DNA from: Histomonas meleagridis | Taxonomy: Eukaryota > Parabasalia > Tritrichomonadida > Dientamoebidae | NCBI GenBank assembly: GCA_020186115.1 | Contig: WSYJ01000186.1 | Span: 1,223,501 to 1,287,500, forward strand | Direction: 5' to 3' | DNA: 64,000 nt | In this document: positions 1 through 64,000 of the stretch, piece by piece | How positions within the stretch are numbered: position 1 is the stretch's first letter | Layout of the letters: every line of letters starts with the position of its first letter | Notes under the pieces: generated by a model | Database searches by the model: none | What the model was told of the DNA's origin: nothing | What the model saw: the letters and a program-made list of their open reading frames with translations, nothing else | Program-made: the position numbers and the translations under genes

Positions 1-79
1 TTGGAATTGTTGCATTAACTTGAGGAATATCATCTCTTCCAAAAACACGTGCCCTAACATTTATTGTATCTGAACTCAT
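1..79 (-). CDS. 5' end of an unidentified gene, cut by the window edge
   Basis: An ATG at 77-79 on the minus strand opens a frame that stays open to the window edge. The 26 visible codons begin MSSDTINVRARVFGRDDIPQ. No family can be named from so little. It is divergent from the kelch gene, so the 311 bp between them should hold both promoters. The frame is open with ordinary codon use, so a real gene is likely, but the product is unknown. Confidence 0.45.
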   Translation of the reverse strand, partial: MSSDTINVRARVFGRDDIPQVNATIP

Positions 80-390
80 AAAAAATTAAAAATTCACAAA
101 ACATTTTTATGATAACATAAATTGGTTAAAAAATTTATATCAATAAAGTTGAAAAATTATTTATTAATTTGATATTAAATTAAACTTAAGAAAATAATAT
201 AATAAAATTATATTATAATCAAATCTTTTCTTCATACACTAAACCGTACTTTCTATTTTGATAAGTTCATTGATATCGATAAAAGAGACAATATAAATAT
301 GAAAAAATCCTTTCTTTGTTATCTTTGTTTATTTCGATTCAAAAATATTTTGGGGCACCCCACCAAACCGCTTTATATTAAAACAATCAG
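80..390. promoter_or_regulatory. Divergent intergenic region upstream of the kelch gene
   Basis: This AT-rich stretch separates two divergent starts. The only striking element is a short GC-rich inverted repeat, GGGGCACCCC at 352-361, about 30 bases before the kelch ATG. Its position suits a promoter element, but that role is an inference. No RNA gene was seen. Confidence 0.3.
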
Positions 391-2331
391 ATGTCAAAGT
401 GTAACCATTTGGTCAATGAAGGCATAATACAAGTCGGGGAAAAAGTTTACAAAATTATTGATGGTGATGATGGCTATCTTAGCTTATTTTCAGCTACACT
501 CAACTCCGAATTTTCACCTGTTGAAACAAATGGTAATAAACCAACAAATCGCTACAAATATGCCTGTATCCAATATGGGAAATCACATTTTCTTCTTTTA
601 GGTGGTGATAGTGAAACAGTTGATGATTTTGAAATCTGGAAATTCAGTGTCAAAAAAAATCAATGGGAACTTCTTCAAAACAAATCCCTGACACCACTTA
701 AACGGCGCTATGGTCATTCAGTTGCCTTTTCAGCACAGAAACCCAAAACGGTTCTTTATATCTTTGGCGGCATCCGAGGAATTGAAGTATGTCAAACCTT
801 AGAAGTCGTCACACTTAATGGCTCCACTTATACCTTTACCACCATTAAACACGGTAGTAAAAACTGGCCATGTCCACGATATTTCTCCACAATGATTACC
901 ATGCAAAGCACCATATGGGTTTTTGGGGGCATTGACATGAATGGCAATCGACTTTCTGATCTTTGGGAGATGGACCATAGTATATTTGATTCGCAACCAC
1001 GCTGGATTAATCATCCATCGTTTCCATCAGCTCGCGATTCACACATTTCATGGGTCGAAAAGAACGATTTATACATTGCTGGTGGGTTTGGTGTCAAAGG
1101 TGTTCCACTTAATGACATTTGGAAATACTCCAAAGGCGGCTGGCAACAAACTATGATCTTTGAGTCGACTAATCCCATCTACAGTAGTAGCTTTGGGTTA
1201 TGCGAAGTCTCTAACTCATTAGTTTTAGCGAAACAGCGCTCACCATTTGCGGGACTCGATGGCCTTGTTAACAAGTTACGAATGAAACAACGTACATACA
1301 CAGATCAATTGCAACAAGAAGAAACGAATTTATCGGAACTTAAATCTCAATCGTCGACACTTAAAACTCAATGTGAAACACTTGAACAATATTCCAAAGA
1401 TAAAAAGCGAACGAAATCGATTGAAGAAATCATTTCATTATATAGCGACGAACGAAAGAGTAAATTACTTGAACAAACTAAAGAAGTTCGATTACAATTA
1501 TCGATGAACACGAAAGAAATTGTCTCTAATTTACCACATTCCATTAAAGTTGATAATTGTTTATCTAAACCTAAGTCGATATTATTATCTCGACAATTAT
1601 CATTAAAAGTGAAACAAGACGAAAAGAAATTCAACAAAATCAAGTCACAATATGAAATGGAAATTGAAATTTATAAGTCACAAATCTCTAAACTTGAAAA
1701 AGAATGTAAATTCGATGTTACGAAACTTCCGAATATTGATCCATCGAACTTTAATACATTTGAAGAATTTTCAAACACAAAATTAAAACCTAAAGAACGA
1801 ACTTATGCATTAACATTATTCCATGGGATTCAATTACGTGAATATCAACGATTATTATGTGAAATCCAAATATTAAAAGAGAAAATGAATAAAATCGACG
1901 AAAACTCACAAAGATATTCAACAATTGTTAATCATTTAAGTCGAAAACTTTCACGTAAATTCGCTAAAGTTGGTGCAATGCAAGAAGAACTTGAAAATTG
2001 GAAGAAGCTGAAAGGCGATGCAGATAAAGATAGTGTCCAAGTGAACAATTACTTAAACGCGTTGAAGGAATACACCGAAAATATGCAACAGCTGAAAAGT
2101 AAAATCGAAGATAACAAAAAGAAGAATTTGGCAATGCAAGAGAAGCTACAACAGGAGTACATGGAAATATGCGGAGGTAAGAAGGAAGTGATCGAGCAAC
2201 TGTATAAGGCACTGCAGAACATTTGCGAGCAAATTAAGGAAATGACCGCTGAGGAAGCACACAACACAGTCGTAGAGACAATGCCGTCGTTGAACTACTA
2301 CATGTCTTATATAATGTCAGGGAATAACTGA
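391..2331 (+). CDS. Kelch-repeat protein with long C-terminal coiled coil
   Basis: The 646-residue protein has an N-terminal kelch-type beta-propeller and a long coiled coil. Kelch blades show as hydrophobic runs ending in Gly-Gly near residues 71, 126, 179 and 231, each followed by an aromatic or W-containing strand such as DLWEMD or NDIWKYS. From about residue 296 to 625 the sequence is rich in E, K, Q and L with heptad character and no propeller motifs, as expected for a coiled coil. Kelch/coiled-coil proteins are usually scaffolds in cytoskeletal or signalling complexes, and a specific partner cannot be named. The ATG at 391 is the first in frame. GC content rises in the last 200 bases of the gene. 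The stop reads TGAGTAAAG. No catalytic domain is visible. Confidence 0.8.
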   Translation: MSKCNHLVNEGIIQVGEKVYKIIDGDDGYLSLFSATLNSEFSPVETNGNKPTNRYKYACIQYGKSHFLLLGGDSETVDDFEIWKFSVKKNQWELLQNKSLTPLKRRYGHSVAFSAQKPKTVLYIFGGIRGIEVCQTLEVVTLNGSTYTFTTIKHGSKNWPCPRYFSTMITMQSTIWVFGGIDMNGNRLSDLWEMDHSIFDSQPRWINHPSFPSARDSHISWVEKNDLYIAGGFGVKGVPLNDIWKYSKGGWQQTMIFESTNPIYSSSFGLCEVSNSLVLAKQRSPFAGLDGLVNKLRMKQRTYTDQLQQEETNLSELKSQSSTLKTQCETLEQYSKDKKRTKSIEEIISLYSDERKSKLLEQTKEVRLQLSMNTKEIVSNLPHSIKVDNCLSKPKSILLSRQLSLKVKQDEKKFNKIKSQYEMEIEIYKSQISKLEKECKFDVTKLPNIDPSNFNTFEEFSNTKLKPKERTYALTLFHGIQLREYQRLLCEIQILKEKMNKIDENSQRYSTIVNHLSRKLSRKFAKVGAMQEELENWKKLKGDADKDSVQVNNYLNALKEYTENMQQLKSKIEDNKKKNLAMQEKLQQEYMEICGGKKEVIEQLYKALQNICEQIKEMTAEEAHNTVVETMPSLNYYMSYIMSGNN

Positions 2332-3507
2332 GTAAAGTTTGAGCCGAAAATGTTTTTTGTTGGAAATGAACAGTCATAAGTGTTAAATGAATTTTGTGTT
2401 TGTTCGAATTTTACATATATCATTTCATGTCACATGTACAATGCATTTTATTCATGTGTCTCATTATAGATATATGAAATGACCGTTTCTACAATTTACC
2501 GCTGTAACAGTTATATTCACATACTATTCCAATATAATTTAATGTGTGAATTAAATAAAGAATTTTGTCCATAACTCGTTAAAAAGTTGGGTTTAAGCAA
2601 TCGAACCAGGATGAATTATCATTAAAGTACATGTTCTTTAAGTAATGTTAAGGTTAAAGAATTTCATAAGACATATGCTATTTTCTTTTAAATATCAAGA
2701 AATTACTCATTCACATCTCAATAACTAAACCATAATTCATAAATCTGTCTTGTGAAATTTTAGAGAATAAGTTAAACTAATTAAATTGTGAATTTTAGCT
2801 TCTAAGAATTAATATTGATTTCTCTAGGTAGCTTTAATTTTTTGATGCAAATTAACTTGTTTTATAACATAGAGGACGTTTAAAGACGTTAAACTATTTT
2901 AGCTGTATAGACCTAACAATTCTCTGGGAATCTCCTGAAAATTCAACTTATATGTGCATCATCAAAATATTATTATCTCTTTATAAAACTGCATTTTTCA
3001 ATTGAAAATAAATTTTTAACATTACAAATTTATTTGAAATATATTTTCAAACTTAAAATGAAATCTATAAGGAAAAATGCTATTGACACTGTGATATACA
3101 TTTTATGATGCAGATTATGTTATTGTTATTTTTCAATTGATCGTAATCCGAATATCAAAATAGACTTGTAATTCCTGATTTATATTTCACATACAAAATG
3201 TTCACATTGAGGGAATTTTTATAGTTATTAATGTGTGCGCAAGGTTAATTTTAACGTATCCTTTCAATTAGCGGTGCGTTAATTTTTAAAAAATGGATTT
3301 CTTCATCATATAAAATTTTTATAATAAAACATCAATAAATAACACAAACACAACATAAATCATGACATATTTATCATTAAAATATAATCAAAATAAATAA
3401 AACATATTAAGAAAATCGATGATTAACTTGTCGCATTTCTTCTCAATTAACTACAACCGCCATTCAACCAATTTCAATTGACAATAACCGCCAGATCAAA
3501 ATCCAAA
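2332..3507. other. Intergenic, AT-rich, no gene seen
   Basis: There is 1.2 kb between the kelch and copine genes. No open frame of useful length, tRNA or repeat was recognised. The last part before 3508 must hold the copine promoter. An upstream TTG at 3478 is in frame with copine but is not a credible eukaryotic start. Confidence 0.4.
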
Positions 3508-5160
3508 ATGGCTGTCGCGTATAGCGGAAATTTCCGTATGGGACCTCAAAACGGAAAGCTTAATGACGGTACTCAAGCCGTTTCCAACACAGGAGTTCTT
3601 GACACCGCATCAAATGACCCAATCATTAATATTCATGTTTCTTGCAAAGATATTATAAAACTTGATATTGGAAGTCCTTCTGATCCAATGGTCGTAATGT
3701 TTGTTCCAGTAAACGGTAAATATGTAGAAGTAGCTCGAACTGAAGTTATATGGGATGATCCAAATCCTTCTTTCGTCAAATTTTTCCAGGCTCTTTACAT
3801 TTTCGAAACACAACAACCTTTAAGATTCATGGTTTATGACTGCGATTCAGAAAATGCACCACTTGAAAAACATGATTTCATTGGTTATGCAGATACTGAT
3901 GTTCAAACACTTGTAAGTGCTGGCAGCAGTGAAGTTAGACTTGAGCTTAAGCATAACACTGCCAAGAACAAACGTGGTACCCTTATTCTTACCTCTGAAC
4001 AAGCTTCATCAAGTAATTCAATATGTAACATGACAATATCTACATTTGATCTCCGTAAGATGCGTACCTTCTCCAAGAACTGGCCTTATGTCCAAATATC
4101 CAAGCCAAGTGAAAGTGGCAAATTATTACCAATATTTAGATCCGAAGTCGTACCCAAAACTTACAAATGTACCTTCAAACCCATCCAAATACCACTCCAA
4201 GTCCTTTGTAATGGCGATCCGAATGTTCCAGTTACAATATCAATAATGGATTACAAACGAAACCATGCCGATGACCTCATTGGTAGCTTCACTCTTAGTC
4301 TCCAAACCTTCATTGACAATGGCAGCAACTCCGTTTATGAGATACAGAATGGCACTGCCAAAAAGAAGAAGAAATGCGGCAAATTCCGCTTCTTAACCAT
4401 CAACATCATCAAGAAGCCCACATTCTGCGATTACATCCGCAGTGGACTTCAACTCAATTTAATAACCGCAATTGATTTCACCGCATCTAACATGAATCCA
4501 ACTGATCCACGCTCATTACACTACATAACGCCTAACGGACTCAACCAGTACGAAACCTGCATCTGGTCCATTGGATCTGTTGTCTGTCCATACGATAGTG
4601 ATCAACTATTTCCAGTCTATGGCTTCGGTGGCAAGATCAATGGCGTTGTCTCCCATTGTTTCCCATTGACATTCGATCCTAACAACCCTAATGTCCAAGG
4701 CCTCGAGGGCATCTCGATGGCGTACAAGAACTCACTTCGCATGGTCCAACTGAGCGGCCCGACGCTGTTTGCGCCCATCATAAGCGCGGCCACAGGCGTC
4801 GCAAGGGCATCGTTCCAAGAGTCGCACACGTACACGATATTGATGATTCTGACCGACGGAATCATCAACGACATGCAGGAAACGATTGACGCTATTGTCG
4901 AGGCGTCGGACGCCCCATTGAGTATCATCATCGTCGGCGTCGGATGCGCGAACTTCGCATCAATGAACATCCTCGACGCAGATGATGACCCGCTGAGGTC
5001 ACGGAGCGGAGTCCTCATGAAGAGGGACATCGTGCAGTTCGTGCCGTTCAACAAGTTCGCGGCAAACAACGGAATGGGACTGGCGCAGGAGGTACTCGCC
5101 GAGGTGCCGAGGCAGGTCGACCAGTTCTGTTCGACACATGGATTTATACCGCAGATTTAA
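3508..5160 (+). CDS. Copine (two C2 domains plus copine vWA domain)
   Basis: The 550-residue protein matches the copine family in order and length. A first C2 domain (about residues 30-150) carries WDDPNPSFVKFF and an Asp-rich loop, YDCDSENAPLEKHDFIGYAD, typical of calcium binding. A second, weaker C2 domain follows (about 160-310). The C-terminal von Willebrand A-like copine domain starts near residue 320 with AIDFTASN (a DxTxS version of the metal site), then SLHYI, FPVYGFGGK and LTDG. Copines bind phospholipid membranes in response to calcium and recruit partners there. The frame extends 10 codons further up to a TTG, but the first ATG is at 3508. The last 400 bases are much richer in GC (50-60%) than the start (about 33%). 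The stop overlaps TAATAAAG. Confidence 0.92.
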   Translation: MAVAYSGNFRMGPQNGKLNDGTQAVSNTGVLDTASNDPIINIHVSCKDIIKLDIGSPSDPMVVMFVPVNGKYVEVARTEVIWDDPNPSFVKFFQALYIFETQQPLRFMVYDCDSENAPLEKHDFIGYADTDVQTLVSAGSSEVRLELKHNTAKNKRGTLILTSEQASSSNSICNMTISTFDLRKMRTFSKNWPYVQISKPSESGKLLPIFRSEVVPKTYKCTFKPIQIPLQVLCNGDPNVPVTISIMDYKRNHADDLIGSFTLSLQTFIDNGSNSVYEIQNGTAKKKKKCGKFRFLTINIIKKPTFCDYIRSGLQLNLITAIDFTASNMNPTDPRSLHYITPNGLNQYETCIWSIGSVVCPYDSDQLFPVYGFGGKINGVVSHCFPLTFDPNNPNVQGLEGISMAYKNSLRMVQLSGPTLFAPIISAATGVARASFQESHTYTILMILTDGIINDMQETIDAIVEASDAPLSIIIVGVGCANFASMNILDADDDPLRSRSGVLMKRDIVQFVPFNKFAANNGMGLAQEVLAEVPRQVDQFCSTHGFIPQI

Positions 5161-5230
5161 TAAAGTATGAAGTGAATGTAAATTCTGTCACTTGATAACG
5201 TTTGTGTCATTAAGAGATGTTATGTTATGA

Positions 5231-5507
5231 TTACGGACACATCTGTGTCACCACGTGCATTAAATCATGAATACTGTCAAATGTGTGAATGCTTTGATAT
5301 GAATACGGACACATCTGTGTCACCACGTGCATTAAATCATGAATACTGTCAAATGTGTGAATGCTTTGATATGAATACGGACACATCTGTGTCACCACGT
5401 GCATTAAATCATGAATACTGTCAAATGTGTGAATGCTTTGATATGAATACGGACACATCTGTGTCACCACGTGTATTAAATCATGAATACTGTCAAATGT
5501 GTGAATG
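5231..5507. repeat. Minisatellite: four 72 bp tandem copies
   Basis: Four head-to-tail copies of a 72 bp unit begin about 70 bp after the copine stop codon. The first three are almost identical and the last differs at a few bases. Each unit carries a perfect inverted repeat GACACATCTGTGTC (5236, 5308, 5380 and 5452) followed at once by CACGTG or, in the last copy, a one-base variant context. 72 is a multiple of three, so one frame stays open and would encode a 24-residue repeat (TDTSVSPRALNHEYCQMCEC), but no codon constraint can be shown. It lies where a copine 3' UTR would be. Confidence 0.9.
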
Positions 5508-5960
5508 TTATGTTGTAATAGCACATAGCGAATGTAATTTCCTTTGACTTTATCTTGACGGTATTCAAACATTTGCCAAAGCAATTACGTTTTCTATATT
5601 TTTTAAAATTATTAATCTCTAAGTAAACCGGAAATCTTATTCTGAATCTATGGCGATATCTTTTTGCCTTTATCAATTTGATACAAATAAGTTAAATGAT
5701 AACAATTGAAACAATTTGCATCATTACAAAAGAAACACAAACAATAATAATAATAATAATAATTTTTCATTATTTTGCTCAAAAATAGTATAACAATATT
5801 AAACATGTGATGTGCATCGACATATCGCTGTGCTCATTTGAATATTGTCAAATCTTTAAAACATTTATTTATCAAAAAGTGTTAATCAGCAAAAATATTT
5901 TACACTAAAAACCATATTATTTTGATGCAATACATCACAAATGCAACACAAAAACACACC
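5508..5960. other. Intergenic between convergent copine and kinase genes
   Basis: These 453 bp are AT-rich and contain a short (AAT)n run near 5741-5763. Nothing else was recognised. Both flanking genes end here, so it should hold two 3' ends. Confidence 0.4.
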
Positions 5961-7037
5961 TCACGTCACCGGCTTGAATGTTGGGTTTGCTCGTCCGCTC
6001 AAGTGCCTTCTTCTTGTCGGCACTTTTCTGATCAATTTCTGAACGGGCGCAAACTTTGCCCCGAAGCTGGACGATATGAATCCGCAATCTCTCTGTACCT
6101 TTGGCCTCACAATTATGTTTTTCCGAAGGAATTGTTGAGATCCTCTGTTTGAAGATAATGTTTCGATTCCACTGTTCATCGGCTGAGTTGCAAGCTCTCC
6201 CACAACATCTGCAAGCCATGGGTGCTTCAATATTTCGTCTACGTTTGGTCTGTCTTTTGGATTAAGTTGCATTAATCGCGAAATTAAATCTCGTAAATCT
6301 GGCGGAAGATAACGAGGTATGGTAAAATTGGCTTCCGCTATCTGCTGATAAAGTTTCTGTTGCCCGATGTCCTCCCACGGAAGGCCGCCAGTGACAATTG
6401 TGAAAAGAACAACGCCAAGAGACCAAATGTCACTTTTCTTGCCATCATACGGCTTGTTAAGGAGAACCTCTGGTGACACGTAGAAGGGAGAACCACAATA
6501 TGTCTTGAGTAAAAGGTTTTCACTTGTATGTTGACATAATCCAAAATCTGTGATTTTAGCATTCATGCAAGAATCAAGGAGAATATTTTCGGGCTTGATG
6601 TCACGATGTGAAATATCATGTGAGTGAATGTATGAGACCCCTGAAACAATTTGTGCAAATATTTTTTTGGCTCGCTTTTCTTCAACTGGCCCATTGTCTG
6701 CAATAGCTTGAAATAGTTCGCCATTTGAGCAATATTCCATGATCAAATATATTAAATTTTGGTCATAAACAATATCATATAATTGTACAAGAAAAGGACT
6801 TTGAAAAGACTGCATAATTCGAACTTCGCGCTCGAACTTATCGAATAGTTTCTGTTGTATAAGAAATTTCCGTGATGAAATTTTGCATGCATATTGTGCA
6901 TTTGTCGTAATGTCGTAAACGAGTGCAACCACTGAAAATGCACCATTTCCTATGGTCCTAATGAATTCATATCTGCCAAAACGAAATGGAATTTCAATGG
7001 AAAACTCGTCATTGATTTTTGCAACTATTGTTTCCAT
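5961..7037 (-). CDS. Serine/threonine protein kinase, CAMK/SNF1-like
   Basis: The 358-residue protein is mostly one kinase domain (about residues 20-275). All core motifs are present: the glycine loop IGNGAFSVV, the ATP-binding Lys in ACKIS, the catalytic loop HRDIKPENILL, DFGLCQ, the activation segment TYCGSPFYVSPEVL and the DIWSLGVVLF motif. The TYCGSPFYVSPE segment and LNKPYDGKKSDIWSLGVV are typical of CAMK-like/AMPK-related kinases, which phosphorylate Ser/Thr. The basic C-terminal tail of about 80 residues has no recognised domain. The frame runs three codons further up to a GTG; the ATG at 7035-7037 is preferred. A Myb-type AACCGTT sits just upstream on the coding strand. It is predicted active. 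Its substrate is unknown. Confidence 0.9.
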   Translation of the reverse strand: METIVAKINDEFSIEIPFRFGRYEFIRTIGNGAFSVVALVYDITTNAQYACKISSRKFLIQQKLFDKFEREVRIMQSFQSPFLVQLYDIVYDQNLIYLIMEYCSNGELFQAIADNGPVEEKRAKKIFAQIVSGVSYIHSHDISHRDIKPENILLDSCMNAKITDFGLCQHTSENLLLKTYCGSPFYVSPEVLLNKPYDGKKSDIWSLGVVLFTIVTGGLPWEDIGQQKLYQQIAEANFTIPRYLPPDLRDLISRLMQLNPKDRPNVDEILKHPWLADVVGELATQPMNSGIETLSSNRGSQQFLRKNIIVRPKVQRDCGFISSSFGAKFAPVQKLIRKVPTRRRHLSGRANPTFKPVT

Positions 7038-8144
7038 TATTGTCACAACGGTTGTTAGCGGGGGGTTGGAGCCATCTCAAAACCTCCCCCATTTGAAAAC
7101 GAATCAAACTTTTTGAGACAAATCAATCAGTCTATTGGATTTTAAAAAGTTTACTCACGGCCAACCTGAAACCGATCCTAAAAATACGATAGGAAATTTT
7201 ATCGATTTCAGCTGATTTTGTAATTTATTATAAGTCGTAGTTAAAGGTTAAATTACTTGAGTCAAGCTATTTGATAAAATTTAAATGTTTAATTAAAAAA
7301 TAAGATAAAATCACAAAAGATGAGTAAACTCCTCAAATGGACCGATGATAACCTATCGGCGTTCACATGTGTTCGATGAATGAATGACAGGATGGTGTGT
7401 ATATTATGTGCAATTTAGAGGTGTGTTGCAGGAGATGCCCAAGGTTTTCTTTCGCAACCCCTATTTTATTTTTGCATATTAAAAACGGATCCTCCAGCGC
7501 CGCTAACCCTCACACGGTAGAAGCTTTTGAATGCCCTCTCAATCCAAAACGTTTTTTCAATTTCAAAGCAAAAGCACAAACCGTCGTTGTAAAAATACGA
7601 TAAGTATTCAATCCGTTCCTTCTTGCGGATTTCTTCTTCAAAATGTGTGGGAATGCCGATAATTGATAAAGGTGCGATTGAAATACCACTTTTTGATAAA
7701 GAAAATAACAAAAACTTGACAATCAATGTTTTTTTGTAACGTTTTCATAAAGTTTTGAATCCAAAATTTGCATCGTCTTTTGCAATGGCTTTCTGCATTC
7801 ATTTCTTCAGGAAAGAACATTTTTCGACAAGCATTTGTATTTTAACATTTACATCAGAAGAAAGCAGAACATCATTGAATGATTTTTTATGTTATGATGA
7901 ATGTTAAACTGTTGGTTTTTTCTCCTAGTTTCATTAAAATTTTTTAACACTGAAGTTTAAGAAATTTTTTTTGGCAACTTAAGAATTTGGTCGGTTTTTT
8001 CAGAGGATTAAGATTGAAAATGAATAATTTACACGAAAATAAAAATTTATCTCTGTTTTGATAACGTACCCCATTTCTTTGAATTTATGTAAACTTCTGA
8101 ATGTTGGTTATTTCAGTCAAAAAGCAAATTCTCCTTATTTTGGC
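7038..8144. other. Divergent intergenic region, kinase / Ras GTPase
   Basis: This 1.1 kb contains the promoters of two divergent genes. Short inverted repeats built on CCGAT/ATCGG occur near 7341-7359. AACGGTTGTTAG is at 7048-7059, close to the kinase start. Open frames near 7466-7726 lack an ATG and resemble no family. I see no RNA gene. Confidence 0.4.
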
Positions 8145-8708
8145 ATGAGCGAAAAGAAACCAAAGCTTGTTGTTGCAGGCGATGGCGGTGTTGGAAAAAC
8201 TTCAATTATCGTCCGCTATACAAAGGACCAATTTTCAGAAGGTTACGAACCAACTCTTGAAGATAATTATCATGCCAGAATCGATTTAGATAATCAAGAA
8301 TCACTAGAAATAGAAATTGCAGACACAGCTGGACAAGAAGATTACAAAGCCCTTCGTGATAAGTTCATGGCTGAAGGCGATGCTTTTCTAATTGTTTATA
8401 GCGTAATTGACGCACGTTCAATACAGATGGCAGACAACCTTCTCGAACAGATATCAGTTCTCCACGAAAATGAAGATTTTAAATTTGTTCTTGCTGGAAA
8501 TAAGTGTGATAAAGAAGCTCAACGCCAAGTAACTCCAGAAGATGGTCAAGAGCTTGCTAAAAAATATCATGGCGTTTTTCTAGAAACATCTGCTTTATCA
8601 GCAATTAATATTCATGAAGTGTTCCAACAAATTGGGAAAATGCTCATTGCGCCTCCTGCAGAACCTGATGTTCAAAAAGCCCAAGGTTCATGCTGTACTA
8701 TTGAGTAA
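8145..8708 (+). CDS. Ras-family small GTPase
   Basis: This 187-residue GTPase has all five G motifs: GDGGVGKTS (G1), the effector loop YEPTLEDNY (G2), DTAGQEDY (G3), GNKCD (G4) and ETSA (G5). The effector loop closely matches Ras/Rap (YDPTIEDSY) rather than Rab or Rho, so a membrane-bound signalling switch is likely. The C-terminus SCCTIE ends in a CaaX-like box (CTIE) suitable for prenylation, although Glu in the last place is unusual. The frame extends 29 codons further upstream only to a TTG. The ATG at 8145 gives a normal Ras N-terminus. The stop reads GAGTAAACG, with TAAA overlapping it. Beta-tubulin follows on the same strand after 220 bp. Confidence 0.92.
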   Translation: MSEKKPKLVVAGDGGVGKTSIIVRYTKDQFSEGYEPTLEDNYHARIDLDNQESLEIEIADTAGQEDYKALRDKFMAEGDAFLIVYSVIDARSIQMADNLLEQISVLHENEDFKFVLAGNKCDKEAQRQVTPEDGQELAKKYHGVFLETSALSAINIHEVFQQIGKMLIAPPAEPDVQKAQGSCCTIE

Positions 8709-8928
8709 ACGATTTTTCGAAACGAATCATAAAGATTTCTTTTATCTCTTAACCAACCTTTAGAAGTTGAACCAGCTTCATTAAGCTTTCGGAAAAGAAC
8801 TAATTCATCAAATAAAGGAACTAAAAATGACCTAAAATTGTTAAGCCTATCAATGATGAAGGTACGTTTAACATTTTGAAGATAAATTTATGAAATTTCA
8901 GAGAAATACGTTTTAATTTATTTTTAGA

Positions 8929-10281
8929 ATGGTGCGTGAAATTGTTCACCTCCAAGCAGGACAATGTGGAAACCAAATCGGTGCCAAGTTCTGGGAAGTT
9001 ATCTCAGATGAACACGGCATTGATCCAACCGGTTCATTCCATGGTGATAGTGATCTTCAATTAGAAAGAATTAACGTTTACTACAACGAAGCCACTGGTG
9101 GTAAGTACGTTCCACGTGCTGTCCTTGTCGATCTTGAACCAGGTACTATGGATGCAGTTCGTGCAGGACAATATGGTCAATTATTCCGCCCAGATAACTT
9201 CGTTTTCGGTCAATCCGGTGCTGGTAACAACTGGGCTAAAGGTTATTACACTGAAGGTCAAGAACTTGCCGAATCAATTCTTGATGTTGTTCGTAAAGAA
9301 GCTGAATCCTGTGATGCACTTCAAGGATTCCAACTTGTTCATTCACTTGGAGGCGGTACTGGCTCAGGTCTTGGTACACTTCTTCTTAACAAGCTCCGTG
9401 AAGAATATCCTGATCGTATTCTTTCCACATATTCCATTGTTCCATCACCAAAAGTATCTGATACTGTTGTCGAACCATATAACTGCACTCTTTCTGTTCA
9501 CCAACTTGTTGAATCCGCAGATGAAGTTTTCTGCATTGATAACGAAGCACTTTATGACATTTGCTTCCGTACCTTAAAGCTCACCACACCCACATATGGT
9601 GATCTTAACCATCTTGTATCAATGGTTATGTCCGGTACTACATGTTCATTAAGATTCCCAGGTCAACTTAACTCTGATCTTCGTAAGCTTGCAGTTAACC
9701 TTGTTCCATTCCCACGTCTCCACTTCTTCATCGTAGGCTTCGCTCCACTCACATCCCGCGGCTCACAACAATATCGCGCATTAACAGTACCCGAACTTAC
9801 ATCACAATTGTTCGACAATAAGAACATGATGGCCGCCTGCGACCCACGCCGTGGCGTCTACTTAACTGTTTCCGCACATTTCCGTGGAAGAATGTCATCC
9901 AAAGAAGTCGACGAGCAAATGCTTAACATCCAAGCGCGTAACACGTCGTACTTCGTCGAATGGATTCCAAACAACGTGAAGAGCTCCATCTGCGATATCC
10001 CACCACGAGGTCTTAAGATGGCTGCGACATTCATCGGCAACACAACAGCATTCAGAGAATTGTTCACACGCGTCGACTCACAGTTCCAAAAGATGTACGC
10101 GCGAAGAGCTTTCATCCATTGGTACGTAAACGAAGGACTCGAAACAGTCGAATTCGATGAGGCGAGATCGAACATGACCGACTTGATACAGGAGTACGAA
10201 ATGTACGAAACAGTCGGAATTGATGAAGTAGGCGAAGAAGAGGAAGAAGGCGAAGGTGAAGGAGAAGCAATGGAAGACTAA
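8929..10281 (+). CDS. Beta-tubulin
   Basis: The 450-residue protein is full-length beta-tubulin, the GTP-binding partner of alpha-tubulin in microtubules (flagella, axostyle, mitotic spindle in trichomonads). It starts [20 protein letters not shown], has the tubulin signature [12 protein letters not shown], and contains the conserved [11 protein letters not shown] and [14 protein letters not shown] segments. The acidic tail [15 protein letters not shown] is the site where tubulins are modified, for example by glutamylation or glycylation. Codon use is more GC-rich and optimised than in the neighbours, as expected for a highly expressed gene. The stop overlaps TAAATAAA, fitting the trichomonad poly(A) signal. 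No intron is present. Confidence 0.98.
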
Positions 10282-10537
10282 ATAAATGAATTTTTTTTTA
10301 ATATTTTGTTTGGTTAAAGTAATATTTACTTTTAACTTAGAACAATCATTGAGTTAATAATTGATAATAACAATCAATATTTTGGATGCTAATGTCGAAG
10401 AAAAAATATTAATTAAAAAAAGCATTGCGCTTATTACACTGATTGATGATTCATGAGAGATTAAATGAATTTGGAATTTTCCTTAATTAAAAAGTGACAA
10501 GCCGAAGAATTGGAAAGTGGCAAAAATCTTCAGCAAA

Positions 10538-13500
10538 ATGAGCGATTTATTCACGTTAAAATTCCAAAAATTCGATGAACTCCAGAAGTTCCTTGAAGAC
10601 AATTCAATCAGTAATATTACATATTCTTTCTGTTCTGAAAAATTTATTGTTATATGTTATGATTCAACTAATATAGTAATTTATGACATAAAAAATAAGA
10701 CATCTTTCATTCCCAAATCTGGCAAAACGATTAATTCTAAAGCAGTTGTTGCAACAATTTCACCATGTGAAAAATATGCTGTTTCAGGTCATGAAAATGG
10801 GCAGGTCTTTTTTTGGGAAATAGCACGTCAAAGCTCTGTTTCTGATACAACTGTAGGAAATGGTGCAAAAATCACATCTCTTTCATTTCAAATTTCTTGG
10901 AAAACATTAATTGTTTCACAAGCAGATGGAAACATTGCTCAACTTGACATATCATCACTTCTTCTTTTCCTTTACATTAAAGAAGGGCATCAATTAAAAC
11001 TTGATTCTCCAGCCACCAAAATACAATGTGCATCATCATGTGACAACTCAATACAACTCATTGCTTCTTCATTCAAAGACTCAGTTAAAGTCTATCAGCA
11101 AACAGACAAGTTTGTTGAACTTATTTCATTTGAAGCAACTGATCCATTAATTTCATTCATATGTGAAGAATGGCATTTTTACATAGCCATCAGTGAAGAT
11201 TCGACGATTTCAATCCATAAAATCTTTGAGAATGGCTCACATGAAGAGATAAATTCATTTCAATTTCCTTCCAAAGTTCTTGATCTCACATTTTTATCAC
11301 AAACGTTACTTGTTGTCTCTACTGCCGATACTCTTTCTATCATCAACATTCATGATGACATTATCTCTCAATATAGCGAACATCTCACCCCATTAATCTG
11401 CGCTACAAATGATTTGATTTGCATGGTACCCGAAGGGGCCCTAACGATGGAAACCGCCGAGGAGAAAATCCGTTTAATGATTCATGACAATCAAATTATT
11501 CAAGCCATTGATCTTTGTGTTTCCACGTATACCAATGAATTCTCATCATATGATAGTACTGATACGCTCTCTAAAATCCAAGAACTATTAAAATGTTCCA
11601 TTTTAATATTAGCAGAAGATTCAGACGAACTTGAGAAACATTTTCCACAAATAGCAGAAGCGATAGTTAAGACTGATATAGCGGACACTTTTATCCATGA
11701 TTTCTTATCATATATTAATGATGATGATTCTAAGTTACAACTTTTGGTATTAATCTTAGAGACAGAAAACATTCGACCTGAGACATCTTCCACTATTTTA
11801 CGAGAGATATCACAACTTCAACCATATGACAATAGTACAGTTGAAGATGCGTTATTAAATGTCCAATTCATTCCATCATTTATTAAAGAAGCTATAGGTA
11901 TTGGACATACATTACATTATAATCGATTTGTTTTACATTTATTCGATCGCTTCTTTAATGATATATTACCAGCGTTTGCATTAATTGTTGACACTGGTGA
12001 TAAAACGCAGATCAAAGAATTATGTGAATATGTATTCTTAACAAAACCATTTGATCAATATAAAAGTAACTTATGTATAGTATGGTTACATACACCAAAC
12101 ACTGGACGATTAGCTAAAGTGATTGAGTCGTCATGGGAAAACTCGGATAAACTTATAAAAGAGTTTTTGTCACGTGCGCCAATTAAATTTAGCTCAAGCC
12201 AACAATTAACAATCATTGAAATGATTCGGATTATTGTTTTGTGCTTCGAAAATGCAAAGCCTCCACAAGCAGATCCATTATTTACATTAATAGCTAATGA
12301 AGCAATTGAAAAGAATATAACATTTCCATCGAAGGCCATTTCGTCAATTATGAATTACATCTTCGAATCAAACGCTTCGCGATTAATACGCGAAAAGTTA
12401 TTTATGAAAATAGTAACAATTGATTACCCACAGATTGACGTTACGCAATTTAAGTTACATTGCGTCAGAGCTGGATTTAGTACAGCTATTAAACATATAA
12501 TGCGAGGTGAAGAAGACTTGAAACTTGAAGTTGAATGTCATTTGTTAAGTGATACGCCAAATGATTCGTTCGAATTGTTGGAAAATTTCGAAGGTTCACG
12601 TGAAAGTGCTCAAGATACAATATTAACTTTATTGAAGCCTTTGTTATATTTGGATCCAAAACGTACTGTTAAATTAATTGTATCTAAGTACCCAAGATTA
12701 CATCCGAATCAAGTGATGGCAACGTCAAGAAAACAAGAAATTAAACTTTATTTCGATACTTTATTCGAAATTAACGACCCGCCGATAGCAACCTCCGAGG
12801 ACACTCAATCGTACTTACGGTTTTTAGCGTCGCACGTTTCTTACCTCGTCACTTTTCTCAGAACAGCCAAAACGATATCAACCGACGTGGCCTTTGAATT
12901 TTGTGAGTTCCAAAGAATCCATATCGGATGCGCAGTGTTAAATTGCTCGAAAGGTAATTATCAGGCAGCTTTCGATAATTATCAAAACCATGTTACTAAC
13001 GGAGGATTTTACGACGCAGAATTGACAAAGGTGTTTTTGGATAATATATCATTCATTAAATATCCAAAACCAGTGGTGTTAAGAACATTATTCGAACCTT
13101 TGGTTACTCAAACTACAAACGATTTTAACACATTGAACGAGTTAATTAATGACTCATTGAAGAAGGCATCGAAAAATGATGTACTAATTGCAATGTTTTC
13201 ATTAATGATGGCTTCTAACAACTCTTCTCCTGCTTACAACTTCTTAAAGAAGTTTGTTACTAACTCAGGATGCTTTGTAGAGTTAAGTAATCAAAATGAT
13301 ATCGAATTCTTTACAAGTATTTGCAAGATAATTCCAGCTAAAAATGAAATATTTAGTGATGGCGATGTGATTGTACGTGACTATTCTATGGGTGTTGTTG
13401 TTGTCTCATCAATTAATCCGAAAAGTAAAACAAGGGAAATGAATGAATTGTTGTCAAGCAAAGCAAAGGCTATAATTCAAAGAGCTGAAATTATGCTAAT

Positions 13501-13591
13501 GATTAATAGAATGTATATCCCTGAAGATGAAGACGCGACAATTGTTTTGATGGTTCCGCCTTCTGAAAACCAGCTTAACGGTTATTACTGA
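10538..13591 (+). CDS. WD40 propeller plus alpha-solenoid protein (vesicle-coat-like)
   Basis: The 1017-residue protein has an N-terminal beta-propeller (about 1-330) with WD40-like blades such as VSGHENGQVFFWEI, SQADGNIAQLD and ASSFKDSVKVYQ. The remaining ~690 residues are helical, Leu-rich and repetitive, with no catalytic motif, which suits an alpha-solenoid. This layout is shared by tethering and coat subunits such as Vps8, Vps41, COPI, clathrin-like and IFT proteins. A VPS8/VPS41-type role in endosome or lysosome traffic is plausible, but I cannot choose one family. A GTG lies seven codons upstream in frame; the ATG at 10538 is preferred. The middle of the gene is very AT-rich and the 3' end less so. 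Confidence 0.6.
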   Translation: MSDLFTLKFQKFDELQKFLEDNSISNITYSFCSEKFIVICYDSTNIVIYDIKNKTSFIPKSGKTINSKAVVATISPCEKYAVSGHENGQVFFWEIARQSSVSDTTVGNGAKITSLSFQISWKTLIVSQADGNIAQLDISSLLLFLYIKEGHQLKLDSPATKIQCASSCDNSIQLIASSFKDSVKVYQQTDKFVELISFEATDPLISFICEEWHFYIAISEDSTISIHKIFENGSHEEINSFQFPSKVLDLTFLSQTLLVVSTADTLSIINIHDDIISQYSEHLTPLICATNDLICMVPEGALTMETAEEKIRLMIHDNQIIQAIDLCVSTYTNEFSSYDSTDTLSKIQELLKCSILILAEDSDELEKHFPQIAEAIVKTDIADTFIHDFLSYINDDDSKLQLLVLILETENIRPETSSTILREISQLQPYDNSTVEDALLNVQFIPSFIKEAIGIGHTLHYNRFVLHLFDRFFNDILPAFALIVDTGDKTQIKELCEYVFLTKPFDQYKSNLCIVWLHTPNTGRLAKVIESSWENSDKLIKEFLSRAPIKFSSSQQLTIIEMIRIIVLCFENAKPPQADPLFTLIANEAIEKNITFPSKAISSIMNYIFESNASRLIREKLFMKIVTIDYPQIDVTQFKLHCVRAGFSTAIKHIMRGEEDLKLEVECHLLSDTPNDSFELLENFEGSRESAQDTILTLLKPLLYLDPKRTVKLIVSKYPRLHPNQVMATSRKQEIKLYFDTLFEINDPPIATSEDTQSYLRFLASHVSYLVTFLRTAKTISTDVAFEFCEFQRIHIGCAVLNCSKGNYQAAFDNYQNHVTNGGFYDAELTKVFLDNISFIKYPKPVVLRTLFEPLVTQTTNDFNTLNELINDSLKKASKNDVLIAMFSLMMASNNSSPAYNFLKKFVTNSGCFVELSNQNDIEFFTSICKIIPAKNEIFSDGDVIVRDYSMGVVVVSSINPKSKTREMNELLSSKAKAIIQRAEIMLMINRMYIPEDEDATIVLMVPPSENQLNGYY

Positions 13592-13892
13592 AAACAAACG
13601 GTTATCATAAATAAATTGAATTGAATTTTTGAAAAGGAAGCTAGCGGTTTTGTGGGTAATTGCTTTTTGTGTGTTTTACAAATCGAGTTTTGTATGTTGT
13701 AAAGAAATCAAATAACTGTTGAAACTGTTCAAATAATAATTTTTTTTATTTATAAAATCGAACAGATTTTGTAATTATAAACTTCGTATTGTCATTTCTA
13801 GAGTAAAATATTCATTAGATTAATATAAAATGATAATCGTAAAAATATTATATTATTAGATAATATTTATATTTATATATTATTGAGAACAA
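13592..13892. other. Convergent intergenic region, AT-rich
   Basis: About 300 bp between two gene 3' ends. TA-rich runs lie near 13840-13885. Nothing else was recognised. AACGGTT occurs at 13598, just after the stop, without a gene start to serve. Confidence 0.35.
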
Positions 13893-14429
13893 TTAATCAG
13901 TGTAAGGTGATGATATGATAGAAGCATTCGAATCTTCATCACTTGAGTGATCTGACCAGAATCTTGGTAGTTGCTCAGTAGCAGGACTTCTAGGAGGTGG
14001 AGCTATTGTTGTCCAGCTTGGTGGTGCTGTTGGCAATTCAGAAACAGATGTATTAACAAATCTTTTGATGATATTTCGATAACAAAAAACAGTTCCTTCG
14101 ACTTTGCTAAAGAATTGATCTTTCATCCTTGCATTTTCAGTACATAGTGCTTGTGTTAATGATGATTTTTTCAATTTCTTCTTCGTATTTGATTTCGATG
14201 CTCTTTTCTTTTTAGCTTCTGGTTGATCTCGGACATAAATATGTGAATTATCTTCAACACCAAACCATTTGAAAGTGAATGATGGAATAAGCTGAATATT
14301 TTTATAATAAAATAGATGATTTCCAGTTGGTAGATATGGAGCAAGTTCAGTGATTGTAGAATGTGAATTAACCACCACAGTTATTGGATCACCATTTCCA
14401 TAATGCAGATGAAGAGTATATGTTTCCAT
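13893..14429 (-). CDS. Small protein with N-terminal ubiquitin-like (beta-grasp) region
   Basis: This 178-residue protein was not assigned to a named family. Residues 1-70 alternate short strands and look like a ubiquitin-type beta-grasp fold, with LHLHYGNGDPITVVV and NHLFYYKNIQLIP matching strand 1-2 and strand 3-4 positions and DNSHIYVRDQ as the last strand. A Lys/Arg-rich patch KKKRASKSNTKKKLKKSS (about residues 74-91) could be a nuclear targeting signal. The C-terminal third is rich in Pro, Ser and Asp and is probably disordered. The frame extends upstream to a TTG, but the first ATG is at 14427-14429. Lineage-specific proteins of this type occur in trichomonads. Function is unknown. Confidence 0.6.
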   Translation of the reverse strand: METYTLHLHYGNGDPITVVVNSHSTITELAPYLPTGNHLFYYKNIQLIPSFTFKWFGVEDNSHIYVRDQPEAKKKRASKSNTKKKLKKSSLTQALCTENARMKDQFFSKVEGTVFCYRNIIKRFVNTSVSELPTAPPSWTTIAPPPRSPATEQLPRFWSDHSSDEDSNASIISSPYTD

Positions 14430-14963
14430 TATCAGTCTGTATTTCGATTTGTTGTCTACGGTTTTTAAAGTTACTTTCAAAAAAGTTGTTTACCCAATTC
14501 AAATTGTGTGCCATAACGGCGATCTTAACGCTGAAAAAGTCGGACATTTGAATTAACGTCGTAATGGTAAAGGAACGCTAAAATAAAACCTTATCTACAC
14601 AAAGCATCTTGATATAATATTATATCAAATAATTACATAACATCGACTAAATATTGATGCTTTTTGCATTTAGATGACCAAGAAATGACATAATTTCACA
14701 TCATCAAATTACAAATAATTCAGTCTTTGATAATACTCAAAATATGATAATACAACATAATATTAATAAGATTTAAATATGAAACTGACTATATTTTGAC
14801 CAAAATTGATATTCATTTAATTTATTGTGCATTAAATATTTACTAATTGATTACAACGCTCACAAAAAACTATATAAAAGACTAATTTACACAGAGATTT
14901 CAGGATTAATGTTGAATGTTTGGAATTATCAGGACAATTTAAGAAAAATGTTCACAATTTTTA
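14430..14963. other. Intergenic, 534 bp, no gene seen
   Basis: This stretch lies upstream of the beta-grasp gene and downstream of the HMG-box gene, both on the minus strand. ATAACGG at 14514-14520 is a Myb-type core about 85 bp before the start of the beta-grasp gene. A plus-strand open frame crossing 14825-15160 overlaps the HMG gene in antisense and is rejected. Confidence 0.35.
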
Positions 14964-15521
14964 TTAGCTTTGTTGAAACACTTCGCTTGGGAAATTGTTT
15001 TCGATTGGATGATGGAATATTTCTGGATCTTGTAAAATTTGTTGAATTCCTTGAAAAGAACTATAGAATTGTTCTTGCAAAAGATTTAAGTAAGACCTCA
15101 GTTCATCAAGCGAAAGGTTCACCAATGTTTTCAAATCTGGAAGATCAATGTGCTGCTTGACTATTGGCAAATTATTTGATTTTCTTAATGCACGCTTTTT
15201 CTTTGCTCTTTCGTAACTATATTCTGGATTCGAAACTTTAAATTTTTGTTGTTCTTCTTTTGCTTTAGTTTTATATGGAAGTCTGCTTTCTTCATTCATT
15301 AATTTCCATTGATTTGCAAGGATTTTAGATGCTTCTGTATTCGGAACTTCTGGATTTTGTTCTCGTATTTTTGCTCTGTTTTCGATACAGTATAAAAGAA
15401 ATGCATTTGGCGGACGTTTCAGTTTATTGTTTTCCTGTGTGGCTATACCTTGTGGAGAACATTCAGGTGTTTCCTCGAAGTGTGGAATTGTCTGGAGTTG
15501 AAGTTCATTAAGTTCTTCCAT
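14964..15521 (-). CDS. HMG-box DNA-binding protein
   Basis: The 185-residue protein has one HMG box at about residues 33-105, starting LKRPPNAFLLYCIENRAKI and continuing through SKILANQWKLMNEESRLPYK to NPEYSYERAKKKRALRKS. RPPNAFLLY, the central W and the Pro-Tyr pair followed by basic residues fit the sequence-specific SOX/MATA type better than the non-specific HMGB type. Such proteins bend DNA in the minor groove and act in the nucleus. The ~80 residues after the box have no known domain. The start ATG (15519-15521) follows a TCATA initiator-like element by about 11-15 bases. A 41-codon acidic ORF lies just upstream on the same strand. Confidence 0.85.
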   Translation of the reverse strand: MEELNELQLQTIPHFEETPECSPQGIATQENNKLKRPPNAFLLYCIENRAKIREQNPEVPNTEASKILANQWKLMNEESRLPYKTKAKEEQQKFKVSNPEYSYERAKKKRALRKSNNLPIVKQHIDLPDLKTLVNLSLDELRSYLNLLQEQFYSSFQGIQQILQDPEIFHHPIENNFPSEVFQQS

Positions 15522-15531
15522 GGCGCGCTTT

Positions 15532-15536
15532 TATGA
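15532..15536 (-). promoter_or_regulatory. Possible initiator (Inr) of the HMG-box gene
   Basis: The coding-strand sequence TCATA fits the trichomonad initiator rule TCA-Py-(T/A), with transcription starting at the A. It lies within 20 bases of the ATG, the usual spacing in Trichomonas. The match is short, so chance cannot be excluded. Confidence 0.3.
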
Positions 15537-15560
15537 ATAAACGTCCTCCCTTCAAATTTT

Positions 15561-15686
15561 CTATGAAAAGCGGTTTTCTCGAAGATTTTGTTTGTACTCA
15601 TTTAATTCTCTTAAGAAGTTCTTTTCACCTTCTTCATCGAATTCATTTTCTGATTCACTTTCATTATCACTATCATCATCAGACAT
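15561..15686 (-). CDS. Small acidic ORF, 41 codons
   Basis: The ORF starts with ATG at 15684-15686 and ends with TAG. The peptide begins MSDDDSDNESESENEFDEEG and ends in a mixed KNFLRELNEYKQNLRENRFS helix-like segment. It resembles the acidic start of many nuclear proteins. It lies 39 bp upstream of the HMG-box start on the same strand. It could be a true small gene, an upstream ORF of the HMG transcript, or the first exon of a longer protein. I see no GTATGT donor after it. Not recognised. Confidence 0.35.
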   Translation of the reverse strand: MSDDDSDNESESENEFDEEGEKNFLRELNEYKQNLRENRFS

Positions 15687-16018
15687 AATTAATTTAAAAC
15701 TCACTTGATGATTCACTTGTGTTTTAACCATCGATGGTTATTAATAATTAATAGTATAAGACGAATAATGAATATTGTAATGAGACTCATTCAGAAGCAA
15801 TAAAGAAGTAATGAAAACTATTATAAAATTGATTTTTTTTTATGTACTGTAAAATTCACTTTAATGTGAATGTTTAATTTTAACAAAATATACATAAAAT
15901 TTCCCTCAATCTATTTATTGAACATCGAATTATTTTCATTTTATTACTACCCAATTAATGGTTTTATGGATAAATTTCTTAAGTTCAAACACATTCTTTT
16001 GAAGCTTCAAATCAACAT
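15687..16018. other. Intergenic, AT-rich, nothing seen
   Basis: These 332 bp lie between the acidic ORF start and the 3' end of the TBC gene. No motif beyond a poly-T run near 15834-15840 was noticed. Confidence 0.35.
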
Positions 16019-17596
16019 TTACACAACATTTATTAATTCGAAGTAACGCGGCTTAAAGTTTTCCACCGAATGTTTTGTGTTTAGCTTCATGCACCAATAC
16101 TTCTCGTTGTTCACATCGTTGGTTCCCTTCTCATACAGAAACATAGCTATTTCTATAAGTTCGTTCTGATCAATATTTTTCAAACAGTTTTCATATGATG
16201 AGATAACATCTCCGAGATCGCCAAATTCGACAATTGCAATGGACGGAAATATCTCAAACAAAACGGCAGCAGTAAAGAAGCGCGGGAAAACGGCTTTATC
16301 ACACGAAAAAACAGAATCCCAAATCCTTTTCACAAACTCAATAGGATAATCACGCTTAAATGTAAGCAAAATTGATTTGTATATGAAAAATAATCCGTCA
16401 AGTTTTCGACTTGATATCCAATGTTGCATAACCGGATGAATAGAAGCAGCTATTTCAAACGATCGGCCAGCATTAAAGCGTTGGCTCGATTGCATGTTCT
16501 TAAACTGGATATCAAGTTGATTAGAGCGAAGTAAATATACAAAGTTCCAAAATATAAACGATTCGGCTTTTTCAATGGGTATCGTCCTTCCATCGTAAAA
16601 AACCGCCATATCGCCATTGAATTCTTTGATGTATAAAATCATCAACGTAGAAATATAATCTCCCATACCTTGCGTATAGCCAATGTTTGGATTATATAGT
16701 ATATAAGCTTGGAACATACGAATGAAGCTTTTGCTTGCTTCAGAATTCTCATGTTTAAACATGGGATGTGTCCTTTCAGTTCTACAAGCATCATTTACAA
16801 TAGTGGAACATGCATAATTGGCAACGGCTGTTTGTTGGCCTGTTTGTAGGTTCCATTGTTTTCGAAAGATAGAATATTTTGAATAATTGGCTTTTAAAAA
16901 TGCTTCCTTTTCTTCTGTTGACATATCTGGCGTATAGAACTTGTATAAGTATGGCCAGATTATACATCTGACTTCATCATTTTCAATGCCATTTTCAAAA
17001 ATTTGTGATTTAATAGCAGCAAAATTTAAAAGTCGCCCATCACTGGTGAAGTTAGGCTGAAGTTGATCCATTGTTAAAGGGTTGTTCCTTCCATATTTTA
17101 ATTCTTTTTGAATACTTGAACGAACCTTTCTATGTGCATGAATTGATTGAACGTGAGAAATAGAAAGAGCGTTTGATGGTAAACCATATGACTTATACAC
17201 AAAATTTGTAACAGTATATATAGTTTGCATTTGAAATCGTGTATTTCGCTCAAGAACGTGTTTTTCTGTAAGATCAGCAATAAGTTTCTTTATTTTATCG
17301 GCATCATCATTGAAAAATAAAAATCTTGAAAATGTTGTTACATTATATGCTGCAAAACGAACTATACAATCGCACTTTGCATCACTAATGAATTGCACAT
17401 AAGTGATTTGATTTAATAAAAAGCATATTTGGCTATTTTCAATATTGCAACGATGAATATCAAATTCCTCAAAAACATTTGGTATCCACCTGAACTGTAT
17501 ACTACTTGTGAAAGTGATAGACATTATTCCATCAGCAGGTTGTGTATCTTCGAAATCTAATTTGCAATTTAAATCAAATTTCTTGCTTTCCTCCAT
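16019..17596 (-). CDS. TBC-domain Rab GTPase-activating protein
   Basis: The 525-residue protein has an N-terminal region (about 1-190) of strand-rich sequence, as in GYP7/TBC1D15-type proteins, and a TBC domain at about 195-480. The catalytic arginine motif IVNDACRTERTHPMF matches IxxDxxR, and the catalytic glutamine motif appears as GYTQGMGDYISTL. Both fingers are intact, so it should stimulate GTP hydrolysis by a Rab protein during membrane traffic. VRCIIWPYL and SRKLDGLFFIYKSILLTFKRD fit the surrounding TBC helices. The frame extends six codons further to a TTG, but ATG at 17594-17596 is used here. The start faces tRNA-Gln on the opposite strand, 85 bp away. Confidence 0.88.
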   Translation of the reverse strand: MEESKKFDLNCKLDFEDTQPADGIMSITFTSSIQFRWIPNVFEEFDIHRCNIENSQICFLLNQITYVQFISDAKCDCIVRFAAYNVTTFSRFLFFNDDADKIKKLIADLTEKHVLERNTRFQMQTIYTVTNFVYKSYGLPSNALSISHVQSIHAHRKVRSSIQKELKYGRNNPLTMDQLQPNFTSDGRLLNFAAIKSQIFENGIENDEVRCIIWPYLYKFYTPDMSTEEKEAFLKANYSKYSIFRKQWNLQTGQQTAVANYACSTIVNDACRTERTHPMFKHENSEASKSFIRMFQAYILYNPNIGYTQGMGDYISTLMILYIKEFNGDMAVFYDGRTIPIEKAESFIFWNFVYLLRSNQLDIQFKNMQSSQRFNAGRSFEIAASIHPVMQHWISSRKLDGLFFIYKSILLTFKRDYPIEFVKRIWDSVFSCDKAVFPRFFTAAVLFEIFPSIAIVEFGDLGDVISSYENCLKNIDQNELIEIAMFLYEKGTNDVNNEKYWCMKLNTKHSVENFKPRYFELINVV

Positions 17597-17680
17597 TTTT
17601 TGAATACAAGTCAAAACTTAAAAATACGAATTAATATTTATTTAATATAATAATTTTATTTATAAGAAAATATTCAGTTC

Positions 17681-17752
17681 TCTCCCGTAGTGTAATGGTT
17701 AGCACATGGGACTTTGAATCCCGGGACGGAGGTTCGATTCCTCCCGGGAGAA
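17681..17752 (+). tRNA. tRNA-Gln (anticodon TTG)
   Basis: This is a complete 72-base cloverleaf. The 7 bp acceptor stem pairs TCTCCCG (17681-17687) with CGGGAGA (17745-17751), followed by discriminator A. The D arm reads GTGTAATGGTTAGCAC. The anticodon loop CTTTGAA (17712-17718) gives anticodon TTG, reading CAA. The T arm is GGAGG-TTCGATT-CCTCC. No intron is present and CCA is not encoded. The strong similarity of the D and anticodon arms to eukaryotic tRNA-Gln supports the identity. Confidence 0.98.
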
Positions 17753-17756
17753 CTAC

Positions 17757-17761
17757 TTTTT
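17757..17761 (+). terminator. RNA polymerase III terminator of tRNA-Gln
   Basis: A run of five T residues begins four bases after the tRNA end, and a longer T run (17766-17773) follows as back-up. This is the standard pol III stop signal. Confidence 0.75.
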
Positions 17762-18674
17762 GTTATTTTTTTTAAAATATATATCAAATTAAACTTAATT
17801 TTATGATCCTCTCCTCATGATTTATTTTGAACAGCAATGGCTTTAAAAAATATGAATTTAAAATTAATTGCAATATTTATGTGATTATTTCAACATTGAT
17901 ATAGAAAAAATCATATTTTATTTCTACTTATTATTAATATAATTTCCAGGACATTTTTGAACATGTAGGTATTTAATAAATCAATTATACATAAGGGAAT
18001 ATAAAATTATTTTCTTTATTTTAATTCATTGAAAATGAAAGATTTTATAATGAAAATTTCATTAAAATGGATAATGTTGCAAAATTAATCGTGTCATTTC
18101 CAATTAAGTCAAAATAAACGAAAAAATTTACTTGTTTTTATTAGGAATATACTATAGTATTGTTGTAAAAATGTTTAAAATATTTTTATTGTTTCTGAAA
18201 TTATCATATTTTTAGAACAAATAAATTATAAAAAGTTGCAAATTTTTGAATTTTTGCCCTGGTCTATAGATATTGAAAATCTTGTATAACTTAAAAACAT
18301 AATGAAAACTAAAAAAAAAAAAAAATTATATAAATTAATATTAATAATTATTAGTTCTATATATTTATCGAATTTGAACTTCTATATTAAATTATAAAGC
18401 CCAAAAAAGCAATTTGAAATTTTGGAGATTGCTCATAAAAATAGAAAGATAACAAAATTTGGTTAGGATAATTGTATTGAATAGAATATGTATACTTATT
18501 TATTTATATTTCTTTAAATTTAGTTCAGTGGAAAATGAAAAAAATTGATTTTCTGATTTGAAACGACCGTTTATTTGGTTGACAGCGCTGTATCTGTTGA
18601 TTGTTCAGATGTGAACTCACAAACCGATGTTTTCAATTGAAATTGTAAAATCTCTTAAAATTTGGCAAATTTTG
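17762..18674. other. Intergenic, AT-rich, no gene seen
   Basis: About 0.9 kb with A/T runs (for example near 18310-18325). A Myb-type ACCGTT lies at 18566-18571, about 115 bp before the UBR ligase start. Nothing else was recognised. Confidence 0.35.
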
Positions 18675-18680
18675 TCATTT
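18675..18680 (+). promoter_or_regulatory. Possible initiator (Inr) of the UBR ligase gene
   Basis: TCATTT matches the trichomonad initiator TCA-Py-(T/A), with the presumed start A at 18677, nine bases before the ATG at 18686. Spacing and sequence both fit the best-known trichomonad core promoter element. Confidence 0.45.
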
Positions 18681-18685
18681 AAATC

Positions 18686-21600
18686 ATGGCTGACAAAATA
18701 AAAATTAATATGCAAGGGGTACCTATGAAAGACACGATTCAAGAATTTGAGTCCCTTCTTTGTCAACAATCAAAATTTTCTAGTTTTAAAGATCTAGTTC
18801 AAAATCTAAAAGATTCTACACATGTCTATAAGTGTCAAAACTCATGGCAAACAAACCAAATTTCCATTGGTTGTCTTAATTGTGGTATTGAAGAAAATAG
18901 TTGCGTTTGTCTTCAATGTTATTTAAATGGAAATCATGAAGGGCATACAATTCGTGTTTTTACCACCTTTATCGGTAATTGTGACTGTGGCGATTCGGAA
19001 CTTTGGGATCCATCTGGTACTTGTAGTATTCATTTGCATAATGAAACTCAATTATCAGATCTAGAAGTTTCCATATCACCAATTCTCCAACAAATTTTTG
19101 ATTTATCCATATCCCAGCTTCCAAATCTTCTTCAAACCAATACATCAGATAGTGTTTTACTTCTTAAATGGCTTTTTCAGTTATGTTCTATTGGGGACAA
19201 TATTCGTAGGATGATAGTTACGTCACTTTCGCGCGATAACATTTATTCTGACTTAATCAATTCATGTATTATTGCCGACTATGATTCAATACAAGCTCTT
19301 GCTGATCTTTTCGGTCGTTGTACTAATGATTCTGTTTTTAAAATTACATATGGTTATGTATATTTAATGAATTTTGTCAAATTGATTAAAGCCAAATATG
19401 AAATGATCATTCATAATGAACAATATCAAAAAATAGATTTGTTACTTTGGTCGTCTTTTCATTTTTTATCTCGAAAAGTTATTGTTAAATTGATTGAACT
19501 CTACAATTTTGATTGGTGCCAATTTTATTTAGATCTTTATTCAACTTTTCAAAAATTACAATTATCATTTGCACTTCAGCCAGATTTATGTCGACAAACG
19601 GTAGGCCCAACAACAGATTCTATTTATAAATATTTAAAACAAACTTTAGAATCGGATGAGATAAATGGCAAACAAAAATTTTTGGATAATTTTATTGATA
19701 TATTTTTAGATGAAGAAGTAATTCTTTATACAAATATTAATGAAGAATCAAATGAAAATGACTTTTTCCCTTATGTTTTATATAATTTAAATGTAGAAGT
19801 GGTTTGTGATGCATTTAAGAAATGTGGAAATTTAAACATAGAAAATGTTATTAATAAAATTGAGAAATATTTAAATAAAATTTACGTTGAACAAAACATC
19901 GACAAAATGATACAAAAACCATTTTATGATCAATCATTATTCGATGGATGTTCAATTTCATTATTTTTGATACCTTATTTCTTATTAAATTCATTATTAT
20001 TATCTAAAAAAGATAATATGAAAACAATTTTAACAAATTCTATTGAAAATTTGGATAATTTCTTATTATTAACTTCATTAAATACACAACGAGTTTTAAT
20101 TTCAATTTATTTATTGTTTAATCAATATTTAAGGACTTGTTTTGGTTATAAATTGTTTTTATTATATATGATGTTACCTGAATTATATTCAGAATTATTT
20201 TCACTTATGCAAATTTGTTTAGGTTTTATGAATGATAAAGAAAAATTAATTAATTTAATTGCTCATAATTTTGGTATATTTGATGAAAAAGTGAATGAAA
20301 CTAATAATTTGATATATTTCGATTTCATTCATTTTATTTCAACGTTAATATTCGATCGAATTCATATTACTAAAAATTTCGAAGAAGAAACTAATCAAAG
20401 ATTAATAACAAAAATATTATTGAAACCAAAATTATTTAAATCATTAAATAAAGTATTTAAGACATTCAGTATTAATAATCCAAATACAATTAAATCAAGT
20501 TTAAATCGAGTGTCAAATTCAACAAATTCATTAAATGGGGTTTTGTTTGAATTAAAATCGAAATCTTTATGGGATCCATTAGCGCCATTTTATCAAATTA
20601 ATAAAACGTTATCGAAATATTCGAAATATATCAAAAAATATCCAAATGAATTAATGCCATTTAAAGAATTCATTAAAGAACCATTTGGATTAGATTTAAT
20701 ATCATTGTTAACTTCGCCAACACTTTTAGCGATTGAATATTATATACTTTTAAGTAAAAACTCACAAGAAACAAATCAATTAATATTAAATTTACTTATT
20801 AATGCATCACAAAATACACAAAAAAATAATTCAGCTATAAATAATGAAATTATAAAAATTGATTCAATTGAAGAATTAATTAATTATATTAAAAATAACA
20901 ACAATTTCGAAAATATTTTATACCAAAAATTCGAATTTAAATCTTATCAACCAAAGTCATTCATCGATTTAATTAATGAACTTGGAACTATTGGACAAAT
21001 TGCGCTTTCCAAAATGAACATAACTAATTCACAATCCAAAACAAACAATAACACAAACAAAACTGAAAATAATAATAAAATGTTAAATCTTAAAGCGAAA
21101 ATTATGCAAAACTTTAATTCCAAATTACAAACATTTGAAAAAGATAATGAAAATGAATTTGATGAAACTAATGATTTAACAACAAATGAAACTGATAAAG
21201 AAACTTGTTGCATTTGTCGATCCATCAATCAAGAAGATGAAATATTATGTTATCCAATTTATGTATATAATTCACGTGTTCCATTTGATAACGATGTTTA
21301 TCTTAATAACACTATTGCGTGTTCTCCATGTTTCACTATATGTACACATTTAGCACATAAAGAATGTTTATGTGAAAACAATCAATGTCCAATTGATAGA
21401 TACATTCGTAATATGTTTTTGCCTAAACTTGATGATCGAAATGATTTAAGTAATCCAATAATTACTGAAATAACAAATTCATTTAAAGAAAATATTTCAC
21501 AATTCATTAAATGCGAATACATAATTGCATCGTTAAGTAGTTTGATAATTATTTATGAGTTACGATTACGTGCGAATCCTTTTGTATTAAATAATCGAAA

Positions 21601-22342
21601 ATATTATTTATTAGCACGAAATTTATATTTAAACTTAAAAACAATTTACTTAAATAACCAAAACGAATTTGTTGATAATGAAAAGTCGAATATTTATCAT
21701 TTTGTATTTAATGTAATTAAAGACGAAAATAAATTTAATGAAATTGTTAATGAAATCGCAACAAAACTTAAAGGCAAAGAATTAAATTTGTTTTTACGTC
21801 AAGTGAAAATTTTCGAATATTTCGTATTAGGAAAGAATTATAACAATGAAACATTCAATGATTGGAAATTAATTTTAACAAATGAAAACCTTTGTAATTA
21901 TTACAACTTCGATTTCGATGGAAATGAATATGAATTCGAACCATTTAAGTTAATGAAGTTACCAAAGAATTATTTGCATTTCGCGAAAGAGCCGTATAAC
22001 TTTTCGAGACAAATATCAGCAAACGACGAAATTTATTTCATCAATTTAGAAAATGGTATCATAGTAAATCGAAACCAATTACTTCTGTCGTTGTCTTTAT
22101 TACATGAACAGATATATGTATTAATGGCTTTAAACGTGAAGCACTCAGAGATTCAGTTGTTGGTGAAGACTAATGATATGAAATTAATCGCATGCAATTT
22201 GCCTTCTCTTTATGTGGACTTTTTGGGTAACGAAGGAATCGGATTCGAAAATGGATTCGAACTGTTCTTGTCGGATGAAAGACTGGAAAAATTAACTGAC
22301 GAATTTTTGTCTGGTGAAATATTGCAACATTTGATCAGGTAA
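18686..22342 (+). CDS. UBR-box / RING E3 ubiquitin ligase (N-recognin-like)
   Basis: The 1218-residue protein has the architecture of UBR1-type ubiquitin ligases. A UBR box with its Cys/His pattern lies at about residues 50-118 (YKCQNSWQ, GCLNCG, CVCLQCYLNGNHEGH, GNCDCGD). A RING-type zinc site is at about 838-905 (ETCCICRS, ACSPCFTICTHLAHKECL, NQCPIDRY). The sequence between is helical and Asn-rich, and the C-terminal 300 residues suit the family's cap region. Such enzymes recognise destabilising N-terminal residues and direct ubiquitylation in cytosol and nucleus. It is shorter than yeast or animal UBR1 (about 1700-1950 residues). Poly-Asn stretches reflect very AT-rich codons. It is intact with no introns. 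Confidence 0.88.
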   Translation: MADKIKINMQGVPMKDTIQEFESLLCQQSKFSSFKDLVQNLKDSTHVYKCQNSWQTNQISIGCLNCGIEENSCVCLQCYLNGNHEGHTIRVFTTFIGNCDCGDSELWDPSGTCSIHLHNETQLSDLEVSISPILQQIFDLSISQLPNLLQTNTSDSVLLLKWLFQLCSIGDNIRRMIVTSLSRDNIYSDLINSCIIADYDSIQALADLFGRCTNDSVFKITYGYVYLMNFVKLIKAKYEMIIHNEQYQKIDLLLWSSFHFLSRKVIVKLIELYNFDWCQFYLDLYSTFQKLQLSFALQPDLCRQTVGPTTDSIYKYLKQTLESDEINGKQKFLDNFIDIFLDEEVILYTNINEESNENDFFPYVLYNLNVEVVCDAFKKCGNLNIENVINKIEKYLNKIYVEQNIDKMIQKPFYDQSLFDGCSISLFLIPYFLLNSLLLSKKDNMKTILTNSIENLDNFLLLTSLNTQRVLISIYLLFNQYLRTCFGYKLFLLYMMLPELYSELFSLMQICLGFMNDKEKLINLIAHNFGIFDEKVNETNNLIYFDFIHFISTLIFDRIHITKNFEEETNQRLITKILLKPKLFKSLNKVFKTFSINNPNTIKSSLNRVSNSTNSLNGVLFELKSKSLWDPLAPFYQINKTLSKYSKYIKKYPNELMPFKEFIKEPFGLDLISLLTSPTLLAIEYYILLSKNSQETNQLILNLLINASQNTQKNNSAINNEIIKIDSIEELINYIKNNNNFENILYQKFEFKSYQPKSFIDLINELGTIGQIALSKMNITNSQSKTNNNTNKTENNNKMLNLKAKIMQNFNSKLQTFEKDNENEFDETNDLTTNETDKETCCICRSINQEDEILCYPIYVYNSRVPFDNDVYLNNTIACSPCFTICTHLAHKECLCENNQCPIDRYIRNMFLPKLDDRNDLSNPIITEITNSFKENISQFIKCEYIIASLSSLIIIYELRLRANPFVLNNRKYYLLARNLYLNLKTIYLNNQNEFVDNEKSNIYHFVFNVIKDENKFNEIVNEIATKLKGKELNLFLRQVKIFEYFVLGKNYNNETFNDWKLILTNENLCNYYNFDFDGNEYEFEPFKLMKLPKNYLHFAKEPYNFSRQISANDEIYFINLENGIIVNRNQLLLSLSLLHEQIYVLMALNVKHSEIQLLVKTNDMKLIACNLPSLYVDFLGNEGIGFENGFELFLSDERLEKLTDEFLSGEILQHLIR

Positions 22343-22541
22343 TATTTGAATAAAGATAAATATGTAATTTTTCATAAATTATTGGATTTACTCTTTCTTT
22401 GTGATATTTGTTATTTTAAAATTGTTTTTGAATTATAATAAATTACTTTTGGATCTTATAACAAATAAACCGAAATATCGCAATAATTATTACGAATAAT
22501 CAAATGATTTTTGAAATATTTTTACATTTGAAATTTTTTCG
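22343..22541. other. Intergenic before the transposon
   Basis: A 200 bp AT-rich stretch between the UBR ligase and the MULE left end. Its last bases, ATTTTTTCG (22533-22541), are matched after the right end and are the probable target-site duplication. Confidence 0.4.
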
Positions 22542-22542
22542 C

Positions 22543-22592
22543 TAATCGTTTTCGCCATGAACCGCCCTCTCAAAAAGTGAAGAAATATTTTC
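22543..22592 (+). repeat. MULE left terminal inverted repeat
   Basis: This 50-base end pairs with the reverse complement of 24686-24734. Only a short block around 22561-22566 differs. The outer end starts TAATCG. Confidence 0.88.
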
Positions 22593-22780
22593 CGAAGAGT
22601 CTGTCTAAAATTTCCTGAAAAACCCGCCAAACAATATCTCAATAAAACAACATCTCTCTTCCTTCATTTCATCATCACTTATACATTCTTATTTCTTCAT
22701 TCATTCCATCATCACTTATACATTCTTATTCCCTCAATTATCATAATTTCATCTCCATCATTTAGATTATCATATTATCA

Positions 22781-24400
22781 TTATTGAACTTCCAGAAAAT
22801 TCGTTTTAAAATATTTTTTTTTGTTGTTATTACTCATTTTTTTTGGACATGTTTGCATAAAATGCCCAAAACAATGACAGATGCTACATTGATATGATTT
22901 TGTGGTTTTTGGCTTTCCTCCAAGAACCACATTTTTAGAGAGATGTTTTGGAAATTGCCCTTTCCTTGCAAGTGCAGATGGCATTCCAATGTTCACCTGT
23001 TTTTTGATGATTTCTGCTTTTTCAAAAAAATCATCAAAAAGTTGTGAAACCTTTTGATTTTGATGAGCAAGAGAAGCCAAAGGCGATATTTTTGCCATTA
23101 TTGAAGTATAATCTTATTTCTCATTGTTCTTCATATCCTCAATAATATCGACTTTGGTTTGTTCAGCAGAAGGGATGTCTCTGAGATACCTATTGAGAAT
23201 ATGCTTTAATTCAATTTCATTAATTGTCATCAAAATATGATGACAAGGAATTGAAAATTCCGGTGCTCTATTGCGGAGAATACACCAACAACAAACTGTG
23301 GGTTCATAAATATCAATTTGTGCCTTTAAATACTCATCAGTCAGTGTATTTGCAGATATGTCTCCAATCATATTTTTGTCTTCTTTCTTTATAAGCGGGA
23401 TATGTGCAAAATGATTGTTTAATGAGTGACTTATCGATTGGACAATTAAAACGTGTGCGAGATTATTTAAGCTCTCTATTGATTAGATGAAAGTCATCTG
23501 TGAAAATTAATAATTCGTTTTATAGCGAGAAAAAATATTTTCTACACGTGATGTATTTATACATTTTTCAGATACTTTTTGAAGAGCCAAATCTAATGGA
23601 AGCCAGTGCTCTCTAAGCTTAATTAAATTTGATAATAGATCTCTTCCATTTGATCTATTTTTTTTACATTTATTCTAAAGCAAATTTATAAAAACTCCAC
23701 AATAATCCATATTCAATCTCATTTTGAAAAACATTTGCATGATTTCCATATCATGAAGAGTTTCAAGGTTTCGTTGGATGTGGACCAAACAAAATCCAAT
23801 GATAGATTATGGATAGATTACTTTTACAGAATTGAATTGTGCTATGCATCTGTCCATGGTAATTACTCGAATTGGTTTCTTGGTGAAATCGCAACAATCT
23901 CTAAAAAAGAGAGTGAGACCTTCTTGAGTTTTTACTTTAATGAACCCATACGATAGGATTTGGGTTTTGTTATCTGGATCAATAGTAACCATTACGATCA
24001 ATGGAAGATCGTAAATATTAAGCCCAGATGTATCATCAACATTTACAATATCATTCCAATATGAAGATGATGATACTTTTAAATGAATAGCTGTTAATGA
24101 ATAAAAATTACCATCATTATCCTTATGCAAAATATATTTAAATTCTTTAAACGTTTGTGATTTATTAATTAATGAGTCTAAATTTTCGGTTTTTTGTTCG
24201 TGAATAACATCTCTTCGAATATTGTAAAAAATATTTGAATTTATTGTGACATTTAAATTTGAACATATAATTCCTGGTGGAACCAATTAATTGTTGATCG
24301 CGTATTTTTATAATTGTAGTGGAATCCATTAAGTTCCTATGAGCTAAATGACAATCCACATCTAATGGACGTGAATGTTTTAATTTTGATTCAATTTTAT
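22781..24400 (-). pseudogene. MULE transposase remnant
   Basis: Three minus-strand blocks, in coding order, make up a broken transposase. The first (about 24400-23807) has DVDCHLAHRNLMDSTTIIKI, a frameshift near 24280, then the catalytic region with VNVDDTSGLNIYDLPLIVMV and RVITMDRCIAQFNSVKV; these are the first and second acidic sites of the MULE domain. The second (23371-23114) has a SWIM zinc motif, C-W-C then C-H-H, in VCCWCILRN and IPCHHIL. The third (23098-22781) ends in a zinc knuckle CSICHCFGHFMQTC. The part expected to carry the third acidic residue (23372-23806) is not readable. Frame changes between blocks mean no active protein is made. Confidence 0.8.
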
Positions 24401-24685
24401 CAAAAGAACATAATATTATCGATTATTATCTTCATGAAAACCAATTTTGAATCACAACAAATTGAACCGGATCTTCTTCCATGGAAAGTACAACAGAAAA
24501 CATAATTTCTATTTTTATTATGCGTTTGAGATGCAGAATAAGGAATGCCAATGTTTCTTGTAATTTATGTGATAAATTGTGTAATAGTTAAATACTGTTT
24601 GTATGGAAAAAATGTCATCTTGATCTGTGAGCATTCTTCAATAATTCGTTCCATTACCTTCTTTAAAAATAACCGTCAATTTTCT

Positions 24686-24734
24686 GAAAATATTTCTCCA
24701 CTTTTTGAGAGGACAATCATGGCGAAAACGATTA
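24686..24734 (-). repeat. MULE right terminal inverted repeat
   Basis: This 49-base end is the inverted partner of 22543-22592. It lies about 104 bp upstream of the CK1-like kinase ATG, so the transposon end is inside that gene's promoter region. Confidence 0.88.
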
Positions 24735-24837
24735 CCCAAATTTTTTTCGGAAGCAAAACTTTTTCTGTTATTTACATTTTTATCCAAAAGTGACAGCTAT
24801 TTCACAACATAAAAATATCGGAGTGCCCTAATATCAA

Positions 24838-25932
24838 ATGAGCTTGGTTGGTACATCCCAAATCCAACCTTTTGATATTATCAATAATTATCGGGTAATT
24901 AAGATGATTGCAAATGGGGGATTTGGCTCTGTTTTTTTCGTTCGAGAAAATGGATCAAATCAACCATTTGCAATGAAAATCGAAAAAACTAACAGACGAA
25001 CATCACAATTTGACATCGAATATTCGGTTCTTAGACAAATTCAAGGTAGTCTTTATTTTCCCAAGCTATATTCACACGGATCTTTTCATCAAAATAATTA
25101 TATTGTGATGGAATTACTTGGACCATCACTTTCCAGACTCATGTCATCATTACCCAACAATAGATATTCCATTTCCACCACCTTAAGGCTTGGAATGGAA
25201 ATGGTATGTATGCTTCGTGAATTCCATTCTCGTGGTTTTGTCCACCGTGACATTAAACCATCAAATTTCCTTGTTCGATACAAAAACCCCACGCCACTTT
25301 GTCTTATAGATTTTGGTCTTGCCAAAAGATTTATCAATCCCTCCACTGGCAAACCGCATCAACAAAACACAGTTTCCTGTTTTATTGGCACTGCTAAATA
25401 CTCTTCTCTGAACGCGCACAAAAAGGTTGATCTTGGACCACGTGATGATATGATATCATGGTTTCACACAATGATTGAAATGCTTAACGGGGAACTTCCA
25501 TGGAACAATGCGCATGACAAAGAAGGTATAATGAAGATGAAAGAAGCAATATCTCCCGCGGAACTCACGAAAAACGCACCAAAAGAATTTGAGAACATTA
25601 TTTTGTCACTTTTGCAGCTTAATTATGAAGATTTACCTGATTACGACATGATTCTGCTAGAATTAAGCCAAGCATTAAGGGACATTGGGAAAGAATCTTC
25701 AGATCCTTATGATTGGGAGAAATTAAGTGAAATTGAAATTAATTCGATCTTCCAATATCCATGTTCAAGAAGACCAAGTGATGTTTATGACTATAGTAAT
25801 ACACAGATAAGAACTCCGAAATACTTTGTGAAAGAGGAAAATAAGGAAACGTTTTTGTTGGCAAATGAAGATGATGACAGCTTTTTCGGCAATGATCCGA
25901 AATGTTGTTTTGATTGTTGTAATATTGATTAA
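24838..25932 (+). CDS. Casein kinase 1-type protein kinase (CK1/TTBK-like)
   Basis: The 364-residue protein has a CK1-superfamily kinase domain at about residues 15-285. The glycine loop is IANGGFGSVFFV, the ATP-site Lys is in FAMKIE, the catalytic loop is HRDIKPSNFLV and the DFG segment is LIDFGLAKRF. FIGTAKYSSLNAHKKVDLGPRDDM is the CK1-type replacement of the APE motif, and FPKLYSHGSF and MELLGPSLSRL are also CK1-typical. The presence of HRDIKPSNF with GTAKY...LNAH places it near the TTBK/CK1 groups that are numerous in trichomonads. The C-terminal tail is short and acidic and ends in a Cys-rich FDCCNID. It is intact and predicted active. The MULE right end lies just upstream. Confidence 0.92.
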   Translation: MSLVGTSQIQPFDIINNYRVIKMIANGGFGSVFFVRENGSNQPFAMKIEKTNRRTSQFDIEYSVLRQIQGSLYFPKLYSHGSFHQNNYIVMELLGPSLSRLMSSLPNNRYSISTTLRLGMEMVCMLREFHSRGFVHRDIKPSNFLVRYKNPTPLCLIDFGLAKRFINPSTGKPHQQNTVSCFIGTAKYSSLNAHKKVDLGPRDDMISWFHTMIEMLNGELPWNNAHDKEGIMKMKEAISPAELTKNAPKEFENIILSLLQLNYEDLPDYDMILLELSQALRDIGKESSDPYDWEKLSEIEINSIFQYPCSRRPSDVYDYSNTQIRTPKYFVKEENKETFLLANEDDDSFFGNDPKCCFDCCNID

Positions 25933-26989
25933 ATGTTATTATGTGTGTTTAAACACTTTAACTTGAATTATAGTGATGGGTAACCGTCGGTATCGGTACC
26001 CTATCGGCATTGTCACTTTTGGTACTTGTAAGGAACCTTTGGAAGACTTTTCTCTTATAGAATAGGATAAAAATATATTATTTTATTTCACATACTTTTC
26101 GTATTTTTTGTTTGATAGAACTATTTTCTGCAATATCAATTTTTTTGAAAGATATTTTTATTTGATCGAAAAAAAAATTCTGAGATGGTTCTCAGAAATT
26201 GGTAACGATGGCAATTTTATAAAACTTTTTGAATGAATGTAAACCATGTAAATTATTTTGCGCTATTTTTGATGGATATGGCCAATCCACATTTGGAAAT
26301 TCCTGATTGCTTGGAGTCGCCGGCTAGCCGATGCCCATTTGGGAAACTATCTAATAACAACCCAGTGCGAACCGAATGTTTTTTAAAAAAAATTTTCGAT
26401 TTATTCATCACTAAAAAGGAATCTGTTTTCATTGAAATAAGATGACAGAAATAATTTCATTGAAACAAAACGGTTTTAAAAATTTTTAAATTCAAATATC
26501 TTATTAATTATCATCAAACCAATTCCTTTTTAAATTATGATCTAAATTTTAGTTTTACGTGTTTTTCAGATCCTTCAATTCCAGAAGACGTTTAATCACT
26601 TGACTTTTTGTTAATTTTGGCAATCAAGAAATGGCTAATTAATATTTTTATGATTTGTTTTCAAATATAAAGGTTTTAGAAGATTATCTAAAATATCACA
26701 AGACAGATTTTTTATTTAGGCTTGATATCTCTAAAAACAAAAAACATTGAGGTATTTCAAAAATGGTCTTATGAATTCCTCTAATTTTCATATATATTAT
26801 TCTCCATCCTATGCTGGTAATTTTGGTATTAGTAGCATTTCCTGACATTAATTTCGCATATTTCCATTTGTTTTTTTTTGTTTTATTTTTTTATTATGAT
26901 TATCAATCTTTGATAGGAGGAATGTTCAAATGACATATGTATTGAGTTGGCCATGGAGGACATCCTTCAATTGTTGTTCCTTTATATAC
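25933..26989. other. Intergenic, mostly featureless
   Basis: About 1 kb. Near 25991-26013 is a small palindromic cluster, GGTATCGGTACC followed by CTATCGGC; related ATCGG-type motifs occur near 7352, 38031 and 43765. A 70-codon ORF at 26233-26445 has an ATG but resembles nothing and is not supported. T-rich runs are common. Confidence 0.35.
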
Positions 26990-27237
26990 TTATAACGTGT
27001 TAAATTTATCATAACTATATGAAAACAATGTTATGGCATAAATTGCTGGAACATTTGAAAAAACATTTAATCCAAATGATGGCACCTTCTCTCCATAGTA
27101 ATATATGCGTTCAAGAGTTTTACAATGATCATGCATAATCTCCAAATGTATAACTGAAGAAAGAACTATAATTTGTATTAATGAAATACAATATTGAAAT
27201 GCAATTGCTGAAACAGAAGATGGAATTACAATATTTG
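26990..27237 (-). pseudogene. BspA-like LRR gene fragment
   Basis: Reading the minus strand from about 27237 gives an open stretch with BspA-type LRR spacing: VIPSSVSAIAFQYCISL, then TLERIYYYGEKVPSFGLNVF and SNVPAIYAITLFSYSYDKF before a TAA at 26990-26992. The IYYYG...FSNVP segment is the usual last part of trichomonad BspA LRR domains, and a related IYYYG segment occurs in the gene at 53661-55552. No N-terminus, start codon or C-terminal membrane region is attached, so this is a relic. It ends about 75 bp before the uL6 start. Confidence 0.65.
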
Positions 27238-27313
27238 TTAACTTTCTTTTGTTACAGACTAATCAAACAAGCATAGTCAAATTTAACGGTTTTGGTCAAG
27301 GCTCCTTTTTTCG

Positions 27314-27883
27314 ATGCCACGTCCAGTTCTCCATCAAGATCACCTCAAAATTGAGGATGATGTTACAATTACAATTAAATCAGGTATTGTAACAGTTACA
27401 GGACCACGCGGAACCCTTACTCGCGATCTTTCTCATCTTAAACTCGACATTGAATATAATGCTGAAGAAAAAACTGTTTTAGCTCGTTGCTGGTTCGGAA
27501 ATCGTAAGCTTGTTGCTCGCATTGGTACACTCTTCGGCCATATCAAAAATATGGTTACAGGTGTAACAAAAGGCTATCGCTACAAGATGAGGTTTGTCAC
27601 AGCTCACTTCCCAATCAAACACTCTATTAGTGACAATAAAGATTCTTTCAGCTTTACTCACTTCATGGGTCAACGTGAAAAGAAATCAGTCACTGCTCCA
27701 GAAGGTGTTAAGATCATGGACAGCCCTAACCAAAAGGAAGAAATCTGGATTGAAGGCAATGATATTGATAAGGTATCATTAGTTTGCGCTCAAATCCATC
27801 AACACACACATATCCACAACAAAGATCTTCGTAAGTTCCTCGATGGTATCTACATTTCCGAAAAAACACATATCGTTGAGTAA
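27314..27883 (+). CDS. RPL9: Large-subunit ribosomal protein uL6 (eukaryotic L9)
   Basis: The 189-residue protein has the length and sequence of eukaryotic RPL9. It contains GIVTVTGPRGTLTRDLSHL, RKLVARIGTLFGHIKNMVTG and VTKGYRYKMRFVTAHFPI, all conserved in uL6, and ends with KDLRKFLDGIYISEKTHI. It binds 23S/28S-type rRNA in the large subunit near the sarcin-ricin region and is essential for translation. ATG at 27314 is the first in frame. TAACGGT at 27284-27290 lies 24 bases before the start. The stop reads GAGTAAAGG, overlapping TAAA. Codon use is less AT-rich than in the neighbours. Confidence 0.97.
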   Translation: MPRPVLHQDHLKIEDDVTITIKSGIVTVTGPRGTLTRDLSHLKLDIEYNAEEKTVLARCWFGNRKLVARIGTLFGHIKNMVTGVTKGYRYKMRFVTAHFPIKHSISDNKDSFSFTHFMGQREKKSVTAPEGVKIMDSPNQKEEIWIEGNDIDKVSLVCAQIHQHTHIHNKDLRKFLDGIYISEKTHIVE

Positions 27884-28301
27884 AGGAACAGATCTTCCTT
27901 AAAAATTGAGCAAGTTTTAGGTTAACATTCCTCATAAAATACTTGTGTTTTGATATATTTCAAAGTTCCTTTAATTATATTATGAAACGTTTACATTTCT
28001 GAAAGTATTTGAAATGTATAATTAATTTTTAATATCTTACAACCACTAAATCATCCTTAGAACAAGTTCAAAAAAGTATTAACCAATGGAGTAGAAGCTT
28101 ATTTTTGCTCCACCCACACTTTAAGGCATTGCATTTTTATATCTTCACTTCTTAATAAATTATTTCAATTAGTTTATGTGAAATTTATTTAGACTAAAAA
28201 TTCATTTCCTGTAACAGATTCAAATACAAAAGAAAATTATAAAAAAAAAATTGATTTTATAAAATAGAAGTTATTTATTTACACTGTTTAGTTTAAAAGC
28301 T
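27884..28301. other. Convergent intergenic region, uL6 / histone H3
   Basis: These 418 bp hold the two 3' ends. No gene, hairpin typical of histone mRNA, or other element was recognised. Confidence 0.35.
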
Positions 28302-28718
28302 TTAATTGCGTTCACCACGGATTCTTTGGGCAAGTTGCACATCACGTTCCATAATTGTAACACGGTTTGCATGAATTGCACAAAGGTTAGTATCTTCAAA
28401 AAGACCAACAAGATAAGCTTCAGAAGCTTCTTGAAGAGCTGCAATAGCTGATGATTGGAAACGAAGATCACCACGGAATCCAGATGCGATTTCACGAACA
28501 AGACGTTGGAATGGAAGCTTACGGATTAAAAGATCTGTGCTCTTTTGATATTTACGGATTTCACGAAGAGCAACTGTACCTGGTCTGAAACGATGTTGCT
28601 TCTTAGCACCTTGTGAATCAACAACTGGTGTTGACTTACGAGCTGCCTTAGCACCGAGTGACTTACGTGGAGTCTTACCACCAGTAGATTTACGAGCTGT
28701 TTGTTTTGTACGAGCCAT
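28302..28718 (-). CDS. Histone H3
   Basis: The 138-residue protein is a core histone H3. The tail [20 protein letters not shown] keeps the modifiable Lys 4, 9 and 14, and AARKS keeps Lys27-Ser28. The fold begins [20 protein letters not shown], then [16 protein letters not shown], and ends [16 protein letters not shown]. It is two residues longer than canonical H3 because the Lys36-region linker (VVDSQGAKK) has extra residues. Core changes include [13 protein letters not shown]. It packages DNA in nucleosomes. No partner histone gene is next to it in this window. A TCATA initiator-like element lies about 7-11 bases before the ATG, and the stop overlaps TAAA. Confidence 0.97.
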
Positions 28719-29353
28719 TTTTTTTATGATTTCAAAACAGTTTTCATTTAGGCGGTATAACTTTTGAAATAATTTTTTGTCATTTTAGTACTTATTAAAA
28801 TTAAATTAAAAATTGTTTTGATTCATATTTTAAAAAGCTGGTATAAAATGACATTTCTTATATCTTGAAAAGAGCGGGGCTTTGCAACAACCTAAACTTT
28901 GAAATATTTCTTTATTACAAAAAATATCTCAAGATTGCCATAGTTTTTTTTTTTTTTTTTTTTAAAAAAAAGACAGATCAAAGATTATCTAATAAAATAT
29001 TGCATAATTAATATGAAATTTAAAAAAAATTATTATTTTTTTTATTCTAAAACTTACTTATCAGCTTATAATCCTTTTTTATAATAAAAATAACGGAAAT
29101 AATAAAAATCAAATTCATTTATTAGAGGTATAAAATAATACTGACCTCCTGCCTAAAAGACATTCAGATTTTTTGTGTTAAAAGTGTACAATTTTTAGTT
29201 ACCAGTAAAAAAACATGAAATAAGCTGGTGGTTAAACACATTATTCTACTATAACTACAGCTGTCCTTACAAAACTTTGTCGTGGTCGGACAAGGACTTA
29301 AAAGCATTGAGCCCATAAGAAAAGTGACATTTCTAGTGCACCCCAAAATATGT
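28719..29353. other. H3 upstream region with a structured, GC-richer segment
   Basis: The region includes a long T/A run near 28947-28972. From about 29130 to 29350 base composition is less AT-rich than around it. Within it GTCCTT (29263-29268) pairs with AAGGAC (29292-29297), and an alternative inner stem TTGTC (29277-29281) pairs with GACAA (29289-29293). It could be a small RNA gene or a relic. No family was recognised and no long ORF has homology. Confidence 0.3.
28725..28729 (-). promoter_or_regulatory. Possible initiator (Inr) of the histone H3 gene
   Basis: Coding-strand TCATA followed by an A run leads directly to the ATG. It fits TCA-Py-(T/A) and the short leader usual in trichomonads, but it is a weak match by length. 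Confidence 0.35.
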
Positions 29354-32211
29354 AACTAAATAGTAAATCACTTCAGATCATTAAGTTATCGCACATAATA
29401 ATAACTGTCACTAAATATTAAATCACTTCAAATCATTAAGTTATCGCACATAATAATAACTGTCACTAAATAGTAAATCACTTCAAATCATTAAGTTATC
29501 GCACATAATAATAACTGTCACTAAATATTAAATCACTTCAAATCATTAAGTTATCGCACATAATAATAACTGTCACTAAATAGTAAATCACTTCAAATCA
29601 TTAAGTTATCGCACATAATAATAACTGTCACTAAATATTAAATCACTTCAAATCATTAAGTTATCGCACATAATAATAACTGTCACTAAATAGTAAATCA
29701 CTTCAAATCATTAAGTTATCGCACATAATAATAACTGTCACTAAATATTAAATCACTTCAAATCATTAAGTTATCGCACATAATAATAACTGTCACTAAA
29801 TATTAAATCACTTCAAATCATTAAGTTATCGCACATAATAATAACTGTCACTAAATAGTAAATCACTTCAAATCATTAAGTTATCGCACATAATAATAAC
29901 TGTCACTAAATATTAAATCACTTCAAATCATTAAGTTATCGCACATAATAATAACTGTCACTAAATAGTAAATCACTTCAAATCATTAAGTTATCGCACA
30001 TAATAATAACTGTCACTAAATATTAAATCACTTCAAATCATTAAGTTATCGCACATAATAATAACTGTCACTAAATATTAAATCACTTCAAATCATTAAG
30101 TTATCGCACATAATAATAACTGTCACTAAATAGTAAATCACTTCAAATCATTAAGTTATCGCACATAATAATAACTGTCACTAAATATTAAATCACTTCA
30201 AATCATTAAGTTATCACACATAATAATAACTGTCACTAAATAGTAAATCACTTCAAATCATTAAGTTATCGCACATAATAATAACTGTCACTAAATATTA
30301 AATCACTTCAAATCATTAAGTTATCACACATAATAATAACTGTCACTAAATAGTAAATCACTTCAAATCATTAAGTTATCGCACATAATAATAACTGTCA
30401 CTAAATATTAAATCACTTCAAATCATTAAGTTATCACACATAATAATAACTGTCACTAAATAGTAAATCACTTCAAATCATTAAGTTATCGCACATAATA
30501 ATAACTGTCACTAAATATTAAATCACTTCAAATCATTAAGTTATCGCACATAATAATAACTGTCACTAAATATTAAATCACTTCAAATCATTAAGTTATC
30601 GCACATAATAATAACTGTCACTAAATATTAAATCACTTCAAATCATTAAGTTATCGCACATAATAATAACTGTCACTAAATAGTAAATCACTTCAAATCA
30701 TTAAGTTATCACAACTAATAATAAATATCACTAAATACTACATCACTTCAAATCATTAAGTTATCACACATAATAATAACTGTCACTAAATAGTAAATCA
30801 CTTCAAATCATTAAGTTATCGCACATAATAATAACTGTCACTAAATAGTAAATCACTTCAAATCATTAAGTTATCGCACATAATAATAACTGTCACTAAA
30901 TATTAAATCACTTCAAATCATTAAGTTATCGCACATAATAATAACTGTCACTAAATATTAAATCACTTCAAATCATTAAGTTATCACACATAATAATAAC
31001 TGTCACTAAATAGTAAATCACTTCAAATCATTAAGTTATCGCACATAATAATAACTGTCACTAAATATTAAATCACTTCAAATCATTAAGTTATCACACA
31101 TAATAATAACTGTCACTAAATAGTAAATCACTTCAAATCATTAAGTTATCGCACATAATAATAACTGTCACTAAATATTAAATCACTTCAAATCATTAAG
31201 TTATCACACATAATAATAACTGTCACTAAATAGTAAATCACTTCAAATCATTAAGTTATCGCACATAATAATAACTGTCACTAAATATTAAATCACTTCA
31301 AATCATTAAGTTATCACACATAATAATAACTGTCACTAAATAGTAAATCACTTCAAATCATTAAGTTATCGCACATAATAATAACTGTCACTAAATATTA
31401 AATCACTTCAAATCATTAAGTTATCGCACATAATAATAACTGTCACTAAATATTAAATCACTTCAAATCATTAAGTTATCACACATAATAATAACTGTCA
31501 CTAAATATTAAATCACTTCAAATCATTAAGTTATCGCACATAATAATAACTGTCACTAAATATTAAATCACTTCAAATCATTAAGTTATCACATAATAAT
31601 AACTGTCACTAAATAGTAAATCACTTCAAATCATTAAGTTATCGCACATAATAATAACTGTCACTAAATATTAAATCACTTCAAATCATTAAGTTATCGC
31701 ACATAATAATAACTGTCACTAAATATTAAATCACTTCAAATCATTAAGTTATCGCACATAATAATAACTGTCACTAAATAGTAAATCACTTCAAATCATT
31801 AAGTTATCGCACATAATAATAACTGTCACTAAATAGTAAATCACTTCAAATCATTAAGTTATCGCACATAATAATAACTGTCACTAAATAGTAAATCACT
31901 TCAAATCATTAAGTTATCGCACATAATAATAACTGTCACTAAATATTAAATCACTTCAAATCATTAAGTTATCGCACATAATAATAACTGTCACTAAATA
32001 GTAAATCACTTCAAATCATTAAGTTATCACACATAATAATAACTGTCACTAAATAGTAAATCACTTCAAATCATTAAGTTATCGCACATAATAATAACTG
32101 TCACTAAATATTAAATCACTTCAAATCATTAAGTTATCGCACATAATAATAACTGTCACTAAATAGTAAATCACTTCAAATCATTAAGTTATCACACATA
32201 ATAATAACTGT
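29354..32211. repeat. 55 bp satellite array, about 52 copies
   Basis: A 2.86 kb array of head-to-tail 55 bp units, with core CACTTCAAATCATTAAGTTA. Two unit types, with AAATAGTAAA or AAATATTAAA, often alternate, giving a 110 bp higher-order period. A G-to-A variant (TTATCACACA) appears only from about 30210 onward. One strongly diverged unit lies near 30706-30760 and one shortened unit near 31590. Each unit has the inverted repeat AGTTAT / ATAACT separated by 11 bases. There are no spacers, so it is not a CRISPR. It ends 15 bp from the stop codon of the LRR gene. Confidence 0.97.
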
Positions 32212-32226
32212 ACAGTTTCATATTTA

Positions 32227-35200
32227 CTATTCATTTCTTATCGCTTCTATCAGTTTGTCGATGCTGAACATCGTCTGCGCGTCAGCGATGTTATTCTCCG
32301 CCGTGTGGTACTGCATCTGGTCCACCTTCAGCCCTTCGCACTCTTCCTCATCTCCGCTCAATATGTCGTTCTCTCCGACCGCCAGCGAACTTCTTGAGCC
32401 CTTCTTCGAGAACGCGGAGTACAGCGACTTCACTTCGTCCTGGTAATACTGCGACGCGAGCGCATCACTTTCGAAGTCTCTAAGCGAATCAATTTGCTTC
32501 CGGCCTTTGATTCGATTATCGCCTGGAGATTGGAATTCATTGGTGAACATTGGCTTCTTATCATTCTTCGAATCGTTTCTTGGCGATAGTATTGACTTAT
32601 CTTGGAACATACTTTCGCTATTATTCTTATTCATTAACACGAAACGTCCGATCTTATTTTGCAATGAGCTGTCTGACATTCGAGTTCTTGATGGCGATAA
32701 TACAAATGGAACAATATGTTGTTGATTAAATGTGTTTTGTGGCTTCTTTGGCATCACTGAGTTATTGTTGTTTTTGCCTTGATGAAAGAGCTGGCGTTGC
32801 TCTGAACCTATCTCTTGGAATTGTTCATAAAGTGACTTCTCGGATGAGTTCGATGACTCGAAGAACGTTAACGCGCGGTTACGTGGAGAAAACGGTCGCA
32901 CATCGGACCCCCTCTTGGTGAAGTTCACTTGTGGTTGCTGCGGCGGTTTTCGTGCCGCTGGTGAATTTGGCAATTCGGCAAAGAAACTGAAGGCGCGGGT
33001 CTTCCGGTTGTTGCTCATCGGGAGTCTTATAGGACTTTCATCGTCATCAGATGTCTCTAGAGATGATATCTTAGGTTGAAAAGATCCAAATTTTCCAACA
33101 GAATCAGATGATGATGAAGATTGTAAAGAAGAAAGTTTTTGTTGGTTTGTATCATCAATTGGTGATAAAGAAGATATTTTCTCATTGTTTTCATCGTAAT
33201 CTTCTTCTTCATCTTCTTGATCAGATGTCGAATTGAGTTTTGGTGGCATTTTCAAATTACCAAAATTAGGTGGCTGTGGATCACTAATTTCAAATGTGTT
33301 CGGTACTTCAACACTTTTCATATCAAATGATGATACTTTCCGTGTTGGCTGTAATATGTTACTTAAACTTAAAGATGAGACTTCATCAGGAGTTGGAGTA
33401 AATACCGGTATCGAGCTTTGCGCACTTAATGGCTTAAATCCTGGAATTGGTATTCGAGATTTTGAATCAATGTAATTAGCAGATGATTTTCGTTCAATGT
33501 TCATTTGAGAAATAGGTCTTTTCTCACTGGGTGAAAATGGCCCTTGTTGTAATGATGAAATAGGTTGAACTTCGTGTGGTGAGATTGGCTTCATTTCATT
33601 TGAAGGTTTTGGCTTATCTTCATTTGGTGTGATAGGGTGAACTTCACTTGCCAAAATTGGCTTAAGTTTGTTCGATCCAAATGAACTGGTTTCGCTTGAC
33701 GAAATTGAGTTGACTTCGCTAGACGATGTTGAATTGGATTCAAGTGTAGGAATTGGCTTAAGTATGGCAGATGATATTGGTGATACTTCTCCTGAAGAAG
33801 CCGACTTTAATCCAAAATCAAACGGTACACTTTTGATTTCATTCGATGAATTGTCAATGGAAGAAGCTTTCTTGATTTCGGGTTCTTTTATCTTTTCGTC
33901 AGTTTGTTCTTTGGGTATAGCCTTTATTGGAATTTCGGTTTTTTCTACTGCAGGAGTTTGTTCTTTTGCTACAGTGTTCTTTATCGGACTTTGTTTTTCT
34001 TCTGCTGGAGGAGTTTGCTCTTTCATTTCAGTATTCTTTAATAAATTTTCGTTTTTATCTTGTGAAGGACTTTCCTTTTCTTCAGTGTTCTTCTTCGGAC
34101 TTTCTTCTTTTTCTGATGGTGAAGTTGGCTCTTTTACTACGGTATTCTTTTTAGGACTTTCATTTTTTTCTGATGAATGACTATTTTTATGAGGACTACT
34201 TTTAGTAGGTGAACTTGTTGACGAAACATCTCCTAATATTGATAGCCGGGCCTTTTCTCTTGCAAACTTTATGATTTTGCCAGAAAGGTCATAGTCATCT
34301 ATGTCAGTGGTGACCGTTTCTTCTGGCGGTTCTATTGATTTGTCACCGTTTATTAACTTATTGTATTTTTCGATTACATCATTTGATGTTAAAAATCTTT
34401 CCACAAATTTCCTGTCAATTTTCAAAGGGGGCCCTCTTACCGATAACTTATCGAGGAACACAGTGAACTCCTCGTTGTTTACGCCGATGAAGTCGTACTC
34501 CAATTCAGTAATTCTTCTGTTATCTAATAAAGCGTTAATTAAAAGATCGAAGAAATATTTTGTATATTTATATCCTAACATTGATAAAGAACGTAAAGAT
34601 CTATTATCAGATAAAGAATTAAATAGAGAAGAAGCTTCAGCCTCTTGAATTTCACCATTATTTATCGATATATTCATCCAATTTAAATATTTAGATTTAA
34701 CTATATATTTAGCAATGCTATAAACAGATTGTGCATTTAGTTTTAAGCAATTAAAAACAGATAAACGCTTTAAATTAGGGAACTTTCGAATGAATTTAGT
34801 GAATTGTTGATTAATACGATTTCCATCCCAATTTAAGTTTATAATATTGATCGGATTTAAAATAAGCATATCTTCATAAAAGTCATCCCAAGTATATGAT
34901 GCAAATGTTGAATTGTTTAAGGATAATGTGATTGGATTCTTTAATTGTTCAAATAACTTTAACATTTCGATTAAACGCGCCTCTTTCCATTTAATTTCGT
35001 TAACTATAATCTCTTGAAGATTTTCGGGTAATATAATTTTTTCATCTAAAGGTATATTTGCTTGATTATTGGATAAATTAAGAGTCTTAAGATTTGGGAA
35101 ATGATTTATGTTACAAAAGACGACTGAAATATCAATGGTATAACCCGATATTGTTAATGATTCGAGTTCTTTCGAGATGGGATAAAACGCATCAAATTTT

Positions 35201-36141
35201 ATGTCGCGTGAATTCACTAGTGAAAATGACTTTATCGGCTTCGATGGATTCAACTGAGAAATAAATTCATTAAATTGAGTGCCATGGAATGTGTTTGTAA
35301 ATGAGACTGAATTAAAGGAATTGATACTGATGATTGTGGATAAAAATCGGATTAAAAGTGGATTTAATGGAACATCAATACATGAGAAATTTTGTATCGA
35401 TTTGGAGATAATTAAATCGGATGGTACTTGCCCAATGTTAATCTTGGAAGAAAAGATGATTGTGTTGATCGTTTTCGTGAATTTTAAAAATGTGATGATT
35501 ATACTTAACAAACTGTCGGAAATAGAAATGTCGATTTTTAACGCAGTGATTTGCTTGAACCCATAAATACAATCAAAAAAGGTTTCGAGATCATTTGCGA
35601 CTTCTTCAAAAAACGAAAGTGCTAACGTTCGCTCTTCGGATTGGAAAAAATGTTTGTAACGCTTCATGGATTCGTTTGTAACATATTTTACTTTGCTAGT
35701 AATGATATTGCAAAAGCGATAGAATGGATTAAACGGAATATTGTTATCAAAATCTAAATCATTTTGAAAACTGAAAATTGGTAATTCTTGTTCTTTTAGA
35801 AATGAAAACAAATGGGTTTTAACTATACGACCAATTTTGTTATATTCTTTATGGAATATTTCGAATTTTTCTTCTGTAAATCTGAAAATTATTGATTTAT
35901 GTGATGAAAAAGAGGTAGTTAATAAAGAAGTCCAAGCAATTTTCCTTGGAGTTCCATATTTTACCTTTTTGTTCCGTTGGAGAATAAAAATACCTGTGGT
36001 AGCCAATAAGATTTGCTTTTTATCTTTTTTGTTCTTAGTATTAATTTTATCAAACTTCAAACAAACAAGCGGCTCTTCAAGTTCTGTATCAACATATTGT
36101 TGATATATTGCAAGAATTTTTTGATCAATTAGAGAAAGCAT
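32227..36141 (-). CDS. Large LRR protein with PH-like N-terminus and disordered C-terminus (CARMIL-like layout)
   Basis: The 1304-residue protein has three parts. Residues 1-130 are strand-rich (LVCLKFDKI, QILLATTGIFILQ, SIIFRFTEEKFEIFHKEY) and suit a PH-like fold. Residues about 190-600 hold leucine-rich repeats, for example LKTLNLSNNQANIPL, ITLSLNNSTF, INIINLNWDGNRI, LNWMNISINNGEI and LRSLSMLGYKY. Residues about 640-1250 are Ser/Pro/Lys-rich and disordered, with imperfect copies of SPKKNT near 655-750. PH-LRR-disordered order matches CARMIL-type actin capping regulators, known in amoebae and trichomonads, but no capping-protein-binding motif was confirmed. GC reaches about 60% in the last 150 bases. 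The stop lies 15 bp from the 55 bp satellite. Myb-type TAACGGT is 23-29 bases upstream of the start. Confidence 0.75.
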   Translation of the reverse strand: MLSLIDQKILAIYQQYVDTELEEPLVCLKFDKINTKNKKDKKQILLATTGIFILQRNKKVKYGTPRKIAWTSLLTTSFSSHKSIIFRFTEEKFEIFHKEYNKIGRIVKTHLFSFLKEQELPIFSFQNDLDFDNNIPFNPFYRFCNIITSKVKYVTNESMKRYKHFFQSEERTLALSFFEEVANDLETFFDCIYGFKQITALKIDISISDSLLSIIITFLKFTKTINTIIFSSKINIGQVPSDLIISKSIQNFSCIDVPLNPLLIRFLSTIISINSFNSVSFTNTFHGTQFNEFISQLNPSKPIKSFSLVNSRDIKFDAFYPISKELESLTISGYTIDISVVFCNINHFPNLKTLNLSNNQANIPLDEKIILPENLQEIIVNEIKWKEARLIEMLKLFEQLKNPITLSLNNSTFASYTWDDFYEDMLILNPINIINLNWDGNRINQQFTKFIRKFPNLKRLSVFNCLKLNAQSVYSIAKYIVKSKYLNWMNISINNGEIQEAEASSLFNSLSDNRSLRSLSMLGYKYTKYFFDLLINALLDNRRITELEYDFIGVNNEEFTVFLDKLSVRGPPLKIDRKFVERFLTSNDVIEKYNKLINGDKSIEPPEETVTTDIDDYDLSGKIIKFAREKARLSILGDVSSTSSPTKSSPHKNSHSSEKNESPKKNTVVKEPTSPSEKEESPKKNTEEKESPSQDKNENLLKNTEMKEQTPPAEEKQSPIKNTVAKEQTPAVEKTEIPIKAIPKEQTDEKIKEPEIKKASSIDNSSNEIKSVPFDFGLKSASSGEVSPISSAILKPIPTLESNSTSSSEVNSISSSETSSFGSNKLKPILASEVHPITPNEDKPKPSNEMKPISPHEVQPISSLQQGPFSPSEKRPISQMNIERKSSANYIDSKSRIPIPGFKPLSAQSSIPVFTPTPDEVSSLSLSNILQPTRKVSSFDMKSVEVPNTFEISDPQPPNFGNLKMPPKLNSTSDQEDEEEDYDENNEKISSLSPIDDTNQQKLSSLQSSSSSDSVGKFGSFQPKISSLETSDDDESPIRLPMSNNRKTRAFSFFAELPNSPAARKPPQQPQVNFTKRGSDVRPFSPRNRALTFFESSNSSEKSLYEQFQEIGSEQRQLFHQGKNNNNSVMPKKPQNTFNQQHIVPFVLSPSRTRMSDSSLQNKIGRFVLMNKNNSESMFQDKSILSPRNDSKNDKKPMFTNEFQSPGDNRIKGRKQIDSLRDFESDALASQYYQDEVKSLYSAFSKKGSRSSLAVGENDILSGDEEECEGLKVDQMQYHTAENNIADAQTMFSIDKLIEAIRNE

Positions 36142-36343
36142 TTTCGCTCGTTTGAGGGAGGTTTAACGGTTATATATATTCAAAATTTATGAACTCATTC
36201 AATATTAAATGCTGTGCGTTTTTCGGTTGTCTACGATACGCAAATCAGCGTTAGAAGAAAAAAAACAAAACAATAAAACAAGCCAAAAAACATCAAAAAT
36301 AATGAATTATCAAAATCAAAGATTAAATTCTAAATTTATTTAT

Positions 36344-37753
36344 TCATTCATTCTTCTTTTTTGGTATATCTTTTTTTTCATCTTCCTTTTTGTTTTTTGG
36401 TTTTATTACTAATGACAAAATGTACATTATAATGCAATTTGAAAATGTTATAATGGTTCCTAAATAACCATTTGACTTTCTGACAAAGAAAAATGCATCT
36501 GCTGTTCGATACCACCATGTTGATGTTGCATTAAACATAGACATCCATATCCAAAACCTATAAATTATTCGTATTGGCAAAGGCGAATTATTCGCAACAT
36601 CGCCAAACATTTGATGGATTAACGAATCTGCTTTTTGTGATGCAACCATTTCAGGTAATAATAGGTAATAAACCGGATTAAACCCATGCCACATTGCAGA
36701 TACGGCAAATACTGTAGGATTTGCTACCCAATATGGACATCCATGATCAAGTAATGGATACAATAAATATCGCTTCCAAAAGATATGAGCCGAATGATTC
36801 CAACGCTGAAGCCATGTGGCTACTGTATCACTAGCAAGAACATCAAAAACGGTAAGATTGGAAATATCATCGATTTCACAAAGACCTGATTCACCTGCTC
36901 CTGTTTCATATATTCCGGCTTCTACAGATTGCCAAGCAACAAAATATCGAATAGTATGGAAAAATGTGCAGAAAATAGTTAGAAGTAAACGAATTACAAC
37001 TGGCGAATTAACATAAAATGGTTTGCTATAAAATGAAATTGGTGTTATTTTCATGGCAACAATCGTAAGGATGACCCATAAAGGAATGGAGTAAAAACGT
37101 TTTTTGGCATAACTATGTGAAATTGAATCATCCGATACATGAGGACGAGTTCCAGTCTCTAGAATGTATTCATGGATTTTATAGTTGAAATGTGGTCCTG
37201 AAGTAGCTCCAAATGGTGTAAAGACATACGATATCCATTCAATTAAATTCATTTTTTTGTCAAGAGCCACTCGTTCATGGAATGGCCGAAGCTTTTCTCC
37301 TTTCTTTAGCTTACGCCCATGGTAAAGATCTAATGTTGTTGACATAATTTTTTGAAACATGATTAATGTACAGCTATTTACCATCCATTTCCAACCCTTT
37401 GCTATATTAACCATACAATATATGTTAGCACCTGAACTAAAGATAAAACTATAAATTATTGTGATAATTGGATTTAATTCAAGCATGAAATATGTTGAAA
37501 TTGCCATTGCAAGTGGAATTAAAAATTCAACACCGAACATTGCAATAGCCAAAGATACTCCGAAAATCGCATGGAACCACAAATTTGCATTTCTTGATAA
37601 TTTTGGTAATAAATATCGTGAAATTGGATACAACAAAACATCTGCAACAACATTAATAAGCATTGATCCGAACGTTTGGACCAATGCAGCGAGAGTGCCA
37701 AAAAAAGGCCGAGATGAGCTCATGTGAACTTTTGAGAACAAAACTCCGCTCAT
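36344..37753 (-). CDS. MBOAT-family membrane O-acyltransferase
   Basis: The 469-residue protein has about ten hydrophobic segments and the two MBOAT hallmark sites: the Asn region WLQRWNHSAHIFWKRYLLYPLL (Asn about residue 316) and the catalytic His region FAVSAMWHGFNPVYYL (His about 353). These match the lysophospholipid acyltransferase branch (LPCAT/MBOAT1-2-5-7), which re-acylates lysophospholipids in the ER. The protein ends DIPKKKNE, where KKNE fits the KKxx ER-retrieval signal. A second Met at residue 11 could also be the start. The upstream 500 bp contain AACGGTTTCG. It is complete, with no introns. Confidence 0.9.
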   Translation of the reverse strand: MSGVLFSKVHMSSSRPFFGTLAALVQTFGSMLINVVADVLLYPISRYLLPKLSRNANLWFHAIFGVSLAIAMFGVEFLIPLAMAISTYFMLELNPIITIIYSFIFSSGANIYCMVNIAKGWKWMVNSCTLIMFQKIMSTTLDLYHGRKLKKGEKLRPFHERVALDKKMNLIEWISYVFTPFGATSGPHFNYKIHEYILETGTRPHVSDDSISHSYAKKRFYSIPLWVILTIVAMKITPISFYSKPFYVNSPVVIRLLLTIFCTFFHTIRYFVAWQSVEAGIYETGAGESGLCEIDDISNLTVFDVLASDTVATWLQRWNHSAHIFWKRYLLYPLLDHGCPYWVANPTVFAVSAMWHGFNPVYYLLLPEMVASQKADSLIHQMFGDVANNSPLPIRIIYRFWIWMSMFNATSTWWYRTADAFFFVRKSNGYLGTIITFSNCIIMYILSLVIKPKNKKEDEKKDIPKKKNE

Positions 37754-38252
37754 TGATGTAAAACTCTGAAAATTGAATTCGTGTCAGATTGACATGTCAA
37801 ATTGGCAAAATTGGGAAAATTCGTTTATCTTCGCACACGACAAAGCGAAAAGAGAATTAACAATACAATTTACTATGAAGTATTCGTTCTTACATTGGTC
37901 GTTTTAATATTTACTTTAACAAAGAAATAAATGGAAAAATTACGTTTGGGAAAATAAACGGTTTCGTCATAATGAAAAAAACAACTTCAGATTCAACGCA
38001 AATTTGTCTGAAAATTTGAGAATCGATGCGACCGATAGCTATGAATTATCGACGATTTGAAATGACTTTTTTTTGAAATTGGTGAACAAAATAATCATTG
38101 TAACTATCAATGCATTCATGACAATAGCATTGCTATTATTTCATCGAAAATGCAAAACAAAAGCATTTTCGTTTCATCGAATGTGTATTAAAGCGAATGC
38201 TCTTCATGTTATAAAAATTAAATTTCTTTATCTTCTGCATTACAATGCAGTT
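37754..38252. other. Intergenic between MBOAT and AGC-kinase genes
   Basis: About 500 bp upstream of the MBOAT start and downstream of the kinase stop, both minus strand. AACGGTTT near 37958 and ACCGATAG near 38031 are the only notable motifs. Short ORFs here look like noise. Confidence 0.35.
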
Positions 38253-40262
38253 TCATGATTTCTTTTTCATTTCCCGCAGCACTTCTTTGTTCTTCTCAGA
38301 CAGCGCAGCTATGTTTGTGCAGCACCACTCGTCTGGTTTATCTCTGTTTTTGGTTTCGGTCCGTAACTCCTCGAAATCGTTTGTTGAAATATTTATATTT
38401 TTATACGCGTTAGCAAAATATGATAAATCAGTGATGTCCTTTAGCTCAGGTATGAAAGGCGCTTCCGAGTTATAAATCGAATCGAAGTTTATATTCTTGA
38501 AGATTTTGGAGTCCTTTAATTCGTTAATTTCAGGCCTTGTTTCTGGGTTTAATTGTAGTAATTTGTTCACAAATTGTTTATATTCATCACTAATTTCGAC
38601 ATCATTTGGCCAACTAAATTCACCTTTTACAATATTAGAAAATATTTGTGATTCATTGTCTCCCATAAATGGCGGTTCCCCAATAACTAATTCATAAGCT
38701 ATAACTCCTACTGACCACCAATCAGTAGCATTAGAATATTCCCCTTTCAACAAGCTTTCAGGGGCTATGTAGTACGGAGTTCCAATGATTCTCTTGTTTA
38801 GATTTTCATTATGCTGTAAATTTGTTGTGTTTTGGCTTGAAAACCTGAACAGAAACGACCGTTTAAACTCGCGTTGCTCCGCCCCAACTTTACTCAAACC
38901 GAAATCTGTCAGCTGTAAGTGACCTGTTGTAGACAAAAGTGTGTTTGCTGGTTTTAAGTCGCAATGAACTACACCTAAGGAATGCAAGTAATCAACAGCT
39001 ATGATTAACTCGGCGAGATAAAATATCGCAATGTCTTCTTCTAGGTTTCCGACAGACTCTAAAAGTGAAAATAAATCTCCTCCACACGCAAAATTCATAA
39101 CAAAGAAAATGGTGGAACCAGCTCGAAATGACCAATAAAGTGATACTATTGATGGATGATTTGCTCGACACATAATCTCTCGTTCAGTATCTAAAAAATT
39201 ATCATCGGCATGAAATGTATCGGTTAAAATGGCTTTGAGAGCATAGATATCACCAGTTTGCTTACGAGAACATAGAAATACTGATCCAAATGCACCACGT
39301 GAAATTGGTGCAATTATCTCAAAATCGCCCAAACGAGGTGGTGGTAATGGAGGCATTAAATATCCATCAATTAGATTAGGAGAATCTTCGCAGTCAATAG
39401 ATTCAACTGCTTTTTGAGAATAAACAATAACTTTTTTCATAAGATTATGGCGCCGGCGAATAAGATCAGATAAATGCGGTGAAACATTGATTTGTCCATC
39501 ATTAATACTTTTTATGAATTTTTCTGATAAATATAATGATAATTTTGATGTAAAAGTGGAACCATTAATTAATTGATCAATTGATTTTTTGATTTCTGGT
39601 GGCGATGACTCCAAAATTGATTGATTCAGTTGCTGCCACTCGAGTTTCATGGAATGGCATTTAAGACAACATTTGATATGTGTTTCAAAATTTGATGAAA
39701 TTATTGGACATTCACAAATTCTACAAATTGGTTTGTCAGTCTTTGTAGGAGAAACAAAAGTTAATGATATGCTTTTAGAAACATCTGATTTTTTATGTGT
39801 TCTTTTAAAATATCGTGGAGTTCTTTGAGGAGTTAAAGTTTTATTTTCAAGCTGGAACAGAATTTGCTTGCTATTTTGAGGAAAAGGATAAAGAGCATGC
39901 TTAAATTTTAAAATTAAAAATAAGAATTGTAATCTTGTTTGTGTTTCTATCTCATTTCCTGTGTTATTATTACCCCATGTAAACGAATCTACAATACCTT
40001 CAATCGTTTTTTCAAGATCATGAGGTTGTGCTTCTTCAAGAAGATTTATATAATAATTAAATTTATATTTGTTATTTAATTCTAGTGACACAGAAGAGTT
40101 AAATTCAGACAAGAGTGATAAACCCCATTCTTTTGTACTTTCAAGATATAAAGTCTTGTCTAAAACTGTATTCCCTTCATCCAACATTTGCACGTTTAAT
40201 AAATCCAAGCACCTCACAACTTGGAAGAGAAAAAGCTTTTCTTTAATTTGGCTAATAACCAT
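38253..40262 (-). CDS. AGC protein kinase of the IRE/Rim15/MAST type
   Basis: The 669-residue protein has an N-terminal helical region, a zinc-binding motif near residue 180 (ICRICECPIISSNFETHIKC, a C2HC arrangement), and a kinase domain at about 310-600. Kinase motifs are the glycine loop ISRGAFGSVFLC, Lys in YALKAI, HCDLKPANTLL, LTDFGLSKVG and the GTPYYIAPESLL segment, with an activation-loop insert after FGLSK. The zinc motif plus a split AGC kinase is the layout of plant IRE and fungal Rim15, relatives of MAST/Greatwall, which control cell cycle and nutrient responses. HCD replaces HRD; the catalytic Asp is kept. An AGC-like tail with SYFANAYKN follows. The start is ATG at 40260-40262. 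Confidence 0.88.
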   Translation of the reverse strand: MVISQIKEKLFLFQVVRCLDLLNVQMLDEGNTVLDKTLYLESTKEWGLSLLSEFNSSVSLELNNKYKFNYYINLLEEAQPHDLEKTIEGIVDSFTWGNNNTGNEIETQTRLQFLFLILKFKHALYPFPQNSKQILFQLENKTLTPQRTPRYFKRTHKKSDVSKSISLTFVSPTKTDKPICRICECPIISSNFETHIKCCLKCHSMKLEWQQLNQSILESSPPEIKKSIDQLINGSTFTSKLSLYLSEKFIKSINDGQINVSPHLSDLIRRRHNLMKKVIVYSQKAVESIDCEDSPNLIDGYLMPPLPPPRLGDFEIIAPISRGAFGSVFLCSRKQTGDIYALKAILTDTFHADDNFLDTEREIMCRANHPSIVSLYWSFRAGSTIFFVMNFACGGDLFSLLESVGNLEEDIAIFYLAELIIAVDYLHSLGVVHCDLKPANTLLSTTGHLQLTDFGLSKVGAEQREFKRSFLFRFSSQNTTNLQHNENLNKRIIGTPYYIAPESLLKGEYSNATDWWSVGVIAYELVIGEPPFMGDNESQIFSNIVKGEFSWPNDVEISDEYKQFVNKLLQLNPETRPEINELKDSKIFKNINFDSIYNSEAPFIPELKDITDLSYFANAYKNINISTNDFEELRTETKNRDKPDEWCCTNIAALSEKNKEVLREMKKKS

Positions 40263-40687
40263 TTAAATATGATTAATCATTAATATTAGTGAGACTTGCA
40301 TAATTTAAATACTGTTAATTAAAGATGTATAAATTAATATCAATTTGATCAATTTAAATCTGGGTCGTCAATTTATACTAGCATTTCAAAAATGTTTTCT
40401 AAATTGTTTACCTTTGTGATGATTGTTCAGTAGGTTAGCAAAGCAAATTAGCATAATAAGAATTAAAATTTTCAAAAAAAAAAACATTATGACATATGTG
40501 CATAAATAAGTAACGTGATAGACACAATTCAGATAAAATAAAAAATTTATTGATGAATAGTGTTGTCTTCATGCTAGATGTGTTCCATTTTTGGATGGCC
40601 CAATTCATTGAATTAATACGATGAAAAAGCAAAGAAAAAAGCCGCCGTTACAACTTCAGGCATTTTTTCAAACCCCAAAAAGGAAAT
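40263..40687. promoter_or_regulatory. Divergent promoter region, AGC kinase / EXO1-like nuclease
   Basis: A 425 bp AT-rich spacer serves two divergent starts. On the kinase side TCATA (40268-40272, minus strand) fits the initiator and lies within 10 bases of the ATG. On the nuclease side CCGTTA at 40645-40650, a Myb-type core read on the other strand, lies 38 bases before the ATG. Confidence 0.4.
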
Positions 40688-41746
40688 ATGGGTATAAAAG
40701 CACTCCTCCCATTTCTCGAAAAAGTAACACATTCTGTTCACATGTCTCAATTTTCTGGAATGACTCTAGCTGTTGATGGTTTCACATGGATGTATAAAGC
40801 CGCTTATTCATGTTCAGAAGAGTTATACCATAATCCTGCAACTCCAAAAATATTGAATTTCTGTGTTAAGAGGATAAAATCACTTCAAGCTCTTGGTATC
40901 AAACTTTTTTTTGTATTTGATGGCAGACCTCTTCCCGCGAAGTACGAAACCAATGAAGGTAGAAGACAAATCAAGGAAAATGCCTCGAATCATATTCAAC
41001 AAGCTCTCAAATCACGCTCACCAGGTGATATTACCAACTATTATAATCAGGCAATTTCAATCAAATTCGAAACTGTTCAAACAGTACTTAATTATCTTCG
41101 ATCACAGCAAATTCCATTCGTTGTTGCACCTTATGAAGCTGATGCGCAACTTACATTTTTAGTTAACAATGGAATTGCCCAAGGCGTCTTAACAGAAGAC
41201 TCTGATATGATTGCGCATTTTTCGCCCATTACATTGCTTAAACTTAATGATCAAATGTATGCAGATTGTATTCGTATTGACGAAGTTCTTCAAGAACTCC
41301 AAATGTCACGCGATGAGTTCCTTACGTTTTGCATTCTTTGCGGATGTGATTATACACCGCATATTAGAATGGTCGGACCAAAGACAGCATATGAACTTGT
41401 CAAACAATATCAAACGATTGGACAAATTTTAAGAGTATTACGTAGTTCCCCACGCTATGGGGTCCCAAGTGAATATGAAAAATACTTTAGAAGAGCATTT
41501 ATAACATTCAAGCATCAAATGGTGTATAACATGTTCACTAAAACATTGACACCACTTGAGCCAATTAATGAATTCCCCGAATACATTGGGCCGATGATAC
41601 CTAATGACGTGCTGCAAAAGCATGTGATGGGGCTTATTGACCCAAATCATGAAGGAATTAACGAAAATCAACAAGGAACAATTATAGGGCAAACGATGTT
41701 ACAAGAAAGTGGAAATGGGGTTTATTTAAGCCCAAGATTAACATAA
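40688..41746 (+). CDS. EXO1-like 5' nuclease (Rad2/XPG family)
   Basis: The 352-residue protein starts MGIKALLPFLEK, the EXO1 pattern, and carries both nuclease blocks. The N block has the metal-binding Asp sites in LAVDGFTWMYKA and FFVFDGRPLPAKY. The I block has VVAPYEADAQL, GVLTEDSDMI and LCGCDYTPHIRMVGPKTAYEL, the last including the helix-hairpin-helix DNA-binding motif. All acidic residues needed for catalysis are visible. EXO1 removes DNA from 5' ends in mismatch repair and double-strand-break resection. It lacks the long C-terminal tail that binds mismatch-repair proteins in animals and yeast (about 700-850 residues). FEN1 is less likely because no PCNA-binding motif is at the end. The ThiI-like gene follows after 214 bp. 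Confidence 0.9.
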   Translation: MGIKALLPFLEKVTHSVHMSQFSGMTLAVDGFTWMYKAAYSCSEELYHNPATPKILNFCVKRIKSLQALGIKLFFVFDGRPLPAKYETNEGRRQIKENASNHIQQALKSRSPGDITNYYNQAISIKFETVQTVLNYLRSQQIPFVVAPYEADAQLTFLVNNGIAQGVLTEDSDMIAHFSPITLLKLNDQMYADCIRIDEVLQELQMSRDEFLTFCILCGCDYTPHIRMVGPKTAYELVKQYQTIGQILRVLRSSPRYGVPSEYEKYFRRAFITFKHQMVYNMFTKTLTPLEPINEFPEYIGPMIPNDVLQKHVMGLIDPNHEGINENQQGTIIGQTMLQESGNGVYLSPRLT

Positions 41747-41960
41747 GTGACACATTGTTAAAAGTCTATATTAAATAATTATTTAATAATTTTTTTCTTA
41801 TATGAACAGAACCTAAAATATTCATAAATAAACCAATGATGCCTAATGACAACAAAAATACTCTTTTGCGAATTTGCAACAACAGAAGAATTTGGATTGA
41901 AAGCTTTACAAATCTTGATTTTCTAAACGTTCGCTTCCAATTGGTCGTACATAATTCATC

Positions 41961-43253
41961 ATGGAAAAAGAAGACGCAAAAAAAGAAGCAAAGCCAACAA
42001 CTGAAGAGGACGACAAAAAGACTTTCATTCTTTATCACCCTCATGAACTTTGGTTAAAAGGAAAGAACCGAAATCATTTCTTAAATATAATGAAAGATAA
42101 CATCGCAAAACAACTCAAAGCTGGCGGTGTTAAATCCGCAAAAGTCAATGGTGCATATTTGGAAATATATGTTAGTTGTGATCCTGAAGAAGAAGAAAAG
42201 GTTATTGAAATTTCCAAAAAAGTTTTTGGTGTTGCTAACTTTAGCCGTTATTACAAGTGCGCACTTGATATTGATGTGTTAAAGTCCACTATTTTAGAAA
42301 AATTCAAATTGTATCACCAACAGCATAATGTCAAAAGCTTTAAGGTTGAAACCAAGCGACAGTACAAGAAATTCCCATTGAATTCTATGCAAATTTCAAG
42401 TCAGGTTGGTGGTGCTGTTTTTGAAAGTCTCAAAATTCCTGTTGATGTTAAAAATCCCGAAACGACCATATATATTGAAGTCAAAACAAATTGCATCCAT
42501 TTCTTTTACGAAAAGATACCTGGTGCAAAAGGTCTTCCTGTTAAATCGTCAGGTGGTACAGTTATGCTTCTTAGTGGAGGCTTTGATTCCCCTGTTGCTT
42601 CATGGATGGCTCTTAGTCGAGGGTGCTCTCTTACTTATGTTCACTTCCATTCAGCTCCATTCGGAGAGTGGAAATCATCAATATCGAAAATTCGTCAAAT
42701 CGTTCAAACTCTATCGGCTTGGGGTGGCCCAACGAAATTTTATGCGGTTCCAATTGGAGAACTCCAGCGCCAAATCGCTACTGATGCACCAGAAAGGTTT
42801 AGAGTAACTTTATATCGCCGCTTAATGTTTCGTGTTGCGAAAAAGATTGGAGAAAAACATAAATGTTTATCTTTAACTACAGGTGATAACCTTGGACAGG
42901 TTGCATCTCAAACTATGGAGAGCATGACTGCGATCCAAGCTGCTATTTCACCTTTTTTGGTAATGCGTCCTCTTATTGGATTTTCAAAAGAACAGATTTT
43001 AAAGAAAGCAAGAAAAATTGGAACACATGACATTTCAGTGCTTCCTGGAGGTGATTGTTGTTCACACATGCTTCCAAAACGAGTTGTTACCCAACCAACA
43101 ATTGAAGATACAGATTTAGCAGAATCAAAATTAGATATAGATAAAATGGTTGAAACAGCAATTGCAAACGCTAAGTTAATGGATATTAACGAGCCATGGA
43201 ATGTAGATGAAACAGAAGAAGTTGCAGCATGTCCATTCACATATCAAGAATAA
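41961..43253 (+). CDS. thiI: ThiI-like tRNA 4-thiouridine sulfurtransferase
   Basis: The 430-residue protein has the bacterial ThiI layout without the rhodanese domain. LWLKGKNRNHFLNIMKDNI is the conserved N-terminal ferredoxin-like start, followed by a THUMP domain (about 70-165). The PP-loop ATP-pyrophosphatase motif is LLSGGFDSPVASWMA (about residue 203), and GDCCSHMLPKRVVTQP carries the conserved Cys of the catalytic region. ThiI uses sulfur from a cysteine desulfurase to make 4-thiouridine at tRNA position 8 and may also serve thiazole synthesis. It is common in bacteria and archaea and rare in eukaryotes, which suggests lateral gain. A charged Lys/Glu-rich N-terminal extension of about 20 residues is present. 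Codon use is like the neighbours. The stop reads GAATAAAGG. Confidence 0.9.
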   Translation: MEKEDAKKEAKPTTEEDDKKTFILYHPHELWLKGKNRNHFLNIMKDNIAKQLKAGGVKSAKVNGAYLEIYVSCDPEEEEKVIEISKKVFGVANFSRYYKCALDIDVLKSTILEKFKLYHQQHNVKSFKVETKRQYKKFPLNSMQISSQVGGAVFESLKIPVDVKNPETTIYIEVKTNCIHFFYEKIPGAKGLPVKSSGGTVMLLSGGFDSPVASWMALSRGCSLTYVHFHSAPFGEWKSSISKIRQIVQTLSAWGGPTKFYAVPIGELQRQIATDAPERFRVTLYRRLMFRVAKKIGEKHKCLSLTTGDNLGQVASQTMESMTAIQAAISPFLVMRPLIGFSKEQILKKARKIGTHDISVLPGGDCCSHMLPKRVVTQPTIEDTDLAESKLDIDKMVETAIANAKLMDINEPWNVDETEEVAACPFTYQE

Positions 43254-43430
43254 AGGTTTTAACAAATCGCCACTTTTCTATCGTCTTGATATGACCAATT
43301 ATCCTCTGTATTTCCACTTTTTGAATATTTTGCATGCCATTGAAAAAAAACGGCACTTTTGGAGAAATCAATCAATTCTTACTTCCATTTGTGCTTTTCT
43401 GAATAAAAGTGCAAATTTTTTGAACGTTTA
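43254..43430. other. Intergenic between ThiI-like gene and left duplication arm
   Basis: This 177 bp stretch shows no gene. It marks the outer left edge of the inverted duplication: similarity with the right arm begins at about 43431. Confidence 0.4.
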
Positions 43431-43573
43431 TAATATTTATGTTGGAGAGAAATAAGAATCAACGAAAATTAAATTGTTTTAAACATAAATAATAACACAT
43501 CATCAGATATGGGAGGAAATCACGAAGATGTGAACAATGAATTTAACAATTTGATGACTGAAAATGATAACCG

Positions 43574-43750
43574 ATGGATTTGATATTTCAAAATAATATT
43601 TGGAAATTCTTCAAATTATTTCAAACAGCACTTATGATCGCATCTTATTATGGTAAGACCGAAATAGTTAAACTATTTCTTAAACAAAAAGAAATTGATA
43701 TAAATACTAAAAATATTTCTTTATTTAGTTTAATGTTTGATTTAATATAA
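43574..43750 (+). CDS. Single-module ankyrin ORF, 58 codons
   Basis: A short ORF from ATG to TAA encodes one linker plus one ankyrin repeat: MDLIFQNNIWKFFKLFQTAL, then MIASYYGKTEIVKLFLKQKE and IDINTK. FQNNIWK...F-TAL is the same linker-repeat boundary as in the downstream array. The same ORF is intact in the other arm (63238-63414). It may be the tail of a deleted ankyrin gene or a real small gene. It lies 128 bp before the ankyrin/DUF3447 start. Confidence 0.4.
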   Translation: MDLIFQNNIWKFFKLFQTALMIASYYGKTEIVKLFLKQKEIDINTKNISLFSLMFDLI

Positions 43751-43878
43751 ATAAATAAACGGTTTTACCGATACCCTTTTTTGCTTTTGGCACATGCGTT
43801 TAGCAATTTCATTGAATGTTAACCTCCGTTGTAATGCATAGAAATTTTTTTGTTCTCATAAACTTCAGTTATAAACAA

Positions 43879-45126
43879 ATGGAACCACTAACAGAGCTAA
43901 ATCAAATAATATTTAATTTAACTGAAGAAAATATTGAGGAATCAGCTCAACAAACAGTAAAATTATTTGATTCGAATTTACCATATTCATTTAATTTTGT
44001 AATAAGTAATTTTGTTTATTCCGCATTTTTTGCTCAAAAGAATACAAGCGATATGTATTTAAGCTATTTAGAATTAATTCGAATTAAGGAAGAAGAAATA
44101 AACAAAAATATGGCCAATATCATTAAAATTTTTACCAAATACATAACACAAATCACAAGTAATGAAACAAATTATCTAATTGAGAAAATGAATGAAAGAT
44201 CTCTAATCGATGAAGATGTTATCAATCATATTTCAACTCATTACTTCGATCATAGAAAATCTAAAAAGTCTAAAGAATCATATCATACTAATTCTTTATC
44301 AGAATATTATTTTAATGAAAATTATGATGAACTTTCAAAAAATGATTGGGAACTTCATAAGCATTATATTAAAGAAGGACATAATCCAAATGAAATTGCG
44401 AAAACAATTCGAAATGATGAAATCGAAAAACTCCAAGAAATATCATCACAAAATAATTTTAATTTTAATCAATTTATTGAATCATCACTTTATGAAAGAT
44501 GTTCATTTATTAATACAGAAAATGTTATATTAATTGATTATGCAGCATTCTTTTCTTCTGTTAAATGTTTCAAATTTTTATTAATGAATAACGCAATTGT
44601 AAAGAATACAGGAAAATATGCAGTTGCAGGTGGAAATGAAGAAATCATTCATTTATGTGAACAAAATCATTCATCATTTTTCGGTTCATGTGAAGCAGCA
44701 ATTAAATTTCATCGAAATGATATTTTTAAATATATTTATGAAAATAAATTAGAATCAGATTTAAATGAAAGAAAGATTGAGGAATTTATGTGTTTATGTG
44801 TTGAATATGGGAATTATAAAATTCTTTCTTTTTTAGAAGAGAAAGGATATGAAATTAAAGATTCCATTATTAATGAATCAGCAAAAAATGGAAATATATA
44901 TCTTGTTAAAAAGTTTCTCCAAAGTAATAAGCCCCCAAATGATATTTTGATGAGTTCTTCTGAATCAGGAAATTATGAACTATTGAAATATATTCTTGAG
45001 ATTAAAGGAATTGATATTAATGCTAAAGATATTTATTTGTTGAATCTAAAATTTATTTTAATAATTTTATATTTCAAAATAATATTTGGAAATTATTTAA
45101 ATTATTTAAAACAGCACTTATATTAG
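43879..45126 (+). CDS. Ankyrin/DUF3447-type protein, 5' part before the array (ANK-A)
   Basis: The frame has an N-terminal helical domain (about 1-180) of the trichomonad ankyrin type, with NDWELHKHYIKEGHNPNEIA before a DUF3447-like block: LIDYAAFFSSVKCFKFLL, then KYAVAGGNEEIIHLCEQN and SSFFGSCEAAIKFHRNDIFK. Ankyrin-like helices follow. It ends in the first 83-base linker at 45124-45126, so alone it encodes 415 residues. An ATG also exists at 43816, but the one at 43879 is preferred because AGTTATAAAYAAATGG is shared with the paralogue start at 59714. Such proteins bind other proteins; no specific role is known. AACGGTTTTACCGATACCC lies upstream at 43759-43777. Confidence 0.65.
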   Translation: MEPLTELNQIIFNLTEENIEESAQQTVKLFDSNLPYSFNFVISNFVYSAFFAQKNTSDMYLSYLELIRIKEEEINKNMANIIKIFTKYITQITSNETNYLIEKMNERSLIDEDVINHISTHYFDHRKSKKSKESYHTNSLSEYYFNENYDELSKNDWELHKHYIKEGHNPNEIAKTIRNDEIEKLQEISSQNNFNFNQFIESSLYERCSFINTENVILIDYAAFFSSVKCFKFLLMNNAIVKNTGKYAVAGGNEEIIHLCEQNHSSFFGSCEAAIKFHRNDIFKYIYENKLESDLNERKIEEFMCLCVEYGNYKILSFLEEKGYEIKDSIINESAKNGNIYLVKKFLQSNKPPNDILMSSSESGNYELLKYILEIKGIDINAKDIYLLNLKFILIILYFKIIFGNYLNYLKQHLY

Positions 45127-46984
45127 CATCTTATTATGGTCATACAGAAATAGTTCAATTACTTCTTGAACAAGAAGGAATTGATATTAATGCTAAAAAT
45201 ATTTATTTGTTTTATTTAATATTTATTTTAATAATTTTATATTTCAAAATAATATTTGGAAATTATTTAAATTATTTAATACAGCACTTATAATAGCATC
45301 TTCAAATGGTCATACAGAAATCGTTAAATTACTTCTTGAACAAGTAGGAATTGACATCAATGCTAAAACTATTTATTTGTTTTATTTAACATTTGTTATA
45401 ATAATTTCTTATTTCAAAGTAATATTTGGAAATCATTTAAATTATTTCAAACAGCACTTATGAATGCATCTTATGAAGGTCATACAGAAATAGTTAAATT
45501 ACTTCTTGAACAAGAAGGAATTGATATTAATGCTAAAAATATTTATTTGTTTTATTTGAAATTTATTTTTATAATTTAATATTTCAAAATAATATTTGGA
45601 AATTATTTAAATTATTTAAAACAGCACTTATATTAGCATCTTATTATGGTCATACAGAAATAGTTAAATTACTTCTTGAACAAGAAAAAATTGATATCAA
45701 TGCTAAAGATATTTATTTGTTTTATTTAATATTTATTTTAATAATTTTATATTTCAAAATAATATTTGGAAATTATTTAAATTATTTAAAACAGCACTTA
45801 TATTAGCATCTTATAAAGGTTATACAGAAATAGTTAAATTACTTCTTGAACAAAAAGGAATTGATATTAATGATAAAGATAAAATTTATTTTAATAATTT
45901 TATATTTCAAAATAATATTTGGAAATTATTTAAATTATTTAAAACAGCACTTATATTAGCATCTTATTATGGTCATACAGAAATAGTTAAATTACTTCTT
46001 GAACAAGAAGGAATTGATATTAATGATAAAAATATTTATTTGTTTTATTTAATATTTATTTTAATAATTTTATATTTCAAAATAATATTTGGAAATTATT
46101 CAAATTATTTAATACAGCACTTATTATAGCATCTAATAAAGGTTGTATAGAAATAGTTAAATTACTTCTTGAACAAAAAGGAATTGATATTAATGATAAA
46201 GATAAAATTTATTTTAATAATTTTATATTTCAAAATAATATTTGGAAATTATTTAAATTATTTAAAACAGCACTTATATTAGCATCTTATTATGGTCATA
46301 CAGAAATAGTTAAATTACTTCTTGAACAAGAAGGAATTGATATTAATGATAAAAATATTTATTTGTTTTATTTAATATTTATTTTAATAATTTTATATTT
46401 CAAAATAATATTTGGAAATTATTTAAATTATTTAAAACAGCACTTATATTAGCATCTTATAAAGGTTATACAGAAATAGTTAAATTACTTCTTGAACAAA
46501 AAGGAATTGATATTAATGATAAAGATAAAATTTATTTTAATAATTTGATACTTCAAAATAATATTTGGAAATTATTTAAATTATTTAAAACAGCACTTAT
46601 ATTAGCATCTTATTATGGTCATACAGAAATAGTTAAATTACTTCTTGAACAAGAAGGAATTGATATTAATGATAAAAATATTTATTTGTTTTATTTAATA
46701 TTTATTTTAATAATTTTATATTTCAAAATAATATTTGGAAATTATTTAAAATATTTCAAACAGCACTTATATTAGCATCTTATTATGGTCATACAGAAAT
46801 AGTTAAAATACTTCTTGAACAAAAAGGAATTGATATTAATGATAAAGATAAAATTTATTTTAATAATTTTATATTTCAAAATAATATTTGGAAATTATTT
46901 AAATTATTTAAAACAGCACTTATATTAGCATCTTATAAAGGTTATACAGAAATAGTTAAAATGATTGAACAGAAAGAGACATAG
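45028..46984 (+). repeat. Tandem ankyrin module array, 12 repeats with 83 or 66 nt linkers
   Basis: Twelve ankyrin modules start at 45111, 45281, 45451, 45621, 45791, 45944, 46114, 46267, 46437, 46590, 46760 and 46913. Spacing is exactly 170 or 153 nt: an 87 nt module (TALILASYYGHTEIVKLLLE and variants, then GIDIN) plus a linker of 83 or 66 nt. The 66 nt linkers keep the frame; the 83 nt linkers shift it. Every module core is free of stops and indels. The final module ends in its own TAG at 46982-46984. The array reads as exons with spacers, but no GT-AG pair restores the frame. Confidence 0.92.
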
Positions 46985-47358
46985 ATATTACAAATATTTT
47001 TTCATTAAAAATTTAATATTCCAAAGATGTGTATTAATTTCATTTAAAAGAAAAATATTTTTTTATATGTTTTAATAATAAAGTGTTTTAAAATTAACTT
47101 TCATAAATGTTAATGATTTCCAAGCTAAGTATCTTTTATCATTAATAACGAAATTCATAATATAGTAAAAGTTTTTATCATATTTAGTTATGCTTTTGCA
47201 TTTTCTTCTCGGATTTCTAGATATCCTATTTAATTGAGGATGATTTGAATTCCTTCAAAGAGTTGTGAATATTTCAAAAATATTATCGAAAAGTTTTGTT
47301 ATCAACAAAAAACATTATTTACAGTAAACTCATTGGGAAAGTTTTAGGGAGAAATACA

Positions 47359-48251
47359 TCAAAATTTATATGAAAATATTTGAGTTTTTAAGCACAAAGA
47401 AATCCATTTGAATATCATATACGAACATTCATCAATTTCTTCTTGACTGAAAGCTTCAACAAAATAATTTAAAGAATTCAAAAATGAAATTAATGTAAAC
47501 GAAATATCATCTAAAGAACAATTATAAAAAATATCTTTAATTGTTTGAAATATGACAATTTTCACAATCTTGAAGCTAACATAAGCGCGGTCTTAAATAA
47601 TTTGACGAATCTCCAAATATTATTTTGAAATAAAAAATTCTTAAAATAAACATTAAATAAAGTAAGCAAATTTCTTTTACATTGATATCATTTTCGATTA
47701 TTTTTGTGATTTCACTTTGATTATGTCCATCTTTAATATATTTCTTATGAAGCTCCTAATTATTCTTTGCTAATTTTTCAAAAATTTTTCGAAAAAAATT
47801 CAATGTATTCTTTATTCTGTAATGTATGTGTTAAATTATGAAATTCTTTCAGTTTAAGTTTTGTAGTTTCTTCAATTGGTAAAAAATGTGCAAAATAAGG
47901 ATTTTTTCGGTTTTCACATATTTTTTTTTTATATGTAAGAAGTTCTATAAAACATTCAATAAGTTTATTATAAGAATTATTATATGTTTCTTTTTCTTTA
48001 GTTTCAAGATATTTTAAAAAATTAAAGCATACCTTATAAATATTCTTTGAAACAAAATATGAATATAAAATTGAACAAATGATTAAATTATATGAAAATA
48101 GAAATTCTTTAAAATAATAAGTTAATGAAGTTTCAATTGTTTCATCAATATTTTCTTCATTTAAATTAAAAATTACTTGCACAATATAATTTAATTTTTT
48201 AATGTTATCAATGTATTTCATTATAACAGTCGAACTTTGTTTTGCTTCCAT
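47359..48251 (-). pseudogene. Broken ankyrin-family gene (ANK-B, left copy)
   Basis: From ATG at 48249-48251 a 157-residue frame begins MEAKQSSTVIMKYIDNIKKL and continues as an N-terminal domain of the ankyrin family. It stops at 47778 after a homopolymer slip. Beyond it the reading shows ELHKKYIKDGHNQSEI, a match to the NDWELHKHYIKEGHN region of ANK-A, but with TAG in place of the Trp codon. It then jumps directly into an array-type linker and, near 47580, into another N-terminal-domain fragment ending FSYKF at 47359. This is a mosaic relic. The right-arm copy is at 59714-60606. Confidence 0.75.
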
Positions 48252-48594
48252 TTATTTATAACTCAGAGAAATGTTGATAAAAACGATCGTTTGATTCACG
48301 AAAAGTTGACATTTATTCGAATGTCTCATAGAAAACATTGAATGATACAAAAGTAACTTTCATCGAGAAAAGTGACACCGCAATACAATTGACAATTTTA
48401 CGTAAAATTATTTTGTCAATTTTCGATCGTTTTCCATTTAAACATTTGAATGCGATAAAAAACCGAATTTTATTGAAAACAGTTTTCTATGTAACGATAC
48501 AGAAATTCAATACGGCAAAACCGTTTCTTAAGAAAATTAAAAGTTTTCGATTTAACGTTTTAATGTTCGAATGTTTCACTTCCCTTCCTTTGGT

Positions 48595-49195
48595 TCAAAC
48601 CATTTCGCAGCAACCACCATCAGATGACTTCTTGGCTGGCGCTGCTGCTGCTGGTGGATGAAGAACAATTTTGATCGCAGACTCAAAGACTTCTTTAAGA
48701 TGATATTGTTTCAACGCAGAACATTCAACATAATCATACGCTCCAATCTTGGCTTTCATTTCTTCACCGGTAGATGTAGAAATTGGTTCCATACCTTTGG
48801 ATTTAAGTTCTTCTGCGTGTTCTTCAAACTCGTCTCGAAGATCACACTTCATACCAACTAAGATATATGGTGTAGTAGGACAATGTTCTTTAACTTCAGG
48901 AACCCACATGTTTTGAACATTTTTCTAATGAAGTAGGTGAAACTAAAGAAAAGCAAAGAATAAAAACATCTGTTTGTGGATATGAAAGTGGTCGAAGTTT
49001 CTTATAATCTTCTTGCCCTGCTGTATCCCATAATTGTAAATTAATGGCTTGGTCTTCAACCATAACATTTGCACTATAGTTATCAAAAACAGTAGGAATA
49101 TATTCACCTGGAAATGCATTAGTAGTATACGAAATCAATAAGCATGTCTTACCAACTGCACCATCACCAACAACAACACATTTAATGTGCTTCAT
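48595..49195 (-). pseudogene. Rac-type GTPase gene with one-base frameshift (left copy)
   Basis: This is the inverted copy of the intact gene at 58772-59371. It is 601 bases instead of 600. A run of five T at 48920-48924 (four A on the other strand in the intact copy) breaks the frame after SPTSLE. Upstream are [17 protein letters not shown]; downstream are GMKCDL, CSAL and the CEMV tail. At least one other difference seen is silent, so the copy is young. The shift could also be a base-calling error in a homopolymer. Confidence 0.85.
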
Positions 49196-49340
49196 AACAA
49201 ATTATGTCATAACCGTCGAATCCCGTCTTTCAATACTTTACGTTCAATCTTTGTCATTTTTTGACACCCACCCCTAATTCATATTCAAAATTTGCCCTTT
49301 TCATCCCTTTTCTTTGAAATATAAAAAAACCGTAAAATCT

Positions 49341-50201
49341 ATCTTTCTTTTTTACATCTTTATTGATTAGTTTTATATGTACATAATATTTTAATTAATA
49401 TTCTTTTTAGTTTTCTTTATTTCATTGGTTTTTTTTAAAAAAAACATGATGAATGTATGTTTTAGCTGTTTGATTTTGTCGTATTGTTAATTCAAAAATT
49501 GAATTAAATTTGTGTATGAAGAAATGGCAAATTTCAAATTCGGTAATGGAAAATCATTTCTATCAAGATATAGGAATTTCCAGTTTCTTGTTTGTGAAAT
49601 TATCCCAACGTTCCATTTTAATTTTCGAGATATTATATGTATAATATAAAATATTTTAAAATTTTATCTTTCAAGTTAGTCAAAACATTCTTTGTTTATT
49701 ACACATTAAAATGAGTTTTGGTGAAATAAATTTTTTGATTTCATGAATCAGAATACATGCATAATGTATAAGATTGATAAAAATAACCAGATTATACCGA
49801 TGATCGATTGTAGTTGTCACAACTTTATTCATCATCGATGATATGTAAAGTTCATAATTTGGATTCAAAATAAGAAATTAGAATACGTTCAACATAAGCA
49901 TAACAATGATTTTTTTTTCTCTTATATTTGTATGTTACATAAAAATAGAGTTTTTATATCTGTTTTTCATCAATAAGTATATAAATTTAATCCTTTGTTG
50001 TCTCTAATTTTATTTTGGTGTAAATCGATGTCTACTAAAATTTTCCTGACTTTGACTTAAAATCATGCAAAGAAAACATTCTTATTCTTTTTTATTTCTA
50101 AAAATCGTAAACATATAAAACCAAGAATGAAGAATTGCTAATCGACCGATAAATTTGATATTCACTTTTTGAATGATATCGTTAAGGTGCCACAATTCTA
50201 A
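49341..50201. other. Unique spacer before ANK-C, no gene seen
   Basis: These 0.86 kb are AT-rich with poly-T and poly-A runs and are not shared with the right arm. Short minus-strand ORFs near 49680-49868 look like noise. Confidence 0.35.
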
Positions 50202-51362
50202 ATGCCTAAAACCGTAACAAGCAAGACTTTTCAAGATATTTCTCAGGAAAATAATAGTATAAATTTATTACTCAAACTTGAAGATATTATTTTTTCTATT
50301 TCATCTGATTCATGTGAAGCATCTGTTAATTCTGTTCTTCAAATTTACGACCAAAAAAATAGTCATATTTTCAATGTATTATTATGTAGACTTTTATTTC
50401 AATCGTATCTTTCTAAGCGTAATTCTGCAAACGAATGTATTGAGTTTATTAAAATGATTTCTGAACACATTGAAGAAATAAGAAATTTATTTACTCAATT
50501 TATGAATAAGTCATCATATGAACATGAAGCAAATCATATGTTATCTCTAATGCTTGATTATGGATTGATAACGCCTGATCAAATTCAAAAGCGAACATTT
50601 TATTTTGCGCATTTTTATAATGAAAACATTTCAAAAGAAATATTTAATCGAATGAAATTCCAATATTTTCCAAAAAATCCGGGAATGTATTCTGTTCTTA
50701 AGAAAGATGATTGGAAATTACATCTACAATATATAAAAAAAGGAATTAATCAATCACAAATTGCACAAATACTGTTGAATGATGAATGCGATGAACTTCA
50801 ACAAATTGCATCTGAACCACATTTTGACCTCAATCAAAGAATTGAAGTATCTTTATATGAACAATATTCATGTGTAATATCTGTTTCTCTTATAAATTAT
50901 TGTGCATTTTTCGGATCTGTAAAATGTTTCAAGTATTTAATATTAAATGGTGCAATAGTAAATGAAAAATTTCCTGTTGCAGGTGGAAATATTGAAATCA
51001 TTCGAATATGTGAACAAAATGGTGTTGAATTTTCTTCAAGTGCATTTAATACTGCTATTGAATATCATCAAAATGACGTATTCTTTTATCTTTTCGAATC
51101 AAGAGATAATAATATCGATTTTATTAATCATATGATTACAAAATGTATAGAATATTATAACTTCGAGGTGTTTATGTTTTTGATCGAAAACGAAACAAAA
51201 ACTGTTGATCCACTTGTTATTATTACTGCTGCTAGACAAGGAAACATTTATATTATTGATTTCATTTTGTCATTAGAACAAAATAAAGTTATTTCAAGTG
51301 TAAAAGCTGGAAATGATAAAGATGTTTTTTTATTTTGTTATTTGTTTTATTTTCATATTTAA
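50202..51362 (+). CDS. Ankyrin/DUF3447-type protein, 5' part before spaced modules (ANK-C)
   Basis: The 386-residue frame is a diverged paralogue of ANK-A. It has the N-terminal helical domain, KKDDWKLHLQYIKKGINQSQ, a DUF3447-like block (LINYCAFFGSVKCFKYLIL, then FPVAGGNIEIIRICEQN) and further ankyrin-like helices (VDPLVIITAARQGNIYIIDF). It stops at 51360-51362 in an AT-rich linker just before the first spaced ankyrin module. The start ATG at 50202 follows a short leader. It is likely the first coding block of a gene reaching to 53205. Function is probably protein binding. Confidence 0.65.
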   Translation: MPKTVTSKTFQDISQENNSINLLLKLEDIIFSISSDSCEASVNSVLQIYDQKNSHIFNVLLCRLLFQSYLSKRNSANECIEFIKMISEHIEEIRNLFTQFMNKSSYEHEANHMLSLMLDYGLITPDQIQKRTFYFAHFYNENISKEIFNRMKFQYFPKNPGMYSVLKKDDWKLHLQYIKKGINQSQIAQILLNDECDELQQIASEPHFDLNQRIEVSLYEQYSCVISVSLINYCAFFGSVKCFKYLILNGAIVNEKFPVAGGNIEIIRICEQNGVEFSSSAFNTAIEYHQNDVFFYLFESRDNNIDFINHMITKCIEYYNFEVFMFLIENETKTVDPLVIITAARQGNIYIIDFILSLEQNKVISSVKAGNDKDVFLFCYLFYFHI

Positions 51363-53205
51363 AACAGCTTTTCATTATGCAACTCAAAAAGGGTATACTG
51401 AAATTGTAAGACTTCTTTTACGATTTAGAAATATTAATCAAAACTTATCTGATATTTAATCCTATTTTAATTGGTTTCTATAATTTTTTCCATTTTTCAT
51501 GATTTTATTTAATGTTAAATCCAATTTTTTAAGCAGCCAATACATTATGCAATTGAAAAAGGTTTTAAAGAAATCGCATTTCTTCTTATTAAAAGTGAAA
51601 ATTTTAATTATAGTAATACAGTTGTTTGATATGATAATTTGATGATCTTTATTTTATTTATTTTTGAATCTACTTGAGTATGCATGTGCGGATAAGGAGT
51701 TTGAAATTGCGTGTTGTCTTATTCAAAATTGTCATTTTGATCTGAACAAAAGAATTGAAAATAGAATTTCTTTACTTTTTTCGGCGTTTTTTTCTTTTAT
51801 ATAAGAAACTTTATGTTGATTTTATTATAATAATGTATAATTTTAAGTTATAATACTGTTCTTCATATTGCATGTAAAAATAATCAAGTAGAACTTGTAA
51901 AAGAAATTCTTAAATGGTACAAAATCAATCCAAACGAATTTTATGTTTATTTACATTATTTAAAATTTGTTTATATATTCTGATGTTTCAATTTTTCTTT
52001 TGAAACACCACTTATTGTTGCATGTAAAAAAGGCTTTGTAGAAGTAGTTAAGCTTCTTTGTCAAAATCCAAAAATTCGAGTTAATTTATGTAAAATTATT
52101 TTATATAATTTAATGTTTATTTCTTTATTTTAAGTCACCTCTTTACATTGCTTGTGAAAACAGGTTTATTGATGTTATTAGAGTTCTTCTTCAAAATATA
52201 AAAATAGATGTTAATTGTAAAGTTAATGTGAAAAGTGTTCAAATATTTTTAATGATATATATTTTTGTTATTACAAACTTATCCTCTTCATTTTGCTTGT
52301 GAAAAAGGAATTACTGAAATCGTAGAATTGCTTTTACAAAAACCAAAAATAGATGTGAATTTAACTTGTGTTTATTATATTTTTTTTCTGTTAATTTTTT
52401 TCTTTTAGAAGTTTTTTTAATTTATAGAAATTGTTATTTTATAATATTTAAAGTTTATATGATATTTTTAATGTTTGCTTTTTATAGATTTAAAGTTACT
52501 TTTGTTTATTTGGAGTTCTTTTTTATCTAATATAATTGTTTATTTATAATTTTTTTTGTTTCTTAATAATATTTGGAATTTCTTTTCTTAATTTTTCGTC
52601 TGTTATTTTGATTTGATATTCATTTTTAAGTTAGAAAACGCCATTATATATTGCATGTGAAAATGGACATTATGATGTTGTAAAATTATTATTATCACAT
52701 GAAAAAATAGATGTTAATGCAGATTCTGTTTATTTAATGAATTTCATATACGTGTTTATCCATTTCATTTGAAATCTCTTTTCTTTATTTAAAGTTTATT
52801 TGTTTTTTCTATTGTTTTTTCTTAAAATTTGATATTAATTTGTATTTTTTGGTATTTATTTTATGTATTTGATATTAATGTTTTTTATTTTTATATGATA
52901 TATATTTAATGTTTTTCAAGTTTTATTGAATAACTTGTGGTTTATTTATATATAATAAAACAGCATTAGTTGTTGCATGTGAAAAAGAATTTGTGGATAT
53001 TGTTCAACTTCTTTTAGAAAGAGATGACATTGATATAGAATGTTCGGTTTCATCAATGATTCTTTTGTTTTTATATTAATGAAGTTTAATTATCTTTCTT
53101 CCTTCACCACTTGATGTTGCGTATGATTTAGGAAATGATGAAATTATTGATCTTCTTCTTCAAAAGAAAGATGAGATTGATTTTGCATATGATGAAGATC
53201 TTTGA
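51363..53205 (+). other. Ten spaced ankyrin modules of ANK-C separated by non-open linkers
   Basis: Intact ankyrin modules begin near 51365, 51534, 51667, 51852, 52002, 52135, 52278, 52635, 52960 and 53104. Examples are TAFHYATQKGYTEIVRLLL, SPLYIACENRFIDVIRVLL, TPLYIACENGHYDVVKLLLS and SPLDVAYDLGNDEIIDLLL. Modules differ greatly from each other in sequence, so they are old, yet none contains a stop or indel. Linkers of about 60-270 nt have stops in every frame or shift phase. The last module ends at TGA 53203-53205. One linker (52368-52634) fits a GTTTATT...TTAG intron in frame; most others do not fit GT-AG. Confidence 0.6.
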
Positions 53206-53660
53206 AAAATGGTTTTTTGTAAAAAACATGTTTCAACATAATTTTTTCTTAGATAATTTATTTTTTATAATTCATTCATAAACATGTTATTTTAAAAAAA
53301 TTATTTGATTCATCCTTCCTTATCTTATGTTACTTTTAATATTTCACATTAATTCGATAATTAATTTTATTGGAACTTTAGGAATCACTTTTAGTTCTTT
53401 ATTCTATATATTTTTTATTTTGGTTAAATGACTGGTTTTACTTGATGTTCACAGAATTGATTTATATACTATCAGGAAATTCACTCCGTTTTGTGTCAAA
53501 CTTAATCTTGGTTAAAAGATGCTTTTGGGAAAAAATACGATAGTAGCCGTTCAAAGAGTGAAGTCGATGGAAAGTCAGTTTTTCTGGGGATAACCCTAAT
53601 GTGATGTGAATACTAAAACAAACTATAGAACAAGGGAAATCATTTACATTATTATTAACA
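53206..53660. other. Intergenic, AT-rich
   Basis: About 455 bp between ANK-C and the BspA-like gene. No gene or repeat recognised. Confidence 0.35.
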
Positions 53661-55552
53661 ATGTTAAATATCTACCTCATCAAATCTATTATGAATTATA
53701 GAAAATTGGTTTTTGGAAAATCTGATTCATTATTTCAATCTGAAAATCAACGAAAAAATATGAATTATCTTCATAATAATAAATTTTTATTTCTAATAAA
53801 TATTGTTTTTCTTATTAATTTATTCATTAATTTATTCATCTCAAAAATAAAGTCAACAAAATTAAAAGTCAATCTTTTTATCCATTTTTAATTTATATCC
53901 TTTTTATTCGGACAAAATCAGAACAATGGTCTGTAACTACAAAAACACTTATAATAGCAAGTGGTGATATAATAGATTCGAGTTTCAAAAATAAGTATAG
54001 TACTATTGCAGAAAAAATCATTTTTTCATATGGATTAACAGAAGTACCAGACAGTGCTCTTTACAAATGGGAATCCCCTAAAGCAGTTGAAATTGGAGAA
54101 TCGGTTACAAAAATTGGAAGTTCTTCATTTAGTGAGTGTTCTAATTTAGAAACAGTTGAAATATTTGGAAATATTGCGCAAATTCCAAATTTTGCATTTA
54201 GCATATGTAGCAAATTAAATTCAATTATATTTTATTACCCAAATATTATTACATCAGGAGGGAATTATACATTTCAATATTGTTCAAGTTTAGCAACATT
54301 AAATCTTGGGGAAAACGTTGAGTCAATTGGTTATTATGCATTTCGAGAATGTTCAAGTTTGGAAACATTAAATCTTGGGGAAAATATTGAGGCAATTGGG
54401 TATTCTGCATTTTATCGTTGTTCAAGTTTGCAAACAATTATTTTTGGAAATAAATTAACAACGATTGGTGTTTATGGATTTAGTCAATGTTCAAGTTTAA
54501 CAACAATAGATCTTGGAGAAAGCATTGAAATAATATGTGAACATGGACTTTATTTTTGTACTAAATTAGAAACAATTATTGTCGGAAATAAATTAACGAC
54601 AATTGAGTCAACTGCATTTGGCTATTGTTCAAGTTTAAAAATTTTCAGCACTCCGACTTCAGTTACATCGCTTGGTGACTATGCATTTCGAAATTGTAAA
54701 AGTTTGGAAATATTTGAACTTGGAAATATTCCACAAATTTCACAGTATACATTTTATGAATGTACAAAATTAAGTTACATTTCAATTCCAGAAACAGTTA
54801 CAACTATTTGTAACAATGCATTTGAAAGTTGTACGAATTTAACATCAATTTATATTACAGGAAATGTTGAAAATATCTGCAATTCAGCATTTCTTAATTG
54901 TGTACAACTTAAATGTATATATTATTATGGAACGCGTGAACAAATTGTTGGAGTGAATGCATTCCAAAACACACAAATAGATACAGTTACTGTAATATCA
55001 ACATCATATGTGAGTGAATCATTTGGAGAACTTAACATTACCAAAACGATATTTGATGAATGTATTCCAGCAACACCTTCATTCACACGCAGTAATACAT
55101 ATTCTACATTAGCCAAATCAAATTCATATATTGAATCGAATACGTTTTCACAAAGTAATTCATATTCACAGTCAAATACTTATTCTCAAAGTAAAACATT
55201 TACATTTTCTGATTCAAATACATATTTCACTTTATTTGTAACAAACAAAAATTTACAATTCGTTTCAACTATTTCTTGTTCATTTACATTGATATATTCA
55301 TTATCCTATAGCCAAACATTAAGCGTTTTCAACTCTTTTTTAACAAATTCAATTTCTGATATAAACTCAATATTCACTTATGTTACAACAGAATTTATTT
55401 ATTATAATTATACAATATTTATATATTCAAATTATTACTGTTTTTATTCTGATTTTTTTACTGTTTTTTATATAAATGAATTTAATAAAAATGAAGAAAT
55501 AATAGGTATGAGACATTTCAGAACAGTATCAGTTTTCTTGATGCTTATTTGA
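53661..55552 (+). pseudogene. BspA-like LRR surface protein gene, frameshifted near the start
   Basis: An ATG at 53661 opens 76 codons ending in a strongly hydrophobic segment (KFLFLINIVFLINLFINLFI), fit for a signal anchor, and stops at 53891. The LRR frame is open from about 53833 to 55552 but has no ATG until near its end. It holds BspA-type repeats such as CSSLQTIIFGNKLTTIGVYG and CTNLTSIYITGNVENICNSA, then IYYYGTREQIVGVNAF and a Ser/Thr-rich tail with SNTYSQS-like repeats. Joining the two needs a one-base slip in the T runs at 53874-53920. BspA-like proteins of trichomonads are exposed at the cell surface and bind host or bacterial targets. A weak hydrophobic stretch occurs near 55440 in another frame. 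Confidence 0.7.
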
Positions 55553-55915
55553 AATTGATTGAGTGTTATATTTCTTCCATATGGAATAGGAAAGACTTCA
55601 ACATATTTAGTATACATTTTAATGTTTAAAAAAGAAAACGCAACCCAAGAATCACATTCTTAATTGCAAATTGATGAATTTTTTAAATATTTTTTTAATT
55701 TAATAATTAGAATAAAAGATTTATTTATCATTTTCATATTAGTGGCATATTTTGTGTACAAAAAATTAATGATTTCTTGTTGGGGGTACTCCCCACACTA
55801 AATAGTTGTATGTTAACGGCCACCTTTATGAAAAAGTTGCAGATAATTTTTTTCCAAATAAAAACAAAATAATTACACATAATAATAATGTTTATAAACC
55901 TCTAATTTCATCGCA
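55553..55915. other. Convergent intergenic region
   Basis: These 363 bp separate the BspA-like gene and the PHD gene. A GC-rich inverted repeat, GGGGGTACTCCCC, lies at 55782-55794. No gene seen. Confidence 0.35.
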
Positions 55916-57946
55916 TTATTTTTCATCATGTCTTTTAGCCGATCTTGCAGATCTATTTCTTACGATTGAAGACATATGGTTTCTAGCCAACTCCTTTTCT
56001 TTTACCAAATCTATAGGCAACGGTGGTATAATGTCATTACAAAATGCCGACAACAACGACATATTAAAATCAATTTCTGTTTTTGAAATTTCCGCGTTTT
56101 TTTTCTGAGCTTTATTTTTCGTGACACTTTTCTGCTTTTGTTTCACTTTTTGTGTTTTCCATTCAATTATCGGTATCGGATATGGAATGTTACCATCCAA
56201 AGGCAACATCAACTTACAGTTTGCGTTGATTGCATGTAAGGAGTTTCTTTTTTCTAAAATCAGTCCTTTATTCTTAACACCGAAAATTCCTACTCTCGGA
56301 TTCCCATCTATATCTGCATATAACTTTGTTATACAATTAAAATTAAAACTTCGCTGAATGTTTTGCGCGTATTCAGAAAACTCAAATCCTTCAACATCAA
56401 CAATTAAATCTGTATTATAAATTCTAATTGATGTCAAAGGGATACCATCATCTGAATATACTTCATCGATATGCATTATGTAACCAGGTATATCACAAAT
56501 GAACTCATCCTCATCAATATTCTCAGTAACACAAACAGAATTTGTGATGTTGTTATTATAAATATGTTTTTCATTAATGTCTTCGACCTTTGGAAGCTGT
56601 AATGACAATACATATGATGTTATCGATTCGCTTATCAGCGGCTTGTCAATTTTTTGTAAACTTCCTTTTGATGTCTTTTTAACGTTCGCGTTGTATAGAA
56701 AAGTGACAGCAAATTCATCGATGAGCGATAAAATTTCGTTTTGCTCGCAATCCAATAATGAGGAAAGTGATTCCACAAACACTTTCCAAAATTCATGTGT
56801 GCGTTGAAATAAATGATATGCAAAGACATTGAAATAGCGATCAATCGTTTCATGTAATTGTAATTCACTTCGATTTAAATCAGAAATAATAAAATTCCGA
56901 AATTTCCCTTCTGGAATGGAACGAATTAATTCAAAGCGATTACATTCAACAAAAGATGTCTTGTTGGTCCCTTTAAAATTTGGTCGAATATGTGGAAATG
57001 TAAACTCATTTCCACCACATTTATGGCATAAAAATGAAATCGGTATATGCCCAAATGATAAGTTTTCACATGACTTATGGACCCAATATTTACAATATGC
57101 ACATTGAACTATCGGCACATCATACTTATTATTATTTTCACAGACGCACCGTATTATTCGACGGGTACAATAAGGACAATAAAAAGGCTCATCACGATGC
57201 TCGCGCGCGACACAAACGCAAATTCCATGTAACCAGAAATTACATTTGTCACATTGAACTAAAAGTCCATCGCAATGAGCTTGCCCACACACGCACCGGA
57301 CACCATATTTCCCGGATTCGTCATCGAAATAGACTGGCTCGGGTGGTTTGAATTCAAGATTTGGAACACGAGTTCGAGGTAAACCATTACTAGACTTCTT
57401 CGGCTCTGGATATTCCGGAGCTGGATCTTTTGGCTGTTGAATTATACTAAAAACTGAAACTGATCTTGGAATTGATTGAATTGATATTGCTCTTTGATTG
57501 GAGTTGAAAGGTATTGGATTGGCCGGCCTTTGCACGTGTGATTCATTGGGAACATTTGGAATGGCTGGTAAAGGAAGTTTCTCATGAAATTTGACTGATC
57601 TTTGAATTTGATTTCCCGAATGAACATTGGTTAGCATAACTTGAGAATCAGTATCAAATGTATCTGTTACTGTTTTAGAGTTAGAAATAATTTTCACAGG
57701 AATTTCATTTGATATGTTGACCTGGATTGAAGTTGGTTTAGTCTGATATTCAATGTTTGGATTCGATGGTATTATAGTTTGTATGCCAACATTTAATGAA
57801 GAGGTATTATGGATTTGTGGTTGGAATAAAGGTGGAATAATGAAGTTCTGTTGTTTTAACATTGAAGTTGTGTGAAAGCCATCACCATAATGCTGTGCTA
57901 ATGTCTTATATGATTCAGGGACTTCGGGATCTTTGGGAATAGACAT
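55916..57946 (-). CDS. Double PHD-finger chromatin protein, possible degenerate SET-like region
   Basis: The 676-residue protein has a Pro/Asn-rich N-terminus (1-200), then two adjacent PHD zinc fingers. PHD1 (about 212-262) has VRCVCGQAHCDGLLVQCDKC, then WLHGICV and FYCPYC. PHD2 (about 264-318) has RCVCENNNKYDVPIVQCAYC, then WVHKSC and FLCHKC. PHD fingers read histone H3 tails in the nucleus. Around residues 480-600, VCVTENIDEDEFICDIPGYI and SIRIYNTDLIVDVEG loosely resemble a SET domain as in Set3/MLL5-type PHD-SET proteins, but the catalytic NHxCxPN motif is absent. The basic C-terminus (KQKQKSVTKNKAQKK; RSARSAKRHDEK) could be a nuclear signal. It is complete with no introns. Confidence 0.82.
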   Translation of the reverse strand: MSIPKDPEVPESYKTLAQHYGDGFHTTSMLKQQNFIIPPLFQPQIHNTSSLNVGIQTIIPSNPNIEYQTKPTSIQVNISNEIPVKIISNSKTVTDTFDTDSQVMLTNVHSGNQIQRSVKFHEKLPLPAIPNVPNESHVQRPANPIPFNSNQRAISIQSIPRSVSVFSIIQQPKDPAPEYPEPKKSSNGLPRTRVPNLEFKPPEPVYFDDESGKYGVRCVCGQAHCDGLLVQCDKCNFWLHGICVCVAREHRDEPFYCPYCTRRIIRCVCENNNKYDVPIVQCAYCKYWVHKSCENLSFGHIPISFLCHKCGGNEFTFPHIRPNFKGTNKTSFVECNRFELIRSIPEGKFRNFIISDLNRSELQLHETIDRYFNVFAYHLFQRTHEFWKVFVESLSSLLDCEQNEILSLIDEFAVTFLYNANVKKTSKGSLQKIDKPLISESITSYVLSLQLPKVEDINEKHIYNNNITNSVCVTENIDEDEFICDIPGYIMHIDEVYSDDGIPLTSIRIYNTDLIVDVEGFEFSEYAQNIQRSFNFNCITKLYADIDGNPRVGIFGVKNKGLILEKRNSLHAINANCKLMLPLDGNIPYPIPIIEWKTQKVKQKQKSVTKNKAQKKNAEISKTEIDFNMSLLSAFCNDIIPPLPIDLVKEKELARNHMSSIVRNRSARSAKRHDEK

Positions 57947-58626
57947 TAAGGTGATGTGTTGAGCTAAAATCTTCTTTTGAAAAGCTGAAAAGTGACAATT
58001 GGAACTCTTGTATTTTTGTGGGTTTCAATGATTTAAAAATGAGGTTTACACAATGGCACTTTTGTATTTACACAAAAGGAATCAGCAAAAATCGTATTCA
58101 TTTTTCACTTAAGTGAAAACTTTTTTAAAATATATAGTACCTTATTAATGTACCTGAAGAAATAATTTGGTGTTTTTATCTTAATTTTTGTTAATAATAT
58201 TTCAAATTGTAGTTTTCCAATTTTTTTTTTAATTTAAATATGATTGGCAACTTATGAACTCTTTTATCTAAATTTGTGCAGTGTGAATATTTGATAAAAA
58301 AAAACTATTCAGATATTATCTTCTTTATAACATATTGATAAATTTAAATCAAAAGAACACAAAAATTTAAAGTGAATTTTATTCTAAATCATTTAAAACT
58401 GTATGAAATATTTTTTATTCAAAATTTATTTTTTATGAATCTTTTGTTTTGCAAATTTTTCGAAATAAAAGCATCATCGGAGAATCAGACGTATTAAATT
58501 TTCTTCACTTATATTGTGTAAAAAATAAAATTAGGCAAAGAATTAAATTAATACAAAATAAGTCTATCAATAAAACCTAAGATTTTATAAAATCCTGAAA
58601 AAATTATCATCAAAACAAGAGAGACA
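57947..58626. other. Intergenic between PHD gene and right arm
   Basis: About 680 bp upstream of the PHD gene and unique to this side of the duplication. It is very AT-rich. No element was recognised. Confidence 0.35.
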
Positions 58627-58771
58627 AGATTTTACGGTTTTTTTATATTTCAAAGAAAAGGGATGAAAAGGGCAAATTTTGAATATGAATTAGGGGTGGG
58701 TGTCAAAAAATGACAAAGATTGAACGTAAAGTATTGAAAGACGGGATTCGACGGTTATGACATAATTTGTT

Positions 58772-59371
58772 ATGAAGCACATTAAATGTGTTGTTGTTGG
58801 TGATGGTGCAGTTGGTAAGACATGCTTATTGATTTCGTATACTACTAATGCATTTCCAGGTGAATATATTCCTACTGTTTTTGATAACTATAGTGCAAAT
58901 GTTATGGTTGAAGACCAAGCCATTAATTTACAATTATGGGATACAGCAGGGCAAGAAGATTATAAGAAACTTCGACCACTTTCATATCCACAAACAGATG
59001 TTTTTATTCTTTGCTTTTCTTTAGTTTCACCTACTTCATTAGAAAATGTTCAAAACATGTGGGTTCCTGAAGTTAAAGAACATTGTCCTACTACACCATA
59101 TATCTTAGTTGGTATGAAGTGTGATCTTCGAGACGAGTTTGAAGAACACGCAGAAGAACTTAAATCCAAAGGTATGGAACCAATTTCTACATCTACCGGT
59201 GAAGAAATGAAAGCCAAGATTGGAGCGTATGATTATGTTGAATGTTCTGCTTTGAAACAATATCATCTTAAAGAAGTCTTTGAGTCTGCGATCAAAATTG
59301 TTCTTCATCCACCAGCAGCAGCAGCGCCAGCCAAGAAGTCATCAGATGGTGGTTGCTGCGAAATGGTTTGA
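58772..59371 (+). CDS. Rac/Rho-family small GTPase (intact right copy)
   Basis: The 199-residue GTPase has [11 protein letters not shown] (G1), the Rho-type effector loop YIPTVFDNY (G2), DTAGQEDY (G3), MKCD (G4, variant of TKxD) and ECSAL (G5). The Rho insert lies near [13 protein letters not shown]. It ends GGCCEMV, a CaaX box (CEMV) for prenylation. Rac proteins control actin remodelling and adhesion. ATG at 58772 is the first in frame. ACGGTT at 58751-58756 lies 15 bases upstream of the start. The left-arm copy (48595-49195) differs by one inserted base and few others. Confidence 0.95.
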
Positions 59372-59713
59372 ACCAAAGGAAGGGAAGTGAAACATTCGAA
59401 CATTAAAACGTTAAATCGAAAACTTTTAATTTTCTTAAGAAACGGTTTTGCCGTATTGAATTTCTGTATCGTTACATAGAAAACTGTTTTCAATAAAATT
59501 CGGTTTTTATCGCATTCAAATGTTTAAATGGAAAACGATCGAAAATTGACAAAATAATTTTACGTAAAATTGTCAATTGTATTGCGGTGTCACTTTTCTC
59601 GATGAAAGTTACTTTTGTATCATTCAATGTTTTCTATGAGACATTCGAATAAATGTCAACTTTTCGTGAATCAAACGATCGTTTTTATCAACATTTCTCT
59701 GAGTTATAAATAA

Positions 59714-60606
59714 ATGGGAGCAAAACAAAGTTCTACTGTTATAATGAAATACATTGATAACATTAAAAAATTAAATTATATTGAGCAAGTAATTTTTGGT
59801 TTAAATGAAGAAAATATTGATGAAACAATTGAAACTTCATTAACTTATTATTTTAAAGAATTTCTATTTTCATATAATTTAATCATTTGTTCAATTTTAT
59901 ATTCATATTTTGTTTCAAAGAATATTTATAAGGTATGCTTTAATTTTTTAAAATATCTTGAAACTAAAGAAAAAGAAACATATAATAATTCTTATAATAA
60001 ACTTATTGAATGTTTTATAGAGATTCTTACATATAAAAAAAAAAATATGTGAAAACCGAAAAAATCCTTATTTTGCACATTTTTTACCAATTGAAGAAAC
60101 TACAAAACTTAAACTGAAAGAATTTCATAATTTAACACATACATTACAGAATAAAGAATACATTGAATTTTTTTCGAAAAATTTTGAAAAATTAGCAAAG
60201 AATAATTAGGAGCTTCATAAGAAATATATTAAAGATGGACATAATCAAAGTGAAATCACAAAAATAATCGAAAATGATATCAATGCAAAAGAAATTTGCT
60301 TACTTTATTTAATGTTTATTTTAAGAATTTTTTATTTCAAAATAATATTTGGAGATTCGTCAAATTATTTAAGACCGCGCTTATGTTAGCTTCAAGATTG
60401 TGAAAATTGTCATATTTCAAACAATTAAAGATATTTTTTATAATTGTTCTTTAGATGATATTTCGTTTACATTAATTTCATTTTTGAATTCTTTAAATTA
60501 TTTTGTTGAAGCTTTCAGTCAAGAAGAAATTGATGAATGTTCGTATATGATATTCAAATGGATTTCTTTGTGCTTAAAAACTCAAATATTTTCATATAAA
60601 TTTTGA
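59714..60606 (+). pseudogene. Broken ankyrin-family gene (ANK-B, right copy)
   Basis: The ATG at 59714 gives 112 residues (MGAKQSSTVIMKYIDNIKKL) and stops at 60052 after an A run of 11 bases, where the left copy has 10. After that the same relic text is seen: ELHKKYIKDGHNQSEITK preceded by TAG at the Trp position, a jump into an array-type linker, and a final N-terminal-domain fragment to 60606. The same stop and jump occur in both arms, so this damage came before the duplication. The homopolymer slip came after. Confidence 0.75.
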
Positions 60607-60981
60607 TGTATTTCTCCTAAAACTTTCCCAATGAGTTTACTGTAAATAATGTTTTTTGTTGATAACAAAACTTTTCGATAATATTTTTGAAATATTCACA
60701 ACTCTTTGAAGGAATTCAAATCATCCTCAATTAAATAGGATATCTAGAAATCCGAGAAGAAAATGCAAAAGCATAACTAAATATGATAAAAACTTTTACT
60801 ATATTATGAATTTCGTTATTAATGATAAAAGATACTTAGCTTGGAAATCATTAACATTTATGAAAGTTAATTTTAAAACACTTTATTATTAAAACATATA
60901 AAAAAATATTTTTCTTTTAAATGAAATTAATACACATCTTTGGAATATTAAATTTTTTAATGAAAAAAATATTTGTAATAT

Positions 60982-63109
60982 CTATGTCTCTTTCTGTTCA
61001 ATCATTTTAACTATTTCTGTATAACCTTTATAAGATGCTAATATAAGTGCTGTTTTAAATAATTTAAATAATTTCCAAATATTATTTTGAAATATAAAAT
61101 TATTAAAATAAATTTTATCTTTAGCATTAATATCAATTCCTTCTTGTTCAAGAAGTAATTTAACTATTTCTGTATGACTATTTTCAGATGACCAAATAAG
61201 CGCTGTATTAAATAATAGAAATAATTTCCTAATATTATTTTGAAATATAAAATTAATAAAATAAATATTAAATAAAACAAATAAATATTTTTATCATTAA
61301 TATCAATTCCTTCTTGTTCAAGAAGTAATTTAACTATTTCTGTATGACCATAATAAGATGCTAATATAAGTGCTGTTTTAAATATTTTAAATAATTTCCA
61401 AATATTATTTTGAAATATAAAATTATTAAAATAAATTTTAGATTAAACAAATAAATATCTTTAGCATTAATATCAATTCCTTCTTGTTCAAGAAGTAATT
61501 TAACTATTTCTATATGACCACATTGAGATGCAAAAATAAGTGCTGTTTTAAATAATAGAAATAATTTCCAAATATTATTTTGAAATATCAAATTAATAAA
61601 ATAAATATCAAATAAAACAAATAAATATCTTTGGTATTATCATCAATTCCTTTTTGTTCAAGAAGTAATTGAACTATTTCTGTATGACCATAATAAGATG
61701 CTAATATAAGTGCTGTTTGAAATAATTTAAATAATTTCCAAATATTATTTTGAAGTATCAAATTATTAAAATAAATTTTATCTTTAGCATTAATATCAAT
61801 TCCTTCTTGTTCAAGAAGTAATTTAACTATTTCTATATAATCTTTATAAGATGCAATCATAAGTGCTGTATTAAATAATTTAAATAATTTCCAAATATTA
61901 TTTTGAAATATAAAATTATTAAAATAAATATTAAATAAAAATAATAAATATTTTGAGCATTAACGTCAATTCCTTTAATCTCAAGAATATATTTCAATAG
62001 CTCAAAATTTCCTGATTCAGAAGAACTCATCAAAATATCATTTGGGGGCTTATTACTTTGGAGAAACTTTTTAACAAGATATATATTTCCATTTTTTGCT
62101 GATTCATTAATAATGGAATCTTTAATTTCATATCCTTTCTCTTCTAAAAAAGAAAGAATTTTATAATTCCCATATTCAACACATAAACACATAAATTCCT
62201 CAATCTTTCTTTAATTTAAATCTGATTCTAATTTATTTTTCATAAATATATTTAAAAATATCATTTCGATGAAATTTAATTGCTGCTTCACATGAACCGA
62301 AAAATGATGAATGATTTTGTTCACATAAATGAATGATTTCTTCATTTCCACCTGCAACTGCATATTTTCCTGTATTCTTTACAATTGCGTTATTCATAAG
62401 TAAATATTTGAAACATTTAACAGAAGAAAAGAATGCTGCATAATCAATTAATGTAACATTTTCTGTATTAATAAATGAACATCTTTCATAAAGTGATGAT
62501 TCAATAAATTGATTAAAATTAAAATCATATTGTGATGATATTTCTTGGAGTTTTTCGATTTCATCAGTTCGAATTGTTTTCGCAATTTCATTTGGATTAT
62601 GTCCTTCTTTAATATATTGCTTATGAAGTTCCCAATCATTTTTTGAAAGTTCATCATAATTTTCATTAAAATAATATTTTGATAAAGAATTAGTATGATA
62701 TGATTCTTTAGACTTTTTAGATTTTCTATGATCGAAGTAATGAGTTGAAATATGATTGATAACATCTTCATCGATTAGAGATCTTTCATTCATTTTCTCA
62801 ATTAGATAATTTGTTTCATTACTTGTGTTTTGTGTTTTGTGTTATGTATTTGGTAAAAATTTTAATGATATTGGCCATATTTTTGTTTATTTCTTCTTCC
62901 TTAATTCGAATTAATTCTAAATAGCTTAAATACATATCGCTTGTATTCTTTTGAGCAAAAAATGCGGAATAAACAAAATTACTTATTACAAAATTAAATG
63001 AATATGGTAAATTCGAATCAAATAATTTTACTGTTTGTTGAGCTGATTCCTCAATATTTTCTTCAGTTAAATTAAATATTATTTGATTTAGCTCTGTTAG
63101 TGGTTTCAT
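60982..63109 (-). pseudogene. Broken ankyrin/DUF3447 gene with six-module array (ANK-A, right copy)
   Basis: The start corresponds to MKPLTELNQIIFNLTEEN at 63107-63109. Compared with the intact left copy there is a 7-base tandem gain (extra ACACAAA near 62824-62840), a one-base gain in an A run near 62240, and a G-to-T nonsense change near 62213. The array has six modules, with marks at 61869, 61716, 61546, 61376, 61206 and 61053, spaced 153, 170, 170, 170 and 153. All six module cores are intact. It ends in TAG at 60982-60984 as on the left. Confidence 0.85.
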
Positions 63110-63237
63110 TTGTTTATAACTGAAGTTTATGAGAACAAAAAAATTTCTATGCATTACAACGGAGGTTAACATTCAATGAAATTGCTAAACGCATGTGCCA
63201 AAAGTATAGATGGGTATCGGTAAAACCGTTTATTTAT

Positions 63238-63414
63238 TTATATTAAATCAAACATTGAACTAAATAAAGAAATATTTTTAGTATTTATATCAATTTCTTT
63301 TTGTTTAAGAAATAGTTTAACTATTTCGGTCTTACCATAATAAGATGCGATCATAAGTGCTGTTTGAAATAATTTGAAGAATTTCCAAATATTATTTTGA
63401 AATATCAAATCCAT
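63238..63414 (-). CDS. Single-module ankyrin ORF, mirrored copy
   Basis: This 58-codon ORF is the counterpart of 43574-43750. It encodes one linker and one ankyrin repeat from ATG to TAA and is free of stops, unlike the neighbouring ANK-A copy. Gene or relic status is unclear. Confidence 0.4.
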   Translation of the reverse strand: MDLIFQNNIWKFFKLFQTALMIASYYGKTEIVKLFLKQKEIDINTKNISLFSSMFDLI

Positions 63415-63557
63415 CGGTTATCATTTTCAGTCATCAATTTGTTAAATTCATTGTTCACATCTTGGTGATTTCCTCCCATATCTGATGATGAGTTATTATT
63501 TATGTTTAACAACGATTTAATTTTCGTTGATTCTTATTTCTCTTTAACATAAATATT

Positions 63558-63848
63558 AAAATTCCGATAATTTTCAAAACTATCACAATAGTACCGCATA
63601 TTATATAAATCAACAATTCATTTGACAAGGCGAAAAATATATCACAGTGTAATCGTCATAAATAACATTTGATGCTACATAACTATGAGTGGATTCAAAT
63701 GTGAAATATTACTATATAAATATTAAAATGCTTTGTTTTAATCATTTTCCTTTTGGACATTTTAATATTATTTTAATTTCACATAATAACATTTAATAAA
63801 ACCAACAAATTTTGATCGTTCATAAGTTATATTTATTTATCATTTATT
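63558..63848. other. Intergenic at the right edge
   Basis: About 290 bp of AT-rich sequence after the outer end of the right arm. No element recognised. Confidence 0.35.
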
Positions 63849-64000
63849 TCATTCTGTTTTTGTTTTCTTTTTTGGTTCAGGTATTCCGAATTCTGTTCTT
63901 GCTTCCATCACAATTTCCTTTCTCATATTTTCCATTTTACTCAAAGCTTCCTGCGGCACCTCAAACAGCACCAATTTGTCTGCAAGCGAAACACCGAATT
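63849..64000 (-). CDS. 3' end of an unidentified gene, cut by the window edge
   Basis: The minus-strand frame ending with TGA at 63849-63851 is open to the window edge. The last ~49 residues read FGVSLADKLVLFEVPQEAL, then SKMENMRKEIVMEARTEFGI and PEPKKKTKTE. Its higher GC toward the stop resembles the 3' ends of the long genes here. No family can be assigned. Confidence 0.5.
   Translation of the reverse strand, partial: FGVSLADKLVLFEVPQEALSKMENMRKEIVMEARTEFGIPEPKKKTKTE

Follow-up and report, generated by a model that had tools for sequence, protein, structure and literature searches.

The window, a stretch of 64,000 nucleotides from Histomonas meleagridis that was analysed as a whole, contains an ankyrin-repeat locus, ANK-C, in which an N-terminal coding block is followed by ten 27-residue ankyrin modules whose start positions are spread over all three frames (Table 1). 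The open reading frame (ORF) at 50202-51362 matches Pfam PF11929 (DUF3447) (E 4e-08, 33.5 bits against a curated cut-off of 26.9), and the N-terminal block shares 38% identity with P0002. Because the last module carries an acidic tail and the stop codon at 53203-53205, ANK-C looks like one gene. An earlier note on this DNA had described the ten modules as intact and every linker between them as non-open, and both descriptions hold. None of the ten modules contains a stop, whereas dinucleotide shuffles gave a mean of 9.1 of 10 and never reached zero in 2,000 trials; of the nine linkers between modules, eight have a stop in the entry frame and the ninth (52216-52279) shifts the frame. What goes beyond that note is that ANK-C includes the 5' ORF and the terminal stop, that the layout recurs on a genome-wide scale, and that linker lengths change in steps of 20 nt.

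Table 1 Features of ANK-C and of two arrays of the same plan in the window (k, number of 20-nt steps in a length of 9+20k nt).
Feature	Position	Strand	Remark
N-terminal coding block, DUF3447 and ankyrin-like repeats	50202-51326	+	open until Val codon (codon 31) of final repeat
Linker 0, 49 nt (k=2)	51315-51363	+	hand count; separates codons of ORF 50202-51362 from module 1
Ankyrin module 1	51364-51444	+	
Linker 1, 89 nt (k=4)	51445-51533	+	
Ankyrin module 2	51534-51614	+	
Linker 2, 52 nt	51615-51666	+	
Ankyrin module 3	51667-51747	+	weak; missed by one module scan
Linker 3, 107 nt	51748-51854	+	
Ankyrin module 4	51855-51935	+	
Linker 4, 69 nt (k=3)	51936-52004	+	
Ankyrin module 5	52005-52085	+	
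Linker 5, 49 nt (k=2)	52086-52134	+	
Ankyrin module 6	52135-52215	+	
Linker 6, 64 nt	52216-52279	+	shifts frame; without entry-frame stop
Ankyrin module 7	52280-52360	+	
Linker 7, 277 nt	52361-52637	+	TAG at codon -2, where Phe codon expected
Ankyrin module 8	52638-52718	+	
Linker 8, 241 nt	52719-52959	+	
Ankyrin module 9	52960-53040	+	
Linker 9, 63 nt	53041-53103	+	
Ankyrin module 10 (final), acidic tail and stop	53104-53205	+	module core 53104-53184; missed by one module scan
Paralogous gene with same plan: homogenised 170/153-nt array behind an N-terminal ORF	43879-47000	+	final module seemingly frameshifted, decayed
Third array, same plan as ANK-C	61009-61976	-	

The two other arrays, ending at 46913-46984 and near 61000 (minus strand), have an identical last module, TALILASYKGYTEIVKMIEQKET*, apparently frameshifted, which is a sign of recent duplication. 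By eye, an isolated ankyrin module and the beginning of a linker lie at 43620-43740, just upstream of the paralogous gene, and an apparent decayed copy of a linker and module lies at 47575-47700 on the minus strand. The window further holds a BspA-like leucine-rich repeat ORF at 54359-55552 (LRR_5, E 2.5e-42) and, at 29351-32211, a 55-bp satellite of 52 copies with 97% matches and a strong strand skew. On the minus strand, 48600-49200 holds a reading frame that we take to be a Rho/Rac-like GTPase; by eye, an A-run near 48925 has one base too many and seems to interrupt the frame, either through a homopolymer assembly error or because this is a pseudogene.

The linkered ankyrin layout is genome-wide and defines a very large family. 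In pattern searches over 121 contigs (43,276,120 bases), the class-A linker core occurred 3,297 times and its reversed control never, so that the one-module-per-block layout for which a search in other ankyrin genes had been proposed does recur there. The same searches gave 2,599 copies of the class-B core (5 reversed; one linker may count repeatedly, the 20-nt units being alike), 2,099 matches to the module framework (0 reversed) and 3,516 to the linker-to-module junction (0 reversed). A protein-matrix scan of 20 loci plus the window (21 sequences) then yielded 243 modules and 209 linkers, which fall into three classes: A, with lengths of mainly 72 or 89 nt; B, made of tandem 20-nt units; and C, which is diverged and holds most of ANK-C, although the sorting script put its 277-nt linker into class A. 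The loci (L035-L054, 20 out of a planned 29) were chosen from matches with interrupted or ~150-nt-spaced repeats, L001-L030 lying outside the linker scan, and are thus not a random sample of ankyrin genes. A stop costs 4 units in the module matrix; with a median module score of 69.5 against a cut of 13, a single stop would not hide most modules.

The site of the linker is fixed: it lies in the loop between the last helix and the opening Thr of the next repeat, between an Ile/Val and a Phe codon, and its borders are located to within a few bases. In a codon-wise count over 207 distinct linkers, codon 31, mostly Ile or Val, is a stop once and codon 32 seven times, four of these in L056, an old array with ten linkers. 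At the 3' border there are 0 stops at codon -1, 1 at -2 and 67 at -3, 57 of the last in class B, where codons -3 and -4 are both stops in 57 of 59 distinct linkers. As stops are scarce in class A at these positions (2 of 92 linkers at each of codons 32 and -3), the placement of the borders rests on the other classes. The first junction of L056 is linker-free and reads AAT GTA TTA TTT GAA TCT, and P0012, a protein of a second species, reads VMFE at the linker place; both keep the Val and the Phe. By eye, linkers begin with RTTTATTTG and carry TTTGGA about 20 nt before their 3' end.

Linker lengths follow 9+20k in 141 of 176 cases when the 72-nt class (43 linkers) is excluded; by eye, a codon added to k=3 gives the length of that class. 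ANK-C conforms in just 4 of its 10 linkers. Nine linkers of L056 measure exactly 89 nt and have a mean identity of 0.54 against 0.39 when shuffled, one is 90 nt and one further gap measures 215 nt, and the autocorrelation at 20 nt is 0.51 versus 0.41 (sd 0.02). Unit duplication may explain the 20-nt step, and constraint or a low indel rate its exactness. An exact short-junction pattern built on the common framework returned a sole k=1 linker (G000:C59:85166-85214). Between loci, class-A linkers and modules are conserved to a similar degree: in the 10-14% divergence band they show 0.118 differences per site, and codon positions 1, 2 and 3 show 0.136, 0.093 and 0.134, values compatible with a functional element or with recent spread. 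Taken modulo 3, linker lengths divide into 99, 20 and 90, and no single reading frame can therefore run through all of them.

Relatives of the family outside this genome break at or shortly after the linker site. Seventeen ENA proteins (P0007-P0020, P0022-P0024), encoded on 1.3-2.4-kb contigs, match it at 37-57%, and P0009 and P0012 come from another organism, as their best matches in this genome reach at most 55% and 60%. The 17 N-terminal ORFs of this second species reach exactly to codon 31 of their last repeat in 8 cases, extend 9-30 residues further in 7 and end earlier in 2 (by eye; these are predicted ends, at a stop or at the contig end). The earlier note had held that orthologues with continuous, linker-free ankyrin frames would speak against it; in this comparison, which covers proteins only, the ORFs instead break off at or shortly after the linker site. 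Database relatives of the DUF3447 ankyrin family include T. foetus, T. musculus and T. vaginalis, and a search for relatives in viral and prokaryote contigs found none. P0021, a Histomonas member of the family, is called caskin in NCBI, a name that was probably transferred.

Two lines of evidence bear on whether linkers, at least those of class A, are translated, the 72-nt class as a 24-residue insert and other lengths passed by frameshifting or bypass. The entry frame is open in 27 of 51 class-A linkers with a length divisible by 3 and in 26 of 47 with remainder 2, the shuffled expectation being 3.0 and 2.5, and the exit frame is open over the last 60 nt in 22 of 36 class-A linkers of 72 nt and 32 of 42 of 89 nt. 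Moreover, in other ENA fragments of the second species, 72-nt linkers read through in frame as AKDxVYFNNLxFQNNIWNFFKLFx, although these are predicted ORFs only and a biased set. This openness and these open 24-residue inserts are the main results contrary to the removal of linkers. However, frame +1 is open at nearly the same rate, in 16 of 36 and in 25 of 42 linkers, and a stop-poor consensus may thus explain part of the class-A openness; 14 of 36 linkers of 72 nt and 10 of 42 of 89 nt do contain stops, whereas the modules hold none. The paired stops at codons -3 and -4 of class B, the frame disruption by 89-nt linkers and a pN/pS of 1.14-1.44 for linkers read as codons also argue against translation, which we consider unlikely, if less so than the other alternatives discussed below. 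A -1 frameshift at a TTTAAAT run, seen by eye in 89-nt class-A linkers, was rejected as a candidate, the run being missing in several diverged 89-nt linkers.

The modules behave as coding sequence. Those that precede linkers in the 21 sequences contain 1 stop in 4,770 codons (0 of 2,340 in class A, 0 of 1,350 in class B and 1 of 1,080 in class C; 159 of the 209 units, common lengths only), whereas the other two frames of the same stretches contain 146 and 431 stops in class A, 204 and 254 in class B and 86 and 174 in class C; the exit frame of the linkers has 28, 119 and 29, respectively. Flanking blocks are thus coding and the insertions are not, a contrast that is clearest for classes B and C because class-A linkers are more open than their shuffles. 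Within these limits, modules behave like exons and linkers like introns.

Selection on the modules, which the earlier note had read from their intactness, is supported by these stop counts together with codon tests on class A. Framework codons have a pN/pS of 0.61 (5-95% over locus-strands 0.56-0.65) and the ligand-facing codons 5, 8, 9 and 11 one of 1.74 (1.46-2.19), in 78 class-A units from 11 locus-strands with 1,500 pairs sampled between locus-strands; the estimate covers class-A arrays of the same family, the ANK-C modules being too diverged from each other. A dN/dS near 1 had been named as the outcome that would count against selection, and raw within-array values over all codons are indeed near or above 1 in several arrays, although such values are uninformative, as they mix diversified with framework codons; the framework estimate agrees with selection. 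Among the first 100 of the 2,099 framework matches, codons 8-9 show an in-frame stop in 0 of 33 distinct hexamers, where column shuffles expect 10.1, and the two other frames hold stops in 3 and 16 of the 33. Immediately ahead of the opening Thr, the codon is a stop in none of 159 units, and takes 17 forms, none of them a stop, among 100 listed of the 3,516 junction matches. In class-A modules (83 units), codons 5, 8, 9 and 11 and the pre-Thr codon are hypervariable within a conserved framework, as in a binding repertoire. Codons 8 and 9 and the pre-Thr codon correspond to positions randomised in designed ankyrin proteins.

Stops within modules are concentrated at array ends, 10 of 11 stop-bearing modules being the last of their own array. 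Among 27 array ends, the last module has a stop at codon 23-35 in 14; in 9 of these the stop is not followed by a linker-like start, while in the other 5, both other arrays of the window included, it is, and these ends may be decayed. Several of the clean ends look like capping repeats, e.g. TALQIAQQKGYTEIVNLLSEKRPNSNS*. Of the remaining 13 arrays, ten continue into a stretch beyond the module (three of these with a weak module, score 7-13, and an end beyond the last linker), two have a stop as early as codon 4 or 6, and the stretch read of the thirteenth shows no stop.

These data also bear on a second alternative, that the arrays are untranslated relics behind an expressed N-terminal ORF and that their modules are intact only through recent duplication or homogenisation. 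The open N-terminal ORFs that end at the first linker are what such relics would show, as are the homogenisation of several arrays, the raw dN/dS values and the decayed last module of some. Against this, the old arrays ANK-C and L056 keep modules as intact as those of young arrays, framework and variable codons differ in pN/pS, and stops are nearly confined to last modules while the co-duplicated linkers are full of them. We therefore regard relic arrays as improbable, on a par with or slightly below translated linkers.

The linkers do not match a known type of intron. The earlier note had doubted both GT-AG and Trichomonas splice sites, rightly by our counts: an in-frame, stop-free GT..AG is possible in 19 of 209 linkers and 37 of 209 lack any GT, GTATGT occurs in 4 of 209, and ACTAAC or CTAACA in none of 209, which leads us to reject both GT-AG spliceosomal introns as such and Trichomonas-type introns (GTATGT with a fused ACTAACACACAG) as identities of the linkers. 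In ANK-C, where that note had counted one linker with an in-frame GT-AG, two permit it (51748-51854 and 52361-52637), 2 of 9 against about 1.4 of 9 in shuffles; the ACAG and TTAAG ends of linkers are, by eye, mostly codons of the preceding residue and of the opening Thr/Ser of the next repeat. The exact Trichomonas-type 12-mer has 3 genomic copies against 2 for its reversed control. A Trichomonas-type intron, GTATGTT..ACTAACACACAG, of 71 nt interrupts a frame in L032, one that resembles what we take to be a DHHC protein; in L033 the 3' intron motif lies ahead of a kinase-like frame, where a search found no 5' motif, and L031 looks unrelated. An Rfam search found no U1 in the genome, nor in the control genomes, and one U6-like match fell just below the cut-off (43.7 versus 44 bits). 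Ordinary spliceosomal GT-AG introns with weak and drifting sites could account for the GTTTATT at the start of some old linkers, for the two ANK-C linkers and for the presence of the L032 intron; given the near-shuffled ANK-C count and the linkers that lack GT, we think this is quite unlikely.

Folding gave nothing stable, with mean z of -0.77, -0.53 and -0.23 for linkers of 69, 72 and 89 nt, and a consensus fold was absent in 64 distinct 89-nt linkers as in a column-shuffled control, a weak test on AT-rich RNA. Hairpins of the euglenid type that pair intron ends were rejected as a candidate on the same weak test.

Two further alternatives are very improbable. Linkers might be excised from DNA in some expressed gene copy, as are the internal eliminated sequences of ciliates, and stepped lengths recall the ~10-bp periodicity of the Paramecium elements (PMC3464196, in part); here, however, lengths advance by 20 nt, none of them falls at residue 10, the step follows the repeated 20-nt unit, the one exact pattern for linker-free junctions gave just the single k=1 linker, and these cells have one kind of nucleus. 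Equally remote is a silent store whose modules, with variable ligand-facing codons inside a conserved framework, would be donors for recombination into an expressed gene, given that neighbours among 100 listed framework matches show, by eye, linkered spacings such as 153, 170 or 340 nt and none of 99 nt, and that donors need no final stop.

Altogether, we favour a model whereby each array would be one gene, with an N-terminal DUF3447/ankyrin block, exon-like modules and a last module that carries the stop, while each repeat would come with one linker, an untranslated intron-like element assembled from AT-rich units of 20 nt. A single transcript would be made and the linkers removed before translation by a route tolerant of their borders, either a relaxed spliceosome or another excision process, giving a large set of ankyrin proteins varied at ligand-facing residues. 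From sequence, we give a probability of about 0.57 to this reading, in which a non-GT-AG intron-like element sits in each repeat and is most likely removed from the transcript by an undescribed route. That linkers are removed, and removed in RNA, we infer from the contrast in stops between modules and linkers, the stops at array ends, the pN/pS contrast, the mixed linker frames and the ORF ends of the second species. Since the linkers are intron-like without the usual splice signals, excising them would seem to require a mechanism undescribed in the lineage, and since the canonical signal is kept elsewhere in the genome, RNA removal outside the canonical GT-AG pathway is favoured. Several observations point the other way: the openness of class A, the conservation of linkers, the TAG in linker 7, the fit of only 4 of 10 ANK-C lengths, the lack of a known splice signal or a stable fold, possibly decayed ends, the choice of loci by layout, and an annotation with at most one intron per gene (PMC8529796, in part). 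More tentatively, and with rather less confidence than an even chance, we suggest that the genome may hold thousands of non-GT-AG introns of 20-nt units, one in each repeat and all within one ankyrin superfamily, served by an excision system new to parabasalids.

Such elements would alter the current view of these genomes. The parts of the literature available to us call parabasalids intron-poor and describe the splice consensus of T. vaginalis as extended and rigid (PMC8529796, PMC12316389, PMC11978803, PMC12428144): 573 introns are annotated in Histomonas, with no gene holding more than one (PMC8529796), introns occur in 5.66% of T. musculus genes (PMC11978803), 87.4% of T. foetus genes consist of one exon (PMC12428144), and T. 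vaginalis has 63 active introns, three of them in ankyrin-repeat genes (PMC12316389). The word ankyrin is absent from the main text of the Histomonas genome paper (PMC8529796), one publication on Histomonas and ankyrin names, in the part available, only a KANK1-like protein, and among the matches listed, which mostly lie outside the subscription literature, we found no description of such linkers in Histomonas or trichomonad ankyrin or DUF3447 genes. If the proposal of thousands of introns is true, the intron count would be several-fold over the 573 annotated and would come with a large ankyrin receptor repertoire varied at ligand-facing positions. If linkers are removed, the intron-poor picture would be several-fold wrong for H. 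meleagridis, a single-celled poultry parasite would have a novel removal route, and a hypervariable ankyrin family that is otherwise read as truncated ORFs would become visible.

Several known systems share features with these arrays and their linkers. By N-terminal domain and ankyrin repeats, compared on proteins rather than gene structure, the family is like the trichomonad DUF3447 (PF11929) ankyrin family. Animal ankyrin genes also have exons that follow the protein repeat by repeat, and this plan is common to them and the Histomonas arrays, whereas the introns of the animal genes are of the GT-AG type. Like the internal eliminated sequences of Paramecium, linkers interrupt genes and have periodic lengths (PMC3464196, in part), although their step comes from repeated 20-nt units. 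With the nonconventional introns of euglenids and diplonemids they have in common non-canonical borders, junction repeats, a purine at the first position and a removal route that is not known (PMC4770533, PMC6221363, in part); they differ in sitting at a constant site of the repeat, in the conservation of their sequence, in lengths that go up by steps and, on a weak test, in the lack of a stable fold. Finally, like the introns of Trichomonas vaginalis and Giardia, with GTATGT and a fused ACTAACACACAG, they are short untranslated gene insertions in the same wider lineage. In contrast to those introns, the linkers have neither GT-AG ends nor a fused branch site, number thousands rather than tens, and occur once per repeat with lengths that rise in steps.
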